Of a stretch of DNA of 42,640 bases, positions 1-42,640 are shown piece by piece. The DNA is taken from contig JASHUY010000122.1 in the NCBI GenBank assembly GCA_030039755.1, positions 1-42,640 on the forward strand, written 5' to 3'. The position numbers and the translations under genes were made by a program. This stretch comes from Acidimicrobiales bacterium (lineage in GTDB: Bacteria; Actinomycetota; Acidimicrobiia; Acidimicrobiales; RAAP-2). The notes beneath the pieces are model-generated. The model had not been told where the DNA came from. It saw nothing but the letters and a program-made list of their open reading frames with translations, and did no database searches. Position 1 is the stretch's first letter, and every line of letters starts with the position of its first letter.

Positions 1-46
1 GCGTCACGAGGAAATCCTCAAAAGCGAGCTGAGCCGAACCGGTTGA
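1..46 (+). pseudogene. C-terminal tail of a VapB-like antitoxin (partial)
   Basis: The second forward frame is open from the window edge and encodes about 14 residues (RHEEILKSELSRTG) before a TGA at 44-46. This TGA overlaps a TTG at 43-45 that opens a PIN-toxin-like frame, the stop/start overlap typical of vapBC operons. The antitoxin reading rests mainly on this position and on the charged helix-like tail. Too little is visible to say whether the upstream part is intact. Confidence 0.35.
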
Positions 47-240
47 TCGTCGTCGACACCGACTTCATCGAGCGAGACAGCGGCCCCGAGACCGAAGCCG
101 ACTTTCTCGAGTCGTTCGGTGCTGGGGGGGTCTTCGAGATGATCGAGCTCCGGCCGCACGATTGGGCTCGGGTGGCTGGTCTCATTCGAACCTACGCGCC
201 GCAATCGTGGGTAGCCTTCTCGCGGAAACCTACACACTGA
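43..240 (+). pseudogene. Degenerate VapC-type PIN-domain toxin remnant
   Basis: The 65-residue frame starts LIVVDTDFI, like the N-terminal strand and first acidic residue of PIN-domain ribonucleases. It then jumps directly to a stretch resembling the second half of VapC (TEADFLESFGAGGVFEMIEL, then RPHDWARVAGLIRTYA). Intact VapC toxins are about 130 residues, so the middle and the C-terminal acidic motif (usually LxDAS) are missing. Homology ends near base 205, where a phage-lysozyme frame takes over. It overlaps the preceding antitoxin stop by two bases, as in vapBC operons. It is very probably a non-functional deletion relic; the family call comes from motif resemblance only. Confidence 0.5.
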
Positions 241-719
241 CGGTGTTCACACAAATCGGATGTGATCCGACAACGAATTCGTGTGGAAGGGGCATAGCCA
301 TGTGGACCTGGAACCCGCCTTACAACACAAGCTGGAAGGAGCTTCAGAAATGGTCGGGCGTTGGGAACGTTACGCCCGGCGTTGGATACCAGGTGGCATT
401 CGTGTGGAAGCAGATCCGCAATACAAGCCAGAGCACGGCGCTCCACTGGATGAGGGTCGCCCTGGCGACAAAGAAGCATGCTGTCGGCGACGCTACCAAG
501 GCATTCGAGCTGGAGTACGAGAGGCCCTATGGGACGCTGACAACTCCGCCCGGGGAAGAGAACACGTGGACAACGACGACGGAACTGACAGCCTACAAGT
601 CGTTCGGAACGAGACGAGCTGATGCATATAAGGCCCTCGACTTGTGGGGGAGAAAGCGCATGCAGGTGGCGGTGACAACAGTCACGACAACGTCGCTATG
701 CGCGAACATACCGATTTGA
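162..719 (+). CDS. N-terminally truncated phage tail lysozyme domain protein
   Basis: The frame encodes 185 residues resembling the Phage_lysozyme2 (phage tail lysozyme) family of peptidoglycan-cleaving domains. Visible elements in order are AAIVGSLLAE (residues 13-22, with E22 as the likely catalytic glutamate), GCDPTTNSC (33-41), GRGIAMWTW (42-50), YQVAFVW (76-82), FELEYERP (115-122) and RRADAYKALDLW (151-162). The helix that normally precedes AAIVG is absent. The only start (TTG at 162) lies inside the vapC remnant and has no Shine-Dalgarno, so the gene seems cut at its 5' end by a recombination junction near base 195. Composition looks less GC-rich than the rest of the window, consistent with phage origin. 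It is probably not expressed in this form. Confidence 0.5.
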   Translation: MGSGGWSHSNLRAAIVGSLLAETYTLTVFTQIGCDPTTNSCGRGIAMWTWNPPYNTSWKELQKWSGVGNVTPGVGYQVAFVWKQIRNTSQSTALHWMRVALATKKHAVGDATKAFELEYERPYGTLTTPPGEENTWTTTTELTAYKSFGTRRADAYKALDLWGRKRMQVAVTTVTTTSLCANIPI

Positions 720-1381
720 CCGGAATGGCCACCGCCGCTGGGTTTAGCCGAACGCGCCTCAGAGCGTTCGGTATTGCCGTGGCGGTGATGACTGCGATCG
801 CGGCAGTCTTGCTATGCGACAACGCGTCAAGTGCCGCGTCACCCGAAAGGACCGTCGTCACCATTGTCGACCCCGTGACTTCAAGCGGCGCACTTGCGAG
901 CAAGTATGTGGTGACCAGAACGATCAAAGGTCGCTGCACTTCGGGGAGCGCCTTCGGTGGCGCAGGCACCTTTCGCTGCGAGTCCCACGGAGGGATACTA
1001 AGTCAGTGTTGGCGTCTTGGAGGTGCTGGGATCTCTCATAGGGCCGCCTGCCAGCCCTCCGTCTGGCAGCGAGAGGTGATCGAGGTCAGGTCGTCATCGG
1101 AGCTGGCTCGCCCGACTCGGCAGAGGTTGGTGACGAGGCTGCCTTGGGGTGTCGAGCTCGTAACAGGGAAGCACTGCTCTCTGGGAACCGGCATTCCCCT
1201 GACGTTCGAGACACATATCGTCAATTATCGGTGCGTTCCGACGAATCGGGGTCTGCTGGGGTTTCCGAATCAGAAAGTCGAGCCGTGGCAGTTTGAATCG
1301 GCCTCTTGGAGCACAGCAACGAGAACCTTTAGTGCCGCTGGCACGGTCTCAGTCAGGACTGCATGGGTGATCAGATCGTAG
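698..1381 (+). CDS. Secreted cysteine-rich protein of unknown function
   Basis: About 227 residues. The ATG at 725 would give a neat signal peptide: a basic n-region (SRTRLR), a hydrophobic core AFGIAVAVMTAIAAVLL and a polar Ala/Ser stretch where cleavage could occur. A GTG at 644 has an AAGG about ten bases upstream, so the start is uncertain. The mature part carries six cysteines (RCTSG, FRCES, QCWR, AACQP, HCSL, YRCVP), suggesting disulfides outside the cell. It follows directly on the phage-lysozyme frame and shares its lower-GC look, so it may belong to the same acquired segment. I do not recognise a family. Confidence 0.5.
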   Translation: MREHTDLTGMATAAGFSRTRLRAFGIAVAVMTAIAAVLLCDNASSAASPERTVVTIVDPVTSSGALASKYVVTRTIKGRCTSGSAFGGAGTFRCESHGGILSQCWRLGGAGISHRAACQPSVWQREVIEVRSSSELARPTRQRLVTRLPWGVELVTGKHCSLGTGIPLTFETHIVNYRCVPTNRGLLGFPNQKVEPWQFESASWSTATRTFSAAGTVSVRTAWVIRS

Positions 1382-1549
1382 AATTTCGACGGAAGAAGTA
1401 CTTTGCCTCTAGACTATCTCGTTGAGCGCGGAAGCTCTCCGGCAAGCGCAGCACAATGATGGCCTCCATTCCTTTGCAAGGGATTGGGGACCATCGTTGT
1501 TGCATTCGGACCCGAACGCGAGCACGAACGCGCTGATCAGCGGCGATTT

Positions 1550-3190
1550 TCAGAGCGAGTTTTTCAGGGGGAAGTAGTTGTCGCCCCCGTCCCACACGGC
1601 CTTGTTCCTGCCGGTGCGCTTGGCTTCGTAGAGGGCGCTGTCCGCTCGCTCGATGAGGTAGGGCAGATCGGTCGAACGACCTGACGCCAGCCCCACGCTG
1701 ACGGTCATCGCGAGCCCAGGCGCAAGCTCCTCCCAGGCGTGTTCTCGGACGGCGAGGATCAGGCCCTGGGCCCGGTGGCGAGCCACGTCGAGGCCGGCCG
1801 ATGCGAGGACCAGCGCGAACTCGTCGCCGCCCAATCGCACCGCGCAGTCCGACTGGCGCACGTGGTTGTGGAGTATGCGGCCGACCGCCACGAGCACGGC
1901 GTCACCGACCTGGTGGCCGTACCGGTCGTTCACGGACTTGAAGTTGTCGAGGTCGGCTACGAGGAGCGACACCTGACCGCTGTCCTGACGGGCGAGCGAG
2001 TCGAGGTAGCGGGAGAAGCCGCGCCGGTTGAGGAGTGGCGTCAGGTCGTCGAGGTGCGCCTGCTGTGTCACGAAGTCGTGCTCGCGTCGCAACCGCTCGG
2101 CCTGTATCCGCCCGACCATCGAGCTGTGCCACGCCAGTCGGCGGGACCAGCGCAGGTCGAGCTCGCGGCGGGCGTAGCGCATGGCGGTCGTGCGGCGTCC
2201 GTCTGTTTCCAGCTCGGCGGCGACGAAGAGCGCGAGATCGTAGGGGTCGGCTGAGCCGGTGGGGTCGATGTCGGACACCGCGAGCTCGACGGCCCTCCGG
2301 GCGCTGTCGACGCGCCCGGCCCGTTGGTCGCTCACCGCGATGGCGAGCTGGAGCCACCCCGTAGGCCACGCCCCGGGATGCTCCTCGCGCTGGATCCGAG
2401 GAAGGATCTCCCGCGCGCGCCGGGACACCTCCTCCCCGACGAGCGCTGCCAGGAGGAGTCCGAGCGCGTCCAGTTCGACCGCCCACGCCCCGGGCATCCC
2501 CTCGACCCCGGAGGACGACATCACTGTCCGCCAGGTGCGCCAACGCTCCGCCAGCATGTGGTGCTCACCTACCTGGCGGTGCACACAAGCCCAGTTCACC
2601 TGCATCTCGGCCCGGTTGTACACGACAGCCGGCAAGACGTACCTGGTCCACGCGGTCGGCGGGTCCGGCGCCAGTTTGAGCGCCATCGCGTACTGCTCGT
2701 CGCACAGCTCCCACAGCCACCGGATCCCGTAAGCCTGCGCGCACTGGTTGTGCGCGGATATCCGCTCCATCAGCGGGCCGTCGCCCGACTCCAGCATCAC
2801 CGTCGCGCGCGAGAGATCGTCGTCGGAGGTCATCGCCAGCTCGGGGGTGGCCTTCGAGATGTCGAGCCCGGCGCGCACGGCCAGCGCGAGGGCAGTCATG
2901 ACGGGGGCACCGTCCTCTTCGGACCTGGCCAGCAGCTTCGCCATGGCCTCGCGGCGATGGACGTACCCGAGCGGTGCCGAGGCCGAGACCGCGGCGAACA
3001 TGGCGACGCGGATGACCTCGGGCCAGGCGCGTCCTTCGGCCTCCGTGAGCAGCGCGTCGATCTCGACAGTGGCTCCGGGCACACCACATTGCACGTCTAC
3101 GACGAGCTCGTAGGCGCGCATGTAGGCACGCTCGCGCGCCTCGAGCTCCTCAGACGTACGCCAATCGGCCGTGACAGACGGCTGCGTCAT
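1550..3190 (-). CDS. Diguanylate cyclase with a large helical N-terminal region
   Basis: A 546-residue protein whose C-terminal GGDEF domain should make cyclic di-GMP from two GTP. The domain opens with DDLTPLLNRRGF, continues with DLDNFKSVNDRYGHQVGD (GTP/metal site) and has an intact GGDEF at about 454-458. An allosteric I-site, RQSD, lies exactly five residues before it, so product inhibition is expected. The roughly 370 residues ahead are Ala/Leu/Trp-rich, without membrane segments, and look like TPR-type helical repeats; their ligand is unknown. I chose the ATG at 3190 because AGGG-type Shine-Dalgarno bases sit just upstream; an ATG at 3226 is possible. No EAL or HD-GYP partner is visible nearby. 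Confidence 0.9.
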   Translation of the reverse strand: MTQPSVTADWRTSEELEARERAYMRAYELVVDVQCGVPGATVEIDALLTEAEGRAWPEVIRVAMFAAVSASAPLGYVHRREAMAKLLARSEEDGAPVMTALALAVRAGLDISKATPELAMTSDDDLSRATVMLESGDGPLMERISAHNQCAQAYGIRWLWELCDEQYAMALKLAPDPPTAWTRYVLPAVVYNRAEMQVNWACVHRQVGEHHMLAERWRTWRTVMSSSGVEGMPGAWAVELDALGLLLAALVGEEVSRRAREILPRIQREEHPGAWPTGWLQLAIAVSDQRAGRVDSARRAVELAVSDIDPTGSADPYDLALFVAAELETDGRRTTAMRYARRELDLRWSRRLAWHSSMVGRIQAERLRREHDFVTQQAHLDDLTPLLNRRGFSRYLDSLARQDSGQVSLLVADLDNFKSVNDRYGHQVGDAVLVAVGRILHNHVRQSDCAVRLGGDEFALVLASAGLDVARHRAQGLILAVREHAWEELAPGLAMTVSVGLASGRSTDLPYLIERADSALYEAKRTGRNKAVWDGGDNYFPLKNSL

Positions 3191-3453
3191 CCCTTGCCCT
3201 TCCGCCACTGGCAGGTCCATCCCCATCCAGTGGCGACGAGTTTAGCTCTTACACAGCCAGTGAAGCTGGAAGCGGGTCGCCGCCGGCCGGACCGCACGAC
3301 GTCGCTCGTCTCCCTCCCACTCGTCGACGCAGAGATCTTCACCCGTCTCCAGGCTGCGCCCCGTCCGCTGAGCGCTCCGTGCACACGGAGTGGTCGGTAA
3401 ATGATCGAGGATCGGATCGCCGAGTGCACCGGCGGCGCAGACGCCGTCGGCGG

Positions 3454-4122
3454 TCAGCCCACGTCGCCCCGGGTGCGCAACCCGTCGAGGATCATCGGGA
3501 GCAGCCTGACGCTCTGTTCGTCGGTCAGCGTCGGGCTGGTGCACATGGGACCCAGCAATTGCGTGAGGTCCGCACCCTCGACGTCGGGGCGGACGGCACC
3601 CGCTCGCTGCGCCCGGCCGACGACGAGCTCCGTGGCCTCGTCGATGCGTTCGCGCAATCGGAGCTTCAGCGCCGGGTCCTTGTCGAAGGCCTCGCGCAGC
3701 TCGTTGAGAAACGTCCGTTTGGTCCGGGCGTAGCGGACGAACGCCTCGAGGAAGGCGACGACGGCGGGCCACGGCTCGAGCTCGGCGACGGCGCGGTCGG
3801 CGGTCTCGACGAGCTCTTCGACGTCGTCCTCGTACACGGCCTGGACCAGGTCGATGCGCCTCGGGAAGTGGCGGTAGAGCGTCCCGACTCCGACACCGGC
3901 CTTCCGAGCCACCGCCTCCATGGACGCGCCACCGCCTTCGGCGGCGAAGACCTCTCGGGCGGCCCCCACCAACTTGTCGTAGTTCCGCCGGGCGTCTGCG
4001 CGCATGGGTCGGCACGTCCCAGCGACAGCTTCTTCCTCCACCGCCGCAGCTCCCTCCACCGCTGCTGCCGCCGGCACCGCCGCCGTATCGCGGGACTCCC
4101 TGGTCAAACTCGAATTTTCCAT
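3454..4122 (-). CDS. TetR/AcrR-family repressor
   Basis: The DNA-binding domain is clear: NYDKLVGAAREVFAAEGG, then the helix-turn-helix MEAVARKAGVGVGTLYRHFP. The ligand-binding half ends LLPMILDGLRTRG. The gene is divergent from a DHA2-family exporter, with inverted repeats between them, so it most likely represses the exporter and itself and is released by an exported compound. The ATG at 4122 gives an Ala/Glu-rich tail of about 39 residues before the conserved part; an ATG at 4005 would start right at the conserved part. I prefer 4122 because the codons after it are AT-rich, as at many true starts, and the operator lies just upstream. Confidence 0.85.
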   Translation of the reverse strand: MENSSLTRESRDTAAVPAAAAVEGAAAVEEEAVAGTCRPMRADARRNYDKLVGAAREVFAAEGGGASMEAVARKAGVGVGTLYRHFPRRIDLVQAVYEDDVEELVETADRAVAELEPWPAVVAFLEAFVRYARTKRTFLNELREAFDKDPALKLRLRERIDEATELVVGRAQRAGAVRPDVEGADLTQLLGPMCTSPTLTDEQSVRLLPMILDGLRTRGDVG

Positions 4123-4147
4123 GGACACGACCAAACTGCTTGAAAAA

Positions 4148-4201
4148 CGGAGGCTACCTCCGTATAGTAACCGGAGGGCGGTTCCGGATAGTCAACCGGA
4201 A
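4148..4201. promoter_or_regulatory. Operator/promoter cluster between tetR and the DHA2 exporter
   Basis: Three overlapping symmetries are packed together: CGGAGG-N3-CCTCCG (4148-4162), AACCG-N5-CGGTT (4169-4183) and TTCCGG-N8-CCGGAA (4182-4201). The element ATAGT(C)AACCGGA also occurs as two direct copies 24 bases apart. TATAGT (4163-4168) and GATAGT (4187-4192) could serve as rightward -10 elements. The placement between divergent genes suggests binding sites for the neighbouring TetR protein. Confidence 0.6.
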
Positions 4202-4243
4202 GAACCTTCCGCTTACAGGTTACCAACGCAAAGGTCGAAGTCA

Positions 4244-5773
4244 ATGCCCTTCATCGAAACCGCACCCGGACCCGGCCGCCGCACCTGGACGCAGCGCCTC
4301 CAGCACCCGACGGTGGTCCTGTCCGTCATCCTCCTGGCCCAGCTCATGGTGGTGCTCGACACGACCATCGTGAACGTCGCCCTGCCTCACATCCAGCGGG
4401 GCCTGGGCTTCTCGACCACCGGCCTGTCGTGGGTCATCAACGCCTACATCCTGACGTTCGGCGGGCTGCTGCTCTTCGGGGCCCGCGCCGGCGACCTGGC
4501 GGGCCGGCGGCGGATCTTCCTCGCGGGGATCGCCCTCTTCGCCCTGAGCTCCCTCGCAGGAGGCCTGGCGGTCGCCCCTTCCATGTTGCTCGCCACCCGC
4601 GCGCTCCAGGGCGTCGGTGCAGCCCTCGCCGCGCCGTCCGCCCTCTCGTTGCTCACGACGATGTTCCCCGAGGGCCCCTCCCGGCTCCGGGCCATCGCCC
4701 TCTACGCCACCGTCTCGGCGGCCGGTGCCGCCATCGGCCTCGTGGCCGGCGGGCTGCTCACCGAGCTCGTCTCGTGGCGCTGGGTGATGTTCGTGAACGT
4801 GCCGATCGGCGCTGCGGTGTGGCTCGTCGGCCGGGTTGCGCTCGCCGAGACGGCGACGCGGCACGGGCGCCTGGACCTTTTGGGGGCGGTGACGTCGACG
4901 GTCGGGATGGGGGGCGTCGTGCTCGGGCTCGTCGAAGCCGGCGGGACAGGGTGGACCGACCCCGTGACCCTTGCGGCGTTCGCGGTGGGCGCGGTCATGC
5001 TCACGGTGTTCGTCCACAACGAGTCCCGTGTCGCGGAGCCCATCCTGCCGCTCCGCCTGTTCGCGCACGGCACGAGGACGACCGCCAACGTGGCGCGGGG
5101 TCTCGTCTACGCCGGGATGTACGGCATGTTCTTCTTTCTTTCCCAGTACCTCCAGGACGTGCGCGGGTACTCACCGGTCAGCGCGGGGCTCGCCTTTCTT
5201 CCGATCCCGCTGACCGTGTTCGCCTCGTCGCAGCTCACGAGCAGGGTGCTCGCGAGGGCGGTCCCCAGGAAGGTGCTCATGTCGGCGGGCATCGTCGTCG
5301 CCGTCGCGAGCATGGGGCTCGCGACGATGCTGGACGCGCGGACGTCGTACATGCAGATCCTGCTGTGGTTCGTCCTCCTCGGCGCGGGCTCGGGTGTCTC
5401 GATGGTCAGCCTCATGTCGGCCTCGCTCGCCGACGTCGCACCTGGCGATGCGGGCGCCGCGTCGGGATTGGTCAACGTATCCCAGCAGCTGGGCGCCGCC
5501 CTCGGGCTCGCCGTGCTGGTGACGCTCTTCGGTGCGCTGACCCGCCACGGACGGATCGGACCCGAGCAGGTCGTGGGCTACGCCCACGCCCTCGACGGCG
5601 TCTTCGCCCTCGCGGCAGGGTTCACGACGCTGGCGCTGGCGCTGGTCGTCGCTTTCGTGCGGACCCGTCCCGCCCCCGCCCAGTCGGTCGCCGAGGCCGA
5701 GGTCGTGGCCCTCGGGGGCGACGAGGAGCGGCGCGGGCACGGCGAGCCGGCCGTCCTCGCGGAGGCCGGCTGA
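4244..5773 (+). CDS. DHA2-family (EmrB/QacA) MFS drug:H+ antiporter
   Basis: A 509-residue inner-membrane exporter with the 14-helix DHA2 layout. The family signature VVLDTTIVNVALPHI lies in helix 1, WVINAYILTFGG in helix 2, and the motif-A region reads GARAGDLAGRRR. Motif C (antiporter) is represented by the Gly-rich segment GAAIGLVAGGLLTELVSWRW. It probably expels a hydrophobic toxic compound using the proton gradient. The ATG at 4244 is chosen because helix 1 begins about 25 residues later and an AAAGG lies upstream; the longer open frame would run through the operator. It is divergent from the tetR gene, its likely regulator. Confidence 0.93.
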   Translation: MPFIETAPGPGRRTWTQRLQHPTVVLSVILLAQLMVVLDTTIVNVALPHIQRGLGFSTTGLSWVINAYILTFGGLLLFGARAGDLAGRRRIFLAGIALFALSSLAGGLAVAPSMLLATRALQGVGAALAAPSALSLLTTMFPEGPSRLRAIALYATVSAAGAAIGLVAGGLLTELVSWRWVMFVNVPIGAAVWLVGRVALAETATRHGRLDLLGAVTSTVGMGGVVLGLVEAGGTGWTDPVTLAAFAVGAVMLTVFVHNESRVAEPILPLRLFAHGTRTTANVARGLVYAGMYGMFFFLSQYLQDVRGYSPVSAGLAFLPIPLTVFASSQLTSRVLARAVPRKVLMSAGIVVAVASMGLATMLDARTSYMQILLWFVLLGAGSGVSMVSLMSASLADVAPGDAGAASGLVNVSQQLGAALGLAVLVTLFGALTRHGRIGPEQVVGYAHALDGVFALAAGFTTLALALVVAFVRTRPAPAQSVAEAEVVALGGDEERRGHGEPAVLAEAG

Positions 5774-5777
5774 CCCC

Positions 5778-5795
5778 GGGCCGCCCGGGCGGCCC
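5778..5795 (+). terminator. GC-rich hairpin after the exporter gene
   Basis: Five bases after the exporter stop codon lies a perfect 18-base palindrome (GGGCCGCCCGGGCGGCCC). It would form a very stable hairpin. No T-tract follows, as is common for actinobacterial terminators. Confidence 0.55.
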
Positions 5796-5972
5796 CGGCG
5801 AGCGAGCGGCGTCGCCTCCGCAGCCCCCGGCGCCTCGGCGCAGGAGGACTTGCCGACTCAGATCGCCGCCGCACCGCGGGTCGCCGAAATAGGGACCCGT
5901 CCCGATGTGCCCGGGTACCTCAGAGGTCCATTCTGCTCTTCGAGAGAGTGAACGTCCCGGAGGAGCCGATCG

Positions 5973-6266
5973 ATGATGAGGCACCCGCTCGAAGAATTCG
6001 TCAAGGCGGAGATCGCCTACAGGGCGGACCCGCGGAACCCGGGTTTCGGCAGCCTCGGCGCCCGGCGGAGGCGCCGCCTCGGCCGTGGTCGTCGGGGCCG
6101 CAGCCCGGAGGCCGCACAGGTAGTCGCACCCGTGCCCGCCCAGGTGCCGGCGCCAGCCGCACCAGTGCCCGCGGGGCTACCGGCACCCGCACCGGCGTCG
6201 GCAGCCCCACCGGTGGCGGTCATCCGGCCCTTCCCGAGGGCGCCCCGCCGGCCCGACGCCGCGTGA
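5973..6266 (+). CDS. Small Arg- and Pro/Ala-rich hypothetical protein
   Basis: A strong Shine-Dalgarno (GGAGGAG) precedes the ATG at 5973 by about eight bases, arguing for a translated gene. The 97 residues start MMRHPLEEFVKAEIAYRADP, a short amphipathic segment. A very basic patch (RRRRRLGRGRRGR) and a low-complexity Pro/Ala/Val tail follow. No known domain is recognised. The basic patch could bind nucleic acid or membrane phosphate groups, but this is a guess. It ends 39 bases before the LuxR-type regulator on the same strand and may be co-transcribed with it. Confidence 0.55.
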   Translation: MMRHPLEEFVKAEIAYRADPRNPGFGSLGARRRRRLGRGRRGRSPEAAQVVAPVPAQVPAPAAPVPAGLPAPAPASAAPPVAVIRPFPRAPRRPDAA

Positions 6267-6305
6267 TCGTCCGGCCGGCCGACCGGTCGGTCACAGCCGT
6301 ACGAG

Positions 6306-9300
6306 ATGATGGAGGACGTGCCCGCAACGAGGAACGAGGCACCATTCGTCGGGCGCTCGACCGAGATGGCGCAGCTCTGCGAGCTGGTCGGCATCGAGCC
6401 GCGCGCCCGTCCCGATCACGTCCTCTTGAGCGGGGACGCCGGCGTGGGGAAGAGCCGGCTCATCGCCGAGCTGTCACGGAGAGCACGGACGGGCGGCTGG
6501 CGGGTGCTCGAGGGGCACTGCCTCGACTTCGGCTCCAGCGGGCTCGCCTATCTCCCCTTCAGCGAGGCGCTCGGCAGGCTCGCCGGCGAAGAGCCGGAGC
6601 TCGGTGAAGCGCTGATCGACGACCGGCCGGCGATCGCCCGGCTCCTGCCGGTCCACCGGGTGATGGCGGAGACGGTGACCAGGGCACAGCCGACCGATCG
6701 CGCCACGCTCTTCGAGGCCGTGCACGCAGGCCTCGACGTCGTGGCGTCGCGCGCGCCGCTCCTCCTCGTCGTAGAGGACGTCCAGTGGGCGGACCAGTCG
6801 ACGCGCGAGCTCCTCACGTTCCTGTTCACGCGGACGTTCGCCGCACCGGTGGCGATCATCGTCTCCTACAGGAGCGACGATCTCCACCGCGGGCATCCGC
6901 TGCGACTCGTGCTCGGGAGTTGGACCCGGCTCGGCAACGTCCGGCGCGTGGAGGTGCCGCCGCTCACCGACGGCGACATGCGGCGGATCGTGCGGGCCCT
7001 ACGCCGGGATCGCCTCGCAGAGGCGGAGCTCAAGCGGCTCTTGGAGCGCGCCGAGGGGAACCCGTTCTTCCTCGAGGAGCTCGTCGCGGCCGGGTCGACC
7101 TGCGAGTCCGTCCCGAGCGGCCTCGCCGACCTCCTGCTCGCCCGCTTCGACCAGCTCGGGGAGGAGGTGCGGCTGGCGATCCGGGCCGTCGCGGTGGCCG
7201 GCCGCGTCGCGTCGCACCAGCTGCTGGCGGCGGCATCCGGGCTCGACGGGCAGATCCTCGACCGCGCGCTCCGCGCGGCACTCGAGGCCAACGTCCTCGT
7301 CGCGGTCGGTTCGTACGGCTACGCCTTCCGCCACGCCCTCTTCGCGGAGGCGGTCTACGAGGACCTGCTTCCCGGAGAACGCACGCGCCTCCACGCCGCC
7401 TACGCCCGCGTGCTCGCGTCCCACGACGTGGCCGGAACGGCGACCGAGCTCGCCTGTCACGCACGGGCGGCGCACGACCTCGTCACCGCGTTGAAGGCCA
7501 GCCTGGACGCGGCCGACGAGGCGATGGTCGTCGGCGGTCCCGACGAAGCCGCGAAGCTGTTCGAAGACGCCCTCGAGCTCGTGACCGATCACGCGCTCGT
7601 CTCGGCGTACGAAGAAGAGCACGGACATCTCGACCTCGTCGGCGTCGTCGAGCGCGCGACCGCCGCCGCGCTCGCAGCCGGTCGCCCGATGCGCGCGCTC
7701 GCCCTCGCCGAAGAGCAGTTGCGGGACCTCCCCCCGGGCTCCGAGGGCCCGACACGGGCCCGCCTCCTGATCGCGGTCGCGACCGCGGCGCTGCCCATCG
7801 ACACGCGGCTCGATCTGCTCGCCGTCACGAAGGAGGCGGTCGACCTGCTGTCGACAGAGGCGCCGACGCCGCTCCAAGCCCGGGCGCTCGCGCTGCACGC
7901 GCGCGTCGCCAATGCGTACCGCCATCCGCAGGAGGCGGCGCGCTTCGCGGGGGAGGCGCTCGACATGGCCCGGCGCCTCGGGCTGCGACACGTCGTGGTC
8001 GACGCGAAGACCACCTTGGCCCACCTCCAGCGGAGGACGGGGGAGCCGGAGGTGATCGAAGCCGCGCTGCTCCAGGCGGTGGGGGAGTCCGAGGCCGCCG
8101 GAGCGATCGCCGCGCAGTTGCGGGGGATGATGAGCCTCGCCGGCATGTACATGGAGGTCGGTCGTCTCGAAGAGGCGAAGGAGATGCTCGCGAAGACCTG
8201 GCAGCTCGCGCGGGACTCCGGCCGTCCCTGGTCGGCGGACGGCGTCTACGCGCCCGCCGAGCTCGCGTTCGTCGCGTACCTGTCCGGGGACTGGGACCTC
8301 GCAGCCGCGACGACCGACACGTCCGCCAAGGCTCCCGAGCTCGCTCGGGCTTTCCTCGAGGCGGTCGCGCTCGACGTCACCGTCGCCCGGGGCGCGAACG
8401 ACGCGGTCGAGCAGGCGAACCGGGTGCACGAGACCTGGGAGCTCGACGGGTACGTCATCGTGTCGAGCGCCGGCGCCATGATCGAGCTCTCCGCCGGGAA
8501 CGGCGGCGCGGCGGCGGCGAAACGGTGCCACGACGAGGCGGTGACGAGGCTCGGGGAGCTCTGGAACGATCCTTGGTTCGTCGGCCGGCTGCGGCTCGGG
8601 GGGATGCTGCTCGCGGAGCTGGCGTCCGCAGCCGTCAGGGCGCCGCTCGCCGAACGCAAGCAGCTGCAGGAGTGGGGCGCCGAGGTCGACGCCGCGACGA
8701 CCTCGGTGATGGCGTCGTGCGCCGAGGTGGCAGCAGGGCGCCGGCTCGGCCCCGAGGCGTGGGCGTGGGAGGCGAGAGCCCGTGCGGAGTACGGCAGGCT
8801 GCGGTGGGCGAGCGGTGTGGACCCCCTCCCGGCGAGCGAGCTCGTCGGCCTCTGGCGTGAGAGCGTGACACGCTTCGAGAGGTTCGGCCACGTCTACGAG
8901 GCGGCCCGCTCCCGCGCGCGCCTGGGCGCGATCCTCCACGCCTGCGGGCGCACGGTGGAAGCCGCCGCAGAGCTCGAGCGCGCGGGCGCGGTCGCGGCAC
9001 GCCTCGGTGCGGACGTGCTGCGGCGCGAGGTCCGGTCGCTCGAGGCGGCGGTCGACCCGGACCGGCAAACGGCGTCAGGGCCCTCCCGCGGCCGGAGCGG
9101 CACCCCGCCACTCGCCGCCGAGGACGGTCGCCGGTCGCCGGCCGTCGCCCTCACCCGCCGGGAGCTCGAGGTCCTCTCGCTCGTCGCGGACGGCCGGAGC
9201 AACGGCGAGATCGCGAACCAGCTCTTCATCAGCCGCAAGACGGTGAGCGTCCACGTCTCGAACATCCTCTCGAAGCTGGACGCGCAGGGACGCACGGAGG

Positions 9301-9368
9301 CCGCCGCGGTCGCACGCCGGCTCGGCATCCTCCCGCACGACGGCGGTGGCCGGACGCCTGCCGCATGA
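6306..9368 (+). CDS. LuxR-family transcriptional regulator with AAA-type ATPase domain (LAL-like)
   Basis: A 1020-residue regulator of the large ATP-binding LuxR type. After FVGRSTEM it shows a Walker A motif (GDAGVGKS, residues 43-50) and a Walker B ([12 protein letters not shown], about 152-163). A long Ala/Leu/Glu-rich helical region of TPR character follows, and the C-terminus carries a LuxR/GerE helix-turn-helix: [22 protein letters not shown], then [17 protein letters not shown]. Such proteins act as ATP-dependent switches that activate catabolic or secondary-metabolism genes; the effector here is unknown. The start codon is the first of two adjacent ATGs at 6306, with no clear Shine-Dalgarno, so a short leader or coupling is possible. 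It lies just ahead of the amide-related cluster but on the opposite strand from its nearest gene. Confidence 0.9.
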
Positions 9369-9395
9369 ACCTCGGGGCGGGTGCCCGTCCTTCGA

Positions 9396-10217
9396 TCAGC
9401 GGTCGAGCGCGACGGCGCCTGCGACGCGCGCCGGCACGTCGAGCCGTCGCTCTGCGAGATAGTCCGGCCTCGGGTCGTCGGACCGGCGTCCGAGGGGTAC
9501 CGACACGAGGCGCACCGCGGGCTCGTAGCCCGGAAGCTTCGCGACCGGGATTCCCGAGGAGTCGACCACGGTCGAGCCGCCGCAGAAGCGCAGGGAGCCC
9601 TCGCGGCCCACCGCGTTCACGTAGACGTGCGCCACGCGGTTCTCGAGCGCCCGCACCCTGGCGTAGAGCGCGTGGTCGTGAGCGTAGGGATCCATGTTGG
9701 CCGACACCGTCACGAGCAGCTCCGCCCCGGCTGCGACGACGGCGCGAGCGGGCTCGGGGAAATCGAGGTCGTAGCAGATGAGGAGCCCGGTCGCGACGCC
9801 CGACAGTGTGACGACGGCGTACTCCTCGCCTCGCGTGAAGAAGCGCGCCTCGGCGCCGAACAGGTGCACCTTCCGGTAGATCGCGGCGATGTCGCCTGTC
9901 CTTTCGATGCACAACGCGGCGTTCGACATGCCCGAGCTCTCACGCACCGCCGCGCCGACGACGACCGCCGTGCCGTTCGCCCGCGCGGCGTCGCGCAGGG
10001 CGGCGACCGGGCCGGCGCGTGTGCCCGCGTCGAGCGGTTCGATCCCCCTCAACGCGTACGACTGCAGGTAGAGCTCGCTGAACACGGCGAGGTCGGCGTC
10101 GGGGTGGTCGGCGATCAGCCTGCACGCCACCTCGACGTTCTCCCCGACGCGATGCGCCCGCGGCGCCAGCTGGACCAGCAGCACGTCGATCGTGCGGGGC
10201 CCTTCGCCCCCGGTCAC
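9396..10217 (-). CDS. Nitrilase-superfamily carbon-nitrogen hydrolase (amidase)
   Basis: A 273-residue cytoplasmic hydrolase with the complete Glu-Lys-Cys triad of the nitrilase superfamily: E48 in FSELYLQSY, K116 in YRKVHLFG and C148 in LLICYDLDFPE. Length and motifs fit aliphatic or omega-amidases and N-carbamoyl hydrolases rather than true nitrilases; the substrate cannot be read from sequence. The GTG at 10217 is chosen because it overlaps the stop of the upstream acetyltransferase gene (GTGA) and conserved sequence begins right after it. The frame stays open well upstream, but that stretch overlaps the acetyltransferase. It is the last gene of a three-gene unit with an acyl-CoA synthetase and a GNAT. 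Confidence 0.88.
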   Translation of the reverse strand: MTGGEGPRTIDVLLVQLAPRAHRVGENVEVACRLIADHPDADLAVFSELYLQSYALRGIEPLDAGTRAGPVAALRDAARANGTAVVVGAAVRESSGMSNAALCIERTGDIAAIYRKVHLFGAEARFFTRGEEYAVVTLSGVATGLLICYDLDFPEPARAVVAAGAELLVTVSANMDPYAHDHALYARVRALENRVAHVYVNAVGREGSLRFCGGSTVVDSSGIPVAKLPGYEPAVRLVSVPLGRRSDDPRPDYLAERRLDVPARVAGAVALDR

Positions 10218-10669
10218 GGCAGCCAACGGAACTTCGTCCACCCGAGCACGGGGTCCGCGCCGAGCCGCACGTAGAACTGCCGCGCCGCCTCGTTGGTGAC
10301 GTGCACGTCCCATTCGATCCTTCCGGGCGTCGCGGCCCGGAGCGTCGAGAGCATCTCCCTCCCCAGCCCGCCGCGGCGGTACTGGGGGCGGACGTAGAGG
10401 TCTTCGACCCACGCCCCGCGGGTGGCGGCCCACGACGAGAAGGTGGGGAACCACAGCGTGCAGCCGGCCCTCACCTCCGGCCGTCCTTCGGGGAAGGCGA
10501 CGAGCGCGCGCAAGGTCGGCGAGGCGCCGAACAGCGCAGCGCCGCCGGACCGCTCGTCGAAGTGGCAGTGCCCGGCGGCGCCTTCGTGGGCTGCGTGTTC
10601 CTGCACCATGGCTGCGATGTCCGCCAGGTCGCCGGGATCGGCGTCACGGACGGGCACCTCAGCCACCAC
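10214..10669 (-). CDS. GNAT-family N-acetyltransferase
   Basis: A 151-residue acetyltransferase of the GCN5 fold, with the pantetheine/CoA-binding region WVEDLYVRPQYRRGGLGREML (motif A, Q/RxxGxG/A type) and the late NEAARQFYVRLGA helix. The overall arrangement resembles diamine (spermidine/spermine-type) acetyltransferases, including the FxTF-like strand before WVEDLYV. It probably acetylates an amine; which amine is unknown. The gene starts with tandem GTGs about ten bases inside the end of the acyl-CoA synthetase gene and overlaps the following amidase by four bases, so all three are translationally coupled. Confidence 0.85.
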   Translation of the reverse strand: MVAEVPVRDADPGDLADIAAMVQEHAAHEGAAGHCHFDERSGGAALFGASPTLRALVAFPEGRPEVRAGCTLWFPTFSSWAATRGAWVEDLYVRPQYRRGGLGREMLSTLRAATPGRIEWDVHVTNEAARQFYVRLGADPVLGWTKFRWLP

Positions 10670-12761
10670 CCCGCGCGGCCCGCAGGTCGGCGACCGCGTA
10701 CCCGCTCGGGTAGGCGATCACCGGGTTGCACTCGATCTCGAGGCCCGGCGTGGTCACGGCGAGCCGCGACAGCGCGACGACGAGCTCCGAGAGCGCAGCG
10801 AGGTCGGCGCCGGGCGCGCCGCGCCAACCGTGCAGGAGCGGCGCGCAGCGGAGGGACGACCAGAGCGCCATTGCGGCGTCCACCTCGACCGGCGCGAGCG
10901 CCGTCGCGACGTCGGGGTCCAGCTCGGCCGTCACGCCGCCACGCCCGACGGTCACGTACGGCCCGAACGTCGGGTCCTGTCCCAGGCCGGCGAGCAGCTC
11001 CACACCCGGGAGGAGCATCGGCATGACGAGGAGCGCGCGACGGGGGAACCGTGCCCAGAGCTCGCCCGCCGCCTCCTTCACGTCACCGCGGTCGATGCCG
11101 AGCATGACGCCGCCGACGTCGGACTTGTGCGGGACGGCGGGGTCCTCCACCTTGAGGCAGACCGGGAAGGGCATCCCCGCGCTCGCCACCTCCAGCTCCT
11201 CTCCGTCGGCGACCAGGGCGAGGGGAGGCACGGAGACGCCCACGGACGCGAGGATGGCGGCCGCGTCGAGCGTGGGGAGCACGGCCGCGCCGCGCGCCGA
11301 CCCGGGTCTGCGCGGCGGCCAGGCGGCACGCGGCAGCGCGCCGGTCGCCTTCGCGAGCGCGGACGCAAGCCGGCGGACCGTCTGGAAGACGGGGACCCCC
11401 GCGCTCCGGAGCCCGAGCACCGGCTCCTCGTCGTCGCAGGCGAACGCGGAGTGCACGAGGACCGGGGTCCCGCCCTCCCGCATCGCCGCCAGCTGCTCGA
11501 CCGCCGCCAGCTCCTCCTCCCGCCGCGCGCGGTAGCCGCCGAACGTCCCGGAGACGACGACCGCGTCGACGGCGCCGTCGGCCGCGCCGACCTCGGCGCA
11601 CCGGGCGAGCAGGCGCGGATCGTCCTCGAGGCCCCCGGAGGTGTCGAGCGTCACGGGGTTCCGCCCCGGCAGGCGGGGCGCGTCCGGGGGCGCGAGCCGA
11701 TCGAGCGCCGACTGCGTCTCGACGGCGAGCGACGCGAGCGTGACGCCGGATTCCTCGAGGGCGTCCGAAGCAAGGACGGTGTCCCCACCCCCGTCGCTCA
11801 GGACGAAGACGGCGCGCACCCGCCGTGCGCGGGTCGCCTCGAGCGCTTCGAGCACGTCGACCATCTCGGCGACGTCGGCGACCTGGAGGGCGCCGCCTTC
11901 GCGCAGCGCGACGTCCCACAACGCGCCGTCCCCGCCGAGCGCGGCCGTGTGCGTGGTCACCGACCGGCCGCCGGACCTCGACCGGCCGCTCTTCAGGACG
12001 ACCACCGGCTTCCCCGCAGCCCGGCAGTCGGCGAGCGCCTCCACCAGGTCGGTGCCCGGGGTGCGGCGGAGCCCCTCGAGATAGAGCGCCACCGCTCCGG
12101 AGTCCTCCGAGCGCCCGTGGTGGGAGAGGAGCTCGGCCGCGCCGACGTCGAGCTGGTTCCCGATGCCCGTGCAGCTCGAGAGGCCGACCGTCGAGCGGCG
12201 CATCAGGCGGCAGATCGCGATCGCCACGTTCCCCGATTGGGTGATGCACGCGACCCTGCCGCCCGGGACGTCGCGGAAGCCCATGAGGTTCAGCCCGATC
12301 CTCCGCACGTACAGGCCGAAGCCGTTGGGCCCGAGCAGCCTCAAGCCTGCGTCCCTCGCGACGGCTGCGATCTCCTGTTCGAGCGAGGCGGCGTCGCCGC
12401 CGAGCTCTCCGAGGCCCGCCGCCGCGAGAACGGCGGCCCGGACGCCGGCGCGCGCGCACTCGGCCACCGCGCCGAGCGTGCGCCTCGCCGGCACCGCGAC
12501 GAGTGCGAGGTCGGGAGCCTCGGGCACGTCGTCGAGCGACCGTACGAGCGGCCAGCCCGCCACGCGCTCGCCGTCCGCAAGCGGGTTGATGCCGTACATC
12601 GCGCCCGCGAACCCGAGGCGCGCGCACTCGACCAGCACCTCGTGGCCGAGCTTCCCGGGCTGGCGCGACGCGCCGACGACGACGACGCTGCGAGGCGAGT
12701 AGAAGGCTGCGAGGTCCGCGACGGGCGCTCCGCCGCCGTGCTCGTCATCGCGAACGGTCAC
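10659..12761 (-). CDS. ADP-forming acyl-CoA synthetase (fused alpha/beta)
   Basis: A 700-residue protein of the NDP-forming acetyl/acyl-CoA synthetase family, which interconverts acyl-CoA, ADP and phosphate with acid, CoA and ATP. The N-terminal CoA-binding domain begins FYSPRSVVVVGAS, the ligase-CoA domain has CITQSGN, and the phospho-histidine is H271 in VTTHTAALGGD. The C-terminal ATP-grasp part shows FPVCLKV and PHKSDVGGV, with the second swinging-loop histidine H545. The usual SHTG context of the first histidine reads THTA here. It heads the unit with the GNAT and amidase and could activate an acid released by amide cleavage. Confidence 0.87.
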   Translation of the reverse strand: MTVRDDEHGGGAPVADLAAFYSPRSVVVVGASRQPGKLGHEVLVECARLGFAGAMYGINPLADGERVAGWPLVRSLDDVPEAPDLALVAVPARRTLGAVAECARAGVRAAVLAAAGLGELGGDAASLEQEIAAVARDAGLRLLGPNGFGLYVRRIGLNLMGFRDVPGGRVACITQSGNVAIAICRLMRRSTVGLSSCTGIGNQLDVGAAELLSHHGRSEDSGAVALYLEGLRRTPGTDLVEALADCRAAGKPVVVLKSGRSRSGGRSVTTHTAALGGDGALWDVALREGGALQVADVAEMVDVLEALEATRARRVRAVFVLSDGGGDTVLASDALEESGVTLASLAVETQSALDRLAPPDAPRLPGRNPVTLDTSGGLEDDPRLLARCAEVGAADGAVDAVVVSGTFGGYRARREEELAAVEQLAAMREGGTPVLVHSAFACDDEEPVLGLRSAGVPVFQTVRRLASALAKATGALPRAAWPPRRPGSARGAAVLPTLDAAAILASVGVSVPPLALVADGEELEVASAGMPFPVCLKVEDPAVPHKSDVGGVMLGIDRGDVKEAAGELWARFPRRALLVMPMLLPGVELLAGLGQDPTFGPYVTVGRGGVTAELDPDVATALAPVEVDAAMALWSSLRCAPLLHGWRGAPGADLAALSELVVALSRLAVTTPGLEIECNPVIAYPSGYAVADLRAARGGG

Positions 12762-12804
12762 TCGCCTCCTCCGTGCGGACGCCCCGGCAGCCTGCCAGAC
12801 TTTA

Positions 12805-12826
12805 GTCGGTCGAACGATCGACCGAC
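12805..12826. promoter_or_regulatory. 22-base palindromic operator candidate
   Basis: GTCGGTCGA-ACGA-TCGACCGAC is symmetric at all but one base pair. It lies in the 95-base gap between the divergent acyl-CoA synthetase and FAD-oxidoreductase genes, 31 bases before the latter's start. The TCGATCG/GGTCGA core recurs in the two palindromes upstream of the cluster's own tetR gene (22947-22960 and 23038-23055). Confidence 0.55.
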
Positions 12827-12856
12827 GGTGCTGACGACTTCGAGCGAGGAGCGACG

Positions 12857-14455
12857 GTGGCGGGAACCGTGCGGGACGTGCTGGGGCGGGTCGGGTTGCC
12901 GATGCCCGTGGCGGACCTGGCGAGGAGGCGATGGGACGTCGTCGTGGTCGGCGGCGGCCACAACGGCCTCACGTGCGCCGCGTACCTCGCGCGCGCGGGG
13001 CTCTCGGTCCTCGTGCTCGAGGCACGCGACCGCCTGGGTGGTGCGTGCACCCTCGAGCAGCCGTTCCCCGACGAGCGCTTCGTCGTGTCGCCGTGCGCGT
13101 ACCTCCTCGGGCTGCTCGACGAGCGCGTCATCCGGGAGCTGGGGCTGCGAGAACGGGGGCTCACGTACTTCGTGTCGGACCCGGAGGCGTGGACGCCGTT
13201 CGAGGACGGCACCGCCTTCGCCCAGTGGGTGGACGACGGCGCGACCACCGCGTCGCTCCGGGAGCTCGGCGTGTCCGCGAAGGACCGGGACGGCTACTTC
13301 GCGTACCAGCGGCTGTTCCGGGACATCCGGCTCAAGCTCCGGAAGGGCCCGCGGGACTGCTGGCTCGGCGGGTCCCCGACCCGGGAGCAGATCGAAGAGC
13401 TGCTGGGCGGGAACCGGCTCATGATCGACGTCGTCTTCTCCGCGTCGGTGGCCGAGGTGCTCGACGAGTTCATCTCCGATCCCCGTCTCCAGTCGGCCCT
13501 CTACGCCGGGGGCGTGATCGGGGTCTTGGCCGGGCCGAAGGACAAGGGCACCGCGGCGGTGAAGCTCATGCACCGGATGGGGGACCTCGACGGGAGGGGC
13601 GCGGTCTGGGCCTACGTCCGCGGCGGCATGGGAACCGTGAGCTTCGTCATCGCCGACGCCGCGCGGGAGCAGGGCGCGGTCCTCTGCTCGGGCACGCCCG
13701 TCGCCGAGATCGTCGCCGGCACGGGCGTGGTCCTCGAGGACGGCACGAAGATCGCGGCGGCGGAGGTCGTGAGCAACGCCGACCCCAAGCGCCTCCTCGG
13801 CCTCCTCGCACCCGACACGGTTCCGGCACCCATGCGCACGCGGCTCGAGGAGTGGGACGTCCGGAGCGGCACCGTGAAGTTCAACGCCGCGCTCGGCGAC
13901 CTGCCGGCGTTCGCCGCCGCGCCCGGCGACCGCTACATGACGCTCGGCACGGTCGACCTCACCCTCGGGATCGAGGCCTCGCAGGAAGCCGTCGAGCGCT
14001 GCAGGGACGGGCAGGCGGCGGTCAACTTCGGCGAGGTCTACTTCCAGACCGGCCACGACCCCTCGGTCGCACCGCCGGGGCGCCACCTCATCAGCATCTT
14101 CTGCCAGTACGCGCCCTACGAGCTCGAGGGCGGATGGGAGCACGGCCGCGAGCGCGTCGTCCGGCAGGTCGTCGACCTCGTGGAGCGCTTCGCACCGGGT
14201 TTCTCCGGGGCGATCGAGTCCTACGAGCTCCTCGGGCCGCCCGACATCGAGGCGCGCAACGGGCTCACCGGCGGCAACATCTTCCAGGGCTCGGTGCTGC
14301 CGCACCAGATGTGGGAGCACCGGCTCACGCCCCGCACCGACCTCGCGCACGTCTACCTCTGCGGCGCCGCGACGCACCCGGGGGGGAGCGTCATCGGTCT
14401 CAACGGCCGCAACGCCGCCTTCGCGCTGCTCGAAGACCGGGCCGCCCCGGCATGA
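12857..14455 (+). CDS. FAD-dependent oxidoreductase, phytoene-dehydrogenase/PYROXD2-like
   Basis: A 532-residue flavoprotein. The dinucleotide-binding fold VVVVGGGHNGLTCAAYLARAG is followed by VLEARDRLGGAC (the E that binds the FAD ribose and the GG doublet), and the C-terminal FAD clamp is HPGGSVIGLNGRNAA. This layout matches the COG1233 group, which includes phytoene desaturases and uncharacterised PYROXD2-type oxidases. No carotenoid genes are nearby, so a role in oxidising or desaturating the cluster's substrate is more likely. The GTG at 12857 follows an AGGAG by five bases, and the stop overlaps the next gene's ATG (ATGA). Confidence 0.9.
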   Translation: MAGTVRDVLGRVGLPMPVADLARRRWDVVVVGGGHNGLTCAAYLARAGLSVLVLEARDRLGGACTLEQPFPDERFVVSPCAYLLGLLDERVIRELGLRERGLTYFVSDPEAWTPFEDGTAFAQWVDDGATTASLRELGVSAKDRDGYFAYQRLFRDIRLKLRKGPRDCWLGGSPTREQIEELLGGNRLMIDVVFSASVAEVLDEFISDPRLQSALYAGGVIGVLAGPKDKGTAAVKLMHRMGDLDGRGAVWAYVRGGMGTVSFVIADAAREQGAVLCSGTPVAEIVAGTGVVLEDGTKIAAAEVVSNADPKRLLGLLAPDTVPAPMRTRLEEWDVRSGTVKFNAALGDLPAFAAAPGDRYMTLGTVDLTLGIEASQEAVERCRDGQAAVNFGEVYFQTGHDPSVAPPGRHLISIFCQYAPYELEGGWEHGRERVVRQVVDLVERFAPGFSGAIESYELLGPPDIEARNGLTGGNIFQGSVLPHQMWEHRLTPRTDLAHVYLCGAATHPGGSVIGLNGRNAAFALLEDRAAPA

Positions 14456-14487
14456 CGTCCCGTACCGGCATGACGTCCCGTACCGGC
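14452..14487 (+). repeat. 18-base tandem duplication spanning a start codon
   Basis: ATGACGTCCCGTACCGGC occurs twice in direct succession, giving two in-frame ATGs. The first overlaps the stop of the upstream oxidoreductase gene. Initiation could occur at either copy. Confidence 0.9.
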
Positions 14488-15567
14488 ACGGCGGCGCCGA
14501 CCGTCCTGCGGGTGCGCGGCTCGCACCGCGAGGTGGGCGCGCAGATCGGCGACGCATGCTCGCACGCCATCAGGAGGGCGGCGGACCTGGCGCACGCGGG
14601 GGCTCCGCGCGACGGCCGGAGCCTGGACGAGCTGCTCCGCGACGCGCGTGCCTACCGCCGGGCGACCGAGGCGTCGTTTCCCTGGATCCTCGAGGAGCTC
14701 GACGCGGCGGCGTCGGCCGCGGGTGTCGAAGGAGACGCGCTCTTCGCCGCGTCGATCGAAGAGCTCTGGGGGTCGCCGCCCTCGCAGCACGGGTCCGTCG
14801 AGGCGGCCCGGACCGGCGGCCGGTGCACCGACATCGCGCTGGCGCCGAGCGCGACGCGTGAAGGTCATGTGCTCGTCGGGCACAACAACGACCTCCCCGC
14901 CGGCTCGGAGCCCGACGTCGTCGCCGTGGAGTGGTGCGTGCCGGGGGAGCCGACCCTCTTCACGCTCGGTGTCGGGCCGTGGATCAGCGTGGGCTGGAAC
15001 GACGCGGGGCTGTCGCTCACGGGGAACGAGGTCAGCCCGAACGACGAACGGCCCGGCGTCCCCCGGCTGCTGCTCGTCCGCGCGCAGGTCCGAGCCCGCA
15101 CCATGGACGAGGCGATCTCGCTCGCTCGCCACCCGGCGCGCGCCTCGGCCTACAACACCCTCTACGCGCACCGTGACGGCCGCTGCGTGAACGTCGAGGC
15201 GTCGGCGACCGCGTCGTGCTGCACTGGTCCCGACGCGGACGGGACGATCGTCCACACGAACCACTACGTCACCGACGAGCTCGCACCGTTCGAGGGGGAG
15301 CGCGCCGACGCCACCGGATCGAGGCGCCGTCTGGACCGGGCCCGGACCCTCGTCGCCGACGCCCCGGCCGGCGGGTTCGAGGAGCGGCACCTCGTTGCCA
15401 TGCTCTCGGACCACGAGAACGCACCGGACTCGATCTGCCGGCACCCGTCGGGGGCCGACGGCCGCAAGACGGTCTTCTGGTGCGTCGCGGACGTCACGGC
15501 CGGCACCGTCGCGTACGGGAGGGGGAACCCCTGCGGCTCGGCCCCGCAGCGCTACGCGTTCGGCTGA
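14452..15567 (+). CDS. C45-family Ntn-hydrolase / acyltransferase
   Basis: A 371-residue protein of the acyl-CoA:6-aminopenicillanate acyltransferase (peptidase C45) type. These are self-cleaving Ntn-hydrolases whose new N-terminal cysteine cuts or forms amide bonds. C125 in GGRCTDIAL is the likely nucleophile, followed by GHNNDL (143-148) and the NEVSPND segment, both usual in the family. Most homologues have CTT/CSS after the glycine; RCTD is a variant. It is coupled to the oxidoreductase by ATGA. The first 36 bases are a perfect tandem duplication of an 18-base unit containing the start codon (MTSRTG twice). Its 3' end overlaps the convergent dimethylformamidase-like gene by 16 bases. Confidence 0.8.
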   Translation: MTSRTGMTSRTGTAAPTVLRVRGSHREVGAQIGDACSHAIRRAADLAHAGAPRDGRSLDELLRDARAYRRATEASFPWILEELDAAASAAGVEGDALFAASIEELWGSPPSQHGSVEAARTGGRCTDIALAPSATREGHVLVGHNNDLPAGSEPDVVAVEWCVPGEPTLFTLGVGPWISVGWNDAGLSLTGNEVSPNDERPGVPRLLLVRAQVRARTMDEAISLARHPARASAYNTLYAHRDGRCVNVEASATASCCTGPDADGTIVHTNHYVTDELAPFEGERADATGSRRRLDRARTLVADAPAGGFEERHLVAMLSDHENAPDSICRHPSGADGRKTVFWCVADVTAGTVAYGRGNPCGSAPQRYAFG

Positions 15568-17099
15568 GCCGAGGTGAGCCGCTCCAGCACGTTGCGGGTC
15601 ATCTTCTCGACGTCGGGGTCGTGACCGGCGAGCCCGTAGCTCCAGTCGGTCGTCCCGGACGTGAACACGGTGCCGCCGCGGGTGTAGGTGCCCATCACCG
15701 CGTGGTTGTGCGCGAGGCGTGCCACGGACTCGGGCGAGGCGTCGCCGAACACCGCCTCGGCGGTGGCCTCGAGGTCTCCCGGGTCGCCGCCGGAGCGGTA
15801 GCGGGAGGGGAGCTCCTCCCTCGACCACAGGCGTGCCGGTGCCGTCGCGAGCACGGTGAAGTCCGCCGGCGTGCCGTCGCGCCCCGTCGGGACCGGGAGC
15901 CCGTCGTCCGGCGAGAGCTGGAGCTCGCACCCGTCGACCTCGTAGCACACGACGCGGTCGGCGCCGCCGAACACGTCCCCGTAGCGCAGGCCGGTGCCTG
16001 CGAACGCCCAGTGGCCCGGACGCCACGCCGTGTAGCCGCCGGTCGCCCGGGGGACGGCCCTCCCCATCCGGACGTAGCCCCCTCGGGAGAAGCTCACGCC
16101 GGTGAGCAGGTTCTCCGGCCGTCCGACGAGCTGCGAGCTCCACAGCGTGCTCAGCCGGGAGCGGTCGGGCGTCGCGTAGACCGGGTCGTCGCGGTAGGAG
16201 GTCTTGTAGCAGACCATGGTCTCGCCGGAGTCCTCGTAGCGGACCTGCCAGCAGACGCTGTTCCCGGACAGGAAGGCCGCGTTGCCGCCGCGGGCGACGA
16301 ACGCCTCGAGCGTGTCGCGCATGCCCCAGGACCAGTACTCGTCGTGACCGACGCTCAGGACGAGGCGCTGGCCGTCGCAGACCTCGGGATGGAGCTCGAG
16401 GTCCGCGTTGACCGCGACGTCCACCGTGTAGCCCTCGCGCTCCGCCCACCGCGCGAAGACCCGCTCCCAGTTGTGCCACCCCGCGGACCCCGACCATCGC
16501 GCGAGGCCGTGCAGGTCGGCCCAGGCGCGGAAGTGCTCGTGCTCGGGGTCGTCGACGTCCGTCACGTTCGGGTAGCGCACGTGCGGCTCGGGCTTGCGCA
16601 GGAACCCCGGCGCGAACGGCCGCCGGAACGACACGTGCGTGCCGCCGGTGTACAGGCTCGGGCCGCCCCAGTCGTTGTAGGCGTTGTAGGTGTTCGTGGC
16701 GAGCACGAGGAGGAGCCCGCGGTGCACGGCCACCTTGCGCTCCGGTCGGACCGCGAAGAAACAGAGGTGCTCGGCGAGCCTGCCGTCGCGCTCGTCGAAC
16801 GCGCGCAGCGCCACCTCGTAGTAACCGGAGCGGGAGCCCGCCGGGATGTCGTAACGCAACGACTCCTCCCAGCCGCAGCCGTGCGCCGCAGCATCCTCCG
16901 GTGCGTCCTGCCAACGCCCATCGACGCCGCCGCGTCGCCAGACGACCTCCCGCTCCGCCCCGATGCGGGAGACCTCCACCGAAAAACGCGGCGAGGTGGT
17001 GCGGCACGCGATCGAGACGGTCTCGCCGGCGCGGTAGCTGAGCCGGTCGGGGTACCCCTCGATCAGTGGACGGCGTGCTCCCTCAGGCGTTGTTGGCAC
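15552..17099 (-). CDS. N,N-dimethylformamidase large-subunit-like protein
   Basis: A 515-residue protein resembling the C-terminal part of the large subunit of N,N-dimethylformamidase, an iron enzyme that splits dimethylformamide into formate and dimethylamine. Recognisable parts are the early beta-sandwich (PDRLSYRAGETVSI), then NTYNAYNDWGGPSLY (about 136-150), SVGHDEYWS (about 249-257) and RGGNAAFLSGNSVCWQVRYE. In the known enzyme, iron is held by two tyrosines and a glutamate; the Tyr-rich segment and the HDEYW glutamate are candidates, not proven. It is shorter than the roughly 760-residue enzyme, and no small-subunit gene is visible. The GTG at 17099 has a GGGAGG Shine-Dalgarno and lies inside the end of the ABC ATPase gene, so it is part of the importer operon. 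Confidence 0.75.
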   Translation of the reverse strand: MPTTPEGARRPLIEGYPDRLSYRAGETVSIACRTTSPRFSVEVSRIGAEREVVWRRGGVDGRWQDAPEDAAAHGCGWEESLRYDIPAGSRSGYYEVALRAFDERDGRLAEHLCFFAVRPERKVAVHRGLLLVLATNTYNAYNDWGGPSLYTGGTHVSFRRPFAPGFLRKPEPHVRYPNVTDVDDPEHEHFRAWADLHGLARWSGSAGWHNWERVFARWAEREGYTVDVAVNADLELHPEVCDGQRLVLSVGHDEYWSWGMRDTLEAFVARGGNAAFLSGNSVCWQVRYEDSGETMVCYKTSYRDDPVYATPDRSRLSTLWSSQLVGRPENLLTGVSFSRGGYVRMGRAVPRATGGYTAWRPGHWAFAGTGLRYGDVFGGADRVVCYEVDGCELQLSPDDGLPVPTGRDGTPADFTVLATAPARLWSREELPSRYRSGGDPGDLEATAEAVFGDASPESVARLAHNHAVMGTYTRGGTVFTSGTTDWSYGLAGHDPDVEKMTRNVLERLTSAQPNA

Positions 17100-18159
17100 C
17101 GGCTGCCTCCCTCTCTTCGACCGGCGGCGGCCCCTGCGTGAGGATGCAGGCCACGCGGTGTCCCGCCGCACGGCTCGCGCGCGGCGGTGCGAGCGCGGGG
17201 TCCACGACCGTGCACTCTGCGGTGGCGACCGGGCAGCGGGGGTGGAACCTGCAGCCCGCGGGGACGTTCGCCGGATTGGGCGTCTCGCCCTCGAGGACGC
17301 GCGGGACGAAACGGTCCCGGGGGTCGCTCTTCGGGACGACCGAGAGGAGGGCCTGGGTGTAGGGGTGCTGGGGGTTGCGCAAGACGTCCGCGGTCGGCCC
17401 CTCTTCCACGATCCTCCCGAGGTACATGACCGCGATCCGGTCGGCGTAGTGGGCGGCCGTCGACAGGTCGTGCGTCACGAGCACCACGGCCATCGCGCGC
17501 TCGCGCCGCAGGCCGTCGATGAGGCTCAGCACCCCCGCGCGGATCGAGACGTCGAGCATCGAGACCGGCTCGTCGGCCAACAAGAGGCGCGGGTTCAAGA
17601 TGAGCGCGGCGGCGATCGCCACGCGCTGACGCTGCCCGCCGGAGAGCTCGTGCGGGAACCGGTCGACGAAGAGCTCCGCAGGAGTGAGGCCGACGCGCTC
17701 GAGCGCCTCGGACGCCAGGCGCCGGCGCTCGCTGCGTGACGCCACCAGCTTGTGGACCTGCAGCGGCTCCTCGACGGCCTTGCGGATCCGAAGGCGAGGG
17801 TTCAGCGACTCGTAGGGATCCTGGAAGATCATCTGCGTGATGCGCCGGACGGCGCGGAGGCGGCGCCCCGAGAGCCGCGTGACGTCGCGCCCGTCGACGA
17901 CCACCCGGCCCGACGTCGCAGGGAACCCCCCGACGACCGTCTGGATCGTGGACGTCTTGCCGCAGCCCGTCTCGCCGACGAGGGCGAGGATCTCGCCCTC
18001 GTGCACCTCGAACGAGACGCCGTCGACCGCGCGCACGACGCGGCGGGGACGCCGCCGTGCCCAGTCGACGAGGTTGCGGCGCGCCGGGTAGTACGTCCTG
18101 AGCTCGTCGAGGCGGAGGATCGGCCCGCTCATCCCGCTCATCCCGCTCCTCCCGCTCAT
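17083..18159 (-). CDS. Peptide-type ABC importer ATPase 2 (DppF/OppF-like)
   Basis: A 358-residue ATPase that powers the importer. It carries Walker A (GETGCGKTS), Q-loop (QMIFQDPYESLNPR), ABC signature (LSGGQRQRVAIAAAL), Walker B (LLLADEPVSMLD) and the H-switch (VLVTHDL). The C-terminal oligopeptide-transporter extension includes RFHPRCPVATAEC; the cysteines in this element often bind an Fe-S cluster in the family. The first ATG (18159) overlaps the upstream gene's stop and follows GGGAGGAG. The opening codons are built from a 9-base tandem repeat giving three alternative in-frame ATGs. A QDPYESLNPR Q-loop is typical of the OppF/DppF subunit. Confidence 0.93.
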   Translation of the reverse strand: MSGRSGMSGMSGPILRLDELRTYYPARRNLVDWARRRPRRVVRAVDGVSFEVHEGEILALVGETGCGKTSTIQTVVGGFPATSGRVVVDGRDVTRLSGRRLRAVRRITQMIFQDPYESLNPRLRIRKAVEEPLQVHKLVASRSERRRLASEALERVGLTPAELFVDRFPHELSGGQRQRVAIAAALILNPRLLLADEPVSMLDVSIRAGVLSLIDGLRRERAMAVVLVTHDLSTAAHYADRIAVMYLGRIVEEGPTADVLRNPQHPYTQALLSVVPKSDPRDRFVPRVLEGETPNPANVPAGCRFHPRCPVATAECTVVDPALAPPRASRAAGHRVACILTQGPPPVEEREAAGANNA

Positions 18160-18168
18160 CCCGCTCCT
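18124..18168 (-). repeat. Five-copy 9-base repeat at a gene junction
   Basis: On the coding (minus) strand, units of GGGATGAGC or GGGAGGAGC alternate over five copies. They multiply both the Shine-Dalgarno-like GGAGG and the ATG at the junction of the two ATPase genes. In the protein this gives MSGRSGMSGMSG. Confidence 0.9.
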
Positions 18169-19163
18169 CCCGCCGGCTGGCCCGCGTCGGGGACCGAGAG
18201 GACCCCGGTGGCCGGGTCGTTCAGGTGGCAGGCCGCCTCGTGCCCCCTCGCGACCTCGGCGAGCGCGGGGTGGTCCGTGGCGCAGCGCACCACGGCGGAG
18301 TCGCAGCGCGGGCGGAACGCGCACCCGACGATGGGCTGGTCGAGCCTGGGCGGGGAACCGGGGATGGAGGTGACGTCCTTCCCGCCGAGCAGCTCGGGGG
18401 TGGCGGCGAAGAGCATCCGCGTGTAGGGATGCCTCGACTCGTGGTAGAGGGCGTCGACTGCGGCCACCTCCGCGATCTCCCCGCCGTACATGACCGCCGC
18501 ACGGTCGCAGATGTGCGCGACGAGCGGGAGGTCGTGGGTCACCAGCACGACGGTGAGGTGCAGCTCCCTGGCGAGGCGTTGCAGGAGCTCCAGGATCTGC
18601 GCCTGGACCATGACGTCGAGCGCGGTGGTCGGCTCGTCGGCGAGCAGCAGCTTCGGCTCGCAGGAGAGCGCCATCGCGATGGCGGCCCGCTGCCGCATGC
18701 CGCCCGAGAACTGGTGGGGGTATCGCCGGGCGGCCGCGGCGGGAATGCCCACGAGCTCGAGCAGCTCGCCCGCCCTGGCGCGGGCCGCCCGGCGGCTCGC
18801 GACGCCGTGGATCTCCATCGGCTCGGCGATCTGCCAGCCGATCGTCTTCACCGGGCTGAACGCGTTCATCGAGCCCTGGAACACCATCGCGGTCTCCGTC
18901 CAGCGGTGGGCGCGGGCGCCCTTCTCACCACCGGAGAGCACGTCGGCGCCGTCGACCCGGACGGACCCGGCGACCGAGGCCGACGACGGCAAGAGCCCCA
19001 TGAGGGCGAGGACCGTGGTCGTCTTGCCGCAGCCGGACTCCCCGATGAGGCCGAAGAGCTCGCCGCGCTCGACGTCGAGGCCGACGCCCTTCACCGCGTG
19101 AAGCTCGCGGCCCGACGGCAGCGCGAACCACACGTGGAGATCTCGGACTTCGAGGAGGGCCAC
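18156..19163 (-). CDS. Peptide-type ABC importer ATPase 1 (DppD/OppD-like)
   Basis: A 335-residue ATPase with Walker A (GESGCGKTT), Q-loop (AMVFQGSMNAFSP), signature (FSGGMRQRAAIAMAL), Walker B (LLLADEPTTALD) and H-loop (VLVTHDL). The typical OppD/DppD C-terminal domain follows (HPYTRMLFAATPEL, then CAFRPRCDSA with conserved cysteines). A QGSMNAFSP Q-loop and DEPTTALD mark it as the D-type subunit, pairing with the F-type ATPase downstream. The GTG start lies four bases after the stop of the second permease gene, and its stop overlaps the next start. Confidence 0.93.
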   Translation of the reverse strand: MALLEVRDLHVWFALPSGRELHAVKGVGLDVERGELFGLIGESGCGKTTTVLALMGLLPSSASVAGSVRVDGADVLSGGEKGARAHRWTETAMVFQGSMNAFSPVKTIGWQIAEPMEIHGVASRRAARARAGELLELVGIPAAAARRYPHQFSGGMRQRAAIAMALSCEPKLLLADEPTTALDVMVQAQILELLQRLARELHLTVVLVTHDLPLVAHICDRAAVMYGGEIAEVAAVDALYHESRHPYTRMLFAATPELLGGKDVTSIPGSPPRLDQPIVGCAFRPRCDSAVVRCATDHPALAEVARGHEAACHLNDPATGVLSVPDAGQPAGGAG

Positions 19164-19166
19164 GGT

Positions 19167-20159
19167 TCAGATCGCCTCGCTGCCACGGCCGACCAGTGGC
19201 CGGAAGGACCAGAAGCGGGCGGAGAAGTGCGCGACCTTGAGCCGCGGGTTCAGCTCGTCCTCGATCGACTGGCCGACGAGGTACGCGCCGATGACGACGA
19301 GCGCGACGCAGATCCCCGGCGGCACGATCGCCCACCAGGCGCCGACGCTGATCGCCGTTCGCAAGAAGGCGTCCTCGATGATCGTTCCCCAGGACGTCGC
19401 AGTCGGGTCACCGAGACCGAGGAACGCGAGCGCCGTCTCGTAGAAGATGGCGAGCGCCAGCGCGACGACGCTGTTCGCCACGAGCAGCGGCGCCACGTTC
19501 GGGACGATGTGGCGGAAGATCACCCGGGTGTTCCCCATCCCGAGCGTCCTCGCCCGCCGCACGAAGGTCCGCTCGCGCAGGCTCTTCACCTGGGCTCTGA
19601 TCACGCGGGCGGTGGACGTCCAGAGGAGCACGCTGATCGCGACGATGAGGTGGAGCAGGCTCGGACCCCAGACCGCGGCGATCACGATCATGACCGGCAC
19701 GGTGGGAAGGACGATGAAGAAGTCCGTCACCCGCATGAGCACGGTGTCGACGACGCCCCCGAAGTAACCGGAGAGGACGCCGATCAGGAGCCCGGGGACC
19801 GCCGCGATCGCGGCACACGAGAAGCCGACGAGCATCGAGATCCTCCCCCCTGCCATGAGGAGGCTCACCATGTCGATCCCGCCGTCGTTCGTCCCGAGGA
19901 GGTGGTGCAGCGACGGGGGGGCGAAGACGGCTCCGCTGGCTGCCGTGGTGCTGTAGGGGGCGAACCAGGGCGCACCGATCGCGAGGACGGTGAACGCGAG
20001 CAGGATGACCGCGCCGACCACCCCCGCCCGATGCCCGCGCAGGATGACGCGGAGCCTGGCGCCGGCGGACGCGCCGGTTCCGGACGCGCCGGTTCCGGTG
20101 TCGCCACCGGTGCGGGCGTCGCTGTCGGCGTCGGCGTCCAGGGCGGCGACCGGGAGCAT
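19167..20159 (-). CDS. Peptide-type ABC importer permease (DppC-like)
   Basis: A 330-residue membrane protein with about six helices. The N-terminal OppC-type signature region includes HHLLGTNDGGIDMVSLLMAGGRISM. The cytoplasmic EAA loop is RARTLGMGNTRVIFRHIVPNVAP, which docks the ATPases. The first 35 residues are low-complexity Asp/Gly/Ala/Thr and contain a 15-base tandem duplication (20067-20096) giving GTGASGTGAS. Its ATG shares one base with the upstream permease's stop (TGATG). Confidence 0.93.
   Translation of the reverse strand: MLPVAALDADADSDARTGGDTGTGASGTGASAGARLRVILRGHRAGVVGAVILLAFTVLAIGAPWFAPYSTTAASGAVFAPPSLHHLLGTNDGGIDMVSLLMAGGRISMLVGFSCAAIAAVPGLLIGVLSGYFGGVVDTVLMRVTDFFIVLPTVPVMIVIAAVWGPSLLHLIVAISVLLWTSTARVIRAQVKSLRERTFVRRARTLGMGNTRVIFRHIVPNVAPLLVANSVVALALAIFYETALAFLGLGDPTATSWGTIIEDAFLRTAISVGAWWAIVPPGICVALVVIGAYLVGQSIEDELNPRLKVAHFSARFWSFRPLVGRGSEAI
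20067..20096 (-). repeat. 15-base tandem duplication in the dppC-like N-terminus
   Basis: GGACGCGCCGGTTCC (plus-strand reading) is present twice without interruption, adding five residues to a low-complexity N-terminal tail. It is one of three such duplications near starts in this cluster. Confidence 0.9.
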
Positions 20160-21127
20160 CAGCCGGACACCCGTGGGTCGAGCCTCGCGTAGAGGAGGTC
20201 GGCGAGGAGGTTGAACACCACGACCGAGATCGTGAGCAGGAGGAACGCCCCCTGCAGCATCGGGTAGTCCCGCTGGAGCACCGCCTGGTACACGGCGAGC
20301 CCGATGCCGGGCCAGGTGAACACCGTCTCGACCAGCAACGCGCCGCCCACGATGTAGCCGAACGAGAGGCCCATCAGCGTCACGATCGGCAGCATCGCGT
20401 TGCGCAGGACGTGCCGGGTCAGCAATCGCCGGGTGCGCACGCCCTTGGCACGTGCCGTGAGGACGTAGTCCTCCCCCAGGGTCTCGAGGACGGCGGAACG
20501 CACGACCAGGGTGTACTGGCCGTAGAGGGTGAGCGCGATGGTGAGCGACGGCAGGATCATGTGCTGGAGCTCGTCCCCCGCCTGCTGCCAGAAAGAGCCC
20601 CCGATCTGGAACGGTGTGGTCATCCCGGTCGTCGGCAGGTAGCTGCCGAAGAGCACGATGAGCATCAGTCCGAGCCACTGGGTCGGGAACGAGTAGAACG
20701 CGATCGCCGAGTTCGTGAGCAGGTAGTCGGCGGGGGTCCGTCGCCGCCACGCCGAGACGAGCCCCGAGGTGATCCCGGCGATGACGGCCACCACCGTTCC
20801 GAGCGCCACCATCGGCACGGTGTTCGCGACATCCGTCCGGAGGTTGTCCCAGACCGGCTGCTGGTTCACGTAGGACACGCCGAGATTGCCGTGGAACAGC
20901 TGGTCGAGGTACGCGAGGTACTGGTCCCACTTGGAGCTCGCGAGCCCGAATTCGCGTGCGAGGGCCTCGCGCAGCGCAGGGCTGGCGTTCGGCACGCGCG
21001 AGAGGTCGGTGACCGCGCTCCCGGGCAGCAACCTGAACAGGACGAAGTTGAAGGTGAGGACGATGAAGATCGTGACCAGCGCGAAAGCGACCCGCTTGAC
21101 CACGTAGTCCAACGTGCCGCTTCTCAA
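20159..21127 (-). CDS. Peptide-type ABC importer permease (DppB-like)
   Basis: A 322-residue permease with six helices. It begins in the OppB manner (YVVKRVAFALVTIFIVLTFNFVLFRLLPG), includes the periplasmic loop between helices 1 and 2 with DQYLAYLDQLFHGNLGVSY, and has the EAA motif TARAKGVRTRRLLTRHVLRNAMLP. It forms the channel together with the DppC-like protein. A 48-base gap filled by a hairpin separates it from the binding-protein gene. Confidence 0.93.
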   Translation of the reverse strand: MRSGTLDYVVKRVAFALVTIFIVLTFNFVLFRLLPGSAVTDLSRVPNASPALREALAREFGLASSKWDQYLAYLDQLFHGNLGVSYVNQQPVWDNLRTDVANTVPMVALGTVVAVIAGITSGLVSAWRRRTPADYLLTNSAIAFYSFPTQWLGLMLIVLFGSYLPTTGMTTPFQIGGSFWQQAGDELQHMILPSLTIALTLYGQYTLVVRSAVLETLGEDYVLTARAKGVRTRRLLTRHVLRNAMLPIVTLMGLSFGYIVGGALLVETVFTWPGIGLAVYQAVLQRDYPMLQGAFLLLTISVVVFNLLADLLYARLDPRVSG

Positions 21128-21129
21128 GG

Positions 21130-21169
21130 GACGGCCTCCCGGGCTGCGGAGGCGGTTGCGGAGGCCGTC
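21130..21169 (-). promoter_or_regulatory. Intercistronic hairpin between binding-protein and permease genes
   Basis: GACGGCCTCC (21130-21139) and GGAGGCCGTC (21160-21169) form a perfect 10-base-pair stem that fills the gap between the two genes. Such hairpins commonly stabilise the upstream mRNA or attenuate read-through, so more binding protein than permease is made. No T-tract follows. Confidence 0.6.
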
Positions 21170-21175
21170 ATCGGG

Positions 21176-22822
21176 TCAAGCGTGGTGCACGTGGGTGATC
21201 CCGAACGTCGTCAGGGGCGAGAACAGTCCGTTCGGCGTCTCGCCGAACCCGGTCCACTGCTTGTTCCACACGTCGTTCACGTTCTCGTAGACCAAGATGT
21301 ATGTGACGGGTGTCTTCGCGAGCATCGCCTCCATCTGGAACACGATGGCGCGCCGCTTCGCGGATGTCAGCGCCGTCGCCTGCTCGTTGAACAGCTTTGT
21401 GTACTCCGTCGTGCAGTAGGCGGTCTCGCTCCAGCCCCCGAACTGCTTGCAGCTGAACGTGTTCAGCATGAAGGTCGGGTCGGCCGAGGGCGGCGTCCAA
21501 CCCCACATGGCGAGGTTGAACTTGTTGCTCGGCGCCAGCTCGAGTGTGGCGGCCGTGGCGTCGTCCGTGACCTTCACGGTCAGCTGCACGCCGATCTTCG
21601 CGAAGTCGGACTGGATGATGTCGAAGGCACGCGTCCTCGGCCCGAGCTCGTCCGTGGCGAGGATCACTGTGTAGGACATCGGGTGACCATCGGCCATCCG
21701 GACGCCGTTCGAACCCATCTTGTAGCCGGCCCGGTCGAGGAGTGCGTTCGCTTTCGCGAGGTCGAACGACGGGGGCTTCACCGCCGGGTCGTGCCAGTAC
21801 GTGTCGGCAAGCGGGATCGGTGTCATCGCCGGCTCCGCGTCGCCGTCGAAGGCGATCTTGGCGATGGCGGCACGGTCGATCGCGTCGTTGAACGCCTGGT
21901 GCACGAGAGGGTTGAGGAGCTCACGGTCGGAGGTCTTCTTCGCGTAGTCGTTCAGGAAGAAATCGCTCTCGTTGAACGCGGGCTTCGTGTCGACCATCAG
22001 GCTCTTGTCCGCCTTCAGGTTCCCGATCGCGCTCGGTGGGGCGTTGAGGATCACGTCCACCTTTCCCTGCTTGACGGCCGAGACCATCGCTGTGGCGCTC
22101 GAGAAGTACTCGAGCCCGAACCCGCTGATCGTCGGCTTGGGGCCGTAGTAATCCGGGTTCCGCTCGAAGAGGCTGACACCGTTGACCGAGTAGGAGATGC
22201 AGATGAACGGGCCCCCGTCCACGTCGGGGTGGCCTGTAGACGGCGAGTTGGAGAAGGTGCGGAGGTTCGCACCGTCCTTCCCCGTCGCGTACTTCTGCCA
22301 GACGTGCTCGGGCAGGATCGGCATCTGCGCCAGGTTGGCGAGGAGCGCCGCCTCGGGACTCGACAGGTGGATGACGACCGTCGTCGGGGACGAGACGGTG
22401 GCGGACTTGACCCCCTGCAGGTAGGTGGCCATCTGCGCGCCGCCGCCCGTCGCGTACTTGAGCACCGTGTTGATCGTCCAGGCCACGTCGGTCGCGGTGA
22501 GCGGCTTGCCGTCCGACCACTTCGCGTCCGGATGGAGGTCGAAGGTCCAGTTGAGCCCGCTCGCGTCGTGTGACCACCGGGTGGCGAAGTTCCCCACGAT
22601 GCCGAGGCTCGTGCTGTACTGCACGAGGGAAGGGTACGTGTACTTGAACACCGCGAGCGAGGTGCTCTCTACCGCGACGAACGGGTTCAGAGAGTCCACC
22701 TGGTACCCGGTGCCGATCGAGAGCAGTGTCGCGCTGGAAGCGCCCGTGGACGCTGCGGGCGTCGCGACCAACGCCGACATTGCGACAAGCCCGGCAACGA
22801 CTGCGCTACGCCAGAGTCTCAT
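21176..22822 (-). CDS. Extracellular solute-binding protein, family 5 (peptide/nickel/opine type)
   Basis: A 548-residue substrate-binding protein. A Sec-type signal peptide (RLWRSAVVAGLVAMSALVATPAAS) has no lipobox cysteine, unusual for a Gram-positive binding protein, so it may be released or held otherwise. Family-5 landmarks are VDSLNPFVAVES, FDLHPDAKWSDGKPLTATDVAWT, the ERNPDYYG segment and the DRAAIAKIAFDGDAEPAMTPIP region. The ligand is unknown: this family imports peptides but also nickel chelates, opines and sugars. It heads the importer operon and has a GGGGGGAGGA stretch upstream. The operon's last gene is the dimethylformamidase-like protein, suggesting an amide-containing ligand. 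Confidence 0.92.
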   Translation of the reverse strand: MRLWRSAVVAGLVAMSALVATPAASTGASSATLLSIGTGYQVDSLNPFVAVESTSLAVFKYTYPSLVQYSTSLGIVGNFATRWSHDASGLNWTFDLHPDAKWSDGKPLTATDVAWTINTVLKYATGGGAQMATYLQGVKSATVSSPTTVVIHLSSPEAALLANLAQMPILPEHVWQKYATGKDGANLRTFSNSPSTGHPDVDGGPFICISYSVNGVSLFERNPDYYGPKPTISGFGLEYFSSATAMVSAVKQGKVDVILNAPPSAIGNLKADKSLMVDTKPAFNESDFFLNDYAKKTSDRELLNPLVHQAFNDAIDRAAIAKIAFDGDAEPAMTPIPLADTYWHDPAVKPPSFDLAKANALLDRAGYKMGSNGVRMADGHPMSYTVILATDELGPRTRAFDIIQSDFAKIGVQLTVKVTDDATAATLELAPSNKFNLAMWGWTPPSADPTFMLNTFSCKQFGGWSETAYCTTEYTKLFNEQATALTSAKRRAIVFQMEAMLAKTPVTYILVYENVNDVWNKQWTGFGETPNGLFSPLTTFGITHVHHA

Positions 22823-22853
22823 GGCTTACTCGTCCTCCCCCCTCGGGACAACC

Positions 22854-22878
22854 CCACGACGCTCGCTTGGCGTCGTGG
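22854..22878 (-). promoter_or_regulatory. Perfect 9-base-pair leader hairpin of the importer operon
   Basis: CCACGACGC, a 7-base loop, then GCGTCGTGG lies 31 bases upstream of the binding-protein start and before its Shine-Dalgarno. As RNA it could stabilise the leader or act as an attenuator; as DNA it could be an operator. Neither role can be decided from sequence. Confidence 0.5.
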
Positions 22879-22946
22879 AACGGTTCGCGTGGCCTCGCAC
22901 ACTCCTCCCACCTGCGGACGCCGCCCGCGGATGGCGCGTACGCTAT

Positions 22947-22960
22947 CGGTCGATCGAGCG
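22947..22960. promoter_or_regulatory. Palindromic operator candidate upstream of the importer operon
   Basis: CGGTCGATCGAGCG is symmetric except for one base pair. It sits in the 244-base gap between the divergent importer operon and tetR, about 125 bases ahead of the binding-protein start. It shares the GGTCGA/TCGATCG core with the sites at 12805-12826 and 23038-23055. Confidence 0.45.
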
Positions 22961-23037
22961 AGGGTCAAGGCTCAGTGGACAGGCGATCCTCTGAACTGGG
23001 TCGGCATGCCGACGCTGAGCCGGCACAATGCCGACGA

Positions 23038-23055
23038 AGCGATCAATCGATCGCT
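23038..23055. promoter_or_regulatory. Palindromic operator candidate over the tetR promoter
   Basis: AGCGATC-AATC-GATCGCT is a near-perfect palindrome ending where a -10-like TACACT (23055-23060) begins. With the tetR ATG at 23067, transcription would start at or very near the start codon, suggesting a leaderless message. A repressor bound here would cover the core promoter, consistent with autoregulation. Confidence 0.5.
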
Positions 23056-23066
23056 ACACTGCGCGC

Positions 23067-23702
23067 ATGGCGACACGCGAGCCCGAGGTCAGCTCCACCG
23101 CGGAGCGGGTCGAGCAGGCCGCGCTCCGCCTGTTCGCGATCAGGGGCTTCGAAGGGACGGGGATCCGGTCCATCGCCGACGAGGCGGGGATCACGCTCGG
23201 GTCCCTCTACCACTACATCGGCACGAAGGAAGACCTCCTCGACCGGCTTATGCACAAGAGCATGCTCGGGCTGCTCGGTCCGGGGCGCGAGATCGTCGAG
23301 ACCGTGGGTGACCCGCGCGAGCGCATCATGAAGCTCGTCGACCTGCACGTGCGCCGGCACGCCGAGGACAACCTCCTCTCGATCGTCGGCGACGCGGAGA
23401 TCCGGTCCCTCACGCCCGCGCGGCGGCGGAAGGCGGTCGCGTTGCGCGACTCGTACGAGAGCCTTTGGGAGGAGACGATCGAGGCGGGAGCGCGCAGCGG
23501 GGACTTCCGGGTTCCTGACGTGAAGCTCGCGACCTTCGCGCTGATCGAGATGTGCAGCGGGGTCGCCTACTGGTACTCCCCGAATGGAAGGCTCTCGCTC
23601 GACGCCATCAGCAAGGCGTTCGTCGAGATGACGCTCAGCCTCCTCGGCGTCGAGCCGGCCGGCCGCCCGGCGACTCGTGCACGGCGCGCGGCGCGGCGGT
23701 GA
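23067..23702 (+). CDS. TetR/AcrR-family repressor of the catabolic cluster
   Basis: A 211-residue regulator. The N-terminal DNA-binding domain reads VEQAALRLFAIRGFEGTGIRSI, then ADEAGITLGSLYHYIGTKEDLLDRLM (helix-turn-helix with the SLYHYIGTKEDLL recognition end). The C-terminal part, with LATFALIEMCSGVAYWYSPNGRLS, matches TetR_C domains common in regulators of acyl-CoA or fatty-acid catabolism. It is divergent from the importer operon and coupled by GTGA to an enoyl-CoA hydratase gene, so it most likely senses an acyl-CoA or the imported substrate. I chose the ATG at 23067 because a palindrome and -10 element lie directly upstream. Confidence 0.9.
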   Translation: MATREPEVSSTAERVEQAALRLFAIRGFEGTGIRSIADEAGITLGSLYHYIGTKEDLLDRLMHKSMLGLLGPGREIVETVGDPRERIMKLVDLHVRRHAEDNLLSIVGDAEIRSLTPARRRKAVALRDSYESLWEETIEAGARSGDFRVPDVKLATFALIEMCSGVAYWYSPNGRLSLDAISKAFVEMTLSLLGVEPAGRPATRARRAARR

Positions 23703-24511
23703 CGGTGGACGGGAAGGTGGACGGGCACGACAAGGCCGCGGCCGCAGTCCGCTACGAGCAGGTCGACGACGTCGCGGTCGTGAAGCTGAACCGCCCGGCC
23801 CGGCTCAACGCGGTGAACGACGCGCTCGTGGACGGCCTGTGCGACGCGTTGGCGAGGGCGCGTGACGATGCGCCCGGCGCCGTCGTGCTCACCGGGGAGG
23901 GCCGTGCATTCTGCGCGGGGCACGACTTGAAGGAGCCGCAGGGCGAGGAGGTGGGCGCCGGGCTCGTGGTGAGGCTCGAGCGGCTCGCCGACGTCACGCG
24001 GCGGCTCCGCCAGCTCCCCGTGCCCGTCATTGCGGCCGTGAAGGGGTACGCGCTCGGCGCGGGCTGCGAGTTCGCCATCTGCTGCGACCTCGTGGTCGCG
24101 GAGCCCGGCGCCGTCTTCGGCTTTCCCGAGGTCGAGGTGGGCCTCGGGGTGACGGGGGGCGTCACGCACCTCCTCCCGCTCGTCGTCGGACCGGTGAAGG
24201 CCAACGAGCTGGTGCTCCTCGGCACCCGGATCACCGCGGGGGAGGCGGCGTCGCTCGGGCTCGTGAACGCGGTGGCCGACGATCCACTCGCGCTGGCCAT
24301 GGAGTGGGGGAGGCGGCTCGCCGCCAGACCGCGGCTCGCGCTCGCGATGGCCAAGTCGTGTCTCGTCGCAGGCACCGCCGGACTTCTCGAGCACGCGTTC
24401 GCCCTCGAGACCGCGGCGTCGATGGCGCTGCACGACACGCCCGAGGCGCTGGCGGCGGCGGACGCCTTCCGGGCACGTCGCGACGACGGAGCCCGGCACG
24501 CCTCACGATGA
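23699..24511 (+). CDS. Enoyl-CoA hydratase/isomerase-family protein
   Basis: A 270-residue crotonase-fold enzyme. The oxyanion-hole segments AFCAGHDLKE and GYALGAGCEFA are present, and both glutamates used by true hydratases are kept: E124 in GAGCEFAICCD and E144 in GFPEVEVGLG. Hydration of a 2-enoyl-CoA is therefore plausible, though some family members with both residues do other CoA chemistry. It starts with GTG overlapping the tetR stop and ends overlapping the amidohydrolase ATG. It would act on a CoA ester produced after amide cleavage and activation. Confidence 0.9.
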   Translation: MTVDGKVDGHDKAAAAVRYEQVDDVAVVKLNRPARLNAVNDALVDGLCDALARARDDAPGAVVLTGEGRAFCAGHDLKEPQGEEVGAGLVVRLERLADVTRRLRQLPVPVIAAVKGYALGAGCEFAICCDLVVAEPGAVFGFPEVEVGLGVTGGVTHLLPLVVGPVKANELVLLGTRITAGEAASLGLVNAVADDPLALAMEWGRRLAARPRLALAMAKSCLVAGTAGLLEHAFALETAASMALHDTPEALAAADAFRARRDDGARHASR

Positions 24512-26127
24512 AGGTCGACGCCGTCATCAGGGCGAGGATCACGACCTGGGACCCGGCGAGACCCCGCGCGTCCGCGCTCGCCGTCCACCACGGCCGGGTC
24601 GTCGCCTTCGACGACGGGGCGGAAGAGCTCGCCCGGGACGCGGCGAGGAGGGAGGAGCTGGACGGGTTCGTCTTCCCCGGCTTTCACGACGCCCACTGCC
24701 ACACGACCGCGTTCGGCCTCGGCCTGTCGGAGCTCGATCTCTCAACCCCTCCGGTCTCCGACATCGAGCAGCTCTACCGGGCGGTCGAGGAGCGTGCAAG
24801 GAGCTCGTCGCGCGGTGAATGGGTGGTCGGCTCGGGCTACGACCAGAACAAGATCGGCGGTCGGCACCCCGAGCTGCACAGGCTCGACGAGGCCGGGCTC
24901 GGGCACCCCGTCTGGCTCAAGCACACGTCGGGCCACATGTGCGTCGTCAACTCGGCCGCAGCGGCGCACTTCGTGCTCCCCCGGACCATCTCGGGCGGTC
25001 GCGCCGTCCTCGACGACGGGGGCAACTTCACGGGCCTGCTCGAGGAGCGGGCGCAAAGCCTCGTCCAACAGGTCGTGCTCCCCCGCTCGCTCGACACCCT
25101 CGCGGCCGCGATCGGGAGCGCGCACGAGCGGTACCTGAGCGAGGGCGTCACCTCGGTGTGCGACGCCGGGGTGGCCGGAGGGTGGATCGGCCAGAGCCCC
25201 GTAGAGGCGGCCGCGTACCAGCTCGCACGTGAGCGCGGTCTTCTGAAGGTCCGCACGACCCTCATGATCTCGGCTGACGCGCTCGAGGAGCTCCACGGGC
25301 ACCGCGACGATGGCCTCGACGGGGGGCTCGGCCTTCCGGGGGGTCTCCGTACCGGGCTGGGCGACGAATGGCTCCGTCTCGGTCCGGTCAAGATCTTCTC
25401 GGACGGCTCGCTCCTCGGACGGACCTGCTGGATGGAGCACGGGTTCGACGACGATCCCGGCAACACCGGCTATCCGCAGGCTCCGCCTGAAGATCTGCGC
25501 AGGACCATCGTCGGCGCCCACGTCGCCGGATGGCAGGTGGCCACCCACGCGATCGGCGACGAAGCCGTGCGCTTCGTGGTCGACAGCTACGAGGAAGCGC
25601 TCTCCAGGAAGCCACGGCCCGACCACCGGCACCGGATCGAGCACTGCGGGATCACGTCCGACGAGTTGCTGGGCAGGATCGCCCGGCTCGGCGTCGTCCC
25701 GGTGCCCCAGGGGAGGTTCGTCGGGGAGATCGGGGACGGCATGCTCGCGGCCCTCGGGCCGGAGAGGTCGGCGAAGGCCTACCGGCTCGGGAGCTTCCTG
25801 CGTGCCGGCACGATCCTTCCGGGCAGCTCCGACCGCCCCGTGGTCACAGGCCGGCCCCTCTTGGGCATCCAGGACATGGTCTGCCGCCGGACCGGGTCGG
25901 GAGTGCCCTTCGGACCGGCCGAAGCCCTGACCGCCGAAGAAGCGCTGCGGGCGTACTCGCACGGCTCGGCTTGCGCGGAGCACGCCGAGCCCGATCGGGG
26001 CTCGCTCGAGCTCGGCCAGCTCGCCGACTTCGTGGTCCTGGGAGAGGACCCACGACTGGTCGCGCCCGGAGAGATCGCCCTGATCCCCGTCTTGGGCGCC
26101 TTTTCGGGTGGGGTCCCGGCGGACTGA
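24508..26127 (+). CDS. YtcJ-type metal-dependent amidohydrolase
   Basis: A 539-residue amidohydrolase (COG1574/amidohydrolase_3 type). Metal-binding residues appear in order: H63 and H65 in FHDAHCH, the lysine in GPVKIFSDGS, the histidines in VATHAIGD and HRIEHCG, and the aspartate in PGSSDRPV. Relatives hydrolyse formamides, N-acyl compounds or exo-cyclic amides; the substrate here is unknown. The ATG overlaps the hydratase stop (ATGA), so it is the third gene of the tetR operon. Confidence 0.9.
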   Translation: MKVDAVIRARITTWDPARPRASALAVHHGRVVAFDDGAEELARDAARREELDGFVFPGFHDAHCHTTAFGLGLSELDLSTPPVSDIEQLYRAVEERARSSSRGEWVVGSGYDQNKIGGRHPELHRLDEAGLGHPVWLKHTSGHMCVVNSAAAAHFVLPRTISGGRAVLDDGGNFTGLLEERAQSLVQQVVLPRSLDTLAAAIGSAHERYLSEGVTSVCDAGVAGGWIGQSPVEAAAYQLARERGLLKVRTTLMISADALEELHGHRDDGLDGGLGLPGGLRTGLGDEWLRLGPVKIFSDGSLLGRTCWMEHGFDDDPGNTGYPQAPPEDLRRTIVGAHVAGWQVATHAIGDEAVRFVVDSYEEALSRKPRPDHRHRIEHCGITSDELLGRIARLGVVPVPQGRFVGEIGDGMLAALGPERSAKAYRLGSFLRAGTILPGSSDRPVVTGRPLLGIQDMVCRRTGSGVPFGPAEALTAEEALRAYSHGSACAEHAEPDRGSLELGQLADFVVLGEDPRLVAPGEIALIPVLGAFSGGVPAD

Positions 26128-26176
26128 CGCGCCGGAGGCCACGGTCGGACGTCGCGCCACGTCGGGGCGGCGGCGG

Positions 26177-26896
26177 TCACCCGCTCGGGCCGAACCGCTC
26201 CACCCGTACCCGGTCGACCGGCGCGCCCAGCCCGACGAGCATCTCGCTCATGCCTTCGGCGAACGTCTGCGAGCCGACGACGTAGTAGCGGTCGCGACCT
26301 TCGAGGAGCGGCACGAGCTCGGCGGCGGTGAGCCGGCCCGGCGGCCGGCCCCAGGGCGAGGGCTCGCGGGTCAGGGCGACGAGGGCGCCGGCCGAGCGCA
26401 GCTCCGCTGCATAGGGGAGCTGGAGCAGCGTGCGGCCCGACACCGCGAACCGGACGAGGTCCTCGCTCCCGAGGGCGACGGCGTGGCGCAGCATCGAGAC
26501 GAGGGGGACGACGCCGCTCCCGCCACCGGCGCCGAGCATCGGCTCGGTGCCGTGCCAGACGAACCAGCCCCCGATCGGGCCGCGCACCGTGAGCCGGTCC
26601 CCGGGCTCGACGGCGTCCGCGAGGAACGTGGACACCTCGCCCTCGCGGAGACGCTCGACGTAGAGCTCGACGAGCGGGTCGGAAGGAGCCGAGGCGACCG
26701 AGTACGAGCGTTGGGCGACGTACCCGTCCGGCGCGACGAGCCGGACGACGTAGTGCTGACCGGGGAGGTGCGTCACCCGGTCGGGGACGTCGAGGCGGAG
26801 CTGGACCCCGTGGCGGGACGGGTGCGTCACGTCGGACACCGTCGCCTCGTGCCAGCCGCCGACGGGCGCGGCGACCTCGACCGCCTCGTCGACCAT
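26177..26896 (-). CDS. FAD/NAD-binding oxidoreductase, ferredoxin-reductase type
   Basis: A 239-residue flavoprotein of the ferredoxin-NADP reductase fold. The FAD site is RSYSVASAP and the nucleotide-binding glycines lie in LGAGGGSGVVPLVSML. The C-terminus ends VERFGPSG, and there is no C-terminal 2Fe-2S domain. It begins six bases after the molybdoenzyme stop, so it is probably the electron partner delivering reducing power from NAD(P)H to, or accepting it from, that enzyme. The ATG at 26896 has GGGAGA upstream. Confidence 0.9.
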   Translation of the reverse strand: MVDEAVEVAAPVGGWHEATVSDVTHPSRHGVQLRLDVPDRVTHLPGQHYVVRLVAPDGYVAQRSYSVASAPSDPLVELYVERLREGEVSTFLADAVEPGDRLTVRGPIGGWFVWHGTEPMLGAGGGSGVVPLVSMLRHAVALGSEDLVRFAVSGRTLLQLPYAAELRSAGALVALTREPSPWGRPPGRLTAAELVPLLEGRDRYYVVGSQTFAEGMSEMLVGLGAPVDRVRVERFGPSG

Positions 26897-26901
26897 GGTG
26901 C

Positions 26902-27513
26902 TCAGTCTCCCTGGTACCGCTGCTCCAGCCAGGGGTCGCCCAGGTCGTGGTACCCGCGCTGCTCCCAGAAACCCGGCTCGTCGTGGTCGAGAAGGGTCAG
27001 ACGGGTGACCCACTTCGCGCTCTTCCAGAAGTAGAGATGCGGCACGAGGAGGCGGACGGGCCCGCCGTGCTCGGGAGGCAGGGGCCGGCCCTCGTGGGTC
27101 CAGGCGAGCCACGCCTTGCCGCCGGTCACGTGCGCGAGGGGCAGGTTCGTCGTGTACCCGGTCGTGGACGTCGCGACCACGTGGCTCGCTGACGGGAGCG
27201 GTCGAACGGCGGAGAGGAGCGTGTCGATGCTCACGCCGGCGAAGCTCGTCCCGAGCTTCGACCAGGTCGTCACGCAGTGGATGTCGCCGTCGTACCCGGA
27301 ACCCTCCATGGTGTGGAGCTCGTCCCAGGTCCAGGTGCGGGGGGACGCCACCAGGCCGTCGAGCGTCATCGTCCAAGACCTCGCGTCGAGGTGGGGGGTG
27401 ACCTCGGCGGTCAGCACGGGGAAGTCGGCGCCCACGTCGTACTGACCCGGAGGGAGCCGGGGGTCCAGCGGTCCCCGTCGGCTCCCGAAGAACCCTCGCG
27501 TCGCGTCAGTCAC
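26902..27513 (-). CDS. Sulfite-oxidase-fold molybdopterin oxidoreductase (YuiH-like)
   Basis: A 203-residue protein of the oxidoreductase molybdopterin-binding domain family. C80 in YDGDIHCVTTWSK is the expected molybdenum-ligating cysteine, and HGGPVRLLVPHLYFWKSAKWV is the conserved C-terminal stretch. There is no Tat signal or membrane helix, so it should be cytoplasmic, unlike MsrP or SorA. No dimerisation or heme domain is attached. The physiological substrate of this short group is unknown. It precedes the flavin reductase and follows S4 and MOSC genes on the same strand. Confidence 0.9.
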   Translation of the reverse strand: MTDATRGFFGSRRGPLDPRLPPGQYDVGADFPVLTAEVTPHLDARSWTMTLDGLVASPRTWTWDELHTMEGSGYDGDIHCVTTWSKLGTSFAGVSIDTLLSAVRPLPSASHVVATSTTGYTTNLPLAHVTGGKAWLAWTHEGRPLPPEHGGPVRLLVPHLYFWKSAKWVTRLTLLDHDEPGFWEQRGYHDLGDPWLEQRYQGD

Positions 27514-27571
27514 TCAGGCCCCGCGCTCCTCGTTCGCCCGGCGTCGTCCACCTTGCGTCTACCAGTCCGGA

Positions 27572-27622
27572 CGCCGGCGGCCGTCCTCTGCCGGCGGCCG
27601 TCTTCTGTTGACGGCGGTCTTC
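27572..27622. repeat. Two to three imperfect 17-base tandem repeats
   Basis: GCCGGCGGCCGTCCTCT is followed directly by GCCGGCGGCCGTCTTCT and a third degenerate copy (GTTGACGGCGGTCTTCC). They lie in the 126-base gap between the S4 protein and molybdoenzyme genes, and the GC-rich units could also fold as hairpins. Confidence 0.7.
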
Positions 27623-27639
27623 CGCCGGCAGGCCTGGGA

Positions 27640-28014
27640 TCACCGCCGCAGGCGGTCGAGCTGACGCCGGTCGCGCTTGGTGGGCCGACCGGTCCCGCGT
27701 GTGCGGAGGAAGGGAGCTTCCGCACGCCTGGGCGCGGGCGGGCTGTGGTCGAGGAGGCAGGTCCCCGCCTCGGCCGCGCCGACGCGCTTCACGATCGGGT
27801 CGACGACCTCGAGGACCCGGTCCCTGCCCTGGACGTGGGCGGCGACGCGGTCGCCGGGCCGGACCCTCGTCGCGGCCTTCGCCGCGGTGTCGTTGACGGT
27901 GACGTGGCCGCCCCTGCACGCGTCGGTGGCCTCGGTCCGGGTCTTGAAGATCCGGACCGCCCACAGCCACTGGTCCACCCTCGCGGACTCCACGCCGCCG
28001 ATCCTGTCACTCAC
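27640..28014 (-). CDS. S4-domain RNA-binding protein (Hsp15-like)
   Basis: A 124-residue protein starting with a classical S4 domain, RVDQWLWAVRIFKTRTEATDAC followed by GGHVTVND, and ending in a very basic tail (GRPTKRDRRQLDRLRR). This matches the heat-shock protein 15 group, which in Escherichia coli binds free 50S subunits carrying peptidyl-tRNA to recycle stalled ribosomes. The same role here is inferred. It lies between the MOSC and molybdoenzyme genes and is probably co-transcribed with the MOSC gene (13-base gap). Confidence 0.88.
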   Translation of the reverse strand: MSDRIGGVESARVDQWLWAVRIFKTRTEATDACRGGHVTVNDTAAKAATRVRPGDRVAAHVQGRDRVLEVVDPIVKRVGAAEAGTCLLDHSPPAPRRAEAPFLRTRGTGRPTKRDRRQLDRLRR

Positions 28015-28026
28015 TCGGTGGCGCTC

Positions 28027-28731
28027 TCAGCTGACGAGCGAGACGTGGTCGCCGACCCGCATTCGCCCTCCCTCGAGCACCGTGCCGTAGACGCCGAACA
28101 TCCCGTCCCTCCGTCGCGTGAGCTCACGGAGGATCCCGGGTGCGAAGCCGAGCTGGGGCTGGGTCATGGTCACCATCACGCAGCGCCCGGTCCTCTCGCC
28201 GATCCCGACGGTCGCCGCGCCGATCCGGAGGGCGTGCCCGACCCAGTTCTCCTCCGGCTCGCGGCCGCGGGTGATGTCGACGACGACATTGGGCCGGAAG
28301 CGGGGGACTTCCACCTGGTCGTCCGGTCGCGACCCGCGGAGCCACGAGAGGGACGCCGTGCTCAGCAGGTGGAGCGCGGCGTCGTCGAAGTGGCGGACGT
28401 CGGTCTCCTCCTCCAGGGTCACCGACTCTCCCACCACCGACCCGACGAGCTCGGCCGCGCGCGGGTCGTCGACTCTGGCTCGTTCGCCCGACGGCAGCTG
28501 GACCCATGCCCCCTCGTCGTCGAGACGCGCCGAGATCGAGAGCAGGCCGGGCATGCGCCGGAAGCGCGGAGTCGTCTTGCCGCTCCCGATCTTGCCGTCC
28601 GAACCGCGCACCGCCCACAACCGGTCGCCGACCATCCCGCGGCGGTCACAGTCCACCTCGGCCATCCGCTCTCCGCCCATGGACTTGACCGGATAACGCC
28701 AAAGCTCGACGACCTCTCCGAGCTTCGTCAC
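28027..28731 (-). CDS. MOSC-domain protein
   Basis: A 234-residue protein with the MOSC N-terminal beta-barrel (ELWRYPVKSMGGERM) and MOSC domain (RFRPNVVVDI, then TGRCVMVTMTQPQLG). Its cysteine corresponds to the conserved one proposed to carry sulfur or bind the molybdenum cofactor. Such proteins handle the molybdenum cofactor or reduce N-hydroxylated compounds (mARC type). The nearby sulfite-oxidase-fold gene makes a molybdenum link attractive. The GTG at 28731 is preferred; the longer open frame would run through the tandem repeats at 28763-28850. Confidence 0.85.
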   Translation of the reverse strand: MTKLGEVVELWRYPVKSMGGERMAEVDCDRRGMVGDRLWAVRGSDGKIGSGKTTPRFRRMPGLLSISARLDDEGAWVQLPSGERARVDDPRAAELVGSVVGESVTLEEETDVRHFDDAALHLLSTASLSWLRGSRPDDQVEVPRFRPNVVVDITRGREPEENWVGHALRIGAATVGIGERTGRCVMVTMTQPQLGFAPGILRELTRRRDGMFGVYGTVLEGGRMRVGDHVSLVS

Positions 28732-28762
28732 GACGAGCCGCTTCTTCCGAGCCTGGACGGCG

Positions 28763-28850
28763 ATGCCACATCTCGACGATGCCACATTTCGGCGGTGCCA
28801 CGTGCGTGAGAAGTCACGTCGAGCGTGCCACCGTCGACGGTGCCACGTCA
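28763..28850. repeat. Six imperfect tandem 15-16-base repeats (GCCAC core)
   Basis: Units resembling GRTGCCACRTNTCGAC follow each other without gaps. The five GCCAC cores begin at 28765, 28781, 28797, 28827 and 28842, and a degenerate GTCAC copy begins at 28813. The array sits between the divergent MOSC gene and the small gene at 28866. The spacing resembles an iteron or a multi-site operator. Confidence 0.75.
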
Positions 28851-28865
28851 TGTGAGGGTCATGAG

Positions 28866-29057
28866 ATGGACTCCCACGTCGACGAGCACCCCACCTATCC
28901 GGGAGCGCACGCGCCTGAGCGCAGCTCGCGCGTGGAGGTCCGGCCGCCAGGGGCCGGTAGGGTGCCGGAGCTCCGACGGACGAAGGAGCTCCTGGTCGCG
29001 CTGGCGCGCGAGCGCGCCGAGAAGATCGGGGTGCATGGAGGTTCCTCGAACACGTGA
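28866..29057 (+). CDS. Possible small hypothetical protein (63 residues)
   Basis: A short frame begins at an ATG preceded by GAGGG seven bases upstream and shows the strong third-position GC of local genes. It encodes MDSHVDEHPTYPGAHAPERS, then a basic helix-like segment (RRTKELLVALARERAEKIG). No family is recognised. The repeats directly upstream could be its promoter region. It could also be a chance frame; nothing else in this gap looks coding. Confidence 0.4.
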   Translation: MDSHVDEHPTYPGAHAPERSSRVEVRPPGAGRVPELRRTKELLVALARERAEKIGVHGGSSNT

Positions 29058-29407
29058 GGGTGGAGGGAGCGGAAAGAGGTGTGGGCGCGCGCGATGCACG
29101 CGTACGCGGCCGGCGAAGGCCGGAAGGGTTGGCGGTATCGCCTAGAAGGTGCCGGCCGGGGCCGACGCGCGAGCGACCAGGGGGCTCGCGCTCGAAACGG
29201 TGTGGAACGTCTGGTTCTTCGACACGGGCACCTCCTTCGACACTCGACGGTGAAGGTGCATGATAACCCGGCGATCCGGAAATTGCTAGGCCCGCTGCGG
29301 GTTATTTGTCCTTCGGGGAGGGCTCACCGCGCCGTCGCGCGTGAGGGGCGCCTCCCGACCCGGACTCCGCCAAGCTGCGACGATCGCCCTGAGATAGCGT
29401 TGAGCAG
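29058..29407. other. 350-base non-coding leader of the amino acid importer operon
   Basis: No convincing gene is seen. The segment contains a GCACCT/AGGTGC stem candidate near 29229-29259 and a second inverted repeat at 29263-29305. No known riboswitch consensus was recognised. It may hold the importer promoter and an attenuator. Confidence 0.5.
29263..29305 (+). terminator. Stem-loop ATAACCCG...CGGGTTAT with following T-rich bases
   Basis: ATAACCCG (29263-29270) pairs perfectly with CGGGTTAT (29298-29305). An inner CCCGC-T-GCGGG can also form, and TTTGTCC follows. It may terminate the small upstream transcript or attenuate entry into the importer operon, about 100 bases before its first gene. 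Confidence 0.4.
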
Positions 29408-30292
29408 ATGACGTTCCGTCGCCTCGTGCTCGTGGGCAGTCTGTTGGTCGCCGGTTCCGGCCTCGGCGCGGGCAGCTTCGCCACGGTGAGCGCCGCCCTC
29501 CCGGACGGCCAGGGACCGGGAAACACCGCGCCGCTCAACTCCTGCTCGTACTCGGCGATCCAGCCCTTCCTCTACTCGCCGGGGCACCTCACGATCGCGA
29601 CGGACGCACCTGCCTACCCGCCGTGGTTCGAGCACAACGTGCCGTCGAACGGCAAGGGGTACGAGAGCGCCGTCGCGTATGCGGTCGCGAAGCAGCTCGG
29701 CTTCAAGTCCTCGCAGGTCGAATGGGTCGTCGAGCCGTTCAACGCCTCTTACGCCCCTGGGCCGAAGCACTTCGACTTCGACATCAACGAGATCTCGGTG
29801 ACGGCGACACGTGCCAAGGCTGTGACCTTCAGCGTCGGCTACTACACAGACCAAGAGGCGCTGGTCGCGCTCAAGGGGACCCCGATCACCAAGCACCACA
29901 CACCTGCGGCGCTCAAGACCTACGTCTTCGGTGAGGAGATCGGGACGACGAGCCTCCAGTTCATCGACGAGCGGATCCAGCCGGTCCACACGCCGGAGAC
30001 GTTCACAACGCTGAACGACGTGAAGTCCGCGCTCCAGGACCATCGCATCGAAGCGTTCGTGACAGACACGCCGACGTCCCAGTACATCGCGACAACAGAG
30101 ATCCCGCACGCCGTGGTCGTGGGGCAGTTCCCGAGCACAGGCCAGCACTACGGGCTCCTGTTCCAGAAGGGTGACAAGCTCGTCAAGTGCGTGAACAAGG
30201 CGATCGACCACTTGAAGCGCGCCGGGGTGCTGCGCCGTCTCGTGAAGAAGTACCTGCGCGTCTACACGTCGATCCCCCTCATCAAGCCCTGA
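29408..30292 (+). CDS. Polar amino acid ABC importer, substrate-binding protein (family 3)
   Basis: A 294-residue secreted protein with a Sec signal (TFRRLVLVGSLLVAGSGLGAGSF) and no lipobox. It has the type 3 binding fold: LTIATDAPAYPPWFE, GKGYESAVAYAVAKQLGF, DFDINEISVTATRAKAVTFSVGYY and the second-lobe IGTTSLQFID. The aromatic and acidic residues that grip an amino acid (YPPWFE and DINEIS) are in the expected places; the specific amino acid is not predictable. Permease and ATPase genes follow on the same strand. Confidence 0.92.
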   Translation: MTFRRLVLVGSLLVAGSGLGAGSFATVSAALPDGQGPGNTAPLNSCSYSAIQPFLYSPGHLTIATDAPAYPPWFEHNVPSNGKGYESAVAYAVAKQLGFKSSQVEWVVEPFNASYAPGPKHFDFDINEISVTATRAKAVTFSVGYYTDQEALVALKGTPITKHHTPAALKTYVFGEEIGTTSLQFIDERIQPVHTPETFTTLNDVKSALQDHRIEAFVTDTPTSQYIATTEIPHAVVVGQFPSTGQHYGLLFQKGDKLVKCVNKAIDHLKRAGVLRRLVKKYLRVYTSIPLIKP

Positions 30293-30329
30293 GCGGCGAC
30301 GCCCCGGCGAAGGGCACTGAGACACCGGC

Positions 30330-31280
30330 GTGACAGGAACGCCGATCGGTCCGGGCGGGCCGCCGGGGATCGTGGGCGACACCGCAGGCTCCGCCGGGGT
30401 CGGCGCCGGCGGGCTCGACACGGACTTCTCCCGGAGCCGCAGGAGCCGACTGCTCCGCTCACCGCGCGGCGCGGTCGTCACTTCGACGGTCAGCACGCTG
30501 GCCGTGCTCGGTGCGATCGTGGCGGCCTTCCTCCTCGCTCCGGGGAGCCGTGCGGTGCGGGCGACCTATTTCAACGCCCACGACATGTGGCGTGCGTTCA
30601 TCGGCGACCCCCACGAGGGCTTCTACTCCATCGGGAAGGGGATCGTGGTGAACATCGAGATGTTCACCATCGGCGAAGTCGTCATCTTGGTGCTGGCTCT
30701 CGTCATCGCGCTGATCCGCCAGTCGAAGTCGCCCGTCCTCTTCCCCTTGCGGATGATCGCGGTCGCATACGTCGACTTCTTCCGCGGCGTGCCGCTGATC
30801 CTGGTCATCCTCGCGATCGGCTTCGGCCTCCCCGCGCTGTACCTTCCGTTCATCTCGTCCCAGTCGGCGTTCGTCTACGGCGTGCTCTCCCTCGTGCTCG
30901 CCTACAGCGCCTACGTCTCCGAGGTGTACCGCGCCGGTCTCAACTCCGTCCCGCTGAGCCAGGTCGCCTCCGCGCGGTCGCTCGGCCTCCGACCGCGCAC
31001 CGCGATGCGCTACGTCGTGCTTCCCCAGGCGGTGCGGACCATCGTCCCGCCGCTCCTGAACGACTTCATCAGCCTCCAGAAGGACACCGCGCTCGTCGCG
31101 GTGCTCGGGGCGGTCATCGAGGCGAACCGGGCGGCGGAGATCTACTCGAGCACCGTGTTCAACTACTCGGGCTACACCGTCGCCGCCGTTCTCTTCCTCG
31201 TGATCACGATCCCGCTCGCGCGCTTCACCGACCACCTGATCGCGCGCGACCGTGCTCGCCGCCTCGCGGGGGCGGCGTGA
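30330..31280 (+). CDS. Polar amino acid ABC importer permease (HisM/GlnP family)
   Basis: A 316-residue membrane protein. After a Gly-rich cytoplasmic tail of about 45 residues it has the His/Glu/Gln/Arg/opine permease signature YVDFFRGVPLILVIL, SAYVSEVYRAGLNSVP, and the EAA loop ARSLGLRPRTAMRYVVLPQAVR. One permease gene suggests a homodimeric channel. Its stop overlaps the ATPase start (GTGA), so the two are coupled. Confidence 0.92.
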   Translation: MTGTPIGPGGPPGIVGDTAGSAGVGAGGLDTDFSRSRRSRLLRSPRGAVVTSTVSTLAVLGAIVAAFLLAPGSRAVRATYFNAHDMWRAFIGDPHEGFYSIGKGIVVNIEMFTIGEVVILVLALVIALIRQSKSPVLFPLRMIAVAYVDFFRGVPLILVILAIGFGLPALYLPFISSQSAFVYGVLSLVLAYSAYVSEVYRAGLNSVPLSQVASARSLGLRPRTAMRYVVLPQAVRTIVPPLLNDFISLQKDTALVAVLGAVIEANRAAEIYSSTVFNYSGYTVAAVLFLVITIPLARFTDHLIARDRARRLAGAA

Positions 31281-32110
31281 GCCTCCCCCAAGCGCGGCAC
31301 GAGGCGGCTGCGGCACAGGCCGGTGCGGCACCGGCGACGGCTCCACCGGCGATGGACGCCACGGCCGGCACGGCCCTGCGGATCGAGGGAGTCCACAAGG
31401 CCTTCGGCACGAACCACGTGCTGAAGGGCGTCGACCTCGCCGTCGACACCCACCAGGTGATCTGCCTCATCGGCGCGTCGGGGTCGGGGAAGTCGACGCT
31501 CTTGCGCTGCGTGGACCTGCTCGAGGCCATCGACCGCGGCCGGATCGTCTTCTTCGGCCATGACGTCACCCGGCGCGAGGTGGACGAGATCCGCGTCCGG
31601 CGTCAGATGGGGATGGTGTTCCAGTCCTTCAACCTCTTCCCGCACCTGCGCGTGCTCCGGAACGTCACGCTCGCACCCGTAAAGGCCCTCGGGATGGCGA
31701 CGACCGACGCGGAGGAGGAGGCCATGGCGCTCCTCACCAGGTTCGGGCTGGCCGACAAGTCGCACGACTACCCCGACCGCCTCTCGGGCGGCCAGCAGCA
31801 GCGCGTGGCGATCATCAGGGCGCTGGCCATGCACCCGAAGCTCATGCTCCTCGACGAGGTGACGAGCGCGTTGGACCCCGAGCTCGTCGGCGAAGTCCTC
31901 GACGTGATCCGCGAGCTCGCGGCCGGCGGCATGACGATGCTCGTCGCAACCCACGAGATGGGCTTCGCACGCGAGACGGCGACCCGGGTCGTCTTCCTCG
32001 AAGACGGGGTCATCGTCGAGCAGGGACCGCCCGGCCAGTTGTTCGACGCACCGCGCGACGATCGGACCAAGCGCTTCTTGGGACGGGTGCTGAACGCCGG
32101 GAGGATGTAG
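31277..32110 (+). CDS. Polar amino acid ABC importer ATPase (GlnQ/HisP family)
   Basis: A 277-residue ATPase that drives the importer. It has Walker A (GASGSGKSTLLRCV), Q-loop (GMVFQSFNLFPHL), ABC signature (LSGGQQQRVAIIRAL), Walker B (LMLLDEVTSALDPE) and the H-switch (VATHEMGFARE), all typical of polar amino acid importers. About 30 Ala-rich residues precede the ATPase core. The GTG start overlaps the permease stop by GTGA. Confidence 0.94.
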   Translation: MSLPQARHEAAAAQAGAAPATAPPAMDATAGTALRIEGVHKAFGTNHVLKGVDLAVDTHQVICLIGASGSGKSTLLRCVDLLEAIDRGRIVFFGHDVTRREVDEIRVRRQMGMVFQSFNLFPHLRVLRNVTLAPVKALGMATTDAEEEAMALLTRFGLADKSHDYPDRLSGGQQQRVAIIRALAMHPKLMLLDEVTSALDPELVGEVLDVIRELAAGGMTMLVATHEMGFARETATRVVFLEDGVIVEQGPPGQLFDAPRDDRTKRFLGRVLNAGRM

Positions 32111-32132
32111 CCGGGAACGCCGGGGGAAGCTG

Positions 32133-32173
32133 CCGGCGCACCCGCCGGGGGGCCGGGAACCTGCCGTACGGCA
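32133..32173. terminator. Hairpins between convergent glnQ-like and selenoprotein genes
   Basis: CCGGCG-CACC-CGCCGG (32133-32148) and the perfect palindrome TGCCGTACGGCA (32162-32173) lie in the 77-base gap between two convergent genes. They are well placed to terminate transcription from both sides. T-tracts are absent. Confidence 0.5.
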
Positions 32174-32187
32174 CGCCCGGTCGGGGA

Positions 32188-32763
32188 TCAGGCTGTCTCG
32201 CCGTAGGACTGGCGCAGGCGCCAGGTGCTCTCGGGAAAGCGCGACTTCAGGGCGTGCCACGCCGCTACGAGCTGCTTGGAATCATGGGACGCCTTGTAGC
32301 GGGCGACCCCGAGGAAGTACAGCGCCTCCGGCGCGCTCGCCGCCGTCGGCTGCTGCTCCACCACCGCGGCGAAGCCCTCGGCGGCCCGCTCGTTCTCTCC
32401 GAGGCGGAGCCATCCCTGCGCCTCTGCCACGAGCGTCTGGGCGAGGAATTCGTACGGCGGGAGGTACCCGTTCCAGCGGTAGAGCTCGACGCCGTCACCG
32501 TCGAGCACGCGCAAGTCGGGAGTCCACGCCTGGCGGAACCGCCGGACCAGCGCCGTGTTGGCCTCGTCGGTCGTGTCGATCCGGCAGGCGACGAAACGCT
32601 GCACGATCGCCTCTCGGACTTGGGCGTTCGGGTACGTCACGGCACCCAGCTTCTGGCAACCCCCTCAGGTCGGCGAGAAGAAGTCGACGAGGACGAGCTT
32701 CCCCTCCCTGCCCGCCCGGCGCGTCGCCTCGTCGGGGTCCTTCAGCCAATCGATGTCAGCCAC
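32188..32763 (-). CDS. Thioredoxin-fold/TPR protein with in-frame TGA: candidate selenoprotein
   Basis: The GTG at 32763, with a GGAGGTGG Shine-Dalgarno, opens a frame reading VADIDWLKDPDEA, GKLVLVDFFSPT, then TGA (codon 33, bases 32665-32667), then GGCQKLGAVTYPNAQVREAI and on to a normal stop. Total length is 191 residues if TGA is read as selenocysteine. Related thioredoxin-like proteins read VDFF.P.C..C..M.AVTYPD, so the TGA replaces exactly the first redox cysteine, giving Sec-Gly-Gly-Cys. The rest is intact: RFVACRIDTTDE, LYRWNGYLPPYEF, then a TPR-like helical end. The function is probably a cytoplasmic thiol/selenol reductase or peroxide-handling protein. No selA, selB, selC or selD is visible in the window, so decoding is inferred; a Cys-to-stop mutation is the alternative. 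Confidence 0.75.
32641..32661 (-). promoter_or_regulatory. Possible bacterial SECIS-like stem-loop after the TGA
   Basis: In the mRNA, bases 9-19 after the UGA form CCAG-AAG-CUGG, a 4-base-pair stem. It extends across a 2x2 mismatch to GGU/GCC (positions 4-6 and 22-24). Position and the G in the apical loop fit a short SelB-binding hairpin, but the stem is small and such hairpins arise by chance in GC-rich DNA. Confidence 0.4.
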
Positions 32764-32802
32764 CGGCCACCTCCGTCCCGACCCCCCGGACACTCGGCCG
32801 GG

Positions 32803-34149
32803 TCAGCGCAGCACCTCGGTGACCGCGCGTTCGAGCACGTCGAGCCCCTCTTCGAGGAGCTCGTCGCCGATGACGAGCGGCGGGAGCAGCCGCACCACGT
32901 TGCCCCACGTGCCGCAGGTGAGCACGATCACGCCGTTGGCGTGGCACGTGCGCGCGACCGCCTGCGCGGCACCTGCGTCGGGTCGCAGGTCGTCGGGGCT
33001 CGCGAGCTCGATGGCGAGCATCGCGCCGAGTCCGCGCACGTCCGCGACCGCCGCGTGCTGCTTCGCCATGGACTCGAGCCGCGGGCGGACCTGGGCCTCG
33101 ATCCGGCGGGCCGCCGCGGGAAGATCGAGCTCGCGCATCGTGCGGATGGCGGCGAGGGCGGCGGCGCACGCCACCGGGTTGCCTCCGTAGGTGCCGCCGA
33201 GCCCGCCCGGGTGGACCGAGTCCATCAGCCCGGCGCGGCCGGTCACCGCGGCGAGCGGCATCCCTGCGGCCATGCCCTTCGCCGTCGTCACGAGGTCGGG
33301 CACGACACCCTCGTGCTCGCTCGCGAACCACGCCCCGGTGCGGGCGAAGCCCGATTGGATCTCGTCGGCGACGAACACGATCCCGTGCTCCGCGCACCAC
33401 GAGGCGAGCACCGGCAGAAATCCCGGTGCCGGCACCACGAAGCCGCCCTCCCCCTGGATCGGCTCGATCAGGACGCACGCGAGGTTGTCCGCGCCAACCT
33501 GCACCGAGAGCTGGTCGATCGCGCGCGCCGCCGCCTGCTCGCCCGTCATCCCCTCGGGGTCGCGCAACGGGTACGACATCGGTGCGCGGTACACCTCCGG
33601 AGCGAAGGGCCCGAAGCGGTCCTTGTACGGGAAGTTCTTCGCCGTGAGCGCCATCGTCAGGTTGGTCCGGCCGTGGTACGCGTGGTCGAACACCGCCACC
33701 GCCTGGCGCCCCGTCGCGTGGCGGGCGATCTTGACCGCGTTCTCGACCGCCTCGGCGCCCGAGTTGAACAGGGCCGAGCGTTTCTCGTGCCCGCCCGGGG
33801 TGAGGTCCGCGAGCTCTTCGCAGACGGCCACGTAGCCTTCGTACGGCGCCACCATGAAGCAGGTGTGGGTGAAGCGGGCCACCTGCTCGCCCACCGCCTG
33901 GACCACCGCCGGGACCGCGTGGCCGATGCTCGTGACCGCGATACCCGATCCGAGGTCGATCAGGCAGTTGCCGTCGACGTCCCGCACGATCGCCCCTGCG
34001 GCGTCGTCCACGTACACCTGGGTGACGCTCGAGACTCCCTGAGCGACGGCGCGCCCACGTCTCGACGCGAGCTCCTTCGAGCGGGGCCCGGGGATGTCGG
34101 TGACGAGGACCCTCCGCTGGGGGATCGCGTCGCTGTCGTGCTGGGTCAC
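32803..34149 (-). CDS. Class III aminotransferase, 4-aminobutyrate transaminase-like
   Basis: A 448-residue PLP-dependent aminotransferase. The cofactor lysine is in [16 protein letters not shown], the PLP-phosphate site in [16 protein letters not shown], the stacking aromatic in [14 protein letters not shown] and the PLP-aspartate in [15 protein letters not shown]. The sequence matches the GabT group (transfer from 4-aminobutyrate to 2-oxoglutarate), though related omega-amino acids are possible. The GTG at 34149 follows AGGAGGTG, a very strong Shine-Dalgarno. It is transcribed in the same direction as the candidate selenoprotein, 39 bases ahead of it. Confidence 0.9.
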
Positions 34150-34267
34150 CGCGCACCTCCTCGGGAGCCGGCCCGTGGGTCGGCGGTCGTCGCTCGCCAG
34201 TGTAGGTCCGCGCCCCGCGACGCACTCCGTCGACGGTGCCGCGCGCGCGACGGCGGCCGTCGACCGT

Positions 34268-35761
34268 TCATCGGCGCGCGCGCCCGTCGGCCAACGCGGC
34301 GTCGCCCGTGGGGTGGGTGGCGACGGGGACGGGCAGCCGGCGATCGGCGGCCGTCCCGTCCTGTGCATCCGCGCGCAACCGGCGCGGGAGGCGCGCGCTC
34401 ACGACGACGGCACAGAGCCCCACCGCTTCGCTGAAGGCGAACGCCGTGCCTGCACCGAGCCGGTGCCCGGCCGCAGCGACCGTGGCCGCGACGAGGGCCC
34501 CGGCGCCCCCGGCCCCGATCGCCTGCCCGAGCACGTCGAAGACCTGCAGCGAGGCAGTCGCCGCGCCTTCCTCGCCCTCCGCCGCGGCATCGAGCGTCGT
34601 GACGGACATCGGGGCGTACGCGAGTCCCATGCCACCGCCCGCCACGCCCCAGGCGACGATGCCGATCCACGACGGGAGCGAAGGGAGCAGGGTGAGGCCC
34701 ATGAGCGCGAGCCCCGTGAGCGCGACGCACACTCCGGCGCGGACGAGGCGGCGGGGCCCGACGCGCCGGATGAACTTCGCCTGTCCCCACGACCCCGCCG
34801 TCCAGGTGATGGTCGACGCCATCAGCGCGAAGGCCGACAGCGACGTCGGGGCGTGCCGCACGATCGTGAGGGCGTACGGGACGTAGGCCTCTCCCCCGAA
34901 GAAGAAGCACGTGACCAGCCCGCGACTGAGGATGGTCGCCGGAAGCCCGGGGGCGGCGGCGAGCGTGCCGCGTGGCGCGAGCTTCCGCAGGGAGACGAGG
35001 AGCAGGGCCGCGCCCACGACGACCCCTGCTGCGGCGGCCGGCGCGCGGCCGACGTCGCTCAGGGAGCCGAGAGCCAGCGCCCCGCCCCCGATCACGCCGA
35101 GCACCGGCAGGTAGGGCGGCGCGGCGTTTCCACGAAGGCGCGTCGGCACGGCCACGCCGCGGAGCGCGAGCACCGCCAGGATGCCGGCGACGAGCACCAG
35201 CGGTAGGAGGCCGAGGAAGACCCAACGCCATCCCACGGTCGTCGCGACGAACGCGGCCGCCACGGGGCCGACGAGGCCCGGGACGACCCAGGCGGTCGAG
35301 ATGACCGCGAACATGCGTGGCCGCAGCGCGTCGGGGTAGCCGCGCGAGATGGCGACGTAGGCGACGGCGGGGACGACGCCGGCGCCGAGCCCCTGCACGG
35401 CACGGCCGGCGACGAGCACGGGCATGTCGGGTGCCAGCCCGCCGATGACGAGGCCGCAGGCGAACAACGAGAGACCCACCACCATCGGGCCGATCAGTCG
35501 CCCCCGGTCTGCGAGCGTTCCCGCGACGACGATGCCGAGCAGGCTCGAGAGCAAGAACGCGCTGAAGACCCAGCCGTACAGCCGGAGGTCGCCGAGATGG
35601 CGGCTCACGATCGGGAGGATCGTCGCGACGGACAGCGCCTCGAACGCGACGACCGTGACGGCGAGCGCGATGCCGATCGTGACCGTCCGGCGCTCCCTCG
35701 ACATGACGCCGGCCCGGCTCGACGCTCCGTGCCCCTTCCCCGCCGCGTCCTCGACCGTCAC
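34268..35761 (-). CDS. MFS transporter
   Basis: A 497-residue membrane protein with 12 or more helices. Helix 1 carries FEALSVATILPIVSRHLGD, the motif-A loop is VVAGTLADRGRLIGP, and a second-half region reads GGMGLAYAPMSVTTLDAA. The layout suggests a drug- or metabolite-exporting member; its substrate is unknown. The GTG at 35761 and an ATG at 35704 are both possible starts, and the latter gives a shorter cytoplasmic tail. It lies between ornithine carbamoyltransferase and the GabT-like gene but need not be functionally linked. Confidence 0.88.
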   Translation of the reverse strand: MTVEDAAGKGHGASSRAGVMSRERRTVTIGIALAVTVVAFEALSVATILPIVSRHLGDLRLYGWVFSAFLLSSLLGIVVAGTLADRGRLIGPMVVGLSLFACGLVIGGLAPDMPVLVAGRAVQGLGAGVVPAVAYVAISRGYPDALRPRMFAVISTAWVVPGLVGPVAAAFVATTVGWRWVFLGLLPLVLVAGILAVLALRGVAVPTRLRGNAAPPYLPVLGVIGGGALALGSLSDVGRAPAAAAGVVVGAALLLVSLRKLAPRGTLAAAPGLPATILSRGLVTCFFFGGEAYVPYALTIVRHAPTSLSAFALMASTITWTAGSWGQAKFIRRVGPRRLVRAGVCVALTGLALMGLTLLPSLPSWIGIVAWGVAGGGMGLAYAPMSVTTLDAAAEGEEGAATASLQVFDVLGQAIGAGGAGALVAATVAAAGHRLGAGTAFAFSEAVGLCAVVVSARLPRRLRADAQDGTAADRRLPVPVATHPTGDAALADGRARR

Positions 35762-35811
35762 CCGACCGAGAGTACGCGCCCTCGACGCCCGCCGAGGGGA
35801 GCGACCCGGCG

Positions 35812-36816
35812 TCAGCCGCCGTCGCCGGCGAGGGTGGCCACCAACAATGCCTTGACGGTGTGCAACCGGTTCTCCGCTTCGTCGAAGACGGCCGAGGCCG
35901 GCGATTCGAAGACGTCGTCGGTCACCTCCATCGCCCGGAGCCCTCGCTTTTCGAAGACGCGCCGCCCGATCTCGGTGTGCGTGTCGTGGAAGGCCGGAAG
36001 GCAGTGGAGGAAGCGGACGTGCGGGTTGCCCGTCGCCTCCACGAGATCCACGTTCACCTGGTACGGGAGGAGCAGGTCGATCCGCTCGTCCCAGAGCTCG
36101 TCCGGCTCGCCGAGCGAGACCCAGACGTCGGTGTAGAGGAAGTCCACCCCCGCCACCGCAGCGTGCGGGTCGTCGGTCACCCTGACGGATCCCCCGGAGG
36201 CGGCGGCGAGCGTCGTCGCCTCAGCCAGGACCGACGGTGCAGGCTGGCGCGCGGCGGGCGCCGCGACGCGCACGTCCATGCCCATGAGCGCGCCGGCCAC
36301 GAGCAGCGACGCGCACGTGTTGGCGGCCCCGTCGCCGACGAAGCAGACGGAGAGGTCCCGGAGCGGACGTCGCGCGTGGTCCCGCATGGTGAGGAGGTCG
36401 GCGAGGCTCTGCGTCGGGTGCCACCTGTCGGTCAGCCCGTTCCACACGGGCACGCCGGCGTACGCGGCCAGCTCCTCGGCGTCCGATTGGCGGAACCCGC
36501 GGAACTCGATTCCGTCGAACATGCGTCCGAGGACGCGGGCGGTGTCCTTCGTCGACTCCTTCACCCCGAACTGCGTCTCACCGGGGCCCATGTAGACGGC
36601 GTGCGCACCTTGGTCGCGTGCGCCCACCTCGAACGCGGAGCGGGTCCTGGTCGAGGTCTTCTCGAACAGGAGGGCGATCGTCCTGCCTTCGAGGCGCCGC
36701 CGCTCCCGACGGGAGCGTTTCTCCTCGCGCAGACGTGCCGCGAGGTCGAGCACGGCCTCGTACTCCTCCGCGTTCAGGTCGGAGTCCTTCAGGTAGCTGC
36801 GGCCAAGCAGGTCCAT
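35812..36816 (-). CDS. argF: Ornithine carbamoyltransferase
   Basis: A 334-residue enzyme making citrulline from ornithine and carbamoyl phosphate. The carbamoyl-phosphate motif is STRTR (55-59), with HPTQ at 133-136 and HCLPAFHD starting at 271, whose cysteine contacts ornithine. The usual SMG ornithine loop reads SLG here (VWVSLGE, 233-239), as in some family members. Length and the [14 protein letters not shown] segment resemble the ArcB/ArgI branch, so a catabolic role is possible. No arcA, arcC or other arg gene is adjacent, which leaves the direction open. Confidence 0.93.
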
Positions 36817-36916
36817 CCCACATTCTCCACCACTCGGGCGCGCCGGTGTCGAGGGCCGCGCGTCCGGGGGTGCGAGGCCCGGGCGAGCGGGTCACGGACA
36901 CGTCGACCCCTGCCGC

Positions 36917-37780
36917 TCAGCGCGAGCGCCCTCCATCCGCGGTGAGGTGGTGCACGAGGAAGCGCGTGCTGATCTCGAACGCGTCCGCCGGCAGGTCGCC
37001 ATGGCCACCCGGGTGCGCGACGAGGCGCTTGTCGCCCGAGCCCAGCGCTTCCCACAACGCGATGGCCACGTCGTGAGGGAACATCGCGTCGTCCCACTGC
37101 ACGAGGAACAGGACCGGGCAGCGAACGACCGGCGCGTCACGCGCGATTCGCCCCTTCGTCGGCCCCGTGAGTCCCATGAGCCCGAGCACCGCGGCGCGGA
37201 TCCGGGGGTCCGCGGCGACGACGGGAAGGCCGGTGATCGTCCCCAAGGACACCCCCCACCAGCCGACCGGGCCGGCCCCGACGTCCGGAAGCGATTGGAG
37301 CGCGTCGAGCGTGGCGCACCAGTCGGCGACCATCTCGTCGGTCATGGCGTCGCCGTCGTTCGCCCACAGCTGCGCGAATTCGGCAAGCACGAGGGGAGGC
37401 GGCGCGGGTGGCCCCGCCCGACGCTCGCCGTGGACCGGCCCGTCGATGGCGGCGGCCGCGACGCCGTGGGTCCTCGCGAGCCGTCTCGCCATGGCGACGA
37501 CGTAATCCTGACGCTTCGACCCCGACCCACCGTGCCCGAGGAGGACGAGAGGGCGCGGACCGGCCCCCTGCGCGGGAGTCCAGAGAAGTCCCGGCACCCG
37601 GCGGCCGCCGTACGCCACGTCGAACCGGCGCTCGCGCACCCTGCCGACGAGGCGGTCCCTGCCGTGCCAGGAAAGACCGGGAGCACCCGCCGAGGTCCTG
37701 GCCAGGTCGAGGGGTTCGCGGAGCAGCTCGCCGGGCTGATCGAGCCGTCCACCGTACGCGGGCACGGGAAGTGCGGTCAT
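36917..37780 (-). CDS. Alpha/beta hydrolase (dienelactone-hydrolase-like)
   Basis: A 287-residue hydrolase with the catalytic serine in GWWGVSLGT (GxSxG), an aspartate in FLVQWDDAMFP and the histidine in HPGGHGDLP, so the triad is complete. The oxyanion strand is LLGHGGSGSKR. Relatives cleave esters, lactones or acyl-peptides; the substrate cannot be named. The ATG at 37780 is chosen because conserved sequence begins shortly after it and the next gene ends ten bases upstream, suggesting co-transcription. Confidence 0.87.
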   Translation of the reverse strand: MTALPVPAYGGRLDQPGELLREPLDLARTSAGAPGLSWHGRDRLVGRVRERRFDVAYGGRRVPGLLWTPAQGAGPRPLVLLGHGGSGSKRQDYVVAMARRLARTHGVAAAAIDGPVHGERRAGPPAPPPLVLAEFAQLWANDGDAMTDEMVADWCATLDALQSLPDVGAGPVGWWGVSLGTITGLPVVAADPRIRAAVLGLMGLTGPTKGRIARDAPVVRCPVLFLVQWDDAMFPHDVAIALWEALGSGDKRLVAHPGGHGDLPADAFEISTRFLVHHLTADGGRSR

Positions 37781-37790
37781 GGCCCTCGAC

Positions 37791-38288
37791 CTAACGGCGG
37801 CTGTCCCGCGTCCGCAGGTCGTTGCACTCCTCGCAGACCGACCGGGGGACGAGCCCGGCTCGCATGAGGAGCGGGAAGAGCCTGCAGGCCAGGCAGATCC
37901 CGAGCGCGGACTCGAGTCCCGCCGCGCCGATGAGGAGACCAAGCGTCCGGTAGGCCGCACGTCTCCTGCCGGTTGCCGCAAGGATCGACGCGGTCGCGGT
38001 CAGGGTGAGCCCCATCGCCTGCGCGAGACGCTTGGGCGGTCCCGGCGCGAAGCGGTGCTCGATCGGCAGTCGCGGCGTGACCACCTTCGTCGCGAGCAGA
38101 CCCAGCGGGCTGAACTTGGGGCCCGCGGCGACCCGGGCCGCGAACCCGTAGGTCAGCGGCGCAAGGAGCCATGGTTGGTCGAAGACGACCGCACCGGCTG
38201 CCATCGCCACCACGCCTCCTGCGACGACGCGCGCCGAGGTCTCGTTGACCGGGTTCGGGAAGGAGAAGACCTCTCTGAGTGTGCGCAT
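37791..38288 (-). CDS. DUF4395-family membrane protein
   Basis: A 165-residue protein matching the DUF4395 pattern: PNPVNETSARVVAG at the start, two to three hydrophobic segments (VVAMAAGAVVFDQPWLLAPLTYGF and the ILAATG to LGLLIGAAGLE region) and a C-terminal cysteine pair in LESALGICLACRLFPLLMR. A second CEEC pair lies near the end. The family often occurs near thioredoxin or sulfur-relay genes, so the paired cysteines may be redox-active. That is context from the family, not shown here. Confidence 0.85.
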   Translation of the reverse strand: MRTLREVFSFPNPVNETSARVVAGGVVAMAAGAVVFDQPWLLAPLTYGFAARVAAGPKFSPLGLLATKVVTPRLPIEHRFAPGPPKRLAQAMGLTLTATASILAATGRRRAAYRTLGLLIGAAGLESALGICLACRLFPLLMRAGLVPRSVCEECNDLRTRDSRR

Positions 38289-38400
38289 GCCACCTCCACG
38301 GGCGCCGGGGGAGCCAGCCTACGCGCGCCGTCCCCGCGACACGACCGCGCGCGCCGGCAGGGATCGCCGGGTTCGGAGCCGCCGCGAGTGCCCCGGCTCG

Positions 38401-38712
38401 CTACACCTTCTCGACGCGCGCGAGCACGTTCCGCCGGCGGAGCTGCTGGACCGCCTGGCGGGCCGCCGACTCGGCCAGCACCGCGGCGAGCGCCTCCCCG
38501 GTCGTGTGCACCCGCATGGAAAGCGCTTCGGCTTCGGGGCGCGTGTAGCCGAAGAGCGCGATGCACGCGCGTTCGACCTCGTCGAAAGTCGTGAAGTCGC
38601 TGTCCATGATGATGACGGCGAAGTCCTTGTCGAACAGCTCGCGGAGCTTGTCGGCGACGTCGCCTTCGACTTCCTCTCGGCTGTCGACGTCTGGAAGTGG
38701 GAGCGGGCTCAT
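38401..38712 (-). CDS. clpS: ATP-dependent Clp protease adaptor ClpS
   Basis: A 103-residue adaptor. FAVIIMDSDFTTFDEVERACI corresponds to the ClpS N-degron pocket region (typically VxxxNDDxTxMexV), followed by LFGYTRPEAEALSMRVHTTGEA. ClpS hands proteins with bulky hydrophobic N-termini to ClpA or ClpC. The usual Asn-Asp-Asp reads Asp-Ser-Asp here, a divergent pocket. The ATG at 38712 has GAGGAT upstream; an upstream start would add about 17 Ala/Thr residues. No clpA/clpC or aminoacyl-transferase gene is adjacent. Confidence 0.75.
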   Translation of the reverse strand: MSPLPLPDVDSREEVEGDVADKLRELFDKDFAVIIMDSDFTTFDEVERACIALFGYTRPEAEALSMRVHTTGEALAAVLAESAARQAVQQLRRRNVLARVEKV

Positions 38713-38818
38713 GGATCCTCGCGCGGTCGCCGTCGCGGTTTGTGCGATTGTACCAACCTCCATTGCAGGAGCACTCGAAGGTCGAGGGGCCGCCCGTTCA
38801 GCCGATGGCGCACGACGG

Positions 38819-39862
38819 CTATCGCATCTTCACCTTCGCTCGCCTCGCCGGCACGACGTAGCCGTTGTCGACGAACCAGCGGACCGAGTCTTCTATGGCG
38901 TCGCGCGCCGGTCTCGACACGTAGCCGAGCTCGTTGCGGGCTCTGGCGTCGTCGAAGATCATCGTGGTCGTCGACATCCTCGCCGCTTCGAGCGGCACCG
39001 TGGGATGACGGCCGAGGATGCGGCCTTGCACCATCTCGGACGCGACCCCCGCAGCCAGCGCGAGCGCCCTGGGTACCCGGAGCGTGACAGGAGGCAGTCC
39101 GGTCACTTCGGCGAGGGTCGTGAGCAGCTCGCGCATCGAGAGGTTCTCCCCGCCGACGATGTAGCTCCGCCCGGTCTGGCCGCGCTCGAGCGCCAGGAGA
39201 TGGCCGACCGCGAGGTCGTCGACATGGGCGACGTTCATCGCCGTGTCGACGTAGCCGGGGATCTTGGCGTTCAGGAAGTCGACGACGACCCTGCCCGTCG
39301 GCGTGGGACGGTGGTCGCGCGGGCCCAGAGGGAACGTCGGGAGCACCAGGGTCACCGGCGCACCCTGCGCGGCGGCCCGCAGCACTTCGTGCTCCGCGAC
39401 GTACTTCGAACGCTTGTAGTGGCCGAAGAGGTGCGAGATGTCCGTGACGCTGTCCTCCGTCGCTGCCTTCCCGCGTTCGGTGCCGTCGAGCCCGAGGGTG
39501 CCCACCGTGCTCGTGTACACGACTCGTTCCACGCCCTCCGCCGACGCGGCCGCGAGCACGTTGCGCGTGCCCTCGACGTTCACGTCGTAGAAGAGCCCGG
39601 GCTCTCTCGCCCAGAACCCGTAGAGCGCCGCCGCGTGGAACACGAACCGGCTCCCGGCCAGGGCCGGGCGCAGAGACTGCGGGTCGCGGACGTCCGCCGG
39701 GCGCACCTCGACGTCGAGCCCGCGGAGGTTCTGGCGGTCACCGGCGGGCTCGGCCAGCGCCACCACCGAGGCGCCGCGCTCGAGGAGCAGGCGCGTGATC
39801 GCAGAACCGATGAAACCGGCCGCTCCGGTGACTGCGACGCGGTCGCCCGCGCCGACGGACAT
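38819..39862 (-). CDS. NAD-dependent epimerase/dehydratase (HpnA-like)
   Basis: A 347-residue extended short-chain dehydrogenase. The nucleotide-binding motif is VTGAAGFIGSAITRLLLERG, the catalytic tyrosine lies in HYKRSKYVAEHEV (YxxxK) and the serine in VYTSTVGTLG. The whole sequence resembles the hopanoid-associated sugar epimerase group HpnA (FHAAALYGFWAREPGLFYDVNVEGTRN). The ATG at 39862 is used; a GTG at 39916 would overlap the upstream aminotransferase stop by GTGA and is a real alternative. It is probably coupled to that gene. Confidence 0.88.
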   Translation of the reverse strand: MSVGAGDRVAVTGAAGFIGSAITRLLLERGASVVALAEPAGDRQNLRGLDVEVRPADVRDPQSLRPALAGSRFVFHAAALYGFWAREPGLFYDVNVEGTRNVLAAASAEGVERVVYTSTVGTLGLDGTERGKAATEDSVTDISHLFGHYKRSKYVAEHEVLRAAAQGAPVTLVLPTFPLGPRDHRPTPTGRVVVDFLNAKIPGYVDTAMNVAHVDDLAVGHLLALERGQTGRSYIVGGENLSMRELLTTLAEVTGLPPVTLRVPRALALAAGVASEMVQGRILGRHPTVPLEAARMSTTTMIFDDARARNELGYVSRPARDAIEDSVRWFVDNGYVVPARRAKVKMR

Positions 39863-39912
39863 GGGGTTCTCGGAGTGCGAGGCGTGGCGGCCGCGACGAC
39901 CAGCCGTCGCGC

Positions 39913-41322
39913 TCACGCGTTCGCCATCACCGGCTTCGGGCCTCCCCGCCGCAGCGCGCTCTTCGCCATCGTCGTCCCGAACTCCCGCAGGAGGCCGGAG
40001 CCCCGATGCGCGTCCCGCAGCACGTCGTCGAGGGCGGCAACGAAGAAGTCCACTTCGTCCTGGCCCGCGACGAGAGGGGGCAGGAGCTTGATCACGTTCA
40101 TGTTGTCCGCCGCCACCTGGGTGAGGATGCGGTGGCGGTGGAAGAGCGGCACGACCACCATCTGCGAGAAGAGCGCGGTGCGGACGGCCTCGACCGCGTT
40201 CCACCGCATACGCAGCGCGCGCGACTCCGGCTTGTCGAAGACGATGCCGATGATGAGTCCCTTGCCCCGTACCGCGTGGAGCATCTCGTAGCGTTCCACG
40301 AGAGGGCGGAGCGCAGCCTCGAAGGCCTCTCCGGTCTTCCTCGCGCGCTCGACGATCCCCTGCTCGTCGAAGACGTCGAGCGTCGCGAGCCCGGCCACCA
40401 TCGCGAGCTGGTTCCTCCCGAAGGTGGTCGAGTGCACCATCGCCCGTTCGATCGAGCTGTAGACGCTCATGTACACCTTGTCGGTGCAGAGCACCGCGCC
40501 GATGGGCACGTAGCCGCCCGAGAGCGCCTTCGAGAGCGTCACGATGTCGGGTTGGAGCCCGTAGTGCTCGTGGGCGAAGAACCTCCCGGTGCGGCCCATG
40601 CCGACCTGCACCTCGTCGGCGACGAAGAGGGTCTTGTGCCTGCGGCACAGCTCCTCGACCGACCGCCAGTAGTCCTCGGGTGCCACGTTGACGCCCTTGC
40701 CCTGGATCGGCTCGACCACGAACGCCGCGACATCCCCGTGGCGCAGCTCCCGCTCGAGCGCGCCGGCGTCGCCGAAGGGCACCTGGGCGGCGCCGGGTAG
40801 GAGCGGGCCGAAGCCCTCCTTGAACTCCTTCCCCCCGTTCAGCGCGAGCGAGCCGGTCGTGAGCCCGTGGAACGCGTGGTCGCAGAAGAGCACGCGCGGG
40901 CGCCCGGTCGCGCGCCGGGCGAACTTGATCGCGGCCTCGGTCGCCTCGGTGCCCGAGTTGCAGAAGTACACCCTCCGGAGCCCCTCGTGGGCGCGGTTCA
41001 CGAGCTGCTCGGCAAGGAGACCCGGCAGCAGCGCACAGTCCAGCTGGACCATGTTCGGCAGGTCCAGGTCGATCGCGTCGTGCAGGGCCTTCTTGACGGC
41101 CGGATGGCCGCGGCCGAGGGCGTAGACGCCGAAGCCCGCAAGGAGGTCCAGGTAGCGCTCGCCCTGGTCGTCGTAGAGGTAGCAGCCCTCCCCCCTCACG
41201 TAGAACCGGTCGAAGCCGAGGGTCTTCAAAACCCTGGCGAGCTGCGGGTTCAGGTACTCGTTGTGAAGCGTGAAATTCTCGCCGTGACGCTTCTGGAGCG
41301 TGGTGGCGACGTCGAACGCCAT
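39913..41322 (-). CDS. Class III PLP-dependent aminotransferase
   Basis: A 469-residue aminotransferase. The PLP lysine lies in TLSKALSGGYVPIGA, the phosphate site in YFCNSGTEATEAAIKFARRA, the aromatic in DHAFHGLTTGSLALNG and the aspartate in LFVADEVQVGMGRTG. The N-terminus (NPQLARVLKTLGFDRFYVRG) marks a distinct subgroup often found with sugar epimerases. Pairing with an HpnA-like gene raises the idea of a hopanoid-side-chain aminotransferase (HpnO), but no squalene-hopene cyclase is in the window. The ATG at 41322 follows GGAGG by about seven bases. Confidence 0.9.
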   Translation of the reverse strand: MAFDVATTLQKRHGENFTLHNEYLNPQLARVLKTLGFDRFYVRGEGCYLYDDQGERYLDLLAGFGVYALGRGHPAVKKALHDAIDLDLPNMVQLDCALLPGLLAEQLVNRAHEGLRRVYFCNSGTEATEAAIKFARRATGRPRVLFCDHAFHGLTTGSLALNGGKEFKEGFGPLLPGAAQVPFGDAGALERELRHGDVAAFVVEPIQGKGVNVAPEDYWRSVEELCRRHKTLFVADEVQVGMGRTGRFFAHEHYGLQPDIVTLSKALSGGYVPIGAVLCTDKVYMSVYSSIERAMVHSTTFGRNQLAMVAGLATLDVFDEQGIVERARKTGEAFEAALRPLVERYEMLHAVRGKGLIIGIVFDKPESRALRMRWNAVEAVRTALFSQMVVVPLFHRHRILTQVAADNMNVIKLLPPLVAGQDEVDFFVAALDDVLRDAHRGSGLLREFGTTMAKSALRRGGPKPVMANA

Positions 41323-41489
41323 CGATCCCTCCGTTCCGGGGCCGCCCAAGGCTACCGGCCGTGACGACCCTGCGGAGGACGGCAGGTGGCAGGCGGCTGC
41401 GCACGGGCGACGCCGCACGCGAGGTGCGGAGAGCGGGACGGGGGCGGGGTCGCGCTGTGCTAAAGAAGCCGCCAAGGTCTGTGGCGGCG

Positions 41490-41514
41490 GCCGGCCGACC
41501 GCTCGACGGCCGGC
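41490..41514. promoter_or_regulatory. Inverted repeat in the divergent aminotransferase/iclR region
   Basis: GCCGGCC-N11-GGCCGGC, a perfect 7-base inverted repeat, lies 26 bases upstream of the IclR-type gene in the 217-base gap between divergent genes. It could be an operator for that regulator; GC-rich symmetric words are common here, so this is tentative. Confidence 0.35.
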
Positions 41515-41539
41515 GTCCGCCCCGCGGGAGGGAGGACCT

Positions 41540-42358
41540 GTGTCGAGCCGTGGACGTCCGCAGGCTTCGGGGCGCACGTACCTGGTCGCCTCGGTCGACC
41601 ACGCGCTCCAGCTGCTCGCGGCGTTCCAGGACCATCCGTCGCTCGCCGTTCGGGAGAGCGCCGAGCTTCTCGGCGTCGCGCCGTCGACGGCGCACCGGCT
41701 GCTCACGACGATGCAAGCGAGCGGTTTCGTGGTCCAGGACCCTGTGACCCGTCGCTACAGCGCCGGCCCCGCCCTCGTCGCGGTGGCGCTCGCGTCGCTG
41801 CAACGCATCGACGTCGGGAGGGTTGCCCGTCCCCATCTCTCGGCGCTTGCCGCCGAGACGCGTGAGACCGTCAGCCTGGCGGTCTCCGAAGGCGCGACCA
41901 TCCGGTTCATCGACTCCGTCGAAGGTCCCGACGTCGTGCGGGTGAGGTCCCGGACGGGGCTCGCCGTGCCCGCGCACACCTCTGCTGCGGGCAAGGCCCT
42001 CCTCGCCGGGCTGGGCCGCGACGAGCTTCTCCGCCTGTACCCGACGACGCGCCTGCAACGGCGCACCCCGCACTCGATCGGATCCCGCACGCTGCTGCTC
42101 CGGGAGCTCGAAGACGTCCGCAGACTCGGCTACGCCACCTCACTCGAGGAGAGCTCGCCGGGTCTCGCCTCGGTCGCCGTGGGCATCGGCGACGTGCGCG
42201 GCCGTGTGATCGCTGCGCTCGCCGTCCTGGTGCCCGCCGAACGTCTGGACACCCACCGGACCGAGCACATCGCCGTCGCGGCACGCGGGCGCGCGAAGCG
42301 GATCGAGGCGGAGCTGACCTCGGCGCGCGACGCGCCGCGCCAAGTGGAGCGTGGCTGA
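41540..42358 (+). CDS. IclR-family transcriptional regulator
   Basis: A 272-residue regulator. The N-terminal winged helix is SVDHALQLLAAFQDHPSLAV, then RESAELLGVAPSTAHRLLTTMQASGFV. The effector-binding half contains the family's RSRTGLAVPAHTSAAGKALLAGL and the late EESSPGLASVAVGI. IclR proteins bind small carboxylic acids and usually control a divergent or adjacent catabolic operon. The gene is divergent from the class III aminotransferase/epimerase pair, its likely target. The GTG at 41540 has GGAGG five to six bases upstream. Confidence 0.9.
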   Translation: MSSRGRPQASGRTYLVASVDHALQLLAAFQDHPSLAVRESAELLGVAPSTAHRLLTTMQASGFVVQDPVTRRYSAGPALVAVALASLQRIDVGRVARPHLSALAAETRETVSLAVSEGATIRFIDSVEGPDVVRVRSRTGLAVPAHTSAAGKALLAGLGRDELLRLYPTTRLQRRTPHSIGSRTLLLRELEDVRRLGYATSLEESSPGLASVAVGIGDVRGRVIAALAVLVPAERLDTHRTEHIAVAARGRAKRIEAELTSARDAPRQVERG

Positions 42359-42401
42359 GAGGGGACTGCGCGATCACTCGACGCGGTCGGTCGACGCGGT
42401 G

Positions 42402-42640
42402 TCACTCGAAGGGGATGGCGCTGTATTCGGCCAGCTTCGCCAACGGGTGGCTCGCGTCGACCTTGCGGATCGTGCCCGACTTGGAGCGCATGACGAGGGA
42501 TTGGGTGTTCGCACCCAGGCTGTGGAACCGGACACCCTGGAGCAGCTCGCCGTCGGTGATCCCCGTGGCCGCGAAGAAGCAGTTGTCCCCCTGGACGAGG
42601 TCGTCGGTGAGCAGCACCGCGTCGACGTCGTAGCCGTCGC
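42402..42640 (-). CDS. glpX: Fructose-1,6-bisphosphatase class II, C-terminal part (runs off window)
   Basis: The visible 79 or so residues match the end of Glp[21 protein letters not shown], then [12 protein letters not shown], then [20 protein letters not shown]. The N-terminal metal- and substrate-binding part lies beyond the window edge. GlpX removes the 1-phosphate from fructose-1,6-bisphosphate in gluconeogenesis and is the main such enzyme in many actinobacteria. Confidence 0.88.

Follow-up and report, generated by a model that had tools for sequence, protein, structure and literature searches.

A candidate selenocysteine-containing thioredoxin/TPR-like protein from an Acidimicrobiales genome, with UGA-encoded relatives in several phyla

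Whether a TGA that interrupts a reading frame after 32 codons marks its end or encodes selenocysteine (Sec) is the question raised by a locus at positions 32188..32763 (minus strand) of a 42,640-nucleotide stretch of Acidimicrobiales DNA, hereafter the window. The frame opens with a GTG at 32763, preceded at 5 nt by a Shine-Dalgarno-like GGAGGT (32769..32774, minus strand), and, with TGA read as U, runs from 32763 to 32188 over 192 codons: 32 from the GTG, the UGA itself (codon 33, 32665..32667), 158 further codons and a terminal TGA, so that the putative selenoprotein gene has 191 codons plus the terminal TGA. A sequence-only reading had described the start, its Shine-Dalgarno sequence and the 32 codons before the TGA, giving no strand, and all are borne out on the minus strand. 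It had also drawn attention to the uninterrupted 158-codon continuation; this continuation is real but weak as evidence, since at least 158 open codons follow 100 of the 730 TGA triplets in this window of 71% GC, and read-through length was rejected as an argument for that reason. What raises the frame above chance is a Thioredoxin_2 match running across the UGA, together with the conservation of the column in which the UGA lies. Ordinary ORF rules split such UGA genes in two, and the table-11 ORF list indeed contains, as had been anticipated for standard gene calling, a 150-aa piece alone from this frame, starting with the GTG at 32640 and devoid of the active site.

Read across the UGA, the protein has matches to the Pfam families Thioredoxin_2 (8.4e-13) and Thioredoxin_7 (2.2e-10), PF13098 being the best Pfam match, and the UGA takes the position of the first Cys of the CxxC in the motif VDFFSPT-U-GGC-QK, exactly where the sequence-only reading had placed it and where the homologue alignment also puts it. 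The resolving cysteine of the UGGC motif, C36 (32656..32658, minus strand), is invariant in a 20-row alignment termed A5, as is P82, whereas T81 is kept in at least 90% of rows; T81-P82 (32518..32523, minus strand) is taken here to be the cis-proline position of the thioredoxin fold. The features that characterize thioredoxin-fold UxxC proteins, namely the fold, a UxxC/CxxC motif and a conserved proline at the cis-Pro position, are all found. An AlphaFold model computed with 18 sequences (mean pLDDT 94.4, pTM 0.89) has a thioredoxin domain up to about residue 100, followed by five helices, and the model and its structure matches delimit a C-terminal TPR-like helical region at residues 103-184 (32212..32457, minus strand). 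In VIA-align comparisons the first part of the model matches DsbDγ and related thioredoxins with Z values of 12-13.5 (12.2-12.8 for the DsbDγ structures 1vrs, 1uc7 and 2fwe), and the second part matches the TPR domains of BamD and YbgF with Z values of 12.9-13.4, a Z near 13 being modest for helical repeats and the YbgF match having an rmsd of 6.0. The model thus shows a predicted architecture of a DsbDγ-like thioredoxin domain followed by TPR-like helices, in line with the thioredoxin/TPR make-up proposed earlier, with TPR_16 staying below the Pfam cut-off for the window protein itself. Inspection by eye revealed no signal peptide or membrane part, and the protein is probably cytosolic; a signal peptide is seen in some Planctomycetota members of the family.

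The simplest account of the TGA would be a sequencing error or a pseudogene, that is, a damaged Cys codon in an ordinary CxxC thioredoxin, true or dead, and the source assembly is indeed a fragmented MAG (2.98 Mb in 247 contigs, 70% complete). The same TGA, however, is present in a second MAG of the genus (G011), whose orthologue, with 83-84% identity and one inner TGA, is the sole close one among 198 relatives, and it recurs in 91 distinct contexts across phyla. Moreover, dN/dS between the two species is 0.28 before the UGA, a value based on 17 changes only, and 0.18 after it, and purifying selection looks to be acting on both sides of the codon; a damaged Cys codon is hardly credible against these data. 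The selection estimates bear equally on the view that the UGA is a true stop, so that the product would be a peptide of 32 residues or else the 150-aa piece. Such a view agrees with the ORF list and with the frequency of long chance read-through in this window, but the first 32 codons evolve as protein and belong to the thioredoxin domain, the 150-aa piece is without the active site, and both the UGA column and a downstream hairpin are conserved, which makes a true stop highly improbable.

The alignment of homologues, proposed by the sequence-only reading as a check, places UGA in most of this column and Cys in few of its rows. Within the phylum (396 genomes), the UGA is found in six further full-length matches, at 34-39% identity, and Cys in one (G476). 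Scanning named genomes yielded 33 loci, comprising 21 family members, with UGA in the column in 21/21, and 12 CxxC thioredoxins; by record title or rank, the 21 members span seven phyla (Actinomycetota, Chloroflexota, Planctomycetota, Myxococcota, Thermodesulfobacteriota, Armatimonadota and Cyanobacteriota, the last two through one MAG each). In three other phyla, for which 395, 392 and 400 genomes were searched, matches at 1e-15 occur in 123, 175 and 35 genomes, counts that take in partial and thioredoxin-only matches. An inner TGA is present in 148 of the 160 strong matches in those phyla (100 bits or more across 170 or more positions) and absent from 12, as read from match tables that include the query genes, the position of the TGA being checked for the fetched loci only. 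When full-length matches were checked by position (for the most part those with the best scores, the shorter match L075 being excluded), TGA was found in 103 of 105 cases and TGC in 2; since some genes are in the locus set twice (the window gene as L020, L021 as L074, and others), distinct genes are counted here, giving 91 TGA and 2 TGC among 93. Cys forms may be under-sampled because UGA forms alone went into the search profiles, the 20 members of the query profile A5 being UGA forms without exception. The active sites of the distinct genes read UIGC (40), UGGC (19), UTGC (7), URGC (7), USGC (5) and UPAC (5), followed by rarer ones.

Some loci recovered in these searches deserve mention in their own right. 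Adjacent UGA paralogues occur in Planctomycetota genomes (L165, L175), one copy having UTGC or UAGC and the other UTSC or UASC. One member (L090/L164) has an in-frame TAA in addition to the UGA and is either a decayed copy or an assembly error. Two other short thioredoxin-like ORFs with an active-site UGA (L052 and L057; motifs UGAC and UPSC), lipoprotein-like by eye, are possibly further selenoproteins.

A search of the same genome for selA, selB, selC and selD, also proposed by the sequence-only reading, detected all four. The selC gene (tRNA-Sec) scores 67.2 bits and has the anticodon tca; selA and selD are adjacent and over the cut-off; and a SelB-type factor, in a frame that reaches the contig end, scores 227.6 against an NCBIfam cut-off of 242.25 and is therefore below it, with its SelB beta-barrel domain over the Pfam cut-off. 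Other genomes of the genus have a tRNA-Sec over the cut-off in 11 of 12 cases. With strict filters tRNA-Sec was found in 55 of 64 UGA genomes (none in the other 9), in 5 of 10 non-UGA genomes and in 6 of 6 without a listed match, the test set covering 64 of about 132 UGA genomes and 6 of the 27 no-match genomes, and such co-occurrence is mildly informative. In the named set, tRNA-Sec is over the cut-off in 24 of 25 UGA genomes, two of them weakly (about 50 bits), and there is none in the one Cys-form genome.

The tRNA also bears on the identity of the inserted amino acid, as UGA might instead specify Cys, through a tRNA that accepts Cys and has a UCA anticodon, or Trp, through a changed code. 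Cys-charged tRNASec-like tRNAs do exist, and the base after the acceptor stem is G in tRNASec and U in tRNACys. The selC of the source genome has G at this place, like tRNASec, and selA and selD are present; in addition, the column aligns with Cys and not with Trp, and UGA is also a stop here, since the gene itself ends at TGA. Decoding as either Cys or Trp is most unlikely, and Sec is the preferred reading. Beside selC lies a second UGA gene (L224:3454-5070, minus strand, contig G000:C219), which encodes an NHL/YNCE-type beta-propeller fused to a redoxin domain with a UGPC motif; at 10 of the 12 genus loci looked at, the sequence flanking selC contains this motif, and a 'Redoxin family protein' with UxxC appears in the list of PMC13188914.

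A SECIS-like hairpin is predicted at 32629..32648 (minus strand), with the stem UGGGUGC/GUACCCG of 7 bp and the loop CGUGAC; the stem starts 16 nt after the UGA, the loop begins 23 nt after it (spacing 23), and the folding energy is -9.9 kcal/mol. The bacterial SECIS rule given in section 5 of PMC13188914 asks for a loop of 3-9 nt, a stem of 4-16 bp, a G at the first or second base of the loop, a distance of 16-37 nt from the UGA and an MFE of at most -7.5. The window hairpin agrees with it, as do about a quarter of shuffles: in our own implementation the rule holds in 82 of 91 distinct UGA contexts, compared with 70 of 273 shuffled sequences and 119 of 308 windows from other parts of these genes. 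Folding energy compared with shuffles over a 46-56 nt region gave no excess stability in any of 4 windows (z 0.22 to -0.66), and as energy alone gave no signal the case for a SECIS rests on comparison. All six inner stem pairs are formed in 83 of 91 UGA genes (8 are without the full stem) and in 0 of 11 Cys homologues, these being the 13 non-UGA rows minus L232 and L236, which have no Cys at the site; the contrast is partly confounded, because the stem lies over codons for conserved residues (AVTY or similar), a stretch in which the Cys forms have a different protein sequence as well.

The protein-independent part of the hairpin case is provided by synonymous bases. In one stem pair, the second base of an Asp/Gly codon is matched with the third base of a Tyr codon, and the two covary: with Asp the Tyr codon is UAU in 54 genes and UAC in 1, and with Gly it is UAC in 22 and UAU in 1 (Fisher p 3.7e-17, uncorrected for kinship), whereas other Tyr codons are used alike in both groups (148 TAC and 131 TAT versus 93 TAC and 68 TAT). 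In addition, the Thr/Ser codon of the motif has a final G in 84 of 91 genes, ACG accounting for 29% of the other Thr codons in these genes. On the tree, covariation falls short of significance because starred branches offer only five independent pairs, of which a mean of 4.2 agree and 0 oppose (median p 0.125). Given its synonymous covariation, the hairpin lends itself to tests of SelB recognition outside E. coli.

The marks of a SECIS-dependent selenoprotein, namely a UGA at a redox-Cys column, a bacterial SECIS hairpin and selA, selB, selC and selD in the genome, are thus found together at the level of sequence. On the grounds given above for each, the readings as a pseudogene or sequencing error, as a codon for Cys or Trp and as a true stop were rejected. 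The Sec-Gly-Gly-Cys active site suggested by the sequence-only reading has gained from the machinery in the genome, the UGA column, selection on both sides and a hairpin found in most UGA forms versus none of the 11 Cys homologues, so that the Sec reading of the UGA is well supported by comparison. The locus very probably encodes a selenoprotein with a Sec-Gly-Gly-Cys DsbDγ-like thioredoxin domain and a TPR-like tail, in which UGA 33 would be recoded by way of the hairpin and which would act as a client reductase, the reductase function being inferred. From the comparison of homologues and the gene content, UGA 33 would be recoded by SelB with Sec-tRNA(UCA), directed by the hairpin that starts 16 nt past the UGA. 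By the chemistry of thioredoxins, the Sec selenolate would attack client disulfides or oxidised thiols, after which Cys36 would resolve the mixed selenosulfide and an enzyme of the thioredoxin-reductase type would regenerate the protein; judging by the architecture, the task of the TPR-like tail is probably to select or hold clients, on the model of CnoX and other Trx-TPR proteins. The advantage of Sec over Cys could be tested within one protein by comparing the natural Sec and Cys forms of this family.

A different role has been considered, in which the Sec protein mainly reduces peroxides, methionine sulfoxide or metalloids and is docked to one enzyme by its TPR tail, instead of being a general client reductase or chaperedoxin. 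In the window, the gene follows a class-III aminotransferase gene on the same strand after a 39-nt gap (32803..34368, minus strand), itself preceded by an overlapping MFS transporter ORF (34268..35761, minus strand), and is convergent with an amino-acid-type ABC transporter (29408-32110, plus strand). The copy in the same-genus MAG has an apparent aminotransferase end upstream, by eye, and part of an ABC ATPase beside the gene too. In one Actinomycetota group the members L077, L084 and L085 lie directly upstream of pyruvate:ferredoxin oxidoreductase (POR) subunit genes. A dedicated role could be read from such neighbours, which vary by lineage: POR subunits in that actinobacterial group, a hemerythrin gene in Planctomycetota and the aminotransferase here. 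No neighbour shared by the family emerged, however, from 22 loci, whose flanks reached at most 4 kb and in many cases less (11 kb in the window); the clusters looked at, other than that of the gene itself, contain 3 to 5 loci each, some being opposite-strand shadows. One fixed partner encoded next door is therefore unlikely, and a dedicated reductase appears a possible but rather doubtful alternative to the client reductase. A plasmid search gave no match at 1e-10.

The distribution of the gene among phyla was addressed with a quick, unrooted tree of 104 rows, from which 12 duplicate loci had been dropped. With starred support (97*, 98*), the window gene and its sister group with rows from Chloroflexota and lie away from the remaining Actinomycetota rows. 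This suggests transfer between phyla, and the lineage may have acquired the gene, hairpin included, from a Chloroflexota-like source. Non-UGA rows fall into one starred clade in 10 of 13 cases, the other three being placed singly; these homologues (L226-L236, L184 and L051) often have CxxS, and L232 and L236 are without the first Cys. An evenly balanced proposition is that the window protein belongs to a large Trx-TPR family without a name, dominated by Sec (a possible 'selenochaperedoxin') and found in at least seven phyla, in which Sec is usual, the Cys forms belong mostly to one clade, are perhaps derived and are hairpin-less, and the gene and its SECIS move together between phyla.

Several known systems resemble the window protein in part. 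The closest in the catalogues is the 'thiol:disulfide interchange protein' class (PF13098, UxxC, reference WP_011366075.1; PMC13188914, Table 1), or 'Trx-like 2' in the GOS survey (cd02953; PMC2398784), recorded for Syntrophus and Geobacter species (PMC1794560). A UxxC thioredoxin domain is common to both, and PF13098 with UxxC, a mark of that class, is found in the window protein, whose family possibly overlaps with it; the comparison is by description, and the descriptions of the class mention no TPR tail. Several catalogued thioredoxin-like selenoprotein classes are Cys-dominated, the GOS survey giving, for example, 22 Sec versus 2,098 Cys homologues for 'Trx-like 2' and 321 versus 7,880 for another (PMC2398784), whereas UGA dominates here (148 of 160 strong matches, with profiles from UGA forms). 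Table 1 of the 2026 catalogue of 119 families (PMC13188914) names no Trx-TPR family. The sequence-only reading had been aware of no such selenoprotein in actinobacteria; this stands in so far as no described Trx-TPR selenoprotein was found among the listed titles and abstract starts of open-licence PMC papers, but the protein is not an isolated oddity, its family being present in several phyla and in more than one Actinomycetota lineage.

In NCBIfam release 20.0 the window protein has 13 families listed, none over the cut-off, and the 20 members of A5 have 14 families listed, which are other proteins with modest scores (best E 2.4e-15), cut-offs having been compared for the window protein only. 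Among these, the Trx7/PDZ and VPGUxxT (seleno)proteins are Sec-containing and thioredoxin-like too, with weak profile matches, but the window protein is far below their cut-offs (20.7 versus 300 and 30.4 versus 275 bits). DsbD carries electrons in the membrane and has CxxC; its gamma domain has the same thioredoxin subfold (Z 12.2-12.8), whereas the window protein is small and has no signal peptide or membrane part by eye. CnoX/YbbN combines an N-terminal Trx and a C-terminal TPR domain, as in the window model (PMC6282202, section 10), and differs from it in having CxxC or SxxC and not UxxC; YbbN heads the Foldseek list, with a poor superposition on the model (TMq 0.37, rmsd 11.1 over 171 columns), and is absent from the phmmer list at E 0.1. 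Caulobacter CnoX is described in the same section as a CxxC Trx-TPR reductase recycled by thioredoxin reductase, and this precedent, which implies no claim of membership, makes a client reductase of the same kind, with Sec in place of the first Cys, a reasonable working model for the window protein.
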